From Streptomyces humi (GTDB taxonomy: Bacteria; Actinomycetota; Actinomycetes; Streptomycetales; Streptomycetaceae): a stretch of 64,000 nucleotides of DNA. The notes under the pieces are model-generated. The model worked only from the letters and a program-made list of their open reading frames with translations. It was not told where the DNA came from and did not search any database. The position numbers and the translations under genes are program-made. This document shows, one piece after another, positions 1-64,000 of the stretch. The number at the start of each line of letters is the position of its first letter. The stretch's first letter is position 1. The stretch spans positions 1-64,000 of the forward strand of contig NZ_LBMU02000016.1 of assembly GCF_001005085.2 (NCBI RefSeq), given 5' to 3'.

Positions 1-31
1 GTGGGGGCTGGTCGCGCAGTTCCCCGCGCCC
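1..31. repeat. Dispersed GC-rich intergenic repeat
   Basis: The reverse complement reads GGGCGCGGGGAACTGCGCGA followed by CCAGCC. A near-identical motif lies at 36793-36820. This sequence recurs between genes in Streptomyces genomes; that frequency is from memory and was not counted here. It is a short non-coding repeat. Confidence 0.5.
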
Positions 32-180
32 TCAACCAGGTCGGTTCAGTCCCCCCGGCGTTCCGAGAAGCTGGTTCAGGCCCCCTGGCATTCCGAGAAG
101 GTGGTTCAGGCCGCCTGGCGTTCCGAGAAGGTGGTTCAGGCCGCCTGACGTTCCGAGAAGGTCGGCTCCGGCTGCTTGGT
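31..180. repeat. 30-bp tandem repeat, about four to five copies
   Basis: Units start at 61, 91, 121 and 151, each opening with TTCCGAGAAG. The consensus continues GTGGTTCAGG then CCGCCTGGCG. Units 91-120 and 121-150 differ by one base. The outer units are degenerate, and 31-60 keeps only the second half. A second duplicated segment, GCTGCTTGGTCACCAGTTCG, occurs at 171-190 and again about 28 bases later, where it covers the stop of the ATPase gene. There are no unique spacers, so this is not CRISPR. Confidence 0.75.
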
Positions 181-205
181 CACCAGTTCGACTCAGGCTG
201 CTTGG

Positions 206-1033
206 TCACCAGTTCGGAGGGCTCGCTATCGCCCTGGCCAGGACCTCGTCCAGGACGTGGGCCGTGGTGGGCACGTCCAGTTGGGAGTTGTCGATGATCG
301 GGAGGCCCGAGCCGTACCAGCCGGCCATGCGGCCGTGGATGCGGGCCACCTCCTCGTCGGTGAGGCGGCGGTTGCCCGTGCGTTCCGCGTTGCGTTCCAG
401 GACGACGTCGAGGCCGGGCAGGAGGACAACGGGCAGGAGCCCGGGGCCGACGTGGCGCTTCCAGCCGCCGAGCCCGACGACCGGGCGGTCCGGGAAGACC
501 GCGTCGTCGAGGATGCACGAGATGCCGTTGGCCAGGAAGTTGCGCGCGGCGAAACCGCAGGTGCGGCGGGCCAGGCGGTACTGCGCCTCCGAGTTGTCGT
601 TCCACCCGGACTGGGGGTCGGCGAAGCCGGCGCGGACCCACTCGCGGACGTCGTCGAGGCTGATGTGGGCGGTGGGGACCCGGCGGTGGTCCGCCCAGTA
701 CTTGGCCACGCTCGTCTTGCCCGCTCCGGCCGGGCCGATGAGGAGCACGGCCAGGGTGGTGCCCGCGGGGTCGGGCGCGGAGGTGGCGGCCGGGGGCACG
801 GCGGGGAAGCCGACCGGGGCGCCCGGCGGCAGCGGGACATGGCCCGTGGTGTCGGGGGGCGGTGGGGTCGAGGGCAGCGGTGGGACCGAGGGCTGCGGCG
901 GCGCGACCGGTGGCGGCGGCACGGGCGCGGGGCCCTGGGGCGCTCCCGGATGGTGTGCGGCCGGCTGCCAGCCGGTCGGTCCCTGCCCCGGCTGATGGGG
1001 CGGCGGCAGCGGAGATCCCACTGCGTGCTGCAT
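206..1033 (-). CDS. P-loop ATPase with proline-rich N-terminus
   Basis: A 275-aa protein. About the first 90 residues are a low-complexity Pro/Ala region. A compact P-loop kinase-like domain follows, with Walker A GPAGAGKTS near residue 100, then HISLDDVREW, where the kinase families have an acidic base-binding segment. The fold suggests a polynucleotide or small-molecule kinase-like AAA protein with substrate unknown. It lies downstream of aroB on the same strand after a gap of about 140 bases, so it may be the last gene of the aro transcript. The stop codon falls inside a duplicated 20-bp sequence, and neighbouring frames are also open there, so the C-terminus may vary between strains. Confidence 0.75.
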   Translation of the reverse strand: MQHAVGSPLPPPHQPGQGPTGWQPAAHHPGAPQGPAPVPPPPVAPPQPSVPPLPSTPPPPDTTGHVPLPPGAPVGFPAVPPAATSAPDPAGTTLAVLLIGPAGAGKTSVAKYWADHRRVPTAHISLDDVREWVRAGFADPQSGWNDNSEAQYRLARRTCGFAARNFLANGISCILDDAVFPDRPVVGLGGWKRHVGPGLLPVVLLPGLDVVLERNAERTGNRRLTDEEVARIHGRMAGWYGSGLPIIDNSQLDVPTTAHVLDEVLARAIASPPNW

Positions 1034-1175
1034 CCGGTGCCACTCCGTCTCGTCATGTTCGGCCGCGCTCGTTACCGAACGGTACCGTCCCCGGTCGTCG
1101 ATTGGTGAAACGGCCGGGGACAGCCGGAAGTGCCCGCGCCGCGAGGCGATCCGGGCGGAAGGAACGCCCGCGGAC

Positions 1176-3963
<2,788 letters not shown>

Positions 3964-4126
3964 CGATGCTCCTCAGTGCTCGCGCCCTGGTACTGCCCTG
4001 GGTACGCGTGTCCTCGCGTACGGCGACGGCCCGACCGGGTGCGCGGCCCCGGTCCGCCACCTCCGATCCTCCCACGTCCGGGCACCGGACCCGGCCGCCG
4101 GTCCAGCAGACGGACGCACGGACGGG

Positions 4127-4966
4127 TCAGCGCTCGGCGAGGGCCTTCTCCCCGGCCCGGCGCATGGCGTCCAGGGGGGCCGGGGTGCGGCCGGTCATCT
4201 GCTCGACCTGGAGCACGGCCTGGTGCACCAGGAGGTCGAGGCCGCTCACCACGGCACCGCCGAACATGGACCAGCGGGCCGCGAGTTCGGTCGGCCAGGG
4301 GTCGTAGAGCACGTCGAAGAGCGTCGTGGGCCGCTCCGGCACGGCTGCGGCGAGCGCGTCGGTGGTGCCGGCCGGCGTGGTGGCGACGACCAGCGGAGCA
4401 CGCAGCGCCTCGGCCGCGTCGGCCCAGTCGGCGGTGCGGACCTCGACGTCGAGCCGCTCGCCCCACTCGCGCATCTCGGCGGCACGGGCCGCGCTGCGGA
4501 CGTAGGCGACGACCTCGCCGGTGCAGATCCGGGCGAGTGCGGCCAGCGCGGAGGAGGCGGTGGCGCCGGCGCCCAGGACCGCGGCGGATTCGACCTGTTC
4601 GATGCCGTGCTCGCGGAGCGCGGCGACCATGCCTGGAATATCGGTGTTGTCGCCGAGCCTGCGCCCGTCCTCCGTGAAGACGACGGTGTTGACCGCGTCC
4701 ACCGAGGCGGCCGTCTCGCTGATGCCGTCGAGCAGCGGTATGACCGCCCGCTTCAGCGGCATGGTCAGCGACAGCCCCGCCCACTCCGGCCCCAGCCCCG
4801 CGACGAAGCCGGGCAGTCCGGCCTCGTCGACCTCGAAGCGCCCGTACGACCAGTCGGCGAGCCCGAGCTCGTCGTACGCGGCCCGGTGCAGCACCGGGGA
4901 GAGGGAGTGGGCGATGGGCTTACCGAGCACGGCGGCCCGGCGGGCGTCAGTGGCCCGAGGTGGCAT
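4127..4966 (-). CDS. aroE: Shikimate dehydrogenase
   Basis: NADP-dependent reduction of 3-dehydroshikimate to shikimate. The protein has 279 aa. The substrate-binding segment GKPIAHSLSPVLH is near the N-terminus, LTMPLKRA near 70, and a glycine-rich nucleotide loop GAGATASSAL near 130. The gene overlaps the 3' end of mltG by 20 bases, an arrangement typical of actinomycete mltG-aroE. This indicates co-transcription with the cell-wall gene. Confidence 0.95.
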   Translation of the reverse strand: MPPRATDARRAAVLGKPIAHSLSPVLHRAAYDELGLADWSYGRFEVDEAGLPGFVAGLGPEWAGLSLTMPLKRAVIPLLDGISETAASVDAVNTVVFTEDGRRLGDNTDIPGMVAALREHGIEQVESAAVLGAGATASSALAALARICTGEVVAYVRSAARAAEMREWGERLDVEVRTADWADAAEALRAPLVVATTPAGTTDALAAAVPERPTTLFDVLYDPWPTELAARWSMFGGAVVSGLDLLVHQAVLQVEQMTGRTPAPLDAMRRAGEKALAER

Positions 4967-6677
4967 TGAACTTTTCCCTGAGCTTTTCGAATTCAGCGTT
5001 GGTCTTGGCGAATTCGGTGTTGTTGACGCCGTCGGTCGCCACGAAGTAGATCCAGCCTTCGTCGGTGGGATTCAGCGCCGCCTTCAGCGCGTCCTCACCG
5101 GGGTTGCCGATCGGGCCGGGCGGAAGGCCCTTCTGGGTGTACGTGTTGTACGGGTTCTGGTTGCTGTTGATCTCCGCCAGACTGATGTGGATGTTGCTCG
5201 TACCCTTCAAGTAGTTGAAGGTCGAGTCGAATTGGAGCAAACGGTTCGTCTCGGTGTTCGTCGGCTTGAGACGGTTGTAGATCACTTCCGCCATCTTGCG
5301 GAAGTCGTCGTGGGTCTTTCCTTCGGCCTGGACGAGGCTCGCGACCGTGATGACCTGCAACGGATTTTCCAGGTCGAACTTCTTGGCCTCGGCCACCAGG
5401 TCGTAGTTGGCGTATTCTTCCTTGGCCGCCGCGACCATCTGCTTCAGGATCGCGTCGGGCTTCATACCCTTGGCCGCGGGATAGGTGCCCGGATAGAGGA
5501 ACCCTTCCAGCGGATCCATGATCTTGCTGTTGGTGTTCGCGTAGCTCGGCAGCCCGAGGTTCTTGTACTCGGCTCTGGCGATCTTCTTGCTGCTGCCCGC
5601 GGAAAGGCCGAGTTTCTTGTCGAGGGCCACGTAGACGGAAGCCGCGCGCTCGCCAGGGGTGACCACCACGTTGGCCTGGCTCTTCGGGTCGAGCATCAAC
5701 AGCACGCAGCTGGCGGCGGACATCTCCTTCTTGAGTGTGTAGGCGCCCGCCTGGATCGTGTCGCCCTTGGAGTTCTGCGACTGCGCGTGGACGAAGGCGT
5801 CGACGCTCTTGACGACGCCGGCCTCCTTCAGCCGTCGGCCGATCTCGTAGCCGCCCGCGCCCTTGGGGATCTGGACGGTCACGGTCTCGCTGTTGCCACT
5901 GCCCGCGTAGTCCGGGGACGCGCCGAAACGATTTTGGACGAAGTGCCAGCCGAAGTAGCCGACGGTGGCCGCACCCCCGCCGAAGACCAGGCAGACCACC
6001 AGGCAGGCGAAACCGTTGCGGCGCTTCTTGGCTCCTTTGCCGCCTTTGCTGCCTTTGCCGTCCTTGCCGCGGCCACCACCGCGGCGTCCCTTCGGATCGT
6101 CGTCGTCCTCGTCGTCCTCGTCGTCGGCACCCGTGAAGAAAGGGTGCTGCTCCTCTTCCTCGGCCACGGCGTCCTGCTGCGGTGCAGGTTCGGGTTCACG
6201 CCTGCGGCCGGGCGGCTCCGGCGGCGGGTAGGCGTCCTCGGTGCCGTAGAAGTCGGGCTGCTCACCACCGTAGGCGACGGGCTGCTGGCCGTAGGGGTCG
6301 CCCGGGTCGGCGGCGTACGGCACCTCGCCGTGAGTGCCGGCCGCGTCCCAGGTGCCCTGGTGGTACTGCTGCGGAGCGTGGCCGGCGTACTGCTGGTCGT
6401 ACTGCTGCTGCGCATGCCCGTCGGCGTAACGGAGTTGGCCCTGTTCGTCGTAGTACGCGTACTGCTGCTGGCCCTGGTGCTGCTCGTACCCGCCCTGCGG
6501 GTGCTGCTCCCAGTCGCCGTACTGCTGCTGCGACTGCTGCGGGTAGTGCTGCGGCTGGCCGCCGTAGGGGGACTGCTGGCCCGCGTGGGCCTGCTGTCCG
6601 CCCCATCCGCCGTCCCCGTACAACGGGTCCTCCGGATGCCACGGTTCGGAGCCTGGGCCCCGGCCATACTCAGTCAT
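4947..6677 (-). CDS. mltG: Endolytic murein transglycosylase MltG
   Basis: Membrane-anchored lytic transglycosylase that cuts nascent peptidoglycan strands and sets glycan length. The ATG at 6677 gives 576 aa. The first 220 or so residues are a cytoplasmic Gly/Gln/Tyr/Pro-rich tail followed by an acidic and a Lys/Gly-rich patch. One membrane span follows (FACLVVCLVFGGG region, near 225-250), then a YceG domain. The catalytic-glutamate segment is LVQAEGKTHDDF, followed by MAEVIYNRL and the conserved LPPGPIGNPG. The long disordered tail is characteristic of Streptomyces homologues. It sits between ruvX and aroE. Confidence 0.94.
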   Translation of the reverse strand: MTEYGRGPGSEPWHPEDPLYGDGGWGGQQAHAGQQSPYGGQPQHYPQQSQQQYGDWEQHPQGGYEQHQGQQQYAYYDEQGQLRYADGHAQQQYDQQYAGHAPQQYHQGTWDAAGTHGEVPYAADPGDPYGQQPVAYGGEQPDFYGTEDAYPPPEPPGRRREPEPAPQQDAVAEEEEQHPFFTGADDEDDEDDDDPKGRRGGGRGKDGKGSKGGKGAKKRRNGFACLVVCLVFGGGAATVGYFGWHFVQNRFGASPDYAGSGNSETVTVQIPKGAGGYEIGRRLKEAGVVKSVDAFVHAQSQNSKGDTIQAGAYTLKKEMSAASCVLLMLDPKSQANVVVTPGERAASVYVALDKKLGLSAGSSKKIARAEYKNLGLPSYANTNSKIMDPLEGFLYPGTYPAAKGMKPDAILKQMVAAAKEEYANYDLVAEAKKFDLENPLQVITVASLVQAEGKTHDDFRKMAEVIYNRLKPTNTETNRLLQFDSTFNYLKGTSNIHISLAEINSNQNPYNTYTQKGLPPGPIGNPGEDALKAALNPTDEGWIYFVATDGVNNTEFAKTNAEFEKLREKFNATSGH

Positions 6678-6799
6678 CGATCCCCTAGAGCCGCGAGGCG
6701 GCACGTCACGCGGCTGGTGGGCCGGTTGCCGTTCCGCCTCTTGCTGTGCGGTGGCTGTTCGAAAACCATCGCATCGCGCGGAACGTTACCGTATCGCGA

Positions 6800-7264
6800 T
6801 CAGATGACCACTTCGACGCCCTCGCCGGGTGGTTTACCTGACACCCGTTCGGATTCCAGCGCCTGCTGAAGGATGATCACTGCGGCGGCCTGGTCGATGA
6901 CCGAACGGCCCTTCTTCGATTTCACTCCCGAGGCCCGCAGTCCCTGACTGGCCGTCACGGTCGTCATCCGCTCGTCGACCAGCCGGACCGGCACCGGTTT
7001 GACACCCTTGGCCAACTCCTGGGCGAACGCCCTGACCTTGACCGCCGCCGGGCCCTCGCCCCCCTTGAGGGAACGCGGGAGTCCGACGACGACCTCGATC
7101 GGTTCGTACTCCTCGACCAGTTGCCGCAGCCGGCGGTGGGCCGCCGGGACGTCCCGGCCGGGAACCGTCTCGACCGGGGTGGCGAGGATCCCGTCGGGGT
7201 CGCACGAGGCGACCCCGATCCGGGCGTCCCCGACGTCGATAGCGAGTCGACGTCCTCTGCGCAT
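6800..7264 (-). CDS. ruvX: RuvX/YqgF RNase H-like nuclease
   Basis: A 154-aa RNase H-fold protein of the YqgF family, linked to pre-16S rRNA 5'-end maturation and also called a putative Holliday junction resolvase. Motifs seen are AIDVGDARIGVASCD near residue 9, VVGLPRSLKGGEGPAA near 60, and DERMTTVTAS near 98. It starts 14 bases after the alaS stop and lies upstream of mltG in the conserved alaS-ruvX-mltG-aroE order. Confidence 0.93.
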   Translation of the reverse strand: MRRGRRLAIDVGDARIGVASCDPDGILATPVETVPGRDVPAAHRRLRQLVEEYEPIEVVVGLPRSLKGGEGPAAVKVRAFAQELAKGVKPVPVRLVDERMTTVTASQGLRASGVKSKKGRSVIDQAAAVIILQQALESERVSGKPPGEGVEVVI

Positions 7265-7278
7265 CTCCGACCGTTTCC

Positions 7279-9951
7279 TTACTTCGCGGTCTCGGTGACG
7301 AGGCGCTCGACGGCGTCGACGGCCTCCCCGATCGCGGCCGGGTTCTGACCGCCGCCCTGGGCGACGTCCGGCTTGCCGCCACCGCCGCCGCCGAGCGTCT
7401 TGGCGGCGGTGCGGACCAGGTCACCGGCCTTGAGACCGCGGTCACGGGCGGCGTCGTTGGTGGCGATGACCGTCAGCGGCTTGCCGTTGTTGACCGTGAA
7501 CAGGGCGACCACGGCGGCGCGTCCGCCCTGGATGCGGCCACGCACGTCGAGGACCAGCCGGCGCAGGTCGTCCGGGGTGGTGCCGTCCGGGACCTGCCCG
7601 GTCACCACGGCGATCCCGCGGATGTCCTTGGCGGACTCGACCAGACCGGCGGCGGCCTGGAGCACCTTCTCCGCACGGAACTTCTCGATCTCCTTCTCGG
7701 CGTCCTTCAGCTTGCCGAGCATGGCGGAGACCTTCTCCGGAAGCTCCTCCGGACGGCCCTTGATCAGCTCCTGGAGCTGGGCGACGACCGTGTGCTCACG
7801 GGCGAGGAAGTTGTAGGCGTCGACGCCGACGAGGGCCTCGATACGGCGGACACCCGAGCCGATCGAGGACTCGCCGAGCAGCTTCACCAGGCCCAGCTGG
7901 GAGGTGTTGTGCACATGGGTGCCGCCGCACAGCTCCTTGGAGAAGTCGCCGATGGTCACCACGCGGACCCGCTCGCCGTACTTCTCGCCGAACTCGGCGA
8001 TGGCGCCCTGCTTCTTGGCCTCGTCGATGCCCATGATGTCGGCGCGCACGTCGAGGTCGCGGGCCAGCACCTCGTTGATCTTCTGCTCGACGTCGGTCAT
8101 CACGGCGGTGGGAACCGCGGACGGCGAACCGAAGTCGAAGCGGAAGCGGCCGGGCTGGTTCTCCGAACCCGCCTGGGCGGCGGTCGGGCCGAGGGCGTCG
8201 CGCAGCGCCTGGTGAGTGAGGTGGGTGGCCGAGTGGGCACGGGCGATGGCGGTCCGGCGACGGGAGTCGATGGAGGCGTGCGCCTTGGCACCGACGGTGA
8301 CCTCGCCGACCTGGACGACGCCCTTGTGGACGTACACGCCGGGCACCGGCTTCTGGGTGTCGCGGATCTCGATGACGGCACCGGTGTCGACCTTGATCCG
8401 GCCGGTGTCGCCGATCTGGCCGCCGCCCTCGGCGTAGAACGGGGTGCGGTCGAGGACGACCTCGACCTCGTCGCCCTCGATGGCGGCCGGCGAGGAGACG
8501 CCGTCGACGAGGATGCCGACGATCGTGGTCTCGCCCTCGGTGTCGGAGTAGCCGATGAAGTCGGTCGCGCCGGTGCGGTCGGCGATCTCCCGGTAGGCGC
8601 CGGCGCCGGCGTGGCCGGTCTTCTTGGCCTGGGCGTCGGCCTTGGCGCGCTCCCGCTGCTCCTTCATCAGGCGGCGGAAGCCCTCCTCGTCCACCGAGAG
8701 GCCCTGTTCGGCGGCCATCTCGAGGGTGAGGTCGATCGGGAAGCCCCAGGTGTCGTGGAGCAGGAACGCCTTGTCGCCGGCGAGGACCGTGCCACCGGAG
8801 TCCTTGGTCTCGGTGACGGCGGTGTCGAGGATGTTGGTGCCCGCCTTCAGCGTCTTGAGGAAGGCGTTCTCCTCGGCGACGGCGACCTTCTCGATCCGCT
8901 CGCGGTCGGTGACCAGCTCCGGGTACTGCTGGCCCATCATCCGGATCACGGTGTCGATCAGGTCGAGGACGACCGGACCGGTGGCGCCGAGCAGCCGCAT
9001 GTTGCGGATGGCGCGGCGCATGATGCGGCGCAGGACGTAGCCGCGGCCCTCGTTGCCCGGGGTGACGCCGTCACCGATGAGCATCACCGACGTGCGCATG
9101 TGGTCGGTGACCACGCGCAGCGAGACGTCCGAGGCGTGGGCGTCGCCGTAGTGGACGCCGGTCAGCTCGGTGGCCTTCTTGATGACCGCCATCGAGGTGT
9201 CGATCTCGTACATGTTCTGCACGCCCTGGAGAATCATGGCGAGACGCTCCAGGCCGAGGCCCGTGTCGATGTTCTTGCTGGGCAGCTCGCCGAGGATCTC
9301 GAAGTTGTCCTTGCCGATGCCCTCGCCGCGCTCGTACTGCATGAAGACCAGGTTCCAGATCTCCACGTACCGCTCGTCGTTGACGGCGGGGCCGCCCTCG
9401 ACGCCGAACTCGGGGCCGCGGTCGTAGTTGATCTCGGAACACGGGCCGCAGGGGCCGGGGACGCCCATGGACCAGTAGTTGTCCTTCATGCCGAGGCGCT
9501 GGATGCGCTCCTTCGGCACGCCGATGACCTCGTGCCAGAGGCGCTCGGCCTCGTCGTCGTCCTTGTAGACGGTGATCCACAGACGGTCCGGCTCCAGGCC
9601 GTAACCGCCCTTGTCCTGGGGCGTGGTGAGCAGCTCCCAGGCGTACTTGATGGCGCCTTCCTTGAAGTAGTCGCCGAAGGAGAAGTTGCCGCACATCTGG
9701 AAGAAGGTGCCGTGCCTGGTGGTCTTGCCGACCTCTTCGATGTCGGGGGTGCGCACGCACTTCTGCACGCTGGTGGCGCGCGCCCACGGCGGCTTGACCT
9801 CACCGAGGAAGTACGGCTTGAAGGGCACCATGCCGGCCGGGACGAGGAGCAGAGTCGGGTCGTCCGCGATGAGCGACGCCGAAGGGACGACGGTGTGACC
9901 GCGCTCCTCGTAGAAGCTCAGCCAGCGGCGGCGGATCTCTGCCGACTCCAT
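7279..9951 (-). CDS. alaS: Alanine--tRNA ligase
   Basis: Class II aminoacyl-tRNA synthetase charging tRNA-Ala. The full-length 890 aa contain all modules. The catalytic core includes [16 protein letters not shown]. The editing domain has [16 protein letters not shown] and the Cys-containing [13 protein letters not shown]. The C-terminal region has a glycine-rich stretch ([15 protein letters not shown]) and DALEz-type end DAVERLVTE. Its ATG overlaps the stop of the upstream gene by one base (TGATG). Confidence 0.97.
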
Positions 9952-10325
9952 CAGTGGTCCTCATTCCGGTCGTACGAGTACGTCGTGGGATCGACGTGCT
10001 TCGAAATCCTGCTGTTCTCGATGTACTTCGGGTCGTTGCGGTTGTTCTCGATGGCGGCGAGCCGCCGGGGTGCGGGCAGTCCGGGGTCCGTGTTGATGCC
10101 CAGCGCGTCCCCCAGCTCTTCCTCCCGCTGGGCCATGTTGTCGCGGACGTCGAGCGCGAAGCCGACCGCCCGGTCCTTGATCCGGTGGCCGGTCTCCAGC
10201 GCCTTGTTCGCGGCGGTGGCGGCCAGGCTCTCCGGGGTCAGCTGCTTGAGCTTGCGGTTGACCTTGGTGGTGGCCCAGACGCCGGCGGCGACACCGGTGG
10301 TGAACCAGAACGTACGGCGGAACAT
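9951..10325 (-). CDS. Small single-span protein, DUF6167-like
   Basis: A 124-aa protein beginning [20 protein letters not shown], a short hydrophobic N-terminal segment followed by a basic, then charged, soluble region. It resembles the short conserved protein found between alaS and a DUF948 protein in actinomycetes; the DUF6167 label is from memory. No catalytic motif is visible. It is coupled to alaS by a one-base overlap and follows the DUF948 gene by 12 bases, so the three form one transcript. Confidence 0.8.
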
Positions 10326-10337
10326 ATGGCCTGGCTC

Positions 10338-10778
10338 CTACTTTCCCCGGTTCTTCCGCCGCGCGGCGGGCACCGTCCGGCCCACGATCACGGTACGCCT
10401 GGGCTCCCTCACGGGCACGTCCGCCTTACGGCCGGACAGCGCCCGCCGCACCCCGTAGCCGAAGGCCGCGACCTTGACCAGCGGGCCGCCGAAGGTGGAG
10501 GCGACCGTGGTCGACAGCGCGGAGGCGTTCGACGTGACCTCCTGGACGTCGGAGGCGATCGAGTCGACCCGGTCGATCTGGGTCTGCGCGGAGCGTACGG
10601 CCGCGGAGGCGTCGGCGAGCAGCGGGACGGCCTGGTCGGTCACGTCCGCCACGAGCTTGGTGGTCGCCTTGAGCGTCTGGGCCAGCCTCGCCAGTGCGAC
10701 GGCGAGGAAGGAGACCAGGATCGCCCAGAAGACGGCCACCAGGATCCCGGCCACCTCTCCACCGGACACTGCGCGCAC
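10338..10778 (-). CDS. DUF948 domain membrane protein
   Basis: A 146-aa protein with one N-terminal membrane span (about residues 8-30), a heptad-like DUF948 region rich in Asp/Val/Ser/Thr (about 35-95), and a basic C-terminal tail. DUF948 proteins are surface or envelope associated without an assigned biochemical role. Start GTG 10778 has GGGAG a few bases upstream; a GTG at 10769 is an alternative. It leads the transcript into alaS. Confidence 0.82.
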   Translation of the reverse strand: MRAVSGGEVAGILVAVFWAILVSFLAVALARLAQTLKATTKLVADVTDQAVPLLADASAAVRSAQTQIDRVDSIASDVQEVTSNASALSTTVASTFGGPLVKVAAFGYGVRRALSGRKADVPVREPRRTVIVGRTVPAARRKNRGK

Positions 10779-10929
10779 CCGCTCCCTGAAACGTGCCTGA
10801 ACATCGAAAAGTCTGCACCGAGCCTATCGCGCCGCCGGTGCGGCTCCGTACCGGATTACCGGGCGCGGAGGGTGGAGTCGCCAGAACGGATTGTACGGAA
10901 CGAACACGGTTAAGTACGCTCCGTGTCCC
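10779..10929. promoter_or_regulatory. Divergent intergenic region
   Basis: About 150 bases between the minus-strand alaS transcript and the plus-strand STAND ATPase gene, so it must hold both promoters. The A/T-richer stretch around 10891-10925 is the likeliest promoter region for the plus gene. No precise -10/-35 pair is claimed. Confidence 0.4.
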
Positions 10930-13095
10930 ATGCGAGGTCCTCAGCGCCCCGGCCCCCCGGCGGACGGCAATCTGCCCCTGGAACTGACCGCCTTCGTGGG
11001 CCGCACGGCCGAACTCGGTGAACTCGCCCGGGCTCTGGCGTCCGACCGGCTGGTCACGGTGACCGGGGCCGGCGGGGTCGGCAAGTCCCGGCTCTCGGCC
11101 CGCGCGGCGGCCGGCGCGGCGCCCCGGGACGGGGTGTGGCGGGTGGAGCTGGCGCCGGTGCGCGATCCGGAGTTCGTGGCCTACGCGGTCGTGGAGGCGC
11201 TGGGCCTGACCGACCACACCGTCCGGCCGCCGCGCGAGACGCTCCTGGAGCAGCTCACCGGCCGCCGGATCCTGCTGCTCCTCGACGGGTGCGAGCACCT
11301 GGTGGAGGCGTGCGCGGAACTGGTGGCCGAGCTGCTGCGGCGGCTGCCCGACCTGGCCGTGCTGGCGGTGGGCCGGCGGCCGCTGGGGGTGGCGGGCGAG
11401 CGGCTGTTCCCGCTGGCGCCGCTCGGCGAGGACGAGGCGGTGGAGCTGTTCAGCGAGCGTGCCGAGCGGCAGGGGCTGGACGTGCGGGGCCACGCGGAGG
11501 TGCGGGAGGTGTGCCGGCGGCTGGACGGCATCCCGCTGGCGATCGAGCTCGCGGTGGGACGGCTGCGGGCGCTGTCGCCCGGGCAGCTGCTGGAGCGGCT
11601 CGACGACCGGTTCCGGCTGCTGACCGGCGGCGGGCGGGACGGTCTCCCCCGCCACCGGACGCTGCGTACCGCGATCGGGTGGAGTCATGAACTGTGCACG
11701 CCCGCCGAGCGCCTGCTGTGGGCGCGGCTGTCGGTGTTCGCGGGGACCTTCGACCTGGAGGCCGCCGAGTACGTGTGCAGCGGGGACGGGCTGTCGCCCG
11801 AGAACGTCCTGGACGTGCTGACGGAGCTGCTCACCCAGTCGGTGGTGTCCCGGGAGGAGACCCCGCGGGGCGTGCGCTACCGGATGCTCGACACCGTGCG
11901 GGCGTACGGCGCCGACTGGCTGGCGGGGGCCGGGGACGCGGGACGGCTGCGGCGCCGGCACCGGGACTGGTTCATGGGCCTGGCGACCTGGTGCGAGCTG
12001 GACTGGTTCTCGCCCCGGCAGGGCGAGGTGGCCGAGCGGGTGGAGGCCGAGCTGCCGAACCTGCGGACCGCCCTGGACCACTGCCTGACCGAGCCGGACG
12101 AGGCTCATCTGGGCCAGTGCCTGGCGGGTTCGCTCTGGTTCTACTGGGCGGGCTGCGGCCGTCTCGCGGAGGGGCGGCGCTGGCTGGAACGGAGCCTGGA
12201 GCTGGACTCGGGGTATCCGCAGTCCCGGCTGAAGGCGCTGTGGGTGCTCGGCTACGTGGCGATCCTCCAGGGAGACACGGTGCCGGCGCTGGCGGCGCTC
12301 CAGGCCTGCCGCGCGGAGGCCGAGCTGGTCGCCGATCCCATGGCGGTGGCGTACGCGGAGCACCGCACCGGCTGTCTGGCCCTGGTCACGGACGACATGG
12401 CACGCGCGGAGACGCTGCTGCGCTCTGCGCTGGCGCGCTACCAGGAGATCGGCGAGCTGAACAGCAACGTCCTGATGGGGCAGGTCGAGCTGGCGATGAC
12501 CAGGGCGTTCCAGGGCGATCTGGCGGACGCGGTCCGGCTGTGCGAGCAGGTGCGCCGGGTCTGCGAGGACCACGGGGAGCGCTGGGCCCGGTCGTACGCG
12601 CTGTACGTGCTGGCGTACGCGGCCTGGCGGGACGGCGACCACCCGGGTGCCCGCGCGCTGCTCGCCGACTGCCTGTTCCACGCGCACGGTTTCCGTGACC
12701 TGCTGGGCTCGGTCCTGTCGATCGAACTGCTGGCCCTGGTGACGGCGGGGCAGGGCGATCCGGCCGAGGCGGCGGTGCTACAGGGCGCGGCCGGCCGGAT
12801 GTGGCCGGCGGTGGGGCTGCCGTTGTTCGGCTCGGCCCACTACAACGCCCCGCACGAGCTGTGCGAGGAGGCGGCCCGGCGGGCCCTGGGCGACGAGCGG
12901 TACGCGGAGTGCGTACGGCAGGGGGCCGGTCTCGACCGGGAGGGGGCGGTGGCCCGGGCGCTGGAGTACTTCGGGGCGCGGCCACCGGCGGCCATGCCTG
13001 CGCCGCGCGGGCCGGTACGGCAGCGGCGGGACGGCTCCGACACGCAGAAACCCGCCGCCTCGCCCACCCGGAAGGGCGGGGAGACGGCGGGCTGA
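10930..13095 (+). CDS. STAND/AfsR-like NTPase
   Basis: 721 aa from ATG 10930; an upstream ATG at 10891 is less likely. The N-terminal half is an NB-ARC-like ATPase, with GAGGVGKSRLSARA Walker A near residue 47, a Walker B-like LLLDGCEHL near 120, and GIPLAIELAVGRLR near 205. The C-terminal half is alpha-helical TPR/MalT-like sensor sequence. This architecture is usually joined to a SARP or LuxR DNA-binding domain, but neither is present. The first 20 residues lead straight into the ATPase, and the C-terminus ends in a Pro/Arg tail without helix-turn-helix. A regulatory or signalling NTPase is inferred, with partner unknown. Confidence 0.82.
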   Translation: MRGPQRPGPPADGNLPLELTAFVGRTAELGELARALASDRLVTVTGAGGVGKSRLSARAAAGAAPRDGVWRVELAPVRDPEFVAYAVVEALGLTDHTVRPPRETLLEQLTGRRILLLLDGCEHLVEACAELVAELLRRLPDLAVLAVGRRPLGVAGERLFPLAPLGEDEAVELFSERAERQGLDVRGHAEVREVCRRLDGIPLAIELAVGRLRALSPGQLLERLDDRFRLLTGGGRDGLPRHRTLRTAIGWSHELCTPAERLLWARLSVFAGTFDLEAAEYVCSGDGLSPENVLDVLTELLTQSVVSREETPRGVRYRMLDTVRAYGADWLAGAGDAGRLRRRHRDWFMGLATWCELDWFSPRQGEVAERVEAELPNLRTALDHCLTEPDEAHLGQCLAGSLWFYWAGCGRLAEGRRWLERSLELDSGYPQSRLKALWVLGYVAILQGDTVPALAALQACRAEAELVADPMAVAYAEHRTGCLALVTDDMARAETLLRSALARYQEIGELNSNVLMGQVELAMTRAFQGDLADAVRLCEQVRRVCEDHGERWARSYALYVLAYAAWRDGDHPGARALLADCLFHAHGFRDLLGSVLSIELLALVTAGQGDPAEAAVLQGAAGRMWPAVGLPLFGSAHYNAPHELCEEAARRALGDERYAECVRQGAGLDREGAVARALEYFGARPPAAMPAPRGPVRQRRDGSDTQKPAASPTRKGGETAG
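13051..13091. terminator. GC-rich hairpin at the end of the STAND gene
   Basis: CCCGCCGCCTCGCCC pairs imperfectly with GGGCGGGGAGACGGCGGG. The structure overlaps the last codons of the plus gene and lies between two convergent genes, so it may terminate both. There is no U-run. Confidence 0.5.
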
Positions 13096-13122
13096 CGCTG
13101 AGGTGCTACGCCGGGGCTGGGA

Positions 13123-13737
13123 TCAGCGGGCGTAGTACTCGACGACGAGCTGCTCGTCGCAGATGACCGGAACTTCCTTGCGGTTCGGCTCGCGGTCCAG
13201 GCGGAACGCCAGGGCCTTGAGGTTCACCTGAAGGTAGCGGGGGGTCTCGCCGTCGGGGGCGAAGCCACCCTCGCGGGCGACCTGGAAGAGCGTCTTGTCC
13301 TTGGAACGGTCGCGGACCTGCACGACGTCGTCCGGACGGACCCGGAAGGACGGCTTGTCGGTCTTCTGGCCGTTGACCTGGATGTGGCCGTGGACGACCA
13401 TCTGGCGGGCCTGGTAGATCGTGCGGGCGATGCCCGAACGCAGGACCAGCGCGTCGAGGCGGCGCTCCAGCTCGACGATCAGCGCCTCACCGGTCTTGCC
13501 CTGCACCTTGGAGGCACGCTCGTAGGCGCGGACCAGCTGGCGCTCGGAGATGTCGTACTGCGCGCGCAGACGCTGCTTCTCCAGCAGACGGACCTTGTAG
13601 TCCGAGTTCTGCTTGCGGCCGCGGCCGTGCTCACCCGGCGGGTAGGGGCGGGCCTCGAAGTACTTGACGGCCTTCGGGGTCAGCGCGATGCCGAGGGCAC
13701 GCGACTTCTTGACCTTGGGGCGGGACTGGTTCGCCAC
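13123..13737 (-). CDS. rpsD: 30S ribosomal protein S4
   Basis: Primary 16S rRNA-binding protein of the small subunit body. Start GTG 13737 (ANQSRPKVKKSRALG) gives 204 aa, the usual Streptomyces length; the frame stays open further upstream but that part is not S4. The N-terminal S4 domain includes KYFEARPYPPGEHGRGRKQN. The S4 RNA-binding motif includes RLDALVLRSGIARTIYQARQ and HGHIQVNGQK. It is monocistronic by position, not in the alpha operon, as is normal for actinomycetes. Confidence 0.96.
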   Translation of the reverse strand: MANQSRPKVKKSRALGIALTPKAVKYFEARPYPPGEHGRGRKQNSDYKVRLLEKQRLRAQYDISERQLVRAYERASKVQGKTGEALIVELERRLDALVLRSGIARTIYQARQMVVHGHIQVNGQKTDKPSFRVRPDDVVQVRDRSKDKTLFQVAREGGFAPDGETPRYLQVNLKALAFRLDREPNRKEVPVICDEQLVVEYYAR

Positions 13738-14046
13738 TGTCTCTTTCTTCCTTCTGGTATTCGGCTCGTCAGGGTTGAGGGAGGTCGCAATCCGCAGCCG
13801 GGGAAACCCGCCGGAGCCCGTTGCCGGGTCTGGTGGGCAGCCGCTCCCCTGGTCTGGGCACAAACGTGCAGCACGCGAGTGGCCCACCGGCCGGTACCGT
13901 CGCCTCAAGCCGACGGATGGTGGTGGGCTGCCCGCGACACCGTTCGACGGTGCGCGACGCTCCTGGAGCCCCCTCGCGGGGGTTCCGGCCGGTTGTCCCG
14001 CTCTGACTGCGCGGGACTCGGCACTTCGGGGCAGTCTACAGGCTGC
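13738..14046. promoter_or_regulatory. rpsD leader and rarA 3' region
   Basis: 309 bases without a gene. It must contain the rpsD promoter and leader on the minus strand. A hairpin at about 13969-13990 (GGAACCCCC-GCGA-GGGGGCTCC on the minus strand) follows the rarA stop and is a plausible rarA terminator. I could not recognise an autogenous S4-binding leader structure. Confidence 0.4.
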
Positions 14047-15402
14047 TCAGGACCGCCTGCGACCGAGGTGCTTCCTGGTCCACTCGACCGCGTCGGCGTA
14101 CCGCGCCTCGGAACCGTGCCGGGTCGGGGTGTAGTACTCGCGGTCCCGGACGGTGTCCGGGGCGTACTGCTGCTCGGCGATGCCCTCGGGCAGGTCGTGC
14201 GGATACACGTACCCCTGGGCGTGCCCCAGCTTGGCGGCGCCCTTGTAGTGGCCGTCGCGCAGGTGTGGGGGCACCTGGCCGGCCAGTCCCTTGCGGACGT
14301 CCTCCAGGGCGGCGCCGATGGCGGTGGTCGCGGAGTTGGACTTGGGGGCCAGGGCGAGGGCGATGGTGGCGTGGCTGAGGGTGAGGGCGGCCTCGGGGAA
14401 GCCGATCATGGCGACGGCCTGGGCGGCGGCCACGGCTGTGGGCAGGGCGTTCGGGTCGGCGAGGCCGATGTCCTCGCTGGCCGAGATCATCAGCCGGCGG
14501 GCGATGAACCGGGGGTCCTCACCGGCCTCGATCATCCGGGCCAGGTAGTGCAGGGCCGCGTCCACGTCGGAGCCCCTGATGGACTTGATGAGGGCGCTGG
14601 CGACGTCGTAGTGCTGGTCGCCGTCACGGTCGTACTTGACCGCGGCCCGGTCGACGACCTCCTCCAGGGTCCGCAGCGCGATCTCCGCCTCGCCCTTGTC
14701 GAGGGCGGCCCCGGCGGCGGCCTCCAGGGCGGTCAGGGCCCGGCGGGCGTCGCCGCCTGCGATGCGCAGCAGGTGCTCCTCGGTGTCCGGCGGGAGGGTG
14801 ACGGCTTCCTTGAGGCCGCGCTCGTCGGTGCGGGCCCGGCGCAGGAGCCCCCGGAGGTCGTCGTCGGTGAGCGGTTCGAGGGTGAGGAGCAGGGAGCGGG
14901 ACAGCAGCGGGGAGATCACCGAGAAGTACGGGTTCTCGGTGGTGGCCGCGATCAGGGTGACCCAGCGGTTCTCGACCGCGGGGAGCAGGGAGTCCTGCTG
15001 GGCCTTGCTGAAGCGGTGGATCTCGTCGAGGAAGAGGACGGTCTCCTTGCCGTATCCCCCGGTGGCGCGGCGGGCGCCGTCGATGACCGCGCGGACCTCC
15101 TTGACCCCGGCGGTGATCGCGGAGAGTTCCACGAACCGCTTGTCGGTGGCCTTGGAGACGACGTACGCCAGGGTGGTCTTGCCGGTGCCGGGCGGCCCCC
15201 AGAGGATCACGGACGAGGGTCCGGCGGGGCCGCCGCTGCCCTCGCCGACCAGTCTGCGCAGCGGGGATCCCGGCTTCAGCAGGTGCTGCTGGCCCACCAC
15301 CTCGTCCAGCGAGCGCGGGCGCATCCGCACCGCCAGGGGGCTGCCGGACGGCTCCTTCTCCTGGCGTTCCTCTGCGGCTGCGGTGAACAGGTCGGGTTCC
15401 AC
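14047..15402 (-). CDS. rarA: Replication-associated recombination protein A
   Basis: AAA+ ATPase of the RarA/MgsA/WRNIP1 family, acting at stalled replication forks. 451 aa. N-terminal [16 protein letters not shown], Walker [12 protein letters not shown] near 72, Walker [16 protein letters not shown] near 125, sensor region [16 protein letters not shown]. The C-terminal tetramerisation part contains [14 protein letters not shown] and [16 protein letters not shown]. The gene stands alone, with short flanks. Confidence 0.93.
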
Positions 15403-15457
15403 GCTGAAACCCTAAATCACGCCACTGACAATCCCCGCCGGGCCGGTGGCCGGGCCG

Positions 15458-16114
15458 TCAGCTGGTCCAGAAGTCCCACCAGCGGGTCAGGATCAGCATG
15501 CCGATGATCCCGATGTGCAGGACCGGCAGCACCCAGGTGAACTCGCCGAAGAAGGACCTCATCCAGTTCGGGGCCGGCAGGAAGCTCTTGCGGACGTTGA
15601 AGGAGGTCACGTACCAGAACATGGTGATCGTGGCGACCCAGGCCAGCGAGCACCACAGGCACAGCGCGTTGATCCGGTACAGGGACTGGAACTGAAGCCA
15701 GGTGCAGAAGGCGACACCGAAGAGGGTGCCGAAGTTGAAGGTGAGCCAGTACCAGCGCGGGAAGCGGGCCCTGGTCAGCAGGCTCATGCCGACGCAGATG
15801 ACGATGCCGTAGCAGACCAGGCCGAGCATCGGGTTCGGGAAGCCGAAGGCGGCGGCCTGCTTGGACTGCATGACGCTGCCGCAGGAGACGACCGGGTTGA
15901 GGCTGCACCCGGGGGTGAAGGTCTTGCCCTCGACCTTGGCTTCCAGCAGCTTGAACTTGTCGATCGTGATGACCCACGCGGCCAGCAGCCCGGCGGCGCC
16001 CGTGATGACCAGCAGCAGGGCGAAGGCGAGACTGCCGCCCTCCGTACGGGGTGCCGCGGTGGTGTTCTCGGGCTCGGGTTCCGTGGAGACGTCCTTGACT
16101 GTCGTCTTGCTCAT
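15458..16114 (-). CDS. Vitamin K epoxide reductase family protein
   Basis: 218 aa from ATG 16114; the frame is open upstream but those codons antisense the divergent promoter region. A membrane protein with about five hydrophobic spans. It has a Cys pair in the first loop (Cys of TPGCSLNPV and of VSCGSVMQ) and the redox CLWC motif in the fourth span, as expected for VKOR-type quinone-linked disulfide oxidases that recharge secreted Dsb-like proteins. It is divergent from the ABC operon. No thioredoxin-like partner is fused or adjacent. Confidence 0.9.
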   Translation of the reverse strand: MSKTTVKDVSTEPEPENTTAAPRTEGGSLAFALLLVITGAAGLLAAWVITIDKFKLLEAKVEGKTFTPGCSLNPVVSCGSVMQSKQAAAFGFPNPMLGLVCYGIVICVGMSLLTRARFPRWYWLTFNFGTLFGVAFCTWLQFQSLYRINALCLWCSLAWVATITMFWYVTSFNVRKSFLPAPNWMRSFFGEFTWVLPVLHIGIIGMLILTRWWDFWTS

Positions 16115-16259
16115 CACGCCGATTCCGTCTGTTTGAGAGTTGGAACTTCTTCGGGCAGGGGCCATTGTGCCGCACGGGACGCCCTGTCCACCGTTCGGTG
16201 GACATAAGGAAGTACGCACGGTCGTCCCGGAACGCTCGGTTCCGGCCGACGCTCGGGTC
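16115..16259. promoter_or_regulatory. Divergent promoter region, VKOR / ABC operon
   Basis: 145 bases between divergent starts. It holds CACCGTTCGGTGG at about 16189, a near-palindrome (ACCG-TT-CGGT) that could be an operator for the response regulator of the downstream operon. This is inference from symmetry only. Confidence 0.35.
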
Positions 16260-17126
16260 ATGACAGCACACGCGAACGAACTCGCGGTGGACGTCCGGGG
16301 GCTGCGCAAGCGGTACGGCGACGTGACCGCGGTGGACGGCATCGATCTGGGCATCCGGCGCGGCGAGGTGTTCGGCCTGCTCGGACCCAACGGCGCGGGC
16401 AAGAGCACCACGGTGGAGATCCTCCAGGGCTACCGGTCCCGGGACGCGGGCGAGGTCTCGGTCCTGGGCGCCGACCCGGCGACGGGCACGCGCGCCTGGC
16501 GGTCCCGGGTGGGAATCGTCTGGCAGGACGAATCGGCGCCCGCCGAGTTGACGGTCCGCGAGACCGTACGGCATTTCGCGCACTACTACCCGCGGCCGCG
16601 CGACCCCGAGCAGGTCATCGGCCTGGTCGGCCTGGAGGCCAAGGCGGACAGCCGGATCAGGGCCCTTTCGGGCGGCCAGCGCCGCCGCCTGGACGTGGCG
16701 CTCGGTGTGATCGGCGATCCGGAGCTGCTGTTGCTGGACGAGCCGACGACCGGCTTCGACCCGGCCGCCAGGCGCCGCTTCTGGGACCTGATCCGGCTGC
16801 TCGCGGACGAGGGCACGACGATCCTCCTGACCACCCACTACCTGGAGGAGGCGGAGGCACTCGCCGACCGGCTGGCGATCGTCGCCCGCGGCCGGGTCGT
16901 CGCCGAGGGCGAGCCGGGGACGCTCCGGGACCGCCACGGCACCGGCGCCACCGTCGAGTGGACGGAACCGGACGGCTCCGCGCGCGCGGAGCACACGGAG
17001 ACCCCGACGAAGACGGTCGCCGGACTCATGGGCCGCTTCGACGGCGAGATACCGGGGCTGCGGGTGAGCCGCCCCTCCCTGGAGGACGTGTACCTCCGTC
17101 TGACCGGACAGGAGGCCGCACGATGA
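16260..17126 (+). CDS. ABC transporter ATP-binding protein
   Basis: 288 aa from ATG 16260. Walker A GPNGAGKST near 45, signature ALSGGQRRRLDVALG near 137, Walker B LLLDEPTTGFD near 160, and H-loop TTHYLEEAEALADR. The DrrA-like C-terminal extension is short. The class is ABC-2 type drug or lipid exporter ATPase. The stop overlaps the permease start (ATGA). It is the first of a four-gene coupled operon with permease, sensor kinase and response regulator, which suggests export induced by an envelope or drug signal. Confidence 0.94.
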   Translation: MTAHANELAVDVRGLRKRYGDVTAVDGIDLGIRRGEVFGLLGPNGAGKSTTVEILQGYRSRDAGEVSVLGADPATGTRAWRSRVGIVWQDESAPAELTVRETVRHFAHYYPRPRDPEQVIGLVGLEAKADSRIRALSGGQRRRLDVALGVIGDPELLLLDEPTTGFDPAARRRFWDLIRLLADEGTTILLTTHYLEEAEALADRLAIVARGRVVAEGEPGTLRDRHGTGATVEWTEPDGSARAEHTETPTKTVAGLMGRFDGEIPGLRVSRPSLEDVYLRLTGQEAAR

Positions 17127-17980
17127 CCACGACGGCCACCGGGGCCCCCGCGCCCGCGCGGACCCGTGACGGCGCGGAACGCCTGCCGGGCGCCTGGACG
17201 ACCGGACTGCGCCGGGGCGCCCTGGAGATCCGGCAGTTCTTCCGCCAGCGCGACCAGGTGGTCTTCACCTTCTCCTTCCCGGTCGTCTTCCTCTTCCTCT
17301 TCGCGTCGATCTTCCACGACGACGTCAAGGGCAGCGGGGTCACCGCCTCCCAGCTGTACGTGCCGGCCATGATGGCCTCGGGGATCATGTCGACGAGCTT
17401 CCAGTCGCTCGGCATCTCGATCGCGGTCGAACGCGACGAGAAGGCGCTGCGCCGGCTGCGCGGCACCCCGTTGCCGCCGGCCGCGTACTTCCTGGGCAAG
17501 ATCTGGCTGGTTCTCTTCACGGGGATGCTGGAGACGGCGGTCCTGCTCACCGTCGGCACCACGTGCTACGACGTCTCGCTGCCCTCTTCCACGACCCGCT
17601 GGCTGGACTTCGCGTGGATCTTCGTGCTCGGGCTGGCCGGGTGCGCGTTGCTCGGCATCGCGATCAGCTCGGTACCGAAGTCGGCGAAGAGCGCCGGATC
17701 GGTGGTCGTGCTCCCTTTCCTGATCCTCCAGTTCATCTCCGGCGTCTACATCTCGATCGACACGATCCCCGGCTGGATGCTGGACGTCGGCGCCCTGTTC
17801 CCGCTGAAGTGGCTGTGCCAGGGGCTGCGCGGGGTGTTCCTGCCCGACTCGGCGAAGGTCCTGGAGCAGGCGGGCGCCTGGGAGTTCGGCCGGATCGCCC
17901 TGGTGCTGGCCGCCTGGTGCGTCGGAGGATTGGTGCTGTGTCTGCTGACCTTCCGCTGGACGAACCGACGCGACGGGTGA
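17123..17980 (+). CDS. ABC-2 type transporter permease
   Basis: 285 aa with about six membrane spans. A cytoplasmic N-terminus (LEIRQFFRQRDQVVFTFSFP) leads into the first span. The conserved amphipathic ALRRLRGTPLPPAAYFLGK region precedes later spans, and a C-terminal FISGVYISIDTIPGWM segment is typical of ABC2 permeases. It pairs with the upstream ATPase. The substrate cannot be read from sequence. The stop overlaps the kinase GTG start (GTGA). Confidence 0.93.
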   Translation: MTTTATGAPAPARTRDGAERLPGAWTTGLRRGALEIRQFFRQRDQVVFTFSFPVVFLFLFASIFHDDVKGSGVTASQLYVPAMMASGIMSTSFQSLGISIAVERDEKALRRLRGTPLPPAAYFLGKIWLVLFTGMLETAVLLTVGTTCYDVSLPSSTTRWLDFAWIFVLGLAGCALLGIAISSVPKSAKSAGSVVVLPFLILQFISGVYISIDTIPGWMLDVGALFPLKWLCQGLRGVFLPDSAKVLEQAGAWEFGRIALVLAAWCVGGLVLCLLTFRWTNRRDG

Positions 17981-19173
17981 CCCGATGGCAGGCGGCCCGT
18001 GACGAGCACGCCTGGGACCGCACCATCCGGGTCTGGGACGCGTACTTCGCGGTCGCCTGGGCGGCCACCCTGGCCTTCGTGCTCGGCGCGGAGCACGCGG
18101 GGTCGCCGGTCCGGGTGGTCGCGGCACTGCTGCTCGTACCGCTCGTGCCGTGGTACACGGCGGTCGGGCGGGCACTGATCCAGCAGGAGGAGCCGGACGA
18201 GTCGCAGGCCGTGCGCTATCTGGCCGGGGCGATGGCGTTGTTCCTGCCGTCGGCGGTGCTGGTCGGCGAGACCCGGCTGATGGCGTTCGCGCTGATTCCC
18301 CAGTGCTTCATGACCCTGCGGATGCGCAGGGCGCTGATCGCGGTCACCGTGATCAACCTGGCTCCGGTGGTGGGCTGGGCGCTGCTGTGGCGCCCGCAGC
18401 CGCCGGAGCTGTTCGCCAACTCCCTGTTCGCCGTGGTGACTCTGGTCTTCTCCGTGGTCATCGGCAGCTGGATCATCCGCATCATCGAGCAGAGCGAGGA
18501 ACGGGCCGCGCTGATCGCGGAACTGGACGCGAGCCGGCACGAGGTCGCGCGGCTGTCGGCGGCGCACGGCGCGCTCGCCGAACGCGAACGCATGGCGCGC
18601 GAGATCCACGACACCCTCGCGCAGGGCTTCACCAGTCTGCTGATGCTGGTGCAGGCGGTGGAGGCGGAACTCGGCCACGATCTGCCGCAGGCCCGCCGTC
18701 ACCTGGCACTGATGGACCGGACGGCCAGGCAGAACCTCGCCGAGGCCCGTGCCCTCGTGGCCGGGGGCACACCCGCGGACCTGGCCGGGGCGTCGCTGCC
18801 GGACGCGCTGCGCCGGCTGGTCGACCGGCACGGTGCGGCCACGCTGGAGGTGACCGGCCCGGTACGGCCGCTGCCGGCCGGCGCCGAGGTGGTCGCCCTG
18901 CGCTCCTGCCAGGAGGGCCTGACCAACGCGCGCAAGCACGCGGGGAGTTCCGTGCCCGTCGCCATCCGCCTCAGCTACACGGACGAGGCGCTCACCGTCG
19001 CCGTCCACGACGACGGCCGCGGCTTCGACCCGGCCGCCGCGTGCTCCGGCTACGGTCTGGCGGGGCTGCGGGCCCGGGCCGCCGAGGCGGGCGGTACGGC
19101 GACGGTCCGCAGCGCGCCGGGCGACGGTACGACGGTGACGGTACGACTGCCCCTCGGAGGTGGTCCGCCGTGA
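17977..19173 (+). CDS. NarL-family sensor histidine kinase
   Basis: 398 aa, start GTG 17977 overlapping the permease stop. Five to six hydrophobic segments fill residues 20-168, so this is a membrane sensor with little extracellular sequence. A coiled segment leads to the HisKA_3 box MAREIHDTLAQGF with phospho-acceptor His211. The HATPase has CQEGLTNARKHAG and DDGRGFDPA with GLAGLRARA. It is coupled to its regulator by another GTGA overlap. It probably senses the compound exported by the ABC pair, or membrane stress. Confidence 0.93.
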   Translation: MTRWQAARDEHAWDRTIRVWDAYFAVAWAATLAFVLGAEHAGSPVRVVAALLLVPLVPWYTAVGRALIQQEEPDESQAVRYLAGAMALFLPSAVLVGETRLMAFALIPQCFMTLRMRRALIAVTVINLAPVVGWALLWRPQPPELFANSLFAVVTLVFSVVIGSWIIRIIEQSEERAALIAELDASRHEVARLSAAHGALAERERMAREIHDTLAQGFTSLLMLVQAVEAELGHDLPQARRHLALMDRTARQNLAEARALVAGGTPADLAGASLPDALRRLVDRHGAATLEVTGPVRPLPAGAEVVALRSCQEGLTNARKHAGSSVPVAIRLSYTDEALTVAVHDDGRGFDPAAACSGYGLAGLRARAAEAGGTATVRSAPGDGTTVTVRLPLGGGPP

Positions 19174-19793
19174 TCCGGATCGTGCTCGCCGACGACCACC
19201 CCGTCGTACGGGAGGGACTGCGCGCGATGCTGAGCGCCGAGCCGGACCTGGAGGTGGTCGCCGACGCGTCCGACGGGCCGCGGGCGGAGGCGCTGGCGGC
19301 CGAACTCGACCCTGACATCGTGCTGATGGACCTGCGCATGCCGGGCGGCGGGGGCGTCGACTCGATCGGCCGCATGACCGCGGCGGGCCTGCGCTGCCGG
19401 GTCGTCGTGCTGACCACCTACGAGAACGACCGGGACATCCTGCGGGCGGTGGAGGCGGGCGCGGCGGGCTACCTGCTCAAGGACCTGCCCCGGGACGAAC
19501 TGGCCGACGCCGTACGGGCCGCGGCGCGCGGGGAGACGGTGCTGGCGCCGTCGGTGGCGGCCCGCCTGGTCGACCGGCTGCGGGTCAGGCCGGAGCGCCC
19601 GCGCCTGTCCGAGCGGGAGGTGGCGGTGCTGCGGCTGGTCGCCGAGGGCTGCACGAACGCGGAGGCGGGACGGCGGCTGTTCATCGGCGAGTCGACGGTG
19701 AAGACCCATCTGCTGCGGGCGTTCGCCAAGCTCGGAGTGGACGACCGGACCGCCGCGGTCACCTGCGCGATGCGGCTGGGCCTGCTGGAGTGA
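19170..19793 (+). CDS. NarL/LuxR-family response regulator
   Basis: 207 aa from GTG 19170. Receiver domain: ADDHPVVREG with acidic D8/D9, phosphorylation site D54 in LMDLRMPGG, T in LTTYEND, and K in YLLKDLP. C-terminal LuxR helix-turn-helix: LSEREVAVLRLVAEG then IGESTVKTHLLRAFAKLGV. It is cognate to the kinase just upstream and probably activates this operon. Confidence 0.95.
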   Translation: MIRIVLADDHPVVREGLRAMLSAEPDLEVVADASDGPRAEALAAELDPDIVLMDLRMPGGGGVDSIGRMTAAGLRCRVVVLTTYENDRDILRAVEAGAAGYLLKDLPRDELADAVRAAARGETVLAPSVAARLVDRLRVRPERPRLSEREVAVLRLVAEGCTNAEAGRRLFIGESTVKTHLLRAFAKLGVDDRTAAVTCAMRLGLLE

Positions 19794-19817
19794 GGGGGCC
19801 GCGCGCCCCCTCACTCC
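19787..19817. terminator. Bidirectional terminator
   Basis: A perfect 13-bp stem, GGAGTGAGGGGGC / GCCCCCTCACTCC, with loop CGCGC. It overlaps the stop of the response regulator and faces the convergent hisS gene. Confidence 0.85.
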
Positions 19818-19823
19818 GGGGGC

Positions 19824-21086
19824 TCAGCCCAGCCGCGACTCCAGCTCGGCCACGATCTCGTTCACGCCCACCGCGGTCTGTTCCCCGGACTCCATGTCCT
19901 TGAGCTGGACCACGCCCTCGGCGAGGTCGCGTTCGCCGGCGACGACCGCGTAGCGGGCCCCGCTGCGGTTGGCGTTCTTCATGGCGCCCTTGAGGCCCTT
20001 GGCGCCGTAGGAGAAGTCCGCCGCGATGCCGACCCGGCGCAGCTCGGTGACCTTGCCGAAGAGGACCCGGCGGGCCTCCTCGCCGAGCGGTACCGCGAAG
20101 ACGCTGGTCGCGGACGGGATGTCCAGCCGCACGCCCTCGGCCTCCAGGGCGAGGACCGTGCGGTCGACGCCGAGAGCCCAGCCGACGGACGGCAGCGCGG
20201 GGCCGCCGATCATCTCGGAGAGGCCGTCGTAGCGGCCGCCACCACCCACCGCGGACTGGGAGCCGAGGCCGTCGTGGACGAACTCGAAGGTGGTACGGGT
20301 GTAGTAGTCCAGGCCGCGGACCAGCTTCGGGTCGTCCTCGAAGGAGACGCCCGCGGCCGTGATCAGCTCGCGCACCTCCTCGTGGTACGCCTTGCACGCG
20401 TCGCACAGGTAGTCGCGCAGCAGGGGCGCGTCGCCCAGCTGCTTCTGGACCGACTCGCGCTTGTCGTCCAGGACGCGCAGCGGGTTGATCTCGGCGCGGC
20501 GCAGGGTGTCCTCGTCGAGGTCCAGGCCGCGCAGGAAGTCCTGGAGCGCGGCTCGGTACACCGGGCGGCACTCCTTGTCGCCCAGGCTGTTCAGCAGGAT
20601 GCGGAAGTCGCTCAGGCCCAGCGAGCGGTACGCCTGGTCGGCCAGGATGATCAGCTCGGCGTCCAGGGCCGGGTCCTCCGCGCCGATCGCCTCGGCGCCG
20701 ACCTGCGAGAAGTGGCGGTACCGGCCCTTCTGGGGACGCTCGTAGCGGTAGTAGGAGCCGGAGTACCAGAGCTTGACGGGGAGGTTGCCCGTCTTGTGGA
20801 GGTTGGCCTCCAGGGCCGCGCGCAGCACGGAGGCGGTGCCCTCGGGGCGCAGGGCCAGCCTGTCGCCGCCCTTCGTCTCGAAGGCGTACATCTCCTTGGT
20901 GACGATGTCGGTGGACTCGCCGACACCGCGCGCGAACAGCTCGACGTTCTCGAAGCCGGGCGTCTCGATGTAGCCGTAGCCGGAGTTGCGCAGCGGCGCG
21001 GCGATCGCCTCACGGACGGCCAGGTACTTGGCGCTGTCCGGCGGGATCAGGTCGTACGTGCCCTTGGGGGCCTGAAAGGTGCTCAC
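19824..21086 (-). CDS. hisS: Histidine--tRNA ligase
   Basis: Class II synthetase, 420 aa from GTG 21086 ([15 protein letters not shown]); the frame is open upstream. Motif 2 region [17 protein letters not shown] near 115. Histidine-A motif [14 protein letters not shown] and [14 protein letters not shown] near 275. The C-terminal anticodon-binding domain contains [19 protein letters not shown]. It follows the MBL hydrolase by 13 bases, the common actinomycete pair. Confidence 0.96.
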
Positions 21087-21099
21087 GGAAGGTCTCTCG

Positions 21100-21813
21100 T
21101 CACATTCCTCGTCGGGGAGCGGCATCGGCGTTCGCTCCCGGGCCGGCGGCCACCTGCCGCAGATACGGATTGGTGGCGCGCTCCTGGCCGATGGTCGTCT
21201 GGGGCCCGTGGCCGGACAGCACCACGGTGGAGTCGTCGAGCGGCAGGCACACGCGGGCCAGCGAGGCGAGCATGTCGTCCATGGATCCGCCCGGCAGGTC
21301 CGTGCGTCCGATGGAGCCGGCGAAGAGCAGATCGCCCGAGAAGAAGACCGAGGGGATCTCGGCCGTCTCCGGCATCTGGAAGGTCACCGACCCCTTGGTA
21401 TGGCCCGGCGCGTGCGCGACGGAGAACCCGAGTCCGGCCAGTTCCAGCCGCGCGCCGTCGGCCAGTTCGAACACGTCGTCCGGCTCCCCCACCGTCAGCT
21501 CGCCCATCAGCGGCATTCCGATGGACCGGCCGAGCGCCTTCTCCGGGTCGCTCATCATGTACCGGTCCTCGGGGTGGATCCAGGCCGGTACGTCGTGCGC
21601 TCCGCACACGGGGACGACCGAGGCCACATGATCGATGTGGCCGTGGGTGAGGACGACGGCGACGGGCTTGAGTCGATGCTTCTTCAGCGCTTCCTCGACA
21701 CCTTCGGCGGCCTGGTGGCCGGGGTCGATGATCACGCACTCCTCACCGGCGGCGGGGGCGACGAGATAACAGTTCGTCCCCCAGGCCCCGGCGGGGAACC
21801 CGGCAATGAGCAC
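21100..21813 (-). CDS. MBL-fold metallo-hydrolase (glyoxalase II-like)
   Basis: 237 aa. The metal-binding HxHxDH motif is [11 protein letters not shown] near 56-66, with further ligands in [10 protein letters not shown] and [16 protein letters not shown]. These are glyoxalase II/persulfide dioxygenase-like hydrolase features. No glutathione is expected in actinomycetes, so the substrate may be a mycothiol thioester or something else. It lies directly upstream of hisS on the same transcript. Confidence 0.9.
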
Positions 21814-21991
21814 GATCGTCCTTCGTTGTGTCGATTCGGGCGGCTACCAGCTGTGGTCCAGAGCCTACCGGCGCTGCCGTTTCCTCAGCGAACCCATATA
21901 CGGTACGGGGCTACACGCAGTCGTCGGCTCACAAGACGCACAGCACGCACGCGTACCGGTCGGCATTCGACACGCATGAGGAGAGAACCCG

Positions 21992-22813
21992 GTGGTCAGC
22001 CAGGAGCAGCGGCGGCGTCAGCTCGCCCGGGAGAAGTTCTTGCGGCAGCAGCAGCGGCGTACCAGCGCACGGCGCAGGGCACGCATGCGCAACTCCGTGA
22101 TCGCGTCCGTGCTCGGCGTGATTGTGATCGGCAGTGTCGCGCTGTACACGACCGGTGTGCTGAAGAACGACGACAAGGCCAACGCCAGCTCGGAGACGAC
22201 GCCCAGCGCGACGCCCAGCGCCAGCAAGGCACCGGACCCGTGCGACAAGGCCGCGGCCGGCTCGGTGAAGAAGCTGAGCTGGAAGAAGGAGCCGGCGATG
22301 TCGATCGACACGTCGGCCGACTACACGATGAAGCTGGCGACCACGTGCGGTGACATCGGCATCGCGCTGAAGACGGCGGCCGCCCCGCACACGGTCAACT
22401 CGTTCGACTTCCTGGCCTCGAAGGGCTTCTTCGACCACACGAAGTGCCACCGGCTCACCACCAACGGCATCTACGTGCTCCAGTGCGGCGACCCGACGGG
22501 GACCGGCAGCGGTGGTCCCGGGTACACGATCCCGGACGAGAACCTGAAGGACAAAAGCCTGACGGGCGGTGTCTACCCGGCGGGTACGGTCGCGATGGCC
22601 AACACCGGCCAGAAGCACACCGGCGGCAGCCAGTTCTTCCTGGTCTACCAGGACAGCCAGTTGCCGGCCAGTTACACCCCGTTCGGCACGATCGACGCGG
22701 CCGGAATGAAGGTCCTGAAGAAAATCGCGGCGGCGGGTGAGAACACCGGTCAGGGTGACGGAGCGCCCAACGCGACGGTCGTGATCAACAAGGCCACGGT
22801 CACGAAATCCTGA
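21992..22813 (+). CDS. Membrane-anchored cyclophilin-type peptidyl-prolyl isomerase
   Basis: 273 aa from GTG 21992 preceded by GAGGAGAG. A basic, Arg/Gln-rich cytoplasmic tail (about 38 residues), one membrane span (SVIASVLGVIVIGSVALYTT), a Ser/Thr/Ala/Pro linker, and an extracytoplasmic cyclophilin domain follow. The domain contains NSFDFLASKGFFDHTKCHR and TGGSQFFLVYQDS. It likely assists folding of exported proteins. It is divergent from the MBL-hisS pair. Confidence 0.93.
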   Translation: MVSQEQRRRQLAREKFLRQQQRRTSARRRARMRNSVIASVLGVIVIGSVALYTTGVLKNDDKANASSETTPSATPSASKAPDPCDKAAAGSVKKLSWKKEPAMSIDTSADYTMKLATTCGDIGIALKTAAAPHTVNSFDFLASKGFFDHTKCHRLTTNGIYVLQCGDPTGTGSGGPGYTIPDENLKDKSLTGGVYPAGTVAMANTGQKHTGGSQFFLVYQDSQLPASYTPFGTIDAAGMKVLKKIAAAGENTGQGDGAPNATVVINKATVTKS

Positions 22814-22948
22814 CCACCAACTGCGAAATTTCGGTCGCGCGGGATGCGGACAGGCCACCCGCCGGTCGCCTATGTTGGCCGTGACGAAACTGTGGACGAT
22901 GCCCGGGGGCGCTGAGGCCCTTCGCAGGCATCATGTGGAGGAGGCGCT

Positions 22949-24178
22949 GTGAGCAGCGACCCGTGGGGCCGCGTCGACGAGACGGGGACCGTGTACGTGC
23001 GTACGGCCGACGGCGAGCAGGTCGTCGGTTCCTGGCAGGCCGGCTCCCCTGAGGAGGCGTTGGCCTACTTCGAGCGCAAGTACGAGGGCCTGGTTGTCGA
23101 GATCGGCCTCCTCGAAAAGCGAGTACAGACCACCGACCTGTCCGCGAAGGACGCCCAGGTGGCCATCGACCACCTGCGGGAGCAGGTGGAGGCGCACCAC
23201 GCGGTCGGTGACCTGGAGGCGCTGCGCAACCGGCTCGCGGAGCTGGTGAAGACGGTGGAGTCGCGTCGTGAGGAGCGCCGCGCGCAGCGGGCCAAGCAGT
23301 CCGACGAGGCCCGGCAGGCCAAGGAGGACCTGGTCGTCGAGGCGGAGCAGCTGGCCCAGTCCGACCAGTGGCGGTCCGCCGGTGAGCGGCTGCGGGCGCT
23401 GGTGGACACCTGGAAGGGTCTGCCGCGTCTCGACCGCAAGTCCGACGACGAGCTGTGGCACCGCTTCTCGCACGCCCGCTCGGCGTTCTCCAAGCGCCGC
23501 AAGGCGCACTTCGCGCAGCTCGACGCGCAGCGCGAGGACGCCCGCAAGGCCAAGGAGAAGCTGGTCGCCGAGGCCGAGTCGCTGTCCGGTTCCTCGGACT
23601 GGGGTCCGACGGCCGCGCGCTACCGCGAGCTGATGTCGGAGTGGAAGGCCGCGGGCCGCGCGCAGCGCGAGCACGAGGACGACCTGTGGAACCGCTTCCG
23701 GGGCGCCCAGGACGTGTTCTTCGCGGCCCGTGGCTCGGCGTTCGCCGAGCGGGACGCGGAGCAGAACGAGAACCTGAAGCTGAAGGAGGAGCTGGCCGCC
23801 GAGGCCGAGAAGCTCCTTCCGATCTCCGACCTGAAGTCGGCGCGGTCCGCCTTCCGCTCGATCAACGAGCGCTGGGAGGCCATCGGCCATGTGCCGCGCG
23901 ATGCCCGTCCGAAGGTCGAGGGCCGGATGCACACGGTCGACCGGGCCATCCAGGAGGCCGAGGAGGCCGAGTGGCGCCGGACCAACCCGGAGGCCCGCGC
24001 GCGGGCCGCGGGTCTGACCGGGCAGCTTCAGGCCGCCGTGGACAAGCTGGAGGCGCAGATCGAGCAGGCCCGCGCCCAGGGCAACACGTCGAAGGCGGAG
24101 AAGCTGCAACGTGAGCTGGAGGGCCGCCAGGCGCTTCTGGACCAGGCTCTGAAGGGCCTCCAGGAGTTCGGCGGCTAG
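22949..24178 (+). CDS. DUF349 coiled-coil protein
   Basis: 409 aa from GTG 22949 with GGAGGAGG upstream. Almost entirely charged alpha-helix, with three successive DUF349 repeats marked by W-x-RF segments (ELWHRFSHARSAF, DLWNRFRGAQDVFF, ERWEAIGHVPRD). A C-terminal coiled coil (KLEAQIEQARAQGNTSKAEK) follows. DUF349 proteins lack an agreed function. It ends at a very strong terminator that faces relA. Confidence 0.9.
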   Translation: MSSDPWGRVDETGTVYVRTADGEQVVGSWQAGSPEEALAYFERKYEGLVVEIGLLEKRVQTTDLSAKDAQVAIDHLREQVEAHHAVGDLEALRNRLAELVKTVESRREERRAQRAKQSDEARQAKEDLVVEAEQLAQSDQWRSAGERLRALVDTWKGLPRLDRKSDDELWHRFSHARSAFSKRRKAHFAQLDAQREDARKAKEKLVAEAESLSGSSDWGPTAARYRELMSEWKAAGRAQREHEDDLWNRFRGAQDVFFAARGSAFAERDAEQNENLKLKEELAAEAEKLLPISDLKSARSAFRSINERWEAIGHVPRDARPKVEGRMHTVDRAIQEAEEAEWRRTNPEARARAAGLTGQLQAAVDKLEAQIEQARAQGNTSKAEKLQRELEGRQALLDQALKGLQEFGG

Positions 24179-24191
24179 TCCCCGCCCACCG

Positions 24192-24238
24192 ACGACGAGA
24201 GGGGCCCCGTACGCGACGTACGGGGCCCCTCTCGTCGT
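24192..24238. terminator. Strong bidirectional terminator
   Basis: A perfect 22-bp stem beginning ACGACGAGAGGGGCCCCGTA closes on a 3-base loop (CGA). It lies between the convergent DUF349 and relA genes. Confidence 0.92.
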
Positions 24239-24251
24239 GTCTCGCGGTCCT

Positions 24252-26816
<2,565 letters not shown>

Positions 26817-26995
26817 GAGGGCTCCTCGTGCGCGATCCGGGTCCCCCGGTCAGGTTCCGGAGACCCCATGGTAGCGATCCTGGGCCATGTCATCGCCTGC
26901 GGGCCGGATGGAGGACCGTGTACAGGAGAAACACGGGAGGCTGCCGGGGGATTCCAGCGGGGTGTCGAAAGCGTTGCGGGGTCCGCACGCACGCG

Positions 26996-27025
26996 GACGG
27001 CCGCCCCCGGATGGGGACGGCCGTC
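26996..27025. terminator. Hairpin downstream of apt
   Basis: GACGGCCG pairs with CGGCCGTC, and the inner CCCC pairs with GGGG across one mismatch, with loop GGAT. It directly follows the apt stop and precedes relA, so relA probably has its own promoter within 26817-26995. Confidence 0.65.
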
Positions 27026-27044
27026 GTGGCGCTCGTACGGACGC

Positions 27045-27593
27045 TCAGACCTGGAGAAGGGCCTCCAGCGGCGCTCCGTCCAGGGCCGGCTCCAGGCGGG
27101 CGCGGCCGCCGAGGAAGCCGAGCTCCATCAGAACCGCGACACCGGCGACCTGGGCGCCGGCCCGGTGGATGAGCTGGATCGAGGCCTCGGCGGTGCCGCC
27201 GGTGGCCAGCACGTCGTCGACGATCAGGATCCGGTCGTCCTTGCCCAGGTCCTCGGCGTGCACCTCGATCTCGGCCGAGCCGTACTCCAGCTCGTAGGCC
27301 TGGCGCAGGGTGGCTCCGGGGAGCTTGCCCGCCTTGCGGACCGGGATGAAGCCGAGGCCCGCGCGGACGGCGACCGGGGCGCCCAGGATGAAGCCGCGGG
27401 CCTCCAGCCCGACGACCTTGGTGGCGCCGGTGCGCTCGGCGATCCCGGCGAGGGCGTCGGTGAGCGCGGTGAACGCGGCCGGGTCGGCCAGCAGCGGGGT
27501 GATGTCCTTGAACATCACGCCCTGCTCCGGGTAGTCCTCGACGTCCCGGATCCGGCTGAGCAGCAGTTCCGTGATGTCAGTGAGCTCGGTCAC
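27045..27593 (-). CDS. apt: Adenine phosphoribosyltransferase
   Basis: Purine salvage: adenine plus PRPP gives AMP. 182 aa from GTG 27593, which overlaps the secF stop (GTGA). The PRPP-binding motif is ILIVDDVLATGGTAEAS near 120-137. MFKDITPLLADP and GLEARGFILGAPVA are further family signatures. The secDF-apt-relA order is conserved in Streptomyces. Confidence 0.95.
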   Translation of the reverse strand: MTELTDITELLLSRIRDVEDYPEQGVMFKDITPLLADPAAFTALTDALAGIAERTGATKVVGLEARGFILGAPVAVRAGLGFIPVRKAGKLPGATLRQAYELEYGSAEIEVHAEDLGKDDRILIVDDVLATGGTAEASIQLIHRAGAQVAGVAVLMELGFLGGRARLEPALDGAPLEALLQV

Positions 27594-28693
27594 CGGCGCT
27601 TCCCCGAGGGTCGGCCGCGGCCCCGGTTGGTGCGGGACGCGGGCTGGTTGCGGGGACCGACGACGGCCGGGGTGGCGTCCTCGGGTCCCTCGTCGCCCCG
27701 GGTGTCGGCCAGTTCGTCCTCGGCGGCGGCCTGCGCCCGCTTGGCGAGGACGCGCTTCCTCAGCGCCTTCATCTGCGGCTCGGCCTCCTTGAGGTCGGCG
27801 ACGAGCGGCGTGGCGATGAAGATGGACGAGTAGGCACCGGCGGCGAGACCGACGAACAGCGACAGCGAGATGTCGTTGAGCGTGCCGGCGCCGAGGAAGC
27901 CGCCGCCGATGAACAGCAGGCCGGCGACCGGCAGCAGCGCGACGACCGTGGTGTTGATCGAACGGACCAGGGTGCCGTTGATCGACTGGTTGGCGATGTC
28001 GCTGTAGGTGAACCGGGTCTGCTTGGTGATGTCCTTCGTCTGCTCCTTGAGGCTGTCGAAGACGACGACCGTGTCGTAGAGCGAGTAACCGAGGATCGTC
28101 AGCAGACCGATGACCGTGCCGGGCGTGACCTCGAATCCGACCAGGGCGTAGATACCGGTCGTGATGGTGATGTCGTGGATCAGCGCGACCAGGGCCGCGA
28201 CCGCCATGCGCCACTCGAAGGCGATCGCCAGGTAGACGACCACCAGGACCATGAAGATCGCCAGGCCTTCCCAGGCCTTGTTGGCGATCTCGTCACCCCA
28301 GCTGGGGCCGACGAGGTCGGCGGCGATGGACTCCGGGTCCATCTTCATGTCCTTGGCGAGCGCGGCCTTGGTGGTGTCCGACTTGGCGGTGTCCATGCCC
28401 GCGATCTGGATGCGCAGACCACCCGTGCCGAGCTTCTGCACGACCGCGTCGTGGCCCGAGGCCTCCTTCGCGTAGCTCTCCGCCTGGGCCACCGAGATGC
28501 TGGTCTTCGAGGTGGTGAAGACGGCGCCGCCCTGGAAGTCGATGCCCATGTTCAGGCCGCGCACCGCCAGGCCGAGGATGGCCGTGATGGTGATCAGGAT
28601 GGAGACGCCGTACCAGATCTTGCGCTTGCCGACGAAGTCGTAGCTGATCTCGCCGCGGTGGAGTCGGGCGCCGAGGTTGCCGAGTTTCGACAT
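27590..28693 (-). CDS. secF: Protein translocase subunit SecF
   Basis: 367 aa, six membrane spans and a periplasmic-type loop between spans 1 and 2. Works with SecD to drive proton-motive-force-dependent completion of Sec export. Signatures are GLNMGIDFQGGAVF near 45, ITTGIYALVGFEVTPGTVIG, and YSLYDTVVVFDSLKE. A basic C-terminal tail (RGRGRPSGKRR) follows the last span. It starts three bases after the secD stop. Confidence 0.96.
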   Translation of the reverse strand: MSKLGNLGARLHRGEISYDFVGKRKIWYGVSILITITAILGLAVRGLNMGIDFQGGAVFTTSKTSISVAQAESYAKEASGHDAVVQKLGTGGLRIQIAGMDTAKSDTTKAALAKDMKMDPESIAADLVGPSWGDEIANKAWEGLAIFMVLVVVYLAIAFEWRMAVAALVALIHDITITTGIYALVGFEVTPGTVIGLLTILGYSLYDTVVVFDSLKEQTKDITKQTRFTYSDIANQSINGTLVRSINTTVVALLPVAGLLFIGGGFLGAGTLNDISLSLFVGLAAGAYSSIFIATPLVADLKEAEPQMKALRKRVLAKRAQAAAEDELADTRGDEGPEDATPAVVGPRNQPASRTNRGRGRPSGKRR

Positions 28694-28696
28694 CGC

Positions 28697-30496
28697 TCAC
28701 GCTTCCTTCGGGTCGACAGGGCCGGCGGCGGGGCCGGCGGGACGGCGGGTGCGGCGCAGCGGGGGCTTGGCGCCCAGGCCCTTCGGGTCGAGCCCGGACC
28801 ACTTGTGGCCGTTCGCGAAGAACTTACGCCGGGCGAGCAGCGTCATCAGCGGCTTGGTGAAGAAGAAGACGACGACCACGTCGAGCACGGTGGTCAGTCC
28901 GAGGGTGAACGCGAAGCCCTGGACCTTGCCTACGGTCACGATGAACAGCACGGCGGCGGCCAGGAACGACACGAAGTCGGAGACCAGGATGGTGCGCCGG
29001 GCGCGCGGCCAGGCCCGCTCGACGGCGGGGCGCAGGGTGCGGCCCTCGCGGATCTCGTCCCGGATGCGTTCGAAGAACACGATGAACGAGTCCGCCGTGA
29101 TACCGATCGCGACGATCGCACCGCAGACGGCCGGCAGGTTCAGCGCGAAGTGGATCGCCGGGCCGAGCAGCGCCATGATCACGTAGGTGAGGATCGCGGA
29201 CACCATCAGCGAGGGGATCGCGACGACCGACAGGCCGCGGTAGAAGACCAGCAGGTAGATGATGACCAGGGCCAGGCCGATCGCGCCCGCGATCAGACCG
29301 GCGTGCAGCTGCTCGCCGCCGAGCGCGGCGGTGACGGTGGTGACGCTCTGCTCCTTGAAGGAGAGCGGGAGCGCGCCGTACGACAGCATGTTGGCGAGGC
29401 TCTGGGCCTCCGTCTGGGTGAAGCTGCCGGAGATCTCCGCCTGGCCGCCGGTGATGGACTGGCTGACGTACGGGCTGGAGACGACCTCGCCGTCCAGGAC
29501 GATGCCGAACTCGTTCTGGGGCTGCTGGTTCTTGGCGAGCTCGGCGGTGATGTTCGCGAACTTCTTGCCGCCGCTGGAGTTGAAGGTCATCTGGACCTGC
29601 CAGCCGGCGGCGGTCTGCGTGTCGTAGACGGCCTGGGCCTTCTTGACCTCGGTGCCGTCGACGGCGGCCGGGCCGAGCACGTACTTGTACCAGACGCCGG
29701 AGATCTTGCCGCAGGCCACGGTGGAGTCGGTGGGCTTGGCGGCCTTGCCGGCGGTGGCGCGCTGGGCCGGCTTGGAGCAGTCCAGCGCGGTGTACTCGGC
29801 CTCCAGCTTGGTCGCCGCGGCGGAGGCGCTCGCGGAGGCCGAGGAGGACGCGGAGGGGCTCGCGGACGCCTTGGCCGACGAGGAGGCGCTCGCCGACGCG
29901 GAGGGCGTGGAGTCGGCCTTCAGGGCGTCGGTGACGGCGCGGCCCTGCGAGGTGGCGGAGGACGACGGGGACGCGGAGGACGACCCGGTGGCCTTCTGGG
30001 ACGCGCTGCTCGACGGGGACGCGCTCGGGGAGGCGCTGGAGCTGCCGCTGGAGGAGGCGCTCGGAGAAGCGCTCGCCGCGGCACCGGCGCTGGCCTCGCT
30101 GGCCAGGACCGGGCGGAAGTACAGCTTCGCGGTGGTGCCGACCTGCTGGCGGGCCTCCTCGGAGTTGGTGCCCTTGGGGATGTTGACGATGATGTTGCTC
30201 GTCCCCTGGGTCTGCACCTCCGCCTCGGACACACCGAGGCCGTTGACACGGCGGTTCATGATCTCGACCGCGGTGTTCATGTTGGCCTTGTTGATCGCGT
30301 TCGGCTGGCCCGGCTCGTTGTGCGCCTGGAGCGTGATGCTCGTACCGCCGGCCAGGTCGATGCCGAGACGCGGAGTGGTGTGCCCGGAGGCGAACATCCC
30401 CCCGGTCAGCGCCGCGATGGCGATCAGGATGAGGGCCAGCGAGCGCCCTGGCTTGCTCTGGGCGCTCGCGCTCCGGCCCCTCTTAGGTGCTGCCAC
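28697..30496 (-). CDS. secD: Protein translocase subunit SecD
   Basis: 599 aa. First span at about 17-37, followed by LGIDLAGGTSITLQA and then the extracellular P1 region. This region carries an unusually long Ser/Ala/Pro-only insertion of roughly 100 residues (about 140-230) before EAEYTALDCSKPAQR. The five C-terminal spans include IGITADSFIVFFERIRDE and RTILVSDFVSFLAA. Actinomycete SecD proteins often have such a low-complexity insert. It is operonic with secF and yajC. Confidence 0.95.
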   Translation of the reverse strand: MAAPKRGRSASAQSKPGRSLALILIAIAALTGGMFASGHTTPRLGIDLAGGTSITLQAHNEPGQPNAINKANMNTAVEIMNRRVNGLGVSEAEVQTQGTSNIIVNIPKGTNSEEARQQVGTTAKLYFRPVLASEASAGAAASASPSASSSGSSSASPSASPSSSASQKATGSSSASPSSSATSQGRAVTDALKADSTPSASASASSSAKASASPSASSSASASASAAATKLEAEYTALDCSKPAQRATAGKAAKPTDSTVACGKISGVWYKYVLGPAAVDGTEVKKAQAVYDTQTAAGWQVQMTFNSSGGKKFANITAELAKNQQPQNEFGIVLDGEVVSSPYVSQSITGGQAEISGSFTQTEAQSLANMLSYGALPLSFKEQSVTTVTAALGGEQLHAGLIAGAIGLALVIIYLLVFYRGLSVVAIPSLMVSAILTYVIMALLGPAIHFALNLPAVCGAIVAIGITADSFIVFFERIRDEIREGRTLRPAVERAWPRARRTILVSDFVSFLAAAVLFIVTVGKVQGFAFTLGLTTVLDVVVVFFFTKPLMTLLARRKFFANGHKWSGLDPKGLGAKPPLRRTRRPAGPAAGPVDPKEA

Positions 30497-30640
30497 CTTC
30501 TCGTACTCCCTCTCGGGCCGCCGCGCGCCTGGTCGGCGGCCCGGTCGGCCATGACATGGTGTCGGGATCCCGTGCGGGAAACAGACGCGCCCGGGGTGCG
30601 GGGTACGCGCACGACGCGCGCACCGCTCCCCGGGGCGTGA

Positions 30641-31165
30641 CTACTTCGCGTCGGAGTCGCCGTCGGTCTTCTTCGGCTCTTCGCCTGCCTTCGCCTCGGT
30701 GGTACCGGCCTCCTCGGCCTTGTCCTCGGCGTCCTTCTCGACCGTGTCGTCGGCGGCGTCCTTCTTACCGAGGTCGACGGCCTTGTCGTCGGAGGCGGCG
30801 GCAGCGTCGGCGGGCTCGTCGGTCTCGGTGAGGGAGGAGGCGTCGTCCGGGACGACGTCGGAGTCGGACTTCAGGTCGTGCTCGATGCCGTGCACGATGC
30901 GGTTGTACTCGTCGTCCGTGAGAACGGCGCCGATCGCGTTCTTCGCGAAGAGAAGGTCGACGCCCGGGCCGGCGTCGAGGAGGACGGTGTCCTCGCTGAC
31001 TTCCTTGACCGTCGCGTACATGCCCCCGATCGTGCGGACACCGTTTCCGGGCTGGATCTCGTTCCGCATGTCTTTGGCCTGCTGCTGGCGCTTCCTGGTG
31101 GAGCGCGTCATCAGGAACATGGCCGCGATGAGGACGATGAACACGAGAAGAGGCAAGCTATTCAC
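30641..31165 (-). CDS. yajC: Preprotein translocase subunit YajC
   Basis: 174 aa from GTG 31165 (NSLPLLVFIVLIAAMFLM). Its single N-terminal span is followed by RSTRKRQQQAKDMRNEIQPG and the conserved VRTIGGMYATVKEVSEDTV. The last 60 residues are a strongly acidic Ala/Asp/Glu/Lys tail. It associates with SecDF. The frame is open upstream, but the span at the GTG marks the true start. Confidence 0.9.
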   Translation of the reverse strand: MNSLPLLVFIVLIAAMFLMTRSTRKRQQQAKDMRNEIQPGNGVRTIGGMYATVKEVSEDTVLLDAGPGVDLLFAKNAIGAVLTDDEYNRIVHGIEHDLKSDSDVVPDDASSLTETDEPADAAAASDDKAVDLGKKDAADDTVEKDAEDKAEEAGTTEAKAGEEPKKTDGDSDAK

Positions 31166-31417
31166 GGGACGGGGTTTCCTTCGCGCAGCCGCGGCGGTGA
31201 GCGGCCTGGATGATGGGGGTGTGGTCTGCGCCGCCCGCGAAGGCGGCATCGGCGGAGTCTAAGCGAGTCCGCGCGCATGGAACAACGTTCAGCATGGCAC
31301 CTGGGTTCCTGCCCCGGCCAATGCCCCGCCGTCACGAAGCGATCACGTCTGCCGCCGGAGCCTGGCGGACGACCGGCGGAGCCGTCCGCGGTGTGCGGCC
31401 GGTCCGCCGGGGCCGGG
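31166..31417. promoter_or_regulatory. Intergenic region ruvB / yajC
   Basis: About 250 bases on a minus-strand run. It presumably holds the promoter for yajC-secDF. I see no gene or clear hairpin with a U-run. Confidence 0.3.
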
Positions 31418-32491
31418 TCAGCCGTCGAAGAGGTCCTGCTGGCCGGTTCCGCCCGCCGCTCCGCGCGGAGCCGTCAGGCCCAGGTGCGCCCAGGCCGCGG
31501 GGGTCGCGACCCGGCCCCGCGGGGTGCGGGCGAGCAGGCCCTCGCGGACCAGGAAGGGCTCGGCGACCTCCTCGACCGTCTCGCGCTCCTCCCCCACCGC
31601 GACGGCGAGCGTCGACAGGCCGACCGGGCCGCCGCCGAACAGCTTGAGCAGCGCCTGGAGGACCGCGCGGTCGAGCCGGTCGAGGCCGCGTTCGTCCACC
31701 TCGTACACGGCGAGCGCCGCGTGCGCGATGTCGCGGGTGATCAGCCCGTCCGCCTTGACCTGCGCGTAGTCGCGGACCCGGCGCAGCAGCCGGTTGGCGA
31801 TGCGGGGCGTGCCGCGGGAGCGGCCGGCGATCTCGGCGGCGCCGGCCTGGTCGATCTCTACGTCCAGGAGGTTCGCCGAGCGGTGCACGACGCGCTCCAG
31901 CTCGTGCGGTTCGTAGAACTCCATGTGCGCGGTGAAGCCGAAGCGGTCCCGCAGCGGCGGCGGCAGCAGGCCGGCCCGGGTGGTGGCGCCGACCAGGGTG
32001 AACGGGGGGAGTTCGAGGGGGATGGCGGTCGCGCCGGGGCCCTTGCCGACGATGACGTCGACCCGGAAGTCCTCCATCGCCATGTAGAGCATCTCCTCGG
32101 CGGGCCGCGACATGCGGTGGATCTCGTCGAGGAAGAGGACCTCGCCCTCCTGGAGGGAGGAGAGGATCGCGGCCAGGTCGCCGGCGTGCTGGATGGCGGG
32201 CCCGGAGGTGATGCGGATGGGGGCGCCCATCTCGGCCGCGATGATCATCGAGAGGGTGGTCTTGCCCAGGCCGGGGGCGCCGGAGAGCAGGACGTGGTCG
32301 GCGGTGGCGCCCCGCGCGCGTGCGGCGCGCAGCACCAGGTCGAGCTGTTCGCGGACCTTCTCCTGGCCGATGAACTCGCCCAGGTCCTTGGGGCGCAGGG
32401 CGGCCTCGACGGCCTGGTCCTCACGGTCGGCGACGGCGCCCACCAGCCGCTCCGCGTCGGCGCCGGTGTCGGTCGTGTCGTCCCAGTTCAT
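31418..32491 (-). CDS. ruvB: Holliday junction branch migration helicase RuvB
   Basis: 357 aa AAA+ motor. [18 protein letters not shown] near 32, Walker [10 protein letters not shown] near 70, Walker [16 protein letters not shown] near 120, arginine finger region [18 protein letters not shown], and C-terminal winged helix [16 protein letters not shown]. It is the last gene of ruvC-ruvA-ruvB. Confidence 0.97.
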
Positions 32492-32518
32492 AAGTGATGT
32501 GCCTCAGCGGTGGTGGGG

Positions 32519-33124
32519 TCAGCGGGCGCGGTTGAGGGTCTGGAGGGCGGCCTTCAGCAGCTGGCCGACCTGCGGGGTGCCGCCCGCGGCCTCGGCCTGC
32601 GGGGCGACGGCGGTGACGGCCTCGTCGGCCTCCCGGGTCGCGTAGCCCAGGCCGATCAGGGCCGCGTGCAGCTGGTCGCGCCAGCCCTGGGTGACCGGGG
32701 CCCCGATCGCGGGGGCGCCGATGGGCTCGCCGAGCCGGTCCTTCAGTTCGAGGAGCAGCTTCTGCGCGCCCTTCTTGCCGATGCCCGGGACGGCGACGAG
32801 CGCCTTCTCGTCGCCCGTGGCGACCGCGCGGCGCAGCGCGTCCGGGCTGTGCACGGCGAGCATCGCCTGCGCGAGCCGGGGGCCGACACCGCTCGCCGTC
32901 TGGAGCAGTTCGAAGACCTGGCGCTCGTCGTCGTCCACGAAGCCGTACAGGGTGAGTGAGTCCTCCCGCACGACCAGTGAGGTGGCGAGCTTGGTCTGCT
33001 GGCCCATCCGCAGCCCGGACAGGGTGTTGGGCGAGCACTGGACGGCGAGGCCGATCCCTCCGACCTCGACGACCGCGGAGTCCGGGGCGAGGGCGGCGAC
33101 CGGGCCGCTGACGAAGGCGATCAT
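32519..33124 (-). CDS. ruvA: Holliday junction branch migration protein RuvA
   Basis: 201 aa from ATG 33124. N-terminal OB fold [20 protein letters not shown]. Helix-hairpin-helix segments [16 protein letters not shown] and [19 protein letters not shown]. The C-terminal domain III binds RuvB. The start overlaps the ruvC stop (ATGA). Confidence 0.95.
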
Positions 33125-33660
33125 GCCGTACGGCCTTTCGTTGCGTTGGCGGTGTGCAGGGCGACGGCCTGCTGGAGGCGGTTCTGGGCCGGGGCCCGCC
33201 AGATGTGGCAGATGGCGAGCGCGAGGGCGTCGGCGGCGTCGGCGGGCTTGGGCGGGGCGCTGAGCCGGAGCAGCCGGGTCACCATGGCGCCGACCTGGGC
33301 CTTGTCCGCGCGTCCCGAGCCGGTGACGGCGGCCTTGACCTCGCTGGGGGTGTGCAGGGCGACGGGGATGCCCCGGCGGGCGGCGCACAGCATGGCGACG
33401 GCGCTGGCCTGGGCGGTGCCCATCACGGTCCGTACGTTGTGCTGGCTGAACACCCGCTCCACGGCGACGCATTCGGGCCGGTGCTCGTCCAGCCACTGCT
33501 CGATGCCCTGCTCGATGGCGACGAGGCGATGGCCGAGTTCGGCGTCCGCGGGCGTCCGTACGACCCCCACGCCCACCATGGTGAGCGGCCGCCCGGCGAC
33601 GCCCTCGACGACCCCGACACCGCACCGGGTCAGCCCGGGGTCCACCCCCAGTACGCGCAC
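33121..33660 (-). CDS. ruvC: Crossover junction endodeoxyribonuclease RuvC
   Basis: Holliday junction resolvase, 179 aa from GTG 33660 with GGGAGGGGG upstream. Acidic active-site residues are in [14 protein letters not shown] (Asp7), [16 protein letters not shown] (Glu), and [15 protein letters not shown] (two Asp). It is the first gene of ruvCAB, following yebC on the same strand after a terminator-like hairpin. Confidence 0.95.
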
Positions 33661-33730
33661 CGCGCCCCCTCCCTTCGGCCACCTGTTCGTGCAGGCTAGC
33701 GGGTGCCACCGACATCGGCCGACATGACGA

Positions 33731-33759
33731 CGGGCCGACGGGTGTGTCCCGTCGGCCCG
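33731..33759. terminator. yebC terminator
   Basis: A perfect 12-bp stem CGGGCCGACGGG / CCCGTCGGCCCG with loop TGTGT, just downstream of yebC on the minus strand. It separates yebC from ruvCAB. Confidence 0.82.
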
Positions 33760-33785
33760 CTCGGTCGGCTCAACCCGTGGCGGCG

Positions 33786-34538
33786 CTACGCGTCGACCTT
33801 CTCCATGACCTCGTCGCTGACATCGAAGTTGGCGAAGACGTTCTGCACGTCGTCGCTGTCCTCGAGCGCGTCGATCAGCTTGAAGATCTTCTTGGCGCCC
33901 TCCTCGTCCAGCTCGACCTGCATGGTCGGGACGAAGTTGGCCTCGGCGGAGTCGTAGTCGATCCCGGAGTCCTGGAGGGCGGAGCGGACGGCGACCAGGT
34001 CGGTGGCCTCGCTGAGCACCTCGAAGGACTCGCCCAGGTCGTTGACCTCCTCGGCGCCCGCGTCCAGGACGGCGCCCAGGACGTCGTCCTCGGAGAGCTC
34101 GCCCTTGGGGACGATCACGACGCCCTTGCGGTTGAAGAGGTACGACACCGAGCCCGGGTCGGCCATGGAGCCGCCGTTGCGGGTCATGGCGACGCGTACG
34201 TCGGAGGCCGCGCGGTTGCGGTTGTCGGTGAGGCACTCGATGAGCACCGCGACGCCGTTCGGGCCGTAGCCCTCGTACATGATCGTCTCGTAGTCGGCGC
34301 CGCCGGCCTCGAGGCCGCCGCCGCGCTTGACGGCGGAGTCGATGTTCTTGTTCGGGACCGACTGCTTCTTCGCCTTCTGGATGGCGTCGTAGAGAGTCGG
34401 GTTGCCCTCGATGTCGACGCCGCCCATCCGGGCCGCGACCTCGATGTTCTTGATCAGCTTCGCGAAGAGCTTGCCGCGCTTGGCATCGATCACGGCCTTC
34501 TTGTGCTTCGTCGTAGCCCATTTAGAGTGGCCGGACAT
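33786..34538 (-). CDS. YebC/PmpR-family protein
   Basis: 250 aa from ATG 34538, with GAAGGAGACAGG upstream. Family start [20 protein letters not shown], then [33 protein letters not shown] and [10 protein letters not shown]-type sequence. YebC proteins were described as transcription regulators and more recently as ribosome-associated factors for proline-rich nascent chains. It lies upstream of ruvC and next to pdxT, the conserved Streptomyces order. Confidence 0.94.
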
Positions 34539-34589
34539 CTGCCTGTCTCCTTCGCGTAACCCATCCAACAACGAACGCCAGAGATCCTA

Positions 34590-35192
34590 CTAGGACTCCG
34601 TCGCCCGGTTCGCGTGCACCATGTCGACGAACAGGGCGTGCACACGGTGGTCGCCGGTCAGTTCCGGGTGGAACGAGGTGGCGAGCGCGTTGCCCTGGCG
34701 GACCGCGACGATGTGGCCGCCGTGCTCGGCGAGCACCTCGACGTCGGCGCCCACGGACTCGACCCAGGGGGCGCGGATGAACACGCCCTCCACAGGATCG
34801 CCGTCGATCCCGCGCACGTCGACCGCCGACTCGAACGACTCGTTCTGCCGTCCGAAGGCGTTGCGGCGCACGATCATGTCGATGCCGCCGACGGTCTCCT
34901 GGCCCGAGCGCGGGTCGAGGATCTTGTCGGCGAGCATGATCATGCCCGCGCAGGTGCCGTAGACGGGCATGCCGGCCCGCACGCGCGCGCGGAGGGGCTC
35001 CAGCACGCCGAACAGGACGGCCAGCTTGGAGATGGTGGTGGACTCGCCGCCGGGTATGACCAGGCCATCCACCTCGGCGAGTTCCTCGGGGCGCCTGACC
35101 GGCCTGGCCACGGCGTCGGCCGCGGCCAGGGCCACGAGGTGCTCCCGTACGTCACCCTGGAGTGCGAGCACTCCGATCACGGGAGTGGTCAT
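34590..35192 (-). CDS. pdxT: Pyridoxal 5'-phosphate synthase glutaminase subunit
   Basis: 200 aa class I glutaminase that supplies ammonia to Pdx[13 protein letters not shown] near 47, nucleophile Cys in [11 protein letters not shown] near 80, and His/Glu in [13 protein letters not shown] near the C-terminus. It starts six bases after the pdxS stop, so pdxS-pdxT is an operon. Confidence 0.96.
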
Positions 35193-35198
35193 CGCTGG

Positions 35199-36104
35199 CT
35201 ACCAGCCCCGGTTCGCGTAACGCTCGGTCTCGGGGAGGGTGTCGCAGTTGATGCCGACCATGGCCTCGCCGAGGTTGCGGGACGCGTCCGCGATGATCTT
35301 CGGGTCGTCGTAGAAGGTGGTCGCCTTGACGATGGCGGCGGCGCGCTTGGCCGGGTCGCCCGACTTGAAGATGCCGGAGCCGACGAAGACGCCCTCGGCG
35401 CCGAGCTGGCGCATCAGGGCGGCGTCGGCCGGGGTGGCGACGCCACCGGCGGAGAACAGGACGACCGGGAGCTTGCCGAGCTCGGCGACCTCCTTGACCA
35501 GCTCGTAGGGGGCGCGCAGCTCCTTGGCGGCGGCGTACAGCTCGTTGTTGTCGCAGCCGCGCAGCTTGGCGATCTCGCCCTTGATCTGGCGCAGGTGGCG
35601 GACGGCCTCCACGACGTTGCCGGTGCCGGCCTCGCCCTTGGAGCGGATCATGGCCGCGCCCTCGGCGATCCGGCGCAGGGCCTCGCCCAGGTTGGTGGCG
35701 CCGCAGACGAAGGGGGTGGTGAACGCCCACTTGTCGGAGTGGTTGACCTCGTCGGCCGGGGTGAGGACCTCGGACTCGTCGATGTAGTCGACGCCGAGGG
35801 ACTGGAGGACCTGGGCCTCGACGAAGTGGCCGATGCGGGACTTGGCCATGACCGGGATGGAGACGGCCTCGATGATGCCTTCGATCATGTCCGGGTCGGA
35901 CATCCGGGCCACGCCGCCGTCCTTGCGGATGTCGGCCGGGACCCGCTCCAGGGCCATGACGGCGACGGCGCCCGCGTCCTCGGCGATCTTCGCCTGCTCC
36001 GGCGTGACGACGTCCATGATCACGCCGCCCTTGAGCTGCTCGGCCATGCCGCGCTTCACGCGGGCGGTGCCGGTCTCGGGGGCCTGGTTGTCGGTGGTGG
36101 ACAC
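35199..36104 (-). CDS. pdxS: Pyridoxal 5'-phosphate synthase lyase subunit
   Basis: 301 aa from GTG 36104 ([15 protein letters not shown]). Forms PLP from ribose 5-phosphate, glyceraldehyde 3-phosphate and ammonia. Conserved [30 protein letters not shown], and the lysine-bearing [15 protein letters not shown]. The C-terminal part has [17 protein letters not shown] and [10 protein letters not shown]. It heads the PLP operon. Confidence 0.97.
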
Positions 36105-36210
36105 GGGTGACCTCACTCGCTGAAAGAGGGTTTCTGCAAACACCGAGGAAACGCGAGCGGACCAGTCCACAGCAAGGGCCAATGGGAAGGGCGTGGATCC
36201 TTTTGCCCGG

Positions 36211-36753
36211 CTAGGCGGCGCGGTCCGCCAGGGCCGTGGGCGGTTCGTCGTCCATCTCGAAGGCCATCGGGAAGGGGGCGTGTCCGGCCAGCCGGAACCA
36301 GCGGACCTTGCGGTGCTCGCGCAGCCGGCGGGCCGCGCCGACGGCGTCGTTGTGGAACCGGCGGGCCATCGGCACCCGGCGCACGGCCTCGCCCAGCTCG
36401 GACGCGGCCGCCTCGCCGCCGGGCGCCTCGCGGACCTCCTCCACCTGCTGCGGCTCCTCGAAGACCACCCGCAGCGCCTGGCTCAGCTCGCTCTCCGCGA
36501 CCTCCCGCTGCTCCTCCTCGGCCTGCCGGGCGGCGTGCGCGGCCTCGTACAGCACGATCGAGGCGGCCGGGTCCAGCACCCCCGAGGTCGCCAGCTCCTG
36601 GGCCACCGACGCCCGCCGGAGCAACTGGGCGTCCAGGGCGGCACGAGCGGCGTCGATACGGGAGTGCAGCCGGTCGAGCCGCCCGGCGGTCCAGCTCAGG
36701 TAGAGGCCGATCACCACGAGAACAGCGAGGATCCAGATGAGCGTTGCGGTCAC
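36211..36753 (-). CDS. LemA-like single-span protein
   Basis: 180 aa from GTG 36753. One N-terminal span (about residues 3-22: [18 protein letters not shown]) is followed by [20 protein letters not shown], which resembles the LemA N-terminal signature. A Glu-rich helical region then runs to the end. The function is unknown. It lies about 105 bases upstream of pdxS and downstream of pimA on the same strand. Confidence 0.75.
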
Positions 36754-36792
36754 GGGCGGAACGCTATAGGAAACGCCCACGGCAGCGCCCCG

Positions 36793-36820
36793 TCAGGGGC
36801 GCGGGGAACCGCGCGACCGG
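36793..36820. repeat. Dispersed GC-rich intergenic repeat, second copy
   Basis: AGGGGCGCGGGGAACCGCGC, then GACCGGCC, matches the reverse complement of 1-31 with a few substitutions. It lies between the LemA-like gene and pimA. Confidence 0.5.
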
Positions 36821-36869
36821 CCACGACGGCGCCGCGCCCGGAACACAGCGGCACCCCCCCGCGAAGCGC

Positions 36870-38030
36870 CTAGTCCCGCGCCAGCCCGAACCGCGCCCGC
36901 AGCCCCGGGCGTTCGACCGCCGCCACCGCCGCCGCTCCCGCGGTCACCGTCTCGTAGACGGACAGGATGTCCGCGCCCACCGTCGACCAGTCGAAGCGGC
37001 GCACGTGCACGCTGCCGCGTTCGCTCAGCTCGGCCCGGCGCTCCGGGTCCGCCAGCAGCCGTACCGCCGCTTCCGCCAGCGCGTCCGCGTCCTCGTTGGC
37101 GAAGAGTTCGCCCGCCGCGCCCTGGTCCAGGACCTGGGCGAAGGCGTCGAGGTCGGAGGCGAGCACGGGAGCCCCCGCGGACAGCGCCTCGACCAGGATT
37201 ATGCCGAAGCTCTCGCCCCCCGTGTTGGGCGCGACGTACAGGTCGAGACTGCGCAGGAAACGGGCCTTGTCCTCGTCGCTGACCATGCCGAGGAACTCGA
37301 CGCGGGAGCGCAGCTCGGCCGGCAGGGACTCGACCGCGGCCTCCTCGTCGCCCCGGCCGGCCACCAGGAGCCTGGTCCCCGGGCGGGCGGCGAGGATCTT
37401 GGGGAGGGCCTTCATCAGCACCGGGAGGCCCTTGCGGGGCTCGTCGATACGGCCGATGAAGCCGATGGTGTCCCCCTGCCACTCGGGGCGCGGCTCGGCC
37501 TTGGCGAAGAAGTCGACGTCCACGCCGTTGGGGATCACGACGGCGTCGCCGCCGAGGTGTTCGACCAGGGTGCGGCGGGCGTACTCGCTGACCGCGATCC
37601 GGGCGCTGATCTTCTCCAGCGCGGCCTGGAGGATCGAGTACGCGGCGATCATCGCGCGGGAACGCGGGTTGGAGGTGTGGAAGGTCGCCACCATCGGGCC
37701 CTGCGCCGCCCAGCAGGTCAGCAGGCCGAGCGAGGGCGACGTCGGCTCGTGGATGTGGACCACGTCGAACGCGCCGTCGTGCAGCCAGCGGCGGACCCGC
37801 GCGGCGGACAGGAAGCCGAAGTTGAGGCGGGCCACCGAGCCGTTGTACGGCACCGGGACCGCGCGGCCCGCCGAGACGACGTACGGCGGCAGCGGGGTGT
37901 CGTCGTCGGCGGGGGCGAGCACGGAGACGTCGTGGCCGAGACCGATGAAGTACTCGGCGAGGTCGCGGACGTGGAACTGGACGCCACCCGGGACGTCCCA
38001 GGAGTAGGGGCAGACGATGCCGATCCTCAC
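36870..38030 (-). CDS. pimA: GT4 glycosyltransferase, PimA-like phosphatidylinositol mannosyltransferase
   Basis: 386 aa from GTG 38030, which overlaps the acyltransferase stop (GTGA). A GT-B fold is indicated by CPYSWDVPGGVQFHVRDLAE at the N-terminus, GFIGRIDEPRKGLPVLMKA near 195, and the E-x7-E nucleotide-sugar motif in ESFGIILVEALSAGAPVLAS. By position in thrS...pgsA-patA-pimA this is the GDP-mannose-dependent first mannosyltransferase on phosphatidylinositol at the inner membrane face. Confidence 0.9.
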   Translation of the reverse strand: MRIGIVCPYSWDVPGGVQFHVRDLAEYFIGLGHDVSVLAPADDDTPLPPYVVSAGRAVPVPYNGSVARLNFGFLSAARVRRWLHDGAFDVVHIHEPTSPSLGLLTCWAAQGPMVATFHTSNPRSRAMIAAYSILQAALEKISARIAVSEYARRTLVEHLGGDAVVIPNGVDVDFFAKAEPRPEWQGDTIGFIGRIDEPRKGLPVLMKALPKILAARPGTRLLVAGRGDEEAAVESLPAELRSRVEFLGMVSDEDKARFLRSLDLYVAPNTGGESFGIILVEALSAGAPVLASDLDAFAQVLDQGAAGELFANEDADALAEAAVRLLADPERRAELSERGSVHVRRFDWSTVGADILSVYETVTAGAAAVAAVERPGLRARFGLARD

Positions 38031-38935
38031 GACGGTCCCTTCGCGGGGTCGAGGTCGGCGAGCCACAAGCGCTGGAGCATGTGCCAGTCCTCCGGATGGT
38101 CGGCGATCCCGGTGGCGAAGGCGTCGGCCAGCGCCTGTGTCATGACAGACGTCCTCGAGGTCCGGTCACCTGACTCGGGTACCTCGACCGGGGCGTGGAC
38201 GCGGCCCTTCATGACGGGGGTGTCGTCGTACCAGAGCGTCACGGGGAGCAGGTGGGCGCCGGTCTGCTGGGCCAGCAGGGCGGGTCCGGCCGGCATCCGG
38301 GCCGTGTCGCCGAAGAAGTCGACCTCGACGCCGGACTCGGACAGGTCGCGGTCGGCGACCAGGCAGATCAGGCCGCCGTCGCGGAGTCTGCGGGCGAGGG
38401 TGCCGAAGGCGGTGCCGCCGCTGTGCGGGAGGACCTCCATGCCGAGGCCCTCGCGGTAGGCGACGAACCGGTCGTACAGCGTCTCGGGCTTCAGGCGCTC
38501 GGCGACCGTGGTGAACGGGGTCTTCAGCTCCGTGGTGACCCAGGCCCCGGCCAGGTCCCAGTTGGCCAGGTGCGGCAGCGCGATGATCACGCCCCGGCCG
38601 GAGGCGAGGCCGTCGGTGAGGTGGTGGACGTCCTTGACGTCGAAGCCGGTGCGTACCCGCTGCTCGCTCCAGGCGGGCAGCCGGAAGGACTCCATCCAGT
38701 AGCGCAGGTACGACCGCATGCCCGCGCGGGACAGCTCGCGCAGCCGCTCCGGACTCGCGTCGGGGCGTACGCGCGCGTAGTTGGACTCGAGCCGCTGGAC
38801 GCCCTTGCCGCGCTGTCTCCAGGCGAGGTCCGCGATGGCGTTGCCGAGCCGCACGGCGACCGGCTCGGGGAGCTTCTTCACGGTGCCCCAGCCGAGTCCG
38901 TACAGGGCGTCGGTGAGCCGCTCCGTGGCGGTCAC
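38027..38935 (-). CDS. patA: Phosphatidylinositol mannoside acyltransferase
   Basis: 302 aa from GTG 38935, overlapping the pgsA stop (GTGA). LpxL/HtrB-family acyltransferase with the HX4D motif in ALPHLANWDLAG near 125, then TTVAERLKPETLYDRF and LLPVTLWYDDTPV. In actinomycetes this position encodes PatA, which acylates PIM1 on mannose. Confidence 0.92.
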   Translation of the reverse strand: MTATERLTDALYGLGWGTVKKLPEPVAVRLGNAIADLAWRQRGKGVQRLESNYARVRPDASPERLRELSRAGMRSYLRYWMESFRLPAWSEQRVRTGFDVKDVHHLTDGLASGRGVIIALPHLANWDLAGAWVTTELKTPFTTVAERLKPETLYDRFVAYREGLGMEVLPHSGGTAFGTLARRLRDGGLICLVADRDLSESGVEVDFFGDTARMPAGPALLAQQTGAHLLPVTLWYDDTPVMKGRVHAPVEVPESGDRTSRTSVMTQALADAFATGIADHPEDWHMLQRLWLADLDPAKGPS

Positions 38936-39609
38936 TGCGGGGCCTCGCTGCCGTGTGCGGCCTTCTCGTGCCCGGCCGCCGCCTCCGCCTCGGCGGACTC
39001 GCGGCGCACCGTGACCACGCGCTGGATCAGGGTGACCAGGCTGCCCACGGCCACGATCCACAGCGCGATCGGGAGCAGGATCTGGATGCCCGGGACGCCG
39101 AAGTTGTGGAATCCGGCCAGCCCGGCCGCCACCAGCGAGATCACCAGTCGCTCGGCGCGCTCCACGAGGCCGTTGACGGCCACCGGCAGCCCGATCGACT
39201 CGCCGCGCGCCTTGGTGTACGACACCACCTGGCCGCTGGCCAGGCAGAAGATCGACACGGCGCACAGGACGTTGTCGTCGCCGTTGCCCGCGTACCAGAG
39301 GGCGAAGCCGCCGAAGATCGCGCCGTCGGCGACCCGGTCGAGGGTGGAGTCCAGGAAGGCGCCCCAGCGGCTGGTGCGGCCCAGCTGGCGGGCCATGTTG
39401 CCGTCCACCAGGTCCGAGAACACGAACAGCGTGATCACGATCGTGCCCCAGAAGAACTCGCCCCGGGGGAAGAAGACCAGCGCGCCCGCGACCACTCCGG
39501 CCGTGCCGAGGAGCGTGACCGTGTCCGGGCTCACGCCCCGGCGGATGAGAAACGCGGCGAACGGTGTGAGGACACGCGTGAAGAATGCACGCGCGTACTT
39601 GTTCAGCAT
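38932..39609 (-). CDS. pgsA: Phosphatidylinositol phosphate synthase (CDP-alcohol phosphatidyltransferase)
   Basis: 225 aa, about six membrane spans. It has the complete CDP-alcohol motif DGxxARx8GxxxDxxxD, seen as DGNMARQLGRTSRWGAFLDS followed by TLDRVADG. Catalyses transfer of inositol phosphate to CDP-diacylglycerol. It is the first gene of the coupled pgsA-patA-pimA unit. Confidence 0.92.
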   Translation of the reverse strand: MLNKYARAFFTRVLTPFAAFLIRRGVSPDTVTLLGTAGVVAGALVFFPRGEFFWGTIVITLFVFSDLVDGNMARQLGRTSRWGAFLDSTLDRVADGAIFGGFALWYAGNGDDNVLCAVSIFCLASGQVVSYTKARGESIGLPVAVNGLVERAERLVISLVAAGLAGFHNFGVPGIQILLPIALWIVAVGSLVTLIQRVVTVRRESAEAEAAAGHEKAAHGSEAPQ

Positions 39610-39889
39610 GGCCTTCCCGACGGTCGTTGCGCCGTGCGGCCCCTGCTGGCCACCCCGGCTGGCCCATCGTAGCCACGCGCGCGTGTGTGCGACGGGTGGG
39701 CACTCTCGGACGGGACCGGCGGCCGGCCCGGAAGCGCCCCGCGGGCACGATCACGTCGTTCGTATGGACGCACCGTGACGGGAGTGGAAAGCTCGAATAA
39801 CCGCGGGCGTCATCGGAGCCGCCACCGCACGCGGCCCGCCATGCTCGCCCGCGCCCACCGAGACCTCACCGTGCACGGGAGGCATAACC
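39610..39889. promoter_or_regulatory. Divergent region pgsA / EF-G-like gene
   Basis: 280 bases between divergent genes. A GGGAGG ribosome site precedes the plus-strand ATG at 39890. CTCGAATAAC near 39792 is the least GC-rich stretch and a promoter candidate. Nothing else is recognisable. Confidence 0.35.
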
Positions 39890-42088
39890 ATGGGCGACAA
39901 GGTCAAGGAACACCCCGGAGCCGCCGGCAGGGCTACGGCGGCCGACCACCCCGCGTCCGTACGGAATGTGGTGCTGGTCGGCCACTCCGGAGCGGGCAAG
40001 ACGACATTGGTGGAGGCTCTCGCGCTGACCGCGGGAGCGGTGAACCGGGCGGGCCGTGTGGAGGACGGCGGCACCGTCTCGGACTACGACGACATCGAGC
40101 ACCGGCAGCAGCGCTCCGTACAGCTGTCGCTGGTACCGGTCGACTGGAACGGAATCAAGATCAACATCCTGGACACCCCGGGATACGCCGACTTCGTCGG
40201 GGAGCTGAGGGCCGGTCTGCGCGCGGCGGACGCGGCCCTCTTCGTCGTCTCCGCCTCGGACGGGGTGGACGGCTCGACCCGGATGGTGTGGGAGGAGTGC
40301 GCGGCCGTCGGGATGCCCCGGGCGATCGTCGTCACGCACCTGGAGGCCGCCCGCGCGGACTTCGAGGAGATGACCCGGGTGTGCGCCGAGGCGTTCGGCG
40401 GCGACGACCCCGACGCCGTGCTCCCCCTGTACCTGCCGCTGCACGGCCCGCAGGGCCCGGACGGGCACGCGCCCGTGACCGGTCTCGTCGGGCTGCTCAC
40501 GCAGAAGCTGTTCGACTACTCCTCCGGGGAGCGCAAGGAGTCCGAGCCGGGCCCCGACCAGCTGCCGGACATCGACGAGGCCCGCAACCGGCTGATCGAG
40601 GGGATCATCGCGGAGAGCGAGGACGAGACGCTCATGGACCGCTATCTGGGCGGCGAGCAGATCGACCTCAAGACGCTGATCGAGGACCTGGAGCGGGCCG
40701 TCGCCCGCGGCACCTTCTTCCCCGTGCTGGCCGCCGCCCCCGCGGCCGAGGGCGCCCGCCAGGGGCTCGGCACGGTGGAACTGCTCGAACTGGTCACCGG
40801 CGGCTTCCCGACGCCGTTCGAGCACCCCACCCCCGGGGTCACCACCGTCGACGGCCGGCCGCGCGAGATCAAACCGTGCGACACCGGCGGCCCGCTGGTC
40901 GCCGAGGTGGTGAAGACCGCCTCCGACCCCTACGTCGGCCGGGTCTCGCTGGTGCGCGTCTTCTCCGGCACCCTGCGCCCCGACGAGACGGTCCACGTCT
41001 CCGGGCACGGCCTCGCCGACCGGGGGCACGAGGACCACGACGTCGACGAGAAGATCGGCGCCCTGTCCACGCCGTTCGGCAAACAGCAGCGGCCGGTCAC
41101 CCATGTCATCGCCGGTGACCTGGCCTGCGTGGCGAAGCTGGGCCGCGCGGAGACCGGTGACACCCTCTCCGCCAAGGACGACCCGCTGCTCATGGAGCCG
41201 TGGGAGATGCCCGACCCGCTGCTGCCGCTCGCCATCGAGGCACACAGCAAGGCCGACGAGGACAAGCTCTCGCAGGGCCTCGCCCGGCTGGTCGCCGAGG
41301 ACCCGACCATGCGGCTCGAACAGAACCAGGACACCCACCAGGTGGTGCTGTGGTGCCTGGGCGAGGCGCACGCGGACGTCGCCCTGGAACGGCTGCGCAG
41401 CCGCTACGGCGTCCAGGTCGACGTCGTACCGCACCGGGTGTCCCTGCGGGAGACGTTCGCCGGCAGGTCCGCCGGGCGCGGCCGGCATGTCAAACAGTCC
41501 GGCGGGCACGGGCAGTTCGCGATCTGCGAGATCGAGGTGGAGCCCCTGCCGGGCGGCTCCGGCATCGAGTTCGTCGACAAGGTGGTCGGCGGGGCGGTGC
41601 CCCGGCAGTTCATCCCGTCGGTCGAGAAGGGCATCCGGGCCCAGGCCGTCAAGGGGGTCGCCGCCGGTTACCAGCTGGTCGACGTGCGGGTCACCCTGCT
41701 CGACGGCAAGGCGCACTCGGTGGACTCCTCCGACGCCGCCTTCCAGACGGCGGGCGCGCTGGCGCTGCGGGAGGCCGCGGCCGACGCGAGGATCCATCTG
41801 CTCGAACCGGTGGCCGAGGTGTCCGTGCTGGTCGGCGACGACTACGTGGGCGCGGTCATGAGCGACCTGTCCGGACGGCGCGGCCGGGTGCTCGGCACCG
41901 AGCAGACCAGCGGTGGGCGCACCCTGATCAAGGCCGAGGTGCCGGAGTTCGAGATCGGCCGGTACGCGGTCGACCTGCGCTCCCTGTCGCACGGCACGGC
42001 CCGGTTCAGCCGCTCGTACGCGCGGCACGAGCCGATGCCTCCGCAGATCGCCGAGAAGATCCGGGAACAGGCCAAGGAAGCCTCCTGA
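39890..42088 (+). CDS. Elongation factor G-like GTPase
   Basis: 732 aa paralogue of EF-G with all five domains recognisable. G1 is GHSGAGKTTLVEAL and G3 is LDTPGYADFVGEL. The G4 position reads VVTHLEAARADF, where true EF-G has NKxD, so guanine specificity is altered or weak. Domain IV is present (SGGHGQFAICEIEVEPLPGG). The C-terminal domain V ends SRSYARHEPMPPQ. It is not the housekeeping translocase; actinomycetes carry this second EF-G-like protein with unsettled function. It ends at a clear terminator. Confidence 0.92.
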   Translation: MGDKVKEHPGAAGRATAADHPASVRNVVLVGHSGAGKTTLVEALALTAGAVNRAGRVEDGGTVSDYDDIEHRQQRSVQLSLVPVDWNGIKINILDTPGYADFVGELRAGLRAADAALFVVSASDGVDGSTRMVWEECAAVGMPRAIVVTHLEAARADFEEMTRVCAEAFGGDDPDAVLPLYLPLHGPQGPDGHAPVTGLVGLLTQKLFDYSSGERKESEPGPDQLPDIDEARNRLIEGIIAESEDETLMDRYLGGEQIDLKTLIEDLERAVARGTFFPVLAAAPAAEGARQGLGTVELLELVTGGFPTPFEHPTPGVTTVDGRPREIKPCDTGGPLVAEVVKTASDPYVGRVSLVRVFSGTLRPDETVHVSGHGLADRGHEDHDVDEKIGALSTPFGKQQRPVTHVIAGDLACVAKLGRAETGDTLSAKDDPLLMEPWEMPDPLLPLAIEAHSKADEDKLSQGLARLVAEDPTMRLEQNQDTHQVVLWCLGEAHADVALERLRSRYGVQVDVVPHRVSLRETFAGRSAGRGRHVKQSGGHGQFAICEIEVEPLPGGSGIEFVDKVVGGAVPRQFIPSVEKGIRAQAVKGVAAGYQLVDVRVTLLDGKAHSVDSSDAAFQTAGALALREAAADARIHLLEPVAEVSVLVGDDYVGAVMSDLSGRRGRVLGTEQTSGGRTLIKAEVPEFEIGRYAVDLRSLSHGTARFSRSYARHEPMPPQIAEKIREQAKEAS

Positions 42089-42101
42089 GTGGTGCCATGG
42101 G

Positions 42102-42135
42102 TGTTCGGCGGGCGGCTTCGGCCGTCCGCCGAACA
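42102..42135 (+). terminator. Terminator of EF-G-like gene
   Basis: TGTTCGGCGGGCGG pairs with CCGTCCGCCGAACA (one G-U pair) around a CTTCGG loop. Confidence 0.82.
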
Positions 42136-42238
42136 CGCGTCAGTGGCTGGGGATACTCTGAGTACTTGATCAACAGGTGTGCGGAGTACGGAAGTCGGGA
42201 AGGCCGCAGAAGCGGGACGGCGGCAAGTGGGGGCGGGA

Positions 42239-43882
42239 ATGAGCTTCGAGGACTTCTTCGGGCCACAGGTGCCCAGGCCGGGTGGCGAGGCGCAGGCCCC
42301 GACCTACGCCCTGGCCTCGGCGGCCTACCGGGACACACCGATGGAGGAGATCAAGAAGGCCGACAACGAGTGGCACCAGTCCACGGTCAGTGAGGGCCGC
42401 AAGTGGGCGAAGATCTTCCGGCCGAACTTCGGTGAGGCGTACTCCCAGGCGATCATCGACCGCATGCTGGGCGTCGGCCGCAAGCCGCTCATCCAGTCCT
42501 TCGGCAGTGAACCCCAGGTGGTCGTGGAGCACTGCCTCGCGGCCAACCGCATCCGCAAGGAACGCGACCAGCGGCTGACGGCCGTCATGTTCGTGACCGG
42601 CGTGCTGTTCCTGCCCGGCCTGCTGGTGTGGCTGCTGGTCTTCCAGCTCCGGGCGACCATGCTGAAGACCGACAACAAGCGCGTCTCCGGGCTCGGCAGT
42701 GCCCTGCTGGCCGCGGTCGGCGTCCTCGCGGTGCTCTTCATCGTCAAGGTCCCCTTCACCGGCTTCTGGGGGTGGTACGCGCGCGGCTGCGTGGTGCTCC
42801 CCGTCATCGGCTGGTATCTGGCCAAACGGCTCTGCGAGAGGACGGCGCAGGACCTGCGCGCCGCCTGGGACGGGCTGCTGTCCGGCGGCAGCGTCGGCGC
42901 TAAGGTCCCCGAGGCGGTGCCGACCAGCCCGGACCAGGCCGCTGCCGAGCAGCTGCGGCAGTCGCTGGCCCGGCTCAGCGCCGAGCAGCAGTCCAACTCG
43001 GTCTTCTACGCGGGGCCCAAGGGGATACTCGGCATGGGCACTCGCTGGGGCTCCTGGCACCTCGCGGAGGAACTGGTCCCGCTCGACCCGGTCAAGGGCG
43101 TCCACGAGTTCCGGGCCTGGACCGTCGTCCGCGAGATCGAGAAGGAACTGAGCGTGCTGCACCGGCAGCACCTGAAGACCGGCGGTTTCCCGGAACCGCA
43201 GGTCAGGCACTGGATCGTCACCCATGTCGGGGAGGGTGCCACGGCGGTGTCCCGGCCCGAGGGCACCGACTACAAGGTGGGGCCCAAGGACGTCGAGGAC
43301 ATCTGCAACAACAACCACTTCGACAAGGGTGACCGGCACTACCTGGGCGTGCAGTGGCCGTACCTGTGGAACGGCGAACTGATCATCACGATGATGGCCA
43401 CCGTCACCGTGCTGAAGGAGACGCTGCGGATCGACGTCACCGGGCACGCCCTCGGTCCGGTCAACGGCCTGTTCGGCGGCAAGCCCGCGGCTCCCACGAA
43501 GACGGTCGCGAAGACCGTGCGGTTCTGGGAGACCCGGACCGTCAAACTGCCGCTGGTCACCCCGGACGAGGTGGTCCGGCTCGCCGCGCGGGCGACCATC
43601 AGCTGGTATCCGCCGCTGCTGAAGTGGCTCGGCGGCTCCATAGGGCTGCCCGAGCCCTTCGGTCTGCGGCACGCGTGGGCCGACCAGCCCTGGAAGCACC
43701 GCTTCATGGCCGACGACGCGTTGCGCGCGGCCACCCCGATACTGCGGGCGGTGCACCGGGCGGCGCTGCGGGTGCTCCGGGAACACGACGTCGACACCGA
43801 CAAGTTCAGCAGCCGGGCGTCCGCGCTCAGCGGGTCCGTGCAGGACGCGGCACCGAAGAAGGCGGACACGTACGACGCCTAG
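42239..43882 (+). CDS. Hypothetical membrane protein
   Basis: 547 aa from ATG 42239 (MSFEDFFGPQVPRPGGE). Two to three hydrophobic spans lie in residues about 115-205 (VMFVTGVLFLPGLLVWLLVF and the ALLAAVGVLAVLFIVK region). They are followed by a large soluble C-terminal half with no recognised motif. It lies between the EF-G-like gene and the HIT gene, where mycobacteria have no equivalent. The family is unidentified. Confidence 0.78.
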   Translation: MSFEDFFGPQVPRPGGEAQAPTYALASAAYRDTPMEEIKKADNEWHQSTVSEGRKWAKIFRPNFGEAYSQAIIDRMLGVGRKPLIQSFGSEPQVVVEHCLAANRIRKERDQRLTAVMFVTGVLFLPGLLVWLLVFQLRATMLKTDNKRVSGLGSALLAAVGVLAVLFIVKVPFTGFWGWYARGCVVLPVIGWYLAKRLCERTAQDLRAAWDGLLSGGSVGAKVPEAVPTSPDQAAAEQLRQSLARLSAEQQSNSVFYAGPKGILGMGTRWGSWHLAEELVPLDPVKGVHEFRAWTVVREIEKELSVLHRQHLKTGGFPEPQVRHWIVTHVGEGATAVSRPEGTDYKVGPKDVEDICNNNHFDKGDRHYLGVQWPYLWNGELIITMMATVTVLKETLRIDVTGHALGPVNGLFGGKPAAPTKTVAKTVRFWETRTVKLPLVTPDEVVRLAARATISWYPPLLKWLGGSIGLPEPFGLRHAWADQPWKHRFMADDALRAATPILRAVHRAALRVLREHDVDTDKFSSRASALSGSVQDAAPKKADTYDA

Positions 43883-44045
43883 CCGACGCGGGCAGCGACG
43901 GACACGGAGGCTCGGACACGGAGGCTGAGGCAGCGGCGGGAACGGAGGCTGAGCCGGACACGATGGCTGAGCCGGCGGCGGAGGCGGACACGGAGCCTGA
44001 GGCTGAGGCCGGGCTCGTCGGCCGGGCCTCCGTCTCCGTTCCGCG
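43883..44045. repeat. Short imperfect repeats, Glu/Ala-coding composition
   Basis: The segment is filled with variants of CGGACACGGAGGCT and GAGGCTGAGCC, seen at least six times between 43898 and 44015. No ribosome site or start fits a gene. It is likely degenerate tandem sequence between convergent genes. Confidence 0.55.
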
Positions 44046-44594
44046 TCAGCTCGCCGGCCAGGCCTCCGCCAGCATCTTGCGGGTGTCGGCCAGCAGCTGG
44101 GGCAGCACTCTGGTGTGGCCCACCACCGGCATGAAGTTCGTGTCGCCGCCCCAGCGCGGGACGATGTGCTGGTGCAGGTGGGCGGCGATGCCGGCGCCCG
44201 CCACCGAGCCCTGGTTCATCCCGATGTTGAAGCCGTGGGCGCCGGACGCGGTGCGCAGCGCGGTCATGGCCTGCTTGGTCAGCTCGGCGAGCTCCACGGT
44301 CTCCGGGCCGGTCAGGTCCGTGTAGTCGGCGACATGGCGGTACGGGACCGTCATCAGGTGGCCGCCGTTGTACGGGTAGAGGTTGAGCACCGCGTAGACG
44401 TGCTCACCGCGCCGCACGATCAGGCCGTCCTCGTCGGACTTGGCCGGGATCGAGCAGAAGGGGCAGCCGTCGTCGGCGCCCGGGCCGCTCGGCTTGTTCT
44501 CGCCCTGGATGTAGGCCATCCGGTGGGGCGTCCACAGGCGCTGGAACGCGTCCTGCGTCCCCACTCCGATCTGCTGTTCCGGCTCACTCGTCAT
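44046..44594 (-). CDS. HIT-family hydrolase/phosphorylase
   Basis: 182 aa from ATG 44594; a second ATG lies four codons upstream. Histidine-triad motif HLHQHIVPRW near 135, with CPFCSIPAKSDEDGL and MTVPYRHVADYTDL upstream. The gene sits between thrS and pgsA, the position of the mycobacterial HIT protein (Rv2613c), for which Ap4A phosphorylase activity has been reported. That activity is inferred here from position only. Confidence 0.9.
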   Translation of the reverse strand: MTSEPEQQIGVGTQDAFQRLWTPHRMAYIQGENKPSGPGADDGCPFCSIPAKSDEDGLIVRRGEHVYAVLNLYPYNGGHLMTVPYRHVADYTDLTGPETVELAELTKQAMTALRTASGAHGFNIGMNQGSVAGAGIAAHLHQHIVPRWGGDTNFMPVVGHTRVLPQLLADTRKMLAEAWPAS

Positions 44595-44673
44595 GCTAGG
44601 CAGCATATGGCTTCGCCCGTTCGCGGCGTGTCGCCGGGGCCGGGCCGAGGCGCTCGGCGGCGAAGCTGGGCGG

Positions 44674-45333
44674 ATGGACGACGACAGCCGGCTGAAGGAC
44701 TGGGAGCAGCGCACCGATCTGCCGCTCGGCATCGCTTCACTGGTCTTCCTGGGCTCGTACGCGGTGCACGTGCTGGAGCCGGACCTGCCCGAGGCCGTCC
44801 ACGTCCTCCTGCTGTCGCTGACCTATCTGACGTGGGCGATGTTCGCCGTCGACTACGCGGTGCGCTGGCGGCTCAGCGGCGAGGGTCCGGGCTTCGTCCG
44901 GCGGCACTGGCTGGACACCGTCGTGCTGGTGCTGCCGCTGCTGCGCCCGGTGCGGGTGGTGCGGACGTACGAGGCGATGCAGCGCCGGCACGGTGAGCCC
45001 CGGATGGGACTGCACGCGCGCGTGGCTGCCTACTCGGCGCTGTCGATCTCGCTGCTGGGGTTCTCGGGCGCGCTCGCCGTCTACCAGGCCGAGCGCTCGG
45101 CCCCGAACGCCACGATCCGCACCTTCGGCGACTCCCTCTGGTGGACCTGTTCGACCCTGTCCACCGTCGGGTACGGCGACTACGTCCCGGTCACCACCCT
45201 GGGGCGTTTCATCGCGGTGGGGCTGATGGCCTGCGGTCTGGCGCTGCTGGGCACGGTCACGGGATCGTTCTCGTCCTGGATGCTCCAGCGGTTCGACATG
45301 GGGCAGGACGAGAAGGGGCCCCCGCGGAAGTGA
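44674..45333 (+). CDS. Voltage-gated-type potassium channel
   Basis: 219 aa from ATG 44674. Hydrophobic segments at about 17-38, 45-63 and 80-95 are followed by a pore module with selectivity filter STVGYGDYVPVT near 160. The final span is FIAVGLMACGLALLGTVTG. The positively charged segment LLRPVRVVRTYEAMQRR resembles a short S4. There is no C-terminal RCK domain. It lies between the convergent HIT and thrS genes. Confidence 0.9.
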   Translation: MDDDSRLKDWEQRTDLPLGIASLVFLGSYAVHVLEPDLPEAVHVLLLSLTYLTWAMFAVDYAVRWRLSGEGPGFVRRHWLDTVVLVLPLLRPVRVVRTYEAMQRRHGEPRMGLHARVAAYSALSISLLGFSGALAVYQAERSAPNATIRTFGDSLWWTCSTLSTVGYGDYVPVTTLGRFIAVGLMACGLALLGTVTGSFSSWMLQRFDMGQDEKGPPRK

Positions 45334-45350
45334 TCCGCGGGGGCCCCTTC
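45312..45350. terminator. Bidirectional terminator
   Basis: A perfect 17-bp stem GAAGGGGCCCCCGCGGA / TCCGCGGGGGCCCCTTC with loop AGTGA. The channel stop codon is in the loop. It faces convergent thrS. Confidence 0.9.
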
Positions 45351-45364
45351 GATGCCGGGCCGGA

Positions 45365-47341
45365 TCAGACCTGGGTCCGCTCCTCGACCACCTTCACGAT
45401 CTTGGCGATGGCCTCGTCGAAGGGGATGCCGTTCTCCTGCGAGCCGTCCCGGTAGCGGAAGGACACCGAGCCTGCCGCCATGTCCTCGTCGCCCGCGATG
45501 ACCATGAAGGGCACCTTCTGCTTCTGGGCGTTGCGGATCTTCTTCTGCATCCGGTCCGAGGAGCCGTCGACCTCGACGCGCAGGCCCTTCTTCTTGGCCT
45601 CGGCGGCGAACTTGTGCAGGTAGTCGACGTGCGCGTCCCCGATCGGGATGCCCACCGCCTGGACCGGCGCGAGCCAGGCCGGGAAGGCGCCCGCGTAGTG
45701 CTCCAGGAGGACCGCGAAGAACCGCTCGATGGAGCCGAACAGGGCGCGGTGGATCATCACCGGGCGCTGCTTGGAGCCGTCGGCGGAGGTGTACTCCAGG
45801 TCGAAGCGCTCGGGCAGGTTGAAGTCCAGCTGGACGGTCGACATCTGCCAGGTGCGGCCGATCGCGTCCTTGGCCTGCACGGAGATCTTCGGGCCGTAGA
45901 AGGCGGCGCCGCCCGGGTCCGGGACGAGCGGGAGGCCCTGCTTCTCGGCGACCGCGCGGAGCGTCTCCGTGGCCTCCTCCCAGACCTCGTCGGAACCGAC
46001 GAACTTCTCCGGGTCCTTGGTGGACAGCTCCAGGTAGAAGTCGGTGAGGCCGTAGTCCCGCAGCAGGTTCAGGACGAAGGTGAGCGTCTTGTCGAGCTCC
46101 TCCGCCATCTGCTCCTTGGTGCAGTAGATGTGCGCGTCGTCCTGCGTGAAGCCGCGGGCCCGGGTCAGGCCGTGCACGACCCCGGACTTCTCGTACCGGT
46201 ACACGGTCCCGAACTCGAAGAGGCGCAGCGGCAGTTCACGGTAGGACCGGCCACGCGCGTCGAAGATCAGGTTGTGCATCGGGCAGTTCATGGGCTTGAG
46301 GTAGTAGTCCACGCCCTCGTCGAGCTGCATGGGCGGGTACATGCCGTCGGCGTACCAGTCCAGGTGCCCGGACGTCTCGAAGAGCTTCCCCTTGGTGGCG
46401 TGCGGGGTGTAGACGAACTCGTAGCCCTCCTCCTCGTGCCGGCGGCGCGAGTAGTCCTCCATCACGCGACGGACGATGCCGCCCTTGGGGTGGAAGACGG
46501 CGAGGCCGGAGCCGATCTGCTCCGGGATGGAGAACAGGTCGAGTTCGTTGCCCAGCTTGCGGTGGTCGCGCTTCTCGGCCTCGGCGAGGAAGTCCAGGTA
46601 CGCCTTCAGCTCGTCCTTGGACGGCCAGGCGGTGCCGTAGATGCGCTGGAGCATCGGGTTCTTCTCGCTGCCGCGCCAGTAGGCGGCCGCGTTGCGCATC
46701 AGCTTGAACGCCGGGATCAGGCGGGTGGAGGGCAGGTGGGGACCGCGGCAGAGGTCCTTCCAGCACAGCTCGCCGGTCTTGGCGTCCAGGTTGTCGTAGA
46801 TCGTCAGTTCACCGGCGCCGACCTCGACGTCCGCGCCGTCGTCCGAGGACGCGGAACCCTTCAGTCCGATCAGTTCGAGCTTGTACGGCTCGCCCGCCAG
46901 CTCCTCGCGGGCCGCCTCGTCGGTCACCACGCGCCGCGAGAAACGCTGGCCGCGCTTCTGGATCTCCTGCATCTTCTTCTCGATGGCCTTGAGATCCTCG
47001 GGCGTGAACGGCTTCTCGACGTCGAAGTCGTAGTAGAAGCCGTCCTTGACCGGCGGGCCGATGCCGAGCTTGGCCTCCGGGAAGATCTCCTGGACGGCCT
47101 GGGCCATGACGTGCGCGGTGGAGTGCCGCAGGATGTTGAGACCGTCCTCGGAGGAGATCTCCACCGGCTCCACGACCTCGCCCTCGGCGGGCGCGTACGC
47201 GAGGTCCCTGAGCTCCCCGGCCACCCGGGCGGCGATGACCGCGCGCTCGCCGGCGAAGAGCTCGGCGGCCGTAGTGCCCGTCGTCACCACGCGCTCTTCC
47301 CGCTCGGAATCGCGTTGGATGATCACACGGACGTCTGACAC
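45365..47341 (-). CDS. thrS: Threonine--tRNA ligase
   Basis: 658 aa from GTG 47341 ([12 protein letters not shown]). TGS domain, then editing domain with [17 protein letters not shown] and SAD-type motif. The catalytic class II core has [20 protein letters not shown] (zinc Cys) and [17 protein letters not shown]. The C-terminal anticodon-binding domain has [19 protein letters not shown]. It leads the conserved thrS-HIT-pgsA-patA-pimA neighbourhood, here interrupted by plus-strand genes. Confidence 0.97.
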
Positions 47342-47452
47342 CGGTCTCTCCTGACTGAAGGCGGATGCGAGCGCCGTACCAGGAGCGCGCGCAATACCGG
47401 ATCGTACCGACCCGGCCGCACCGACTGCGAAACGGTCACCCACAGTCGTCCG

Positions 47453-48688
47453 TCAGTCGCAGTCGTCGCCGCTGCACGCCTCCTCGAAGAAGTCGAGATT
47501 CTCCTGGAGGGATTTCATCAGGCTGTCCCGCTCCTCGTCGTCCACCTGTACGGGTACGACCCCCGAGGCGCCGGACAGCCGCCGGAAGCCGCCCCGGCTC
47601 TCCAGCCGGCCGTGCACCCGTACCGGAAGTCCGACGAGGTGGGCCTGGCCGGCGATCCGGTAGTCCTCCTCGTCGAGGGTGACCCGGACGTACGGCACCT
47701 CGGCGCCGGCGATCACCCGCAGCCGTACCGCGCCCTCGCCGCGCGGCTCCGAGCGGCGCATCCGGACCACGGTGCCGGTGACCCGGACCGCCACGGAGGG
47801 TTCGTCGCGCAGGTAGCGGGCGCCGGCCTCGCGCAGCACGGGCAGGTCGCCGGGCGAGAACTCGACGGGGTCCAGGGCCGACGCGCAGTCGTCGGGCACT
47901 CCGGCGCCCGGTGCCCAGTCCACCGAGACGCGGGCGCCTTCCGTGCCGCGCACGAGCGTGACGAGGGCGTCGGTCAGTTCACGGCTGACGCCCGCCTCGA
48001 CGGCTCCGTCGAAGGCGTCCATGCCACCGGTGGCCCGCTGGTAGTCGATGGCCTCGCGGGCGGCGTACAGGGCCTGGTGGAGGCGTACGGCGAGCGGCCG
48101 GCCGGTTCCGACGGGCACGAACGCGGTCAGGCCGCGGCCGCCCTCCGCCGAGCCGACGAGCACGGAGTCCAGCATGGCGGCGGCGGCCCGCTTGTGCCGG
48201 GCGCCGTGGTAGCCGGCCCGCGCACGGGTGGCGAGGGCGCCGGCCAGCAGGGTCTGCCGGGCGGCGGTGCGCAGTTGTTCCTCGGCCGTCCAGGACGCGG
48301 TGTCCGCGGGTCCGCTCGGCACGTCCCGCCACCAGCGGATCTCGTCGCTGGGCACGGCGAGCCCGACCAGCACCTCGCGGGCGGCGGGCGTCCCGCTGCG
48401 CGCCAGAGCCGTGAGCGCCTCCCCGAGCAGGTCGTCACTGTCCGGGAAGGCGCGGCTCTCGGGTACGAGCAGGCTGGTGCCGGTGCCGCCCGGCCCTGGT
48501 GGGGTCCAGCGGCCGTACCGGCCGGGCGCTCCGCCGCGCCGCTGCCAGCCGTGCCGGCGCAGCAGGGCGCCGAGCACGGCGGGGTCGACCTCGGCGGGCT
48601 CGGGGGGACGGCCCCAGTGGGGGCCGTGCAGGTCGTCGGGGTGCGGCCGGACCTCCCGCAGCTGCTCCTCGTACGGACGGTGCCTCAT
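47453..48688 (-). CDS. Hypothetical protein paired with DUF4365 gene
   Basis: 411 aa from ATG 48688 (MRHRPYEEQLREVRP); the frame remains open far upstream, antisense to other genes. The protein is Arg/Ala/Gly-rich with no clear enzymatic motif. The C-terminal third looks beta-rich (GTVVRMRRSEPRGEGAVRLR, VRVHGRLESRGGFRRL, OB-like), ending in an acidic tail with two Cys (EACSGDDCD). The start overlaps the DUF4365 stop (ATGA), so the two are translationally coupled and probably act together. Confidence 0.78.
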   Translation of the reverse strand: MRHRPYEEQLREVRPHPDDLHGPHWGRPPEPAEVDPAVLGALLRRHGWQRRGGAPGRYGRWTPPGPGGTGTSLLVPESRAFPDSDDLLGEALTALARSGTPAAREVLVGLAVPSDEIRWWRDVPSGPADTASWTAEEQLRTAARQTLLAGALATRARAGYHGARHKRAAAAMLDSVLVGSAEGGRGLTAFVPVGTGRPLAVRLHQALYAAREAIDYQRATGGMDAFDGAVEAGVSRELTDALVTLVRGTEGARVSVDWAPGAGVPDDCASALDPVEFSPGDLPVLREAGARYLRDEPSVAVRVTGTVVRMRRSEPRGEGAVRLRVIAGAEVPYVRVTLDEEDYRIAGQAHLVGLPVRVHGRLESRGGFRRLSGASGVVPVQVDDEERDSLMKSLQENLDFFEEACSGDDCD

Positions 48689-49251
48689 GGTCTGCCTCCC
48701 GTCCCGACCCGCGTCATGATCTCGCAGAGCGCCCGGTCGTCGAATATGCGCGAGGTCGGGACCCGCACGGTGGTCCGGTGCCGGCCGGTGATCGGGTGCC
48801 CTGCCAGGTTGACCCAGTAGCAGCAGTGGCGCAGATCGAGCCGGTCGTGGCTGGCGCGCAGCCAGTCGTTCTGGGAGCGCGGGACCAGCATCACCACCAG
48901 GATCTTGTGCACCGACACCGGTGTGCGGGCGAGCTTGCGCAGGTGGTCGTTGTCGAGCGTGAAGGAGAAGAAACGTCCCGGCGGATTGGGGGCGATCTGG
49001 TACGTGCACTTGAGCTGCACCTTTATGGTCACCTCGTCGTCGACGGTGTGACCGGGCGAGCCATGGCTGACGTGCCAGTCGATGCCGTTGTCCGGGAACG
49101 GCTGCGACAGCGAGCAGCCGGCCGCCGCCGCGACCGCGTGCAGGTAGCCCACCTGAAGTGTCTCCATGCAGGCGGTGGTCGCGAGTGTGCCGCGATGGGG
49201 GCCCGTCCGCTCGGGCAGCAGCCCGCCCCGTTCGGGCTGCGCTATCGCCAT
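48685..49251 (-). CDS. DUF4365 domain protein
   Basis: 188 aa from ATG 49251. The PD-(D/E)xK-like core shows NGIDWHVSHGSPGHTVDDE followed by TIKVQLKCTY, the Asp ... QLK(C/S)T signature of DUF4365. DUF4365 proteins are predicted nucleases. It is coupled by ATGA to the 411-aa unknown gene downstream and divergent from a DEDD exonuclease. Confidence 0.85.
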   Translation of the reverse strand: MAIAQPERGGLLPERTGPHRGTLATTACMETLQVGYLHAVAAAAGCSLSQPFPDNGIDWHVSHGSPGHTVDDEVTIKVQLKCTYQIAPNPPGRFFSFTLDNDHLRKLARTPVSVHKILVVMLVPRSQNDWLRASHDRLDLRHCCYWVNLAGHPITGRHRTTVRVPTSRIFDDRALCEIMTRVGTGGRP

Positions 49252-49420
49252 GACCAACAGCCTTCCCAGCCAGAGTGTTTCCCCGTGGCGGGCCGCTGAA
49301 CTGCAAAGACCCGCACTCCTGTTGTGTCCTTCCGGCGTACGTCGCAAACGGCCCGGGTATCACCAAACAGGCAGAAGACGGAACGTCAGCTGCCGTGGGT
49401 GAACGAGGAGTTGTGTAGGC

Positions 49421-50146
49421 ATGACGTGCTGGTACGAAGGGCCCCTGGCCGCCTTCGACACGGAGACCACGGGCGTTGACGTCGAGACCGACCGGATCGT
49501 GTCGGCCGCCGTCGTCGTCCAGGACGCCCCGGGTACCCGGCCGAGGGCGGTCCGCTGGCTGGTGAACCCGGGCGTGCCGGTGCCGGAAGCGGCGACGGCG
49601 GTGCACGGGCTGACCGACGAACACCTTCAGCGCAACGGCCGTTGGCCGGCGCCGGTGATGCATGAGATAGCCGAGGAACTGGCCGAGCACGCGGCGATGC
49701 ACCGCCCGCTGGTGGTGATGAACGCGCCGTTCGATCTGACCCTGCTGGACCGGGAGTTGCGCCGTCATCGGGCATCCTCCCTGGACCGCTGGTTCGAGGC
49801 GAGTCCGCTGCTCGTCCTCGACCCCCGGGTCCTGGACAAACATCTGGACCGGTACCGCAAGGGCCGCCGCACCCTGACCGACCTGTGCGCGCACTACGAG
49901 GTCACCCTGGAGGGCGCGCACGACGCGGGCGCGGACGCGCTCGCGGCCCTGGAGGTCGTACGGGCACTGGGCCGCCGGTTCGCGACCCGCCTGGAGCGTC
50001 TGAGCCCGGCCCAGCTGCACACGCTTCAGACCACCTGGCACGCGGCGCAGGCCAGGGGCCTCCAGGCCTGGTTCACCCGCAGCGGCACACCGGAGACGGT
50101 GAACCAGGACTGGCCGCTGCGGCCGGAGCTGCCGACGGCGGCGTGA
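49421..50146 (+). CDS. 3'-5' exonuclease (DnaQ-like DEDDh)
   Basis: 241 aa. Exo I AFDTETTGVDVETDRIV near 11-27, AVHGLTDEHLQRNGR near 65, Exo II NAPFDLTLLDRELRRH near 107, and Exo III HDAGADALAALEVVRAL near 167. A stand-alone exonuclease domain with a short C-terminal tail, so a repair or proofreading-like nuclease rather than polymerase-bound DnaQ. Confidence 0.93.
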   Translation: MTCWYEGPLAAFDTETTGVDVETDRIVSAAVVVQDAPGTRPRAVRWLVNPGVPVPEAATAVHGLTDEHLQRNGRWPAPVMHEIAEELAEHAAMHRPLVVMNAPFDLTLLDRELRRHRASSLDRWFEASPLLVLDPRVLDKHLDRYRKGRRTLTDLCAHYEVTLEGAHDAGADALAALEVVRALGRRFATRLERLSPAQLHTLQTTWHAAQARGLQAWFTRSGTPETVNQDWPLRPELPTAA

Positions 50147-50150
50147 GGGG

Positions 50151-50177
50151 CGGGGCGCCGGGCATCCCGGTGCCCCG
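50151..50177. terminator. Bidirectional hairpin
   Basis: CGGGGCGCCGGG pairs with CCCGGTGCCCCG (one wobble) around CAT, between the exonuclease gene and the convergent DUF2207 remnant. Confidence 0.7.
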
Positions 50178-50182
50178 TCGCT

Positions 50183-51287
50183 TCACCAGGAACCGCCGCC
50201 ACCACCGCCGGCGCCACCACCGACGCCGCCGGACGAGGAACCGCCGCCGCCACCGCCCGAATTACCGGAGCCGGCGGCCGGGCTGGAGCCGGCGAAGACC
50301 ACGGCGGCGAGCAGCAGGTCGGTGCGGTACAGGGCTCGGGTGTCCGCGCGCTGTGCCGGTGGTGACGCGGAGGCGCCCACGGCGTCCTCCCAGGCGGATT
50401 CCACACCGAGGGCCACGGCCCAGGCCCCGTAGAGCTCCGCCCGCCGTCCGGTGGGCAGTTCACCGGGGACGGTGCCGGGGTCGGCCAGATAGCGCCGGAA
50501 GGCCTCGACCCGGAGCCAGAGGGCGGTGCCGCGCGCGGTACGCCGGTCCAGTTCCCATCCGCAGGCGACGAGCGTCAGACCGATGCCCGCGGCGACGGCG
50601 GCCAGCAGTACGACGGGCCGTCCGGCACCGGACCGGCGGCCGGTGAGGGCACCGCCGGTGATCACCAGGACGAAGCCGGAACCGCAGCAGAAAGTAGGTC
50701 AGCGCGACCGTGGCGACGGCGGCGGCCAGGAAGAGGCCGCCGGTGTGCAGCGGGTGCGGAAGAGTCGTACCGACGGCCCCGCCGGAGGGCGCCGCGGGCA
50801 GTACCGGCGCACTCGCCGCCTTGGTCTTCCCGGTGGTGCCGTAGAGGGTGACGCCCTCACGACCGCTCAGCTTGCCGAGCTTGACGACCAGGTGCCCCGG
50901 CTCGCTCCGGGTGGCCGTGCAGGGCTTCCCGTCGTCCCAGGTGCCGTGCTCGCAGCGGACGCCGGGGGGACCTTGTGTCCGTCCATGGTGGCGCGGACGT
51001 TCTCGTAGAAGTCCGCGTCCGGTACGTCACGGTAGATGCCGTGGGTGGATCCCGAGTGCCCGAAGTCGCAGTCGATGACCTCGGTTGACGCGGGCGCTTC
51101 CGTCCGCCCGGATCACCGCGCCCACCTACGTCGAGGTGACCGGTTCCTTGTTCGCGAAGGCCTGGGCGCCGGCCACCATCGCGGCGAGCACCACCATGAC
51201 GCCCGTGACGACGCCCGGCGCCCACAGCCTGCGCCGGCTCACGGAAACCCTTCTCCGTCGCCTCTCGCTGTCTTTACCCTCGCTCAT
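50183..51287 (-). pseudogene. Decayed DUF2207 family membrane protein
   Basis: From ATG 51287 the frame encodes MSEGKDSERRRRRVSVSRRR, a hydrophobic signal/anchor, then hits TAG after about 60 codons (around 51123). Shifted frames continue recognisable sequence: STHGIYRDVPDADFYENV, then after a further shift VRCEHGTWDDGKPCTATRSE. The last 160 codons (50183-50665) are open, with spans and a Gly/Ser tail ending GGGGGGSW. The HGIYRD motif and GGGGGGSW end are DUF2207 hallmarks. The total length is well below a normal family member, so deletions as well as frameshifts occurred. Confidence 0.8.
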
Positions 51288-51320
51288 GAGACCCCCTCAA
51301 GACGCACGGCAGACACGAAA

Positions 51321-51349
51321 AAGGCCGGTCTGCACAGGCAGACCGGCCT
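51321..51349 (-). terminator. Terminator of the tRNA-Val gene, displaced by the insertion
   Basis: A perfect 13-bp stem AAGGCCGGTCTGC / GCAGACCGGCCTT with loop ACAG, followed on the minus strand by a T-run. In an uninserted chromosome it would directly follow the CCA end of tRNA-Val. Here the element separates the two by 12.4 kb. Confidence 0.85.
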
Positions 51350-51355
51350 TCCCGG

Positions 51356-51365
51356 TGGTGGGCGA
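51356..51365. other. Left attachment core
   Basis: TGGTGGGCGA is identical to 63734-63743. Flanking bases differ on both sides (GG/CGG here versus TA/TAC there), so identity is limited to 10 bp. This is typical of serine rather than tyrosine integrases. Confidence 0.82.
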
Positions 51366-51795
51366 CGGTAGACCCCACTGGAACACAAAAGCCCAGCTCC
51401 AGTACCTCCGGCACGTCCTCGGCACGCTGCCAGGGCCTGAAGTCCCACCAGTCAAGCGGCAGCAGCCAAAGCCGCAACGTCGCGTCGCCAAGCGGCTCAA
51501 GCCCGCACAGGTCACGGAGCTGGTCGAGGCATACAAGTCTGGTGCTACAACCTATGAATTGGCCGAGCGCTTCGGCATCAAGCGGCAGACAGTGAGCAGC
51601 ATCCTCAAGCGCAACGGCGTTACACCCCGCTGGCGTCGGCTCACCGAGGCAAACGTCGACGAAGCCGAGCGGCTGTACGCCACAGGCCTATCAACAGCCC
51701 GTGTTGCCGACCGTCTGAAGGTCGACCCTGAAACAGTACGCCTGCGCCTACGCAAGCGCGGTGTGCAGATGCGCGACCCGCACGAGCGCCGGTAG
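51358..51795 (+). CDS. Orphan double helix-turn-helix module, displaced integrase tail
   Basis: The open frame runs from the att core to TAG 51793-51795. The element-derived part starts at codon 51367 and has 142 residues. There is a basic linker (KRQQPKPQRRVAKRLKPAQ), then HTH 1 YELAERFGIKRQTVSSILKR, then HTH 2 ARVADRLKVDPETVRLRLRK. These resemble Hin/resolvase C-terminal HTH units. There is no ATG and no ribosome site near the core, and upstream sequence is antisense to the DUF2207 remnant and a terminator. It is therefore probably not translated while integrated. In the circle it is in frame with the integrase. A strong terminator follows. Confidence 0.75.
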   Translation: MGDGRPHWNTKAQLQYLRHVLGTLPGPEVPPVKRQQPKPQRRVAKRLKPAQVTELVEAYKSGATTYELAERFGIKRQTVSSILKRNGVTPRWRRLTEANVDEAERLYATGLSTARVADRLKVDPETVRLRLRKRGVQMRDPHERR

Positions 51796-51816
51796 GTACA
51801 AGGTTTGCCGGTCACG

Positions 51817-51853
51817 CCAGCCCCATCTGTCGTCACTTGACAGATGGGGCTGG
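51817..51853 (+). terminator. Rho-independent terminator
   Basis: A perfect 15-bp stem CCAGCCCCATCTGTC / GACAGATGGGGCTGG with a 7-base loop, followed by CTATTTCTTTCC. It ends the HTH-tail reading frame. Confidence 0.9.
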
Positions 51854-51938
51854 CTATTTCTTTCCAATTATGGACGAGACCTTACGCTCGGATAGCTATA
51901 AATAGAAAGCAGCAACCCTAAACGGAAGGAGTTTCAAA

Positions 51939-52121
51939 ATGAGCGAACACCACCCAGATGCACAACCGCCGGTACCAGCGGCAGAAGAGGAACGCAAGGT
52001 CGTGGCCTTTGCTGTAAGAATTGATCCCACCCTGCGTGAGCAGATCGAGGGCCTACGCGGCATAACTGGGCACAGCGTGAACGACGTTGGCGTGGAAGCC
52101 CTCAACGACTGGGTCGCGTAG
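51939..52121 (+). CDS. Small ribbon-helix-helix-like protein, probably truncated
   Basis: 60 aa, with CGGAAGGAG well placed before ATG 51939. After a polar N-terminus comes KVVAFAVRIDPTLREQIEGL then RGITGHSVNDVGVEALNDWV, which fits beta strand-helix-helix DNA-binding/antitoxin families. An in-frame TAG ends it. The same frame continues from 52122 with convincing helical sequence, so the gene was probably longer (see 52155-52511). It is the first gene after the left end and a possible regulator of the element. Confidence 0.68.
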   Translation: MSEHHPDAQPPVPAAEEERKVVAFAVRIDPTLREQIEGLRGITGHSVNDVGVEALNDWVA

Positions 52122-52154
52122 ACCCTCACCGACGAGACGGTCCAGCAAAAAGCC

Positions 52155-52511
52155 ATGGCAGAGTTAGATGCTGAGGAGAAGTGGCTCCAAGACCGGCGAG
52201 CCGCTATTGCGGGCATCCTCGGGCAGACAGCTACGGCGACCGATGCACCTGAAGCCGCAGCCGACGGCAGTAACAGACGCGGAAGGCACGACCGCAGTCG
52301 TAAAAGTGGAGCGACCATGGCAGCTATCGCTGGAGTCCTGCCCAACGTCTTCGCTACACGCCCCCAGCCCACTCGTTCAAAGCGTTGGCTGTCTCCTGAA
52401 TGCATGTGTCGAGCAACCCGCTCAGTCCCTCGAAGTCGTACGCAGGAAAGTATTGAGGCCCAAGACCAAAGACCGGCTGCCCTAGGTCCACCCGCGCAGT
52501 ATCAGCACTAG
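52155..52511 (+). pseudogene. Continuation of the RHH gene beyond an amber codon
   Basis: In frame with 51939-52121. After TAG the codons read TLTDETVQQKA then MAELDAEEKWLQDRRAAIAG ILGQ, a coiled-coil tail natural for this kind of protein. An ATG at 52155 could allow reinitiation. Beyond about residue 45 the sequence becomes Arg/Ser-rich, and it then runs antisense into the convergent gene starting at 52354. The 3' end is thus probably also altered. Confidence 0.5.
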
Positions 52512-53463
52512 GCAGCAGGTTGTAGTGCATCAAGGTGTTTCGAAAATGCCGCACGGAACGGTCCGTGATAACGCGGCCAGCGGGCGCAGCCAGGATATTT
52601 TCGATCACTGCGGTTGACGCCGAAGACAGCGGGTAGCGAGCGTCATCCTTGAGAAGTGCGAGACTCTGCAACACCGCGTACACGGTGATGTACCGAATCT
52701 TGAACACAGTGTACTCAAGGTTGAGAACGTCAGCACCGGCCGTGATGACCTTGTCGATGAAGTTCATCATTACCTGGAAGTCTGTCAAGACACCATTGAG
52801 CGCCTCGGTTGTGCTGCCGTTGAAAGCCCGTGGGTAATAGCCCGAAGCCCGCACGTCCTTCCGCTTCACGAAGTTCCCTGAAAGATGACGGACGAAGGTA
52901 TCGCCACCGGTCGCATCGAGACGGGCGCCAAGCCGGTAGAAACATCGACCGACCTGCTCATTGGTGCCGCGCACATACGCACCATCGTCGTTGCGAAAAA
53001 TCCTTTCATGCTCGATTCCAAGATGGAAGGCAGCAGAATGAGAAGTCGCGAGAAGAGTGCCTCCGTAGGTGAAGAGCCCCAGATCCTTCTCCCACCGACG
53101 AGCAGGCGGGAACCATGTGTTCCCAAGGAAATGCGCGGAATGCTTGTCCAGGATGTCGTTCTTGAAGAACTCCAACTGCCCCTCAATACCTCGTTGGGTA
53201 TCCTCGAAGAGCTTGAGACTGTGCCTCGCGCGCGCACTCACTGCGGCAGCGTCTGCGGAGAACTCATCGAACACCGATGGGTCAATCACCTGCGGCTTCC
53301 CCTTCACCTCGTGAATGATCAGCGAGAAGTAAGGGGCCATACACAACGGCACGACGCCAAACAGGTTCGAATCATTGGCGTTCTGAAGGTCACGAAACAA
53401 GCGGCCCATGTAGTCGGCGTCACTCACGATACCAGCCTTGATGACGTCATCGTTTACGGACAC
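52354..53463 (-). CDS. Unknown protein with HEPN-like RxxxxH motif
   Basis: 369 aa from GTG 53463, which has AAGGAGG five bases upstream. No domain is recognised over most of its length. Near the C-terminus HFRNTLMHYNLLP gives R308-x4-H313 in helical context, the catalytic pattern of HEPN ribonucleases. The gene follows the CBASS effector by 108 bases on the same strand and is the last of four co-directional genes. A toxin or accessory role in defence is inferred from context only. Confidence 0.65.
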   Translation of the reverse strand: MSVNDDVIKAGIVSDADYMGRLFRDLQNANDSNLFGVVPLCMAPYFSLIIHEVKGKPQVIDPSVFDEFSADAAAVSARARHSLKLFEDTQRGIEGQLEFFKNDILDKHSAHFLGNTWFPPARRWEKDLGLFTYGGTLLATSHSAAFHLGIEHERIFRNDDGAYVRGTNEQVGRCFYRLGARLDATGGDTFVRHLSGNFVKRKDVRASGYYPRAFNGSTTEALNGVLTDFQVMMNFIDKVITAGADVLNLEYTVFKIRYITVYAVLQSLALLKDDARYPLSSASTAVIENILAAPAGRVITDRSVRHFRNTLMHYNLLPSADTARVDLGQPVFGLGPQYFPAYDFEGLSGLLDTCIQETANALNEWAGGV

Positions 53464-53571
53464 ATGGCCTCCTTGGTGTTCGGATTGAAATCATCCTCTT
53501 TCCCAACACCAGTCGCAACCCATTTATGAACTGTACATTCACGGCCATAGTGCATCACGCTCGTGCCGCAC

Positions 53572-54216
53572 TCACCTTTTACCTACGAATGGACTCGCAT
53601 GGTTAAAGCTATCAGCGGCAAGAGCAGAACCGGAACTTCCGTAACGCTCAGGCGACCATTCAGTAAAACGCAATTCGCCATCCGTTCGCCGATCAGTAAA
53701 ATACGCCCCTTCGAGGCCCTCACCAGGCTGCGAACCGATGTACACCTCAGCTGCGCCCTTGTGTCGCTCACTACGGTCACGCACACCGGGGCGAGGAGTA
53801 TTGACATATTGCCAACTCAGTCGCCACCGACCGTCAGGATCAGGGATGAGTTTGGCATGCTCCGAGATTGACTTCGACTCCCCAGTGAAAAGCGTGACAG
53901 TCCACTTAGACGCCGACTGCGAGACGTATACAACCGTGGGAATTGGAGGCACGTTAGTACCATCCGGGCGAACGTAAGAAGAGACGAGTTCGCCACGCCA
54001 TGTCCCGGCAATCAATGGTACGCCCGTGAAGTACCTCACCAGTTTCCACTTCCAGATGAAGCGCTCCCACAAAGCAAACACCAGCACAGCGAGCGTTCCG
54101 GCGATCGAATAGATGCGCAACGGTGTTTGAGAGAGGCCTTGGCCTGCGAGTAGCGCCAGCGCCAATCCGACAAGCGCCGCAATGCCGATCCCTACTCGAA
54201 CCTTGATTCCTTCCAT
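53572..54216 (-). CDS. cap15: CBASS effector, Cap15-like (2TM plus beta-barrel)
   Basis: 214 aa from ATG 54216, overlapping the CD-NTase stop (ATGA). Two membrane spans at about 8-27 and 34-50 are followed by a basic turn (RFIWKWKLVRYFTG). A beta-strand-rich domain then opens with IAGTWRGELVSSYV near 69-82, with VVYVSQSASKWTVTLFTGES and WRLSWQYVNTPRPGVRDRSE further on. This is the S-2TM/beta effector layout of CBASS, where nucleotide binding to the barrel causes membrane disruption. Assignment rests on topology, motif and coupling to a CD-NTase. Confidence 0.85.
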   Translation of the reverse strand: MEGIKVRVGIGIAALVGLALALLAGQGLSQTPLRIYSIAGTLAVLVFALWERFIWKWKLVRYFTGVPLIAGTWRGELVSSYVRPDGTNVPPIPTVVYVSQSASKWTVTLFTGESKSISEHAKLIPDPDGRWRLSWQYVNTPRPGVRDRSERHKGAAEVYIGSQPGEGLEGAYFTDRRTDGELRFTEWSPERYGSSGSALAADSFNHASPFVGKR

Positions 54217-55121
54217 CAGTTCAGCCCCAGGTTCCGCCACGCTTTGAGTGCAAGTTCGTGAGCATCTTCCATAGACCACTTCTGTCCAGGACCGAACAAC
54301 GGCTTGATGCCGTTCGGCTCATGCCAGTCTTTCGCAGAGCCTCCCGGCTTAGTCTGATTCCAGATGTAGCCAATGACGGCACTGATGTCATCGGTCAGCG
54401 GCGTCAGACCTCCATGGTTAAAGTGCCCGTCCGGCGTGCAGTACACAAGACATTCCATGAAGTAACTCGGCAGCGCATCAATCTGCCCAGCTGCAACCAG
54501 GTCGTTTTCCACTCGCTTGAGAATACGGACCATTTGCTTGTAGCGCGTACCCGTACGGTTGTTCTTAGCAACGCCATTGTCATACTGCTGCTGAGGGTAG
54601 TTAATAACCCACTCGCCGTTTGTGCGCCACGTCTTCGTACCTTCGCGGTATGCCACTTTCCCAAGGGTGTCGTAATGGTAGTAGCGGTAACGGAAGGACG
54701 GCACCACATCCGCCTTAACTCGCCCGCCATTCTCGGCAATCTCGATAGCCGTGGTACCGGACGTGTCGCAGTCACTTCCGTACGCATGGCGCATAGCTTT
54801 TTCAAGTTCAGACCGGAAACCTGGACCATCGAAATGCTTGATGGCCACCGAACCGTGAATCTTGTCAGCCTCATACAAAGCACTATCGTCGTAGTAGAAG
54901 AATCCCTCATGAATCACGGCGATATCGACATCACTGTCAGTTCGCACGTTGGTGTTGTTCTTGTAGGACCCCTTGGGCAGGAAGCTGGTACGGATGTCGT
55001 TGAAGCCGCTCCATCCGTTGACCGCATTGCGCACCATGCGCTCGGCTCGTTCCTGTTTATCCTGTTCGGTATTGCTGGACGGCGCCTTGTAGCGCGTCAG
55101 CTTGTCTTCCAGTGCTGTCAT
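54216..55121 (-). CDS. CBASS cGAS/DncV-like nucleotidyltransferase (CD-NTase)
   Basis: 301 aa from ATG 55121 with AGGGG upstream; a TTG two codons earlier is unlikely. Active-site signature G51-S52-Y with D64-V-D66 in RTDSDVDIAV, and third acidic residue D138 in VKADVVPSFRYR. The C-terminal half is helical, with GHFNHGGLTPLTDDISAV. It makes a cyclic oligonucleotide on phage infection that activates the Cap15-like partner. No Cap2/Cap3 or HORMA/TRIP13 genes are nearby, so this is a type I CBASS. The product nucleotide cannot be told from sequence. Confidence 0.9.
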   Translation of the reverse strand: MTALEDKLTRYKAPSSNTEQDKQERAERMVRNAVNGWSGFNDIRTSFLPKGSYKNNTNVRTDSDVDIAVIHEGFFYYDDSALYEADKIHGSVAIKHFDGPGFRSELEKAMRHAYGSDCDTSGTTAIEIAENGGRVKADVVPSFRYRYYHYDTLGKVAYREGTKTWRTNGEWVINYPQQQYDNGVAKNNRTGTRYKQMVRILKRVENDLVAAGQIDALPSYFMECLVYCTPDGHFNHGGLTPLTDDISAVIGYIWNQTKPGGSAKDWHEPNGIKPLFGPGQKWSMEDAHELALKAWRNLGLN

Positions 55122-55299
55122 AGCCAACCCCTGTTCTTACATTTACTGCATGTCGCGAGCTGCCTCATACGCCACAGCCCCACGATCTTCGTACCCTGCA
55201 CCTCGACACGCTAGCCGGTGACACTGACAATCACTCACGCTCCGTCAGGCTCGGGGCAGACAAAGGGAGTAGAGCACCCACACTCCTGACCGAACGTGA

Positions 55300-56418
55300 T
55301 CACTTCTGTCGACTGGTGACCGTGCGCATCTCCCCCTCCAGCACCCACACGAACGCCACGCCACCCTTGGGGAACGTCCCGCCCTCGTAAGCGACTTCGA
55401 CGCTCGGTGACGGATCCGATGCAGCAAGCGCGGTGTACCGCGCCTGACGTGGACCAGAGTGGTAGTCCAAGACGTTCATGTAGCGGATACCGCAATCGCC
55501 GTACCAGAGTTCAGCCCGGAAGTCCTTGGTCGGCTGGGCGAGGTCAAGGTGCAGGACATGTCCGTGCTGTTGGACGAGCACGCGGTAGGTGTACGAGACG
55601 GTGACCGGCTCCCCGGCCTTCACGTCGCCGCCGAGGCTCACCGCGAAGACCTGGCCCTCCTTGCGGACGCTGCGCCGAGGCGTCTGCGCCTTGCCGTTCA
55701 CGGCGACTTGCACCAGCTCGAAGACTTCGGGCGACGAGGCGTTGTGGCCGTCTATGGGTTCGAAGTACCACGTGGCCGTGGACGACGGGTCGGCCAGAAG
55801 CTCCCGGTAGGCGTCAAGGTCGGAGACGCAGGAGAAGCGCAGCAGCGGACTGGTCGGCACGAAGCGGTACTCCCACCGGACAGTGGCGACGAACATCGCG
55901 CCTCGGCCCTCCGTCGGCCCCTGCTTCCAGGGCGCGAGCGATACCGCAACATGGGCATCCTCCCAGCGCTGCTTGGCCCCGAAGATCTGTTCCCGGAGGT
56001 CCTGATAGGCGTCGGCGGCCAGTTCCTTGTCACCGAGCCGAATGGACAGGCAGTTCTCGACGATCCGGTCGAGGGTCTTCGTGGAGGCCACGTTCGTCAG
56101 GGACTCCGGCGAGAAGGCGAAGCCGTCGACCACCGCGTCCCGGATGGCTGGCGCTTCCTCCGAGAGCACCTTGCGGAGGCGCTGGTTTGCTCGAACCTCA
56201 GCGTCGGCTTGGTCGATGTACTCAAAGAAGATCGCGATGAGGCCGGTGGTGAAGAGGGCCGAGCCGACCTCCATCGCGGGAAGTGCGTCAAGCCAGGCGC
56301 CGGCGGGGCTGCCGCTCGCCCAGTGGGCCAGGAGCATTAAAGCTATACCGACCACCGTGACGACGGTGGCGAGCAGGGCGAGTTTGGTCTGGTAGAGGCG
56401 CTCTAACGGACTAGCCAT
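55300..56418 (-). CDS. Unknown two-span membrane protein upstream of CBASS
   Basis: 372 aa from ATG 56418. Spans at about 12-33 (KLALLATVVTVVGIALMLLA) and 48-68 (EVGSALFTTGLIAIFFEYID) are followed by a charged helix and a long cytoplasmic region of predicted beta character from about residue 190. No family is recognised. It is co-directional with the CD-NTase, 178 bases upstream. It may be an accessory or separate defence gene. The bound two-span anchor plus beta domain echoes the Cap15 layout without obvious sequence similarity. Confidence 0.72.
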   Translation of the reverse strand: MASPLERLYQTKLALLATVVTVVGIALMLLAHWASGSPAGAWLDALPAMEVGSALFTTGLIAIFFEYIDQADAEVRANQRLRKVLSEEAPAIRDAVVDGFAFSPESLTNVASTKTLDRIVENCLSIRLGDKELAADAYQDLREQIFGAKQRWEDAHVAVSLAPWKQGPTEGRGAMFVATVRWEYRFVPTSPLLRFSCVSDLDAYRELLADPSSTATWYFEPIDGHNASSPEVFELVQVAVNGKAQTPRRSVRKEGQVFAVSLGGDVKAGEPVTVSYTYRVLVQQHGHVLHLDLAQPTKDFRAELWYGDCGIRYMNVLDYHSGPRQARYTALAASDPSPSVEVAYEGGTFPKGGVAFVWVLEGEMRTVTSRQK

Positions 56419-56469
56419 ATACAAGATCAAGTATAAAAAAAGCCCAGTTCAGAGCAATGCCGAACATGC

Positions 56470-56508
56470 GAAGACCCCGGACCGCAGGAGATGCAAGCCG
56501 GGGTCTTC
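56470..56508 (-). terminator. Hairpin after the small peptide gene
   Basis: GAAGACCCCGG pairs with CCGGGGTCTTC (11 bp, 17-base loop) just downstream of the 13-aa peptide. A run of seven T on the minus strand lies about 30 bases further (56434-56440). Confidence 0.6.
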
Positions 56509-56524
56509 TTGGGGCACGGGGCTA

Positions 56525-56566
56525 TCAGCCGCCGGTACCGCCACCACCACCGTTGTTGCGCAGCAT
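56525..56566 (-). CDS. Candidate 13-aa glycine-rich peptide
   Basis: ATG 56566 to TGA encodes MLRNNGGGGGTGG. A perfect AGGAGG Shine-Dalgarno ends eight bases before the ATG, stronger than those of most genes here. A hairpin follows. It is divergent from the controller-like gene across the repeat array. The function is unknown: it could be a leader peptide, a signalling or toxic peptide, or chance. Confidence 0.45.
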   Translation of the reverse strand: MLRNNGGGGGTGG

Positions 56567-56614
56567 GACCACCACCTCCTCCGTGCTGCGGGAGCTACCT
56601 ACGCGAGGCAGCAT

Positions 56615-56687
56615 AGGACACATAGTCATGGGATGCAGAGAGTTGGGATATATAGTCTCTGGATCTTGAGGCTTGGGACATATGAGC
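56615..56687. promoter_or_regulatory. Three 30-bp-phased direct repeats, putative controller operators
   Basis: GGACACATAG at 56616, GGATATATAG at 56646 and GGACATATGA at 56676 are spaced exactly 30 bases (about three helical turns). They lie immediately upstream of the XRE gene and between it and the divergent peptide. Probable autoregulatory boxes; the sequence also holds TATATA-like promoter elements for either direction. Confidence 0.6.
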
Positions 56688-56698
56688 TAGGGCTCGCC

Positions 56699-56959
56699 AT
56701 GGCAAAACAGCCCATCTCAGACGCCGCCCAGACCTTTGGGGCGCGGGTGCGCGCCCGCAGGAACGAACTCGGTAAGAGCCAGGAACGCCTTGCCGACGAC
56801 AGTGGTATGCACTGGACGTTCATTGGGCAGGTCGAGCGCGGCCAGCGCAACGTGAGCCTGCACAACATCCTGAAGCTGGCTGAGGCACTCGGGGTGGATG
56901 CGGCGGAGCTGGTACGGGGGCTGAAGTCGCCGGGCGAGGCCGGGAGCAGTAAGGACTGA
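56699..56959 (+). CDS. XRE-family protein resembling restriction controller (C) proteins
   Basis: 86 aa from ATG 56699. The whole protein is one helix-turn-helix domain: FGARVRARRNELGKSQERLA, GMHWTFIGQVERGQRNVSLH, NILKLAEALGVDAAEL. The VERGxRNxSLxNI end and the small size match C proteins of restriction-modification systems. It starts downstream of phased repeats and ends eight bases before a nuclease gene, the usual C-R arrangement. It presumably times or represses expression of the nuclease. Confidence 0.82.
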   Translation: MAKQPISDAAQTFGARVRARRNELGKSQERLADDSGMHWTFIGQVERGQRNVSLHNILKLAEALGVDAAELVRGLKSPGEAGSSKD

Positions 56960-56966
56960 GGGCGGC

Positions 56967-58589
56967 ATGAAGAACAGGGTCGACTGGACCGACGAGCGAC
57001 TCGGCTCCAATGTCTACGAGGACATGGTCTCCGTCCTCATCAGTCGCCTGCATCCGCAGGCCCAGCGCATCGACGGAGCGGGCGGAGACAAGGGGCGTGA
57101 CGTCCAGGTACCGCTCCCTACGGGCCTGGAAATCTTCGAACTCAAGAGCTTTACCGGACGCCTTGATGAAAGGTCCGGCAGAAGACGGCAAGTTTCCGAC
57201 TCGCTCAGAAATGCGGCCAAGCACAACCCCGTGGCTTGGTACCTCGTGGTGCCCATCAATCACACTGATGGCGAACTCAAGTGGTTCAATGATCTGGCTG
57301 CCAAGTATCCGTTCCCCTGTATCTGGCATGGGAAGGATTGGCTCGATGGGCAGATGGCCTCCCACCCGGAGCTGCCCCGTTATTACCTAGAGGGCAGCAA
57401 CGACGAGATCGTTGGCATGATGCGGGAGATTAACCAAGAGCAAGCAGCCCTTACCCGAGGGGTTACGGATCTAATAGATCGCGTGCGCACGCTCAAGGAT
57501 CGTCTCAACTCCCTCGATCCGCATTACGAGTTTAGCTTCAGCATCCAACCCAACGGATCTGTCAACATCACAACTCATCCCCGATACTCTGGCGCCGAGA
57601 AGGATCGCCCCATTCAGGTCGGTGGCGTATTTACCTTCCCCGACACTGAGGACGGGAAGCAGGCCGCACAGGCACTTCAGGACAGTTTCGACTATGGCAC
57701 AGCCACGGTTGTTCCAAGCGAGTTCGTGAAGAATTTTTCCATCGATGCGCCTGCCGAGTTTGGCGGAAACTTCGATGGTGGTGAACTTCGCGTCGGCGGT
57801 GCCATTGACAACACCCCGCTGGCAGACGCACGGTTCGCCCTCCGTATTCGGGATGCCCAAGGGGCTATCAAAGCTCACCTCCCACTCGAAGCCAAAGAAC
57901 GGACATCTGGTAGGAGAGGCATCGAGCTGAAGCTCGAAGACCTCGGCGGCGTAGCGAAGGTTGTGACGCGGTTCGACGTGTCTACACATCACGCCAAGAT
58001 CAACTATTCGTTCCACATGCCCGACCGCAGCCTGCCCTGCATCCTGTTGCCAGTCGTCCGTTTTCTAGCAGAGGCGAAGGAGGGCCGTGGCGCGACCTTG
58101 GTGCTTAATGGCAAGGAAATCGGTCCGCCAATGGATCTACCCGCCTCAACCCCAAACGTTGAGGAGTCACTCAAACTTCTTCGCGTCCTCGACGACATTC
58201 AGCGCATCAGCGGCGTGTACTTCCCGATCCCCCAGTCCCTGACTGATGAAGAATTTGAGTCGATCAAAGAAGTGCACCGGTATCTAACCAGCGAGACAAA
58301 CATCGAGCGATGGGATTACGTGTCTTTCACGATCCCGCGGGCAAGTTTGGATAGCCCCGAGCTTCAGCAGCTCCAACAGGGTGACAGCGTCCCCAACCTT
58401 GTTCTACGGAATGAACTAGTCCTTCGCTTGGGCGAGGACATCTTCAACCTTGGATGCCTCAACAGGACGTACGCCTCGGCAAAACTGGAATCCCTGACCG
58501 ATGTTGCCGATGACTCTGGCGCTGCCGATATGGTTGCCGTGAAGATCGTGCCCGGCGACGACACGTCTGCCTCGGTTTCTCTTATGTAG
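56967..58589 (+). CDS. Mrr-like nuclease-fold protein with large unknown C-terminal region
   Basis: 540 aa from ATG 56967. The N-terminal 65 residues have the PD-(D/E)xK pattern: E18 in NVYEDMVSVLISRL, D45 in GGDKGRDVQV, and E58-x-K60 in EIFELKSF. An alpha/beta stretch to about residue 120 (AWYLVVPINHTDGELKWFND) completes a restriction endonuclease-like domain. The following 400 residues are mostly beta strands with no recognised family, perhaps a sensor. It is coupled to the controller-like XRE gene. No methyltransferase is in the element, so self-protection must work otherwise. Confidence 0.75.
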   Translation: MKNRVDWTDERLGSNVYEDMVSVLISRLHPQAQRIDGAGGDKGRDVQVPLPTGLEIFELKSFTGRLDERSGRRRQVSDSLRNAAKHNPVAWYLVVPINHTDGELKWFNDLAAKYPFPCIWHGKDWLDGQMASHPELPRYYLEGSNDEIVGMMREINQEQAALTRGVTDLIDRVRTLKDRLNSLDPHYEFSFSIQPNGSVNITTHPRYSGAEKDRPIQVGGVFTFPDTEDGKQAAQALQDSFDYGTATVVPSEFVKNFSIDAPAEFGGNFDGGELRVGGAIDNTPLADARFALRIRDAQGAIKAHLPLEAKERTSGRRGIELKLEDLGGVAKVVTRFDVSTHHAKINYSFHMPDRSLPCILLPVVRFLAEAKEGRGATLVLNGKEIGPPMDLPASTPNVEESLKLLRVLDDIQRISGVYFPIPQSLTDEEFESIKEVHRYLTSETNIERWDYVSFTIPRASLDSPELQQLQQGDSVPNLVLRNELVLRLGEDIFNLGCLNRTYASAKLESLTDVADDSGAADMVAVKIVPGDDTSASVSLM

Positions 58590-58657
58590 CCGTACCACTC
58601 CCGAAGCAGTGGTCGCCCTCTGTCGGCCGTCGGACCGACCGCTCTACGCTTTCCACC

Positions 58658-59473
58658 ATGGCAACTACAGACGTGAGCGTCCGCACCCTCGACGGTCTCC
58701 ACCTGGCGGGCACGCTGGTGACGCCGGAGCAGCCAACCTCCCGGGCCGTGGTGCTTGTACATGGCGGAGGCGTCACCCGCGAAGAGGGCGGATTCTTCAC
58801 GCGGCTCGCTGACGGGCTGGCCGATGCGGGCGTTGCGTCCCTGCGTTTCGACCTCCGCGGCCACGGCCAGAGCGAGGGTCGTCAGGAGGACCTCACGCTC
58901 TCCAGCATCCTGAACGACATCCGTGTCGTGCTGGCCTACCTCCGTGAGGCAACCAGCGCGCGGGAGCTGTCCTTGCTCGGCACGAGCTTTACCGGGGGCG
59001 CGTGCGCCTACTACGCGGCCAAGCAGCCGCAGGAGATCACGCGGCTGGTGCTCTTCAACCCGCAGCTCAACTACAAACGGCGGACCATCGACAACCGGCC
59101 GTTCTGGGTGGACGATCACCTGACCGACGAAGCCGCCGCCCAGCTCGCCGAACAGGGCTACCTGCCGCATTCGCCGACGCTGAGGCACGGGCGGGCCATC
59201 TACAACGAGGTGTTCTGGCTCCGGCCCCATGAGGCGCTCGGCGAGGTCCAGGCCCCGACGCTCATCGTGCACAGCACCAAGGACACGTTCGTACCGGTGG
59301 AGGCGTCCCGGAAAGCAGCACCGCTGTTCCAAGCGCCTTGCCGACTGGTGGAGATCGAGGGCGCACAGCACGGCTTCGCGGTCCACGACGATCCGCAGTA
59401 CCTCGACCCCCAGAGTCAAGAGTGGCAGGCGTTCGTCATCCGCACGACGGCCGACTGGCTGGTCGAACCCTAG
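58658..59473 (+). CDS. Alpha/beta hydrolase
   Basis: 271 aa. VVLVHGGGVTREEGGFF oxyanion region near 28, FDLRGHGQSEGRQED near 65, nucleophile elbow LLGTSFTGGAC near 106, acid region HSTKDTFVPVE near 207, and catalytic His in EGAQHGFAVHDDP. The elbow reads GTSFT rather than GxSxG. Substrate unknown. The stop TAG at 59471 lies in CCTAGG, whose palindrome also supplies the stop of the convergent TPR remnant. Its codon use is closer to that of the chromosome than to that of the neighbouring defence genes. Confidence 0.85.
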   Translation: MATTDVSVRTLDGLHLAGTLVTPEQPTSRAVVLVHGGGVTREEGGFFTRLADGLADAGVASLRFDLRGHGQSEGRQEDLTLSSILNDIRVVLAYLREATSARELSLLGTSFTGGACAYYAAKQPQEITRLVLFNPQLNYKRRTIDNRPFWVDDHLTDEAAAQLAEQGYLPHSPTLRHGRAIYNEVFWLRPHEALGEVQAPTLIVHSTKDTFVPVEASRKAAPLFQAPCRLVEIEGAQHGFAVHDDPQYLDPQSQEWQAFVIRTTADWLVEP

Positions 59474-59975
59474 GCCCGCAGCGCTTCACGCAGCTCGCGG
59501 GGGCCGGGCCGCGTCGCCCAGGGCTGGAGCGTAGTCATGGCCCGGGTCAGCTCCCGCTTGGTCCGCAGTGAGTTGGTGGCGTCGGACAGCTCGACGGCAG
59601 CCAGACCAACGCTCGCGGCGTCATCCGGTTGTCCAGCCAGCGCCAGGGAGCAGGCGCGCCGAGCTAGGAAATAGCCCTGGTCACGGCGAGACAGGGCGTC
59701 ACCTTCCAAGACTGTGCCGTACAGGTTGGCGGCCCGTGCTGGCTGTCCTGCCTCGATGTAGCAACTGGCCGTCTGGAGCGTCAAGTTGGCGCGGTTGTAG
59801 TGCGGGCTAAGGTGCGGGGCAGTGTCGTCGCTCGCCCCCTCGTGCTGCGTAAGCAACTGGTGAGCCTCGCCCAATGCGCGTTCTACGTCGTCCATCGGGT
59901 CACCGAGCATGGCGAACCCCCGCGCCTGCTGCTGAGCAAGGGCCTGCCGCTCAGGCGGCTGTCCTGGCAGCCCCC
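59470..59975 (-). pseudogene. C-terminal remnant of a TPR-type transcriptional regulator
   Basis: The open frame encodes WGLPGQPPERQALAQQQARG then about 146 residues of TPR-like helices (YNRANLTLQTASCYIEAGQP, RRACSLALAGQPDDAASVGL) ending TRPGPRELREALRA. This matches the tail of Streptomyces XRE-TPR regulators of about 400 aa. The N-terminal HTH part is missing. Homology stops at about 59975, exactly where a divergent truncated gene begins. Confidence 0.7.
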
Positions 59976-60719
59976 ATGAACAAACTACGCCAATTCTTGC
60001 TGCGGCCGGCGGTACTACGGATGCTGGATCAGCGGTCGGGGCGGTTCCGGCTGCGGGATGTCTTCCGGACCAACAAGGTCGTACTCGTGCCCCTCAACGA
60101 GGGACTGGTGGGACCTGGCGTGGCCTCGCTTTTGGGGAGTCTGATCATTGCCGAGTGCTGGCAGGCCGTGCAGGAGCGGGCCAGCGAGGCGAACGCACAC
60201 CTGCGGCCAGGCACGGTGTACGTGGATGAGGCCCCCCGGTTCGTGCACCTACCAACGAGCCTCGCGGACGCTTTGGCCATCTCGCGCTCGCTGTCGGTGG
60301 GCTGGTTCCTGGCCGCGCAGTTCCGCAGCCAGTTCCCGCCGGAGCTGCGCACAGCTGTGGATATCAACGCGCGGAGCAAGGTCGTGTTCGCAACCGAGGC
60401 CGAAGACGCCCGGGACCTGGCGACCAAACTGGCCCCGGAGTTGGAGCCTGCGGACTTCATGAGCCTGCCCAGATTCCATGCTTACGCGAATCTTGTGGCG
60501 GATGGCGCGCCTTCTGGCTGGGGGCTGGTGCGCACCCTGCCGCCACCGCCGGTCATTGCCGATGCCGAGGCAGTTCGGGCTATCGCCCGCGCCAATTACG
60601 CGCCTGCGCAAACCGCTCCAGCGCCCACGGCGACCAGTGGCAGCGACCTGCCACAAGTGCCCAGGTCGGCCCCGCAGCAATTCGGCTACAAACGCCGCAG
60701 CCGACCTGACACATCGTGA
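59976..60719 (+). pseudogene. C-terminal fragment of a conjugation-type (VirD4/TraG-like) ATPase
   Basis: The frame from ATG 59976 gives 247 aa (MNKLRQFLLRPAVLRML). It contains VLVPLNEGLVGPGVASLLGS, the Walker B-like VYVDEAPRFVHLP, and LAAQFRSQFPPELRTAVDIN. These are features of type IV coupling ATPases of actinomycete integrative elements. The Walker A and all upstream domains are absent. The frame extends 5' only into non-homologous sequence antisense to the TPR remnant, so translation, if any, yields a non-functional piece. Confidence 0.72.
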
Positions 60720-61025
60720 ACAAGCAAGGCCCGCAAGGGATATCCGGGCGAATTGCCCGTGCTGTCCTCGCCCCTCTGTTCGCCCCTATTTCCATGACGG
60801 AGATCATCGGGACATTCACGCAGGACAGCCACGGTCGCTGGCACAGCGCGGGAAGGGACTGACTGCGTCTCCAGCAGTCCAATGCGCGTCCCCGGCCCGG
60901 CAGCCTCGGCGAGGAGTAAACCGACCAACGAACCATCTTCCCGCGCATCATCCAGAGAGCGGCAGCACTCCAGCCGGAACAGCCGCCATGCGCAAAGCCC
61001 TAGTGTTAAGAGAAGGGAGAAATGA
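60720..61025. other. Intergenic region before replication-relaxation gene
   Basis: 306 bases with no convincing gene. A small palindrome CGGGC-GAATT-GCCCG lies at about 60743-60757. The end (AAGGGAGAA) is the ribosome site for the next gene. An 11-codon ORF at 61022 overlaps its start. Confidence 0.4.
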
Positions 61026-61877
61026 ATGAAGTGCAACGACATAGCGAGCTTGCTTGAAGCGCTCTCCGAGCGCGATCTAGCCATCCTTGAATCATTGCGC
61101 GTACACCGCGCACTGACCACCATCCTTATCCGGCGGCTGCACTTCCCGATTGGCGGTGAGCCACGGGAAGTGGGTAGCGGCAAGAGTCATGCAACGGAAA
61201 TGGCCGCCGCTGTTGCCACTATCCGAGTTCTGACTCGGTTGGAATCACACCGCCTGATCGCCCGGCTGCACCGCCGCATTGGCGGAGTGCGAGCAGGAAG
61301 CACCGGCATTGTGTGGCAGCTCGGCGCGAGCGGTGAGCGACTGCTGCGTGCCCAGCACGGTGACACTGCCCGGCGGCGCTACAGCGAGCCGTCACCAAGC
61401 TTCGTCGCCCACACATTGGCAAGTGCTGATCTTGCAATCCAGCTCCAGGAGCTGGCCCGTGCGGGAGCGATCGAGCTGCTGCGACTTGAAGCTGAGCCGG
61501 AGTGTTGGCGGACGTTCCTGTCAGCGCACGGCGCACGAGCCTGGCTCAAGCCCGACCTGTTCGCCATTACGGCCGGCGGAGACTTTGAACACCACTGGTT
61601 CATCGAGACCGACAACGCCACCGAGCACGCGCCGGTGATCGTGCGCAAGGCACTCCAATACCAGCAGTACGCCGCAACCGGCACGCACCAGCAGGCACAC
61701 GGACTGTTCCCGATCGTGGCGTGGGTGGTGCCCGATTCCAAGCGGCAAGCAGCCATCCGGGCAGCGTTGGAAAGCGAGCCAAAGTTGCGGGACCTTGCGG
61801 CCGACAGAATGTTCCAGGTGGTGACGACCAAGGAATTTCCGGGGCTTATCACCGGCACTGGCCAGGCCAGCCCGTAA
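61026..61877 (+). CDS. Replication-relaxation family protein
   Basis: 283 aa. An N-terminal winged-helix-like region (LSERDLAILESLRVHRALTT, IRVLTRLESHRLIARLHRRI) is followed by FVAHTLASADLAIQLQELAR and a nuclease-like KPDLFAITAGGDFEHHWFIE segment. This matches the Replic_Relax family encoded on actinomycete plasmids and integrative elements. An exact role in plasmid-like replication or DNA relaxation is not established. It lies directly upstream of the integrase. Confidence 0.85.
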   Translation: MKCNDIASLLEALSERDLAILESLRVHRALTTILIRRLHFPIGGEPREVGSGKSHATEMAAAVATIRVLTRLESHRLIARLHRRIGGVRAGSTGIVWQLGASGERLLRAQHGDTARRRYSEPSPSFVAHTLASADLAIQLQELARAGAIELLRLEAEPECWRTFLSAHGARAWLKPDLFAITAGGDFEHHWFIETDNATEHAPVIVRKALQYQQYAATGTHQQAHGLFPIVAWVVPDSKRQAAIRAALESEPKLRDLAADRMFQVVTTKEFPGLITGTGQASP

Positions 61878-61890
61878 ACGGGCTTGGCCT
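61864..61890 (+). terminator. Hairpin after replication-relaxation gene
   Basis: AGGCCAGCCCGT pairs with ACGGGCTTGGCCT (one bulged T) around AA, overlapping the stop codon. Moderate support, with no U-run. Confidence 0.55.
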
Positions 61891-61974
61891 GCCAAAATGG
61901 CCCTCGGCAATTGGCCATAACGGAGTTACTATGGGGCTACCAAAACAGTAATAGCACCAGGAAAGGAGAATGTA

Positions 61975-63777
61975 ATGCCTTCTCGGACATCAAGTAAGCA
62001 CCGCGAAGAAGTTGCAGTGAAGCGGGCGGTTCTATACCTGCGCGTTTCGTCCAAGCGTCAGATGGACACCGACGCAGACTTCGACCCCGGGGGCAACTCG
62101 ATCAACACGCAGCGAAAACATGCGCTGCAAAAAGCCAAAGAACTCGGAGTTGACGTCGTCGACGAGTGCGTCGAACCAGGAAACTCGGCAGTAACCATCG
62201 CCAAGCGGCCAGTTTTTCGCCAGATGCTCAAACGCATCACCGAGCAGCGAGACGTCGATTGCGTCATCATCTACATGCGCTCACGCGTCTTCCGAAACTA
62301 CATCGACGCCGCCATCACCAAGCGGCAGCTTGAGCAGTTCGGCGTCAAGTTGGTGTCCACCAAAGAGAACTTCGGCGATGGCGATATGGCCGAGGCCATG
62401 GAGGCGGTAACCGATGTTTTCAACTGGCTTGCAGTCCGCCAAAGCGGCGAGGACGTCAAGACCAAAATGGCCAACAAGGCTCGCAACGGCGGCACGATCA
62501 CCCGCACCCCTGTCGGGTACCTGAACACCATCGAACTCGTCGACGACCGCAGGGTTCGCACCGTCGCCGTCGATGCTGTACGCGGCCCCTTCATCCGCCT
62601 GGCGTTCGAGCTGTATGCCACCGGTGAGTACACCGTGGAAGAAGTGGCGCAGGAACTGTACGACCGTGGGCTGCGCATGCCCCGCAACGCCCGGCACCCC
62701 GAAGAACGGGGGATCTCCACCAACCGACTGCACGTCGTCCTGCGCGACGACTACTACTGCGGCTGGATCACCCACGAGGGCGAGAAGTACAAGGGGCGTC
62801 ATACTCCCCTTGTCCCGCAAGACCTCTTCGACCGCGTACAGGAGATCGCCGACTCCCGAAACAACGCTCGTGAGAGACGGCGCGTGCATCACCACGAGCT
62901 GAAGGGTTCGCTGTTCTGCGGCTCCTGTCGTCGCCGCCGAGGCGAACAGCGCCGCATGATCGTCCAGCACGCCACCAACCGGAACGGCGACGTCTATCGG
63001 TACCTCTTCTGCAACGGCCGCTTCGATCACATTTGTGAGCTGCCGTACGTCCCGATCGAACAGGTCGAGGAAGCCGTCGAAGACCACTACGCCACAGTGC
63101 GCTTCACACCAGAGTTCATCTCTGCCATGCGCTCGCATCTGACCGCCATGGTCGACGAACAACAGACCACGACCAAGCTCCTCCAAGCCCAGCTCACGAA
63201 ACAGCTTCGTGCGCTCGACACCAAGGAGAGCAACCTCATCGACCTGGCAGCCGACGGCGGCCTGCCCCAGGGCAAGATCAAGGCCAAGCTGCGAGACATC
63301 ACCAAGCAGCGGGATCGCCTGACGACCCGGCTCCACGACGTCGACGAAGACCTCAGCACAGGAGCAGAGATCATCGAGACGTGCTTGCAGCTTCTGCAAG
63401 ATCCGCAAGCGTTGTACCGGCGCTGCAACGATCAGCAGCGCCGCCGGCTGAACCAGGCGCTCTTCGAGGCGCTGTACATCGACGAGGACTTGGACGGCAA
63501 CGTTCGGGTGGGCCACAAGCTCAAGGAGCCGTTCAACGCCCTGCACGCGGCCCAGAGCCAACACCAGGCCCCCACTGGACCGCCGCAAGCCCCGGCCACC
63601 CTCCAAGCTGTCCTACCGGCCCCCAAACGCCAAAGCGCCCCTCCCCAGCCGGGGACGGGCGCTGGCCTGCAACTAACAGGGGCCGCCCTGGTGGGCGGCC
63701 CCTGGAAGGTACCGGGTTCCAATGAACTTCTTATGGTGGGCGATACTGGGTTCGAACCAGTGACCTCTTCGGTGTGA
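61975..63777 (+). CDS. Large serine recombinase (integrase) with att core inside its 3' end
   Basis: 600 aa from ATG 61975, with GGAAAGGAG upstream. Resolvase domain with catalytic Ser25 in YLRVSSKRQ and arginines in IIYMRSRVFRN. Recombinase domain with NKARNGGTITRTPVGYLN and HVVLRDDYYCGWITHEGEKY. Zinc ribbon (LFCGSCRRRR ... YLFCNGRFDHICEL) near 312-350, then a coiled coil. From about residue 515 it is Pro/Ala-rich. Codon 63733 enters the att core, and the last ten residues (TGFEPVTSSV) are read from the antisense of host tRNA-Val. It integrates and excises the element. Its C-terminus changes with integration state. Confidence 0.93.
   Translation: MPSRTSSKHREEVAVKRAVLYLRVSSKRQMDTDADFDPGGNSINTQRKHALQKAKELGVDVVDECVEPGNSAVTIAKRPVFRQMLKRITEQRDVDCVIIYMRSRVFRNYIDAAITKRQLEQFGVKLVSTKENFGDGDMAEAMEAVTDVFNWLAVRQSGEDVKTKMANKARNGGTITRTPVGYLNTIELVDDRRVRTVAVDAVRGPFIRLAFELYATGEYTVEEVAQELYDRGLRMPRNARHPEERGISTNRLHVVLRDDYYCGWITHEGEKYKGRHTPLVPQDLFDRVQEIADSRNNARERRRVHHHELKGSLFCGSCRRRRGEQRRMIVQHATNRNGDVYRYLFCNGRFDHICELPYVPIEQVEEAVEDHYATVRFTPEFISAMRSHLTAMVDEQQTTTKLLQAQLTKQLRALDTKESNLIDLAADGGLPQGKIKAKLRDITKQRDRLTTRLHDVDEDLSTGAEIIETCLQLLQDPQALYRRCNDQQRRRLNQALFEALYIDEDLDGNVRVGHKLKEPFNALHAAQSQHQAPTGPPQAPATLQAVLPAPKRQSAPPQPGTGAGLQLTGAALVGGPWKVPGSNELLMVGDTGFEPVTSSV
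63678..63703 (+). other. Hairpin inside the integrase 3' end
   Basis: A perfect 11-bp stem AGGGGCCGCCC / GGGCGGCCCCT with loop TGGT, 30 bases before the att core, in coding sequence. It could attenuate readthrough toward the att site or act in excision. There is no U-run. Confidence 0.6.
63734..63743. other. Right attachment core within tRNA-Val 3' end
   Basis: TGGTGGGCGA, the complement of the terminal tRNA bases TCGCCCACCA. Just outside each core, on the element side, are GTTCCAATG (left of this core) and CACTGGAAC (right of the left core). They would form an imperfect inverted repeat centred on the core in attP, as expected for serine-integrase dimers. Confidence 0.8.
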
Positions 63778-63808
63778 ACGAAGCGCTCTCCCACTGAGCT
63801 AATCGCCC
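63734..63808 (-). tRNA. tRNA-Val (anticodon CAC)
   Basis: 75 nt including encoded CCA. Acceptor stem GGGCGAT/ATCGCCC. D arm TAGCTCAGTGGGAGAGC. Anticodon stem CTTCG/CGAAG with loop TTCACAC, anticodon CAC. T arm CTGG-TTCGAAC-CCAG. The gene is intact despite insertion of the element at its 3' end. Its terminator now lies at 51321-51349. Confidence 0.95.
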
Positions 63809-63847
63809 GGGAACGCAGTGAACGATACAGGGAGCCGCGGGCTTCGT

Positions 63848-64000
63848 TCAAACCGCTTGCAGGTGCCCGAGCAGTCCGCGCCGTCCCGACCGCATCATCA
63901 GCCGGTGGTTGGCACGGAAGAGCGGCCGTCCGGGGACGGCCAGCCGCCGCAACAGCGCCTTGTCGACGTCCACGACCTGCTCGTAGCGGGCGAGCGCGCC
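63848..64000 (-). CDS. C-terminal end of a protein, SRPBCC-like (partial)
   Basis: The last 50 residues before TGA (63848-63850) read YEQVVDVDKALLRRLAVPGR then PLFRANHRLMMRSGRRGLLG. This ending (PLFRANHxxMMRxGxRGL) resembles SRPBCC-family lipid-binding proteins of Streptomyces. The gene runs off the right edge, so family assignment is tentative. It lies just upstream of tRNA-Val on the same strand. Confidence 0.62.
   Translation of the reverse strand, partial: GALARYEQVVDVDKALLRRLAVPGRPLFRANHRLMMRSGRRGLLGHLQAV

Follow-up and report, generated by a model that had tools for sequence, protein, structure and literature searches.

In attenuators of the trp/his type, a short ORF with a codon run is followed by a hairpin upstream of a gene. 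Very small ORFs also encode type I toxin peptides, and in a C-controlled restriction-modification (R-M) system the tiny peptide W.PvuII is described as a modulator of a protein encoded there. Here we describe a mini-ORF that partly resembles each of these. It lies in a stretch of 64,000 nucleotides (the window) contained in a 10-Mb genome whose closest named relatives are Streptomyces, and is located between a gene for a protein with two putative membrane spans (hereafter 2TM) and a divergent gene for a controller-type helix-turn-helix (HTH) regulator (Table 1). As with W.PvuII, a tiny peptide would be encoded in a controller-regulated locus; in contrast, the presumed partner of the peptide is here a membrane protein. 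None of the titles listed in the literature searches describes the peptide.

Table 1. The mini-ORF and the features around it (positions in the window).
Feature	Position	Strand	Basis or remark
2TM gene	55300..56418	-	two long N-terminal helices and a beta-rich domain
TATACT, likely -10 box of 2TM gene	56430..56435	-	consensus only
Terminator-like hairpin	56470..56508	-	two 11-nt arms, 17-nt loop; compensatory changes in relatives
Mini-ORF MLRNNGGGGGTGG	56525..56566, stop included	-	sequence and relatives
Shine-Dalgarno (SD) AGGAGG	56575..56580	-	8 nt 5' of ATG
Regulator-to-mini-ORF intergenic region, TCCCA-type repeats	56600..56698	.	repeats by eye; likely regulator operator
TATGCT, candidate -10 of mini-ORF transcript	56610..56615	-	by eye, consensus only
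XRE/controller-type HTH regulator	56699..56959	+	PADLOC Control_protein 2.4e-18; divergent

The mini-ORF extends over 13 codons on the minus strand, from the ATG at 56566 to a TGA that ends at 56525, and encodes a Gly-rich peptide of 13 residues; a perfect 11-bp inverted repeat (56498-56508/56470-56480) lies 16 nt 3' of its stop. The initial annotation had described this succession of AGGAGG, an 8-base gap, ATG, MLRNNGGGGGTGG, TGA and an 11-bp hairpin, divergent from a controller gene, and had judged the quality of the signals to exceed chance expectation. All of these elements are indeed present at that place, and the HTH gene, which begins at 56699, runs in the opposite direction. The comparison with chance also holds: on both strands of the 64-kb window, the mini-ORF is the sole ORF of the type AGGAGG, 4-10 nt, ATG, 6-25 codons. 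Random sequences (n=60; first-order, with the dinucleotide composition of the window, not exact shuffles) contain on average 0.48 such ORFs, none of which has a hairpin of at least 9 bp within 80 nt. The folding of the 211-nt mini-ORF region is ordinary (z-score -1.23; 22 of 200 shuffles fold equally well or better), and a stricter sigma-70 scan of positions 56200-57000 flags no promoter.

The mini-ORF recurs among relatives. An SD-led, Gly-rich mini-ORF of 7-36 residues occupies the same place at 19 of the 23 2TM loci with a complete gene start, while none is seen in the other four (L024, L099, L100, and L101). Loss of the ATG or SD in related loci had been put forward as refuting the peptide; both are retained at these 19 loci, which are spread across several genome families of the class. 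The 23 loci come from 20 genomes, with two loci apiece from G080, G307, and G418. They leave out 2TM matches that are broken or lack the start (L027, L028, G108, G222, G181, G369, G594, G578, and G554), as well as a third, partial match in G418. L031 and L104 are counted as L020 (contigs of equal length), and L032 as L025 (identical identities and mini-ORF); L002, L030, L063, and L117 are the L017 locus; L098, cut by a contig end, is kept with its gene start present. When mapped on a tree computed from the 2TM proteins of all 23 loci, the root of which serves drawing only, mini-ORF presence takes three changes, perhaps a single gain plus two losses. As 96 of 500 shuffles give values as low, clustering is not significant.

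The 2TM protein matches 7 of 295 genomes of the genus, and class-wide the 2TM alignment finds 15 genomes out of 394. Matches obtained by searching the family to which G418 belongs (8 of 35 genomes) and the order to which G307 belongs (1 of 13, G307 itself) add no genome to the class-wide result. Searched against genome contigs, the 2TM protein yields 11 loci, nine of them with a complete gene start, and the mini-ORF is found in eight of these nine. At the DNA level, 16 of 199 genus genomes give a match: the genome itself, one clear relative (G080), and 14 with short matches (up to 60 nt). A scan of these 16 loci shows the mini-ORF only in the window and in G080, where it encodes MVHGNGGGGGTGGG and is followed by the hairpin. 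No match was obtained in plasmids with three 2TM queries or with the 321-nt mini-ORF region, in phages with one 2TM relative, in viral contigs with alignment A2, or by sequence in the PDB with the same alignment.

The peptides of relatives are MVHGNGGGGGTGGG, MLHGNGGGGGTGG, MLRASGGSGGTKR, MLRANSGGGGGTGG, MAHGNGGGGGTGGG, MLFVNGSGGSGGTGR, MLFVNGSGGSGGAVR, and MLHAKGNGGGGGDTKR, along with MLHANGGGGGTKR, MTKILSGGGGGTRA, MTLRSGGDGGGGGGTGG, MTKLRGGEGGGGGTGG, MTARLTVHGGDGTGGGSSG, and MTAQLTRRGGEGGGGGTGG; the shortest, MTGGEGS (7 residues), is found at two loci. By eye, 17 of the 19 are short and Gly-rich, without any hydrophobic stretch, and the two longer ones (L091 and L092) start with MSGGG and have a hydrophobic tail. 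The likeness to type I toxins is confined to the very small size of the ORF and to these two tails, and does not extend to a membrane-spanning segment in the other 17 peptides.

Codons were compared in 15 of the 19 mini-ORFs (all except L091-L094). In their aligned Gly core, codon positions 1 and 2 are nearly fixed (a few contain Ser or Thr), whereas two or three states occur at position 3. Nine mini-ORF pairs, which share sequences and hence are not independent, differ 16, 17, and 31 times at codon positions 1, 2, and 3, respectively, with 22 synonymous and 25 non-synonymous changed codons. The core is thus under constraint as an amino-acid sequence, and the flanks are loose. Replacements only are found in the close pairs window/L018 and L022/L023. 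Such replacements between the closest relatives, together with very short length and low complexity, could be expected of a chance ORF in a spacer between promoter and terminator, but given its rarity, recurrence, core constraint, and spread over several genome families, we consider this extremely unlikely. By its signals and its recurrence, the mini-ORF looks like a self-standing micro-gene, of predicted translation, and we are highly confident that it is a real gene.

The mini-ORF is followed, 13-30 nt from the stop, by a perfect-stem hairpin in 17 of the 19 loci; no perfect stem of at least 7 bp was found downstream of the two long mini-ORFs. Across 10 aligned relatives, changes on both sides keep the pairing in 4 of 15 pairs and 99.3% of the cells are paired, the structure being derived from the same alignment on which it was scored. 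These both-side changes, and the shortness of a unit enclosed by the promoter region and the hairpin, might indicate that the product is an RNA (a regulatory small RNA, or one that insulates the divergent promoter) which the ORF would simply protect. However, the constraint on the core acts at the codon level, and in distant loci the hairpin arms differ in sequence at a like position, which points to the behaviour of a plain terminator. Moreover, Rfam gives no match at the gathering level in 54000-59500 (the only sub-threshold match, to a miRNA family, is at 55246-55358). An RNA product thus appears quite unlikely. RNAalifold also predicts, besides the terminator-like hairpin, an SD/post-stop helix and intra-ORF helices. 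A T-tail scan does not flag the 11-bp hairpin of the window, so that 'terminator' is a name we infer for it. In 61 genus genomes, the covariance model R1 finds its own locus and only two other hairpins, one behind a groEL-like gene (L070) and one next to a stretch that resembles a tRNA (L071, by eye); as 52 candidates were scored per genome, absence of R1 elsewhere is weakly shown.

The order of ORF, hairpin, and gene in these 17 loci is also that of an attenuator, and a leader acting on the 2TM gene was among the readings of the initial annotation. In such a case, ribosomes translating the Gly codons would gate transcription past the hairpin into this gene in cis, possibly by sensing charged tRNA-Gly. 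In agreement with such a leader, 12 of the 19 mini-ORFs have at least five consecutive Gly codons, and 112 of the 125 GGN codons in all 19 are GGC or GGT (71 GGC, 41 GGT, 9 GGA, and 4 GGG). However, the run is interrupted or shorter in the other seven, being broken by Ser, Thr, or Glu in L019, L022, L023, L097, L093, and L094, and no such stem is seen after the two long ORFs. Judged by sequence only, the start region of the 2TM gene also seems to differ from that expected of an attenuated gene. Between the hairpin and the 2TM start, a -10-like hexamer is flagged in 21 of the 23 loci; the corresponding place in L093 reads CACAAT, and L099 has none. In L101, CATAAT is closest to the start and the flagged hexamer lies elsewhere. 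No SD-like motif precedes the 2TM start at any of the 23 loci, and a read-through mRNA would therefore probably be poorly translated. The block before the 2TM start is much alike in L024, which has neither mini-ORF nor regulator. The mini-ORF and its 2TM neighbour appear to form two separate transcription units, which argues against a leader; the terminator-like hairpin, followed by a -10-like box and an SD-less start, lies between them, and we regard cis control as unlikely. By eye, CAAGATC and GATCTTG flank the -10-like box of the 2TM gene, shortly before its start, in L095 and L096; GATCTTG persists in the Streptomyces loci, and a possible operator is thereby suggested.

On the other side, an HTH gene is divergent from 18 of the 19 mini-ORFs. 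Such a C-type regulator with a divergent promoter region is shared with C-protein R-M loci, and in L034-L036 the regulator is divergent from an apparent methyltransferase gene (by eye), which stands where the mini-ORF stands here. R-M loci differ in that this place is taken here by an ORF of 7-36 residues, and no methylase family is found among eight neighbouring proteins of the window. The peptide might serve the regulator, as a co-factor or signal, instead of the 2TM protein. In favour of this, L024 and L099, which have no mini-ORF, also have no HTH match in the flanks searched, and in L100 and L101, likewise without mini-ORF, the HTH gene is downstream on the 2TM strand. In addition, L033 retains the regulator and a core, MNGGGGGT (in a longer frame, the stop being lost), next to a RES-domain gene, with no 2TM match and at best a weak trace of the 2TM start.

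Several observations oppose a regulator partner. The regulators fall into three classes with unlike operators (assigned by tblastn and operator sequence, the operators by eye): relatives of the window regulator at 59% identity or more (13 loci, window included), a second class (L019 and L091), and a C-box class (L092-L094). The peptide core is common to all three. In L090, the mini-ORF and 2TM gene have no adjacent C-type regulator, only a larger gene about 1.8 kb away with an HTH-like start (by eye). Between L019 and L020, the regulator stretch is 55.4% identical and the mini-ORF itself 70.5%, compared with 93.8% for orf442, 90.2% for the stop-to-2TM stretch, and 87.6% for 2TM. This is, judging from these identities, a natural swap in which the regulator was exchanged and the block from mini-ORF to 2TM retained. 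With the regulator as query, 30 loci were retrieved, and the scan finds a Gly-rich mini-ORF at only four (window included), all with 2TM. Apart from L033, the other 25 have none; they are at most 60% identical over the matched part (L050 has no match), and as such distant relatives they provide a weak control. In 11 genomes searched with R1, every match (E up to 1) in which the scan sees such an ORF belongs to a 2TM locus. This test is one-sided, since the scan missed the known ORF of L120 (G538, locus cut by a contig end) and the model has no match in G378 and G399. A search of 246 genomes at 1e-15 with the regulator of class b, run with no positive control, gives no match, and in viral contigs the regulator matches two distant loci (36% and 46% identity) where the scan finds no Gly-rich mini-ORF. 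A role for the peptide with the regulator is doubtful, and the mini-ORF seems to track the 2TM gene more than the regulator. The initial annotation had proposed to look for the peptide beside homologous controller-nuclease loci; its conservation follows the 2TM gene more than the controller-nuclease pair.

Downstream of the 2TM gene lies a CBASS pair (53572-55127, minus strand) composed of a CD-NTase (PADLOC Cyclase, 3.1e-116; also matched, below the family cut-off, by the NCBIfam anti-phage nucleotidyltransferase DS2_2) and the two-span effector Cap15 (PADLOC 2TM effector, 7.6e-69; Cap15_CD_rec, 7.2e-15), followed by a 368-aa ORF with no Pfam or PADLOC family (52354-53463). CD-NTase and effector genes are thus present as in CBASS with Cap15, but as neighbours only. 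The mini-ORF and 2TM are not regular parts of CBASS, as relatives of the pair adjoin 4 of the 23 2TM loci (window, L018, L023, and L090, some flanks being cut by contig ends), and those in L090 are diverged (44% and 38% identical). L090 (5541-8293) is a second, diverged 2TM copy of G080, with its own mini-ORF, and precedes these CD-NTase and Cap15 relatives. Behind the regulator, a 540-aa ORF (orf540; 56967-58589, plus strand) has no Pfam family and a weak PADLOC match to PDC-M58A; it matches 23 plasmid records, with 25-34% identity in the eight listed. This regulator-side cargo varies, being orf540, orf442, a HEPN/RES gene (L033), or none evident on the regulator strand (L095). In L033 and L103, the same kind of regulator region precedes the HEPN/RES-domain gene in place of orf540. 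The locus resembles a defence island whose cargo can be exchanged, with regulator, mini-ORF, and 2TM as its more stable core. Farther along (61026-63777, plus strand), a Replication-relaxation family gene is followed by an apparent large serine recombinase gene (by eye); the two may belong to a mobile element integrated close to the island.

The 2TM protein of the window belongs to no family in Pfam, PADLOC, or NCBIfam. NCBIfam, run on 10 proteins, returns no family for it or for the two long peptides, and one other 2TM relative has a chance-level match (0.18). The N-terminal helices of the window protein were judged membrane-spanning by eye. In a model built from 23 sequences (mean pLDDT 75), the helices are of low-to-middling confidence, and the beta domain (approximately residues 148-360) is mostly confident. 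A structure search with this predicted model suggests that the beta domain resembles the N-terminal domain of M1 aminopeptidases. The 50 matches listed have Z-scores of 10.3-12.0 and rmsd of 3.2-3.9 over 145-176 aligned residues, mostly within model residues 147-360. The best match listed is a Legionella putative nutrient-binding protein, and an oligosaccharyltransferase subunit, which we take to be ribophorin I/Ost1, is also among them. Foldseek, used with an earlier, poorer model, gave TM values of 0.12-0.31. A shared M1-type fold by itself shows no function; that the beta domain binds a peptide is a speculation.

The recurrence of the mini-ORF just upstream of the 2TM gene suggests that the peptide may be the partner of the 2TM protein. 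We tentatively favour, as a realistic possibility, an independently transcribed microprotein that acts in trans on this membrane protein; the hydrophobic tails in L091 and L092 fit a membrane partner. In this model, the divergent regulator would control the promoter of the mini-ORF, and the peptide, made at a high rate, would most likely bind the 2TM protein and hold it inactive. A drop in new synthesis (for example, upon phage shut-off) would then deplete the peptide, which would be short-lived, and set the 2TM protein free. The sign could be opposite, with the peptide activating 2TM; both sign and trigger are guesses. An immunity-like role, one of the readings of the initial annotation, is possible and is the lead that we prefer. 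A broader proposal, which we hold to be improbable, is that Gly-core microproteins of as few as seven residues form a family of cognate ligands, either keepers or triggers, for membrane defence proteins of a new class, with two spans and an M1-N-domain-like soluble fold; when host synthesis halts, loss of the peptide would set off the membrane protein.

If translated, these ORFs of 7 to 36 codons, at a constant place beside the same neighbour, would rank with the smallest genes that have a transcript of their own and recur across bacterial families, and the usual length limits of gene finders would overlook them. The mini-ORF suggests a likely partner for a membrane protein of actinobacterial defence islands that is still uncharacterised. 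With it, one could ask directly whether so few residues suffice for a peptide to control a membrane effector, and the pair may as such be a testable new small-protein system.
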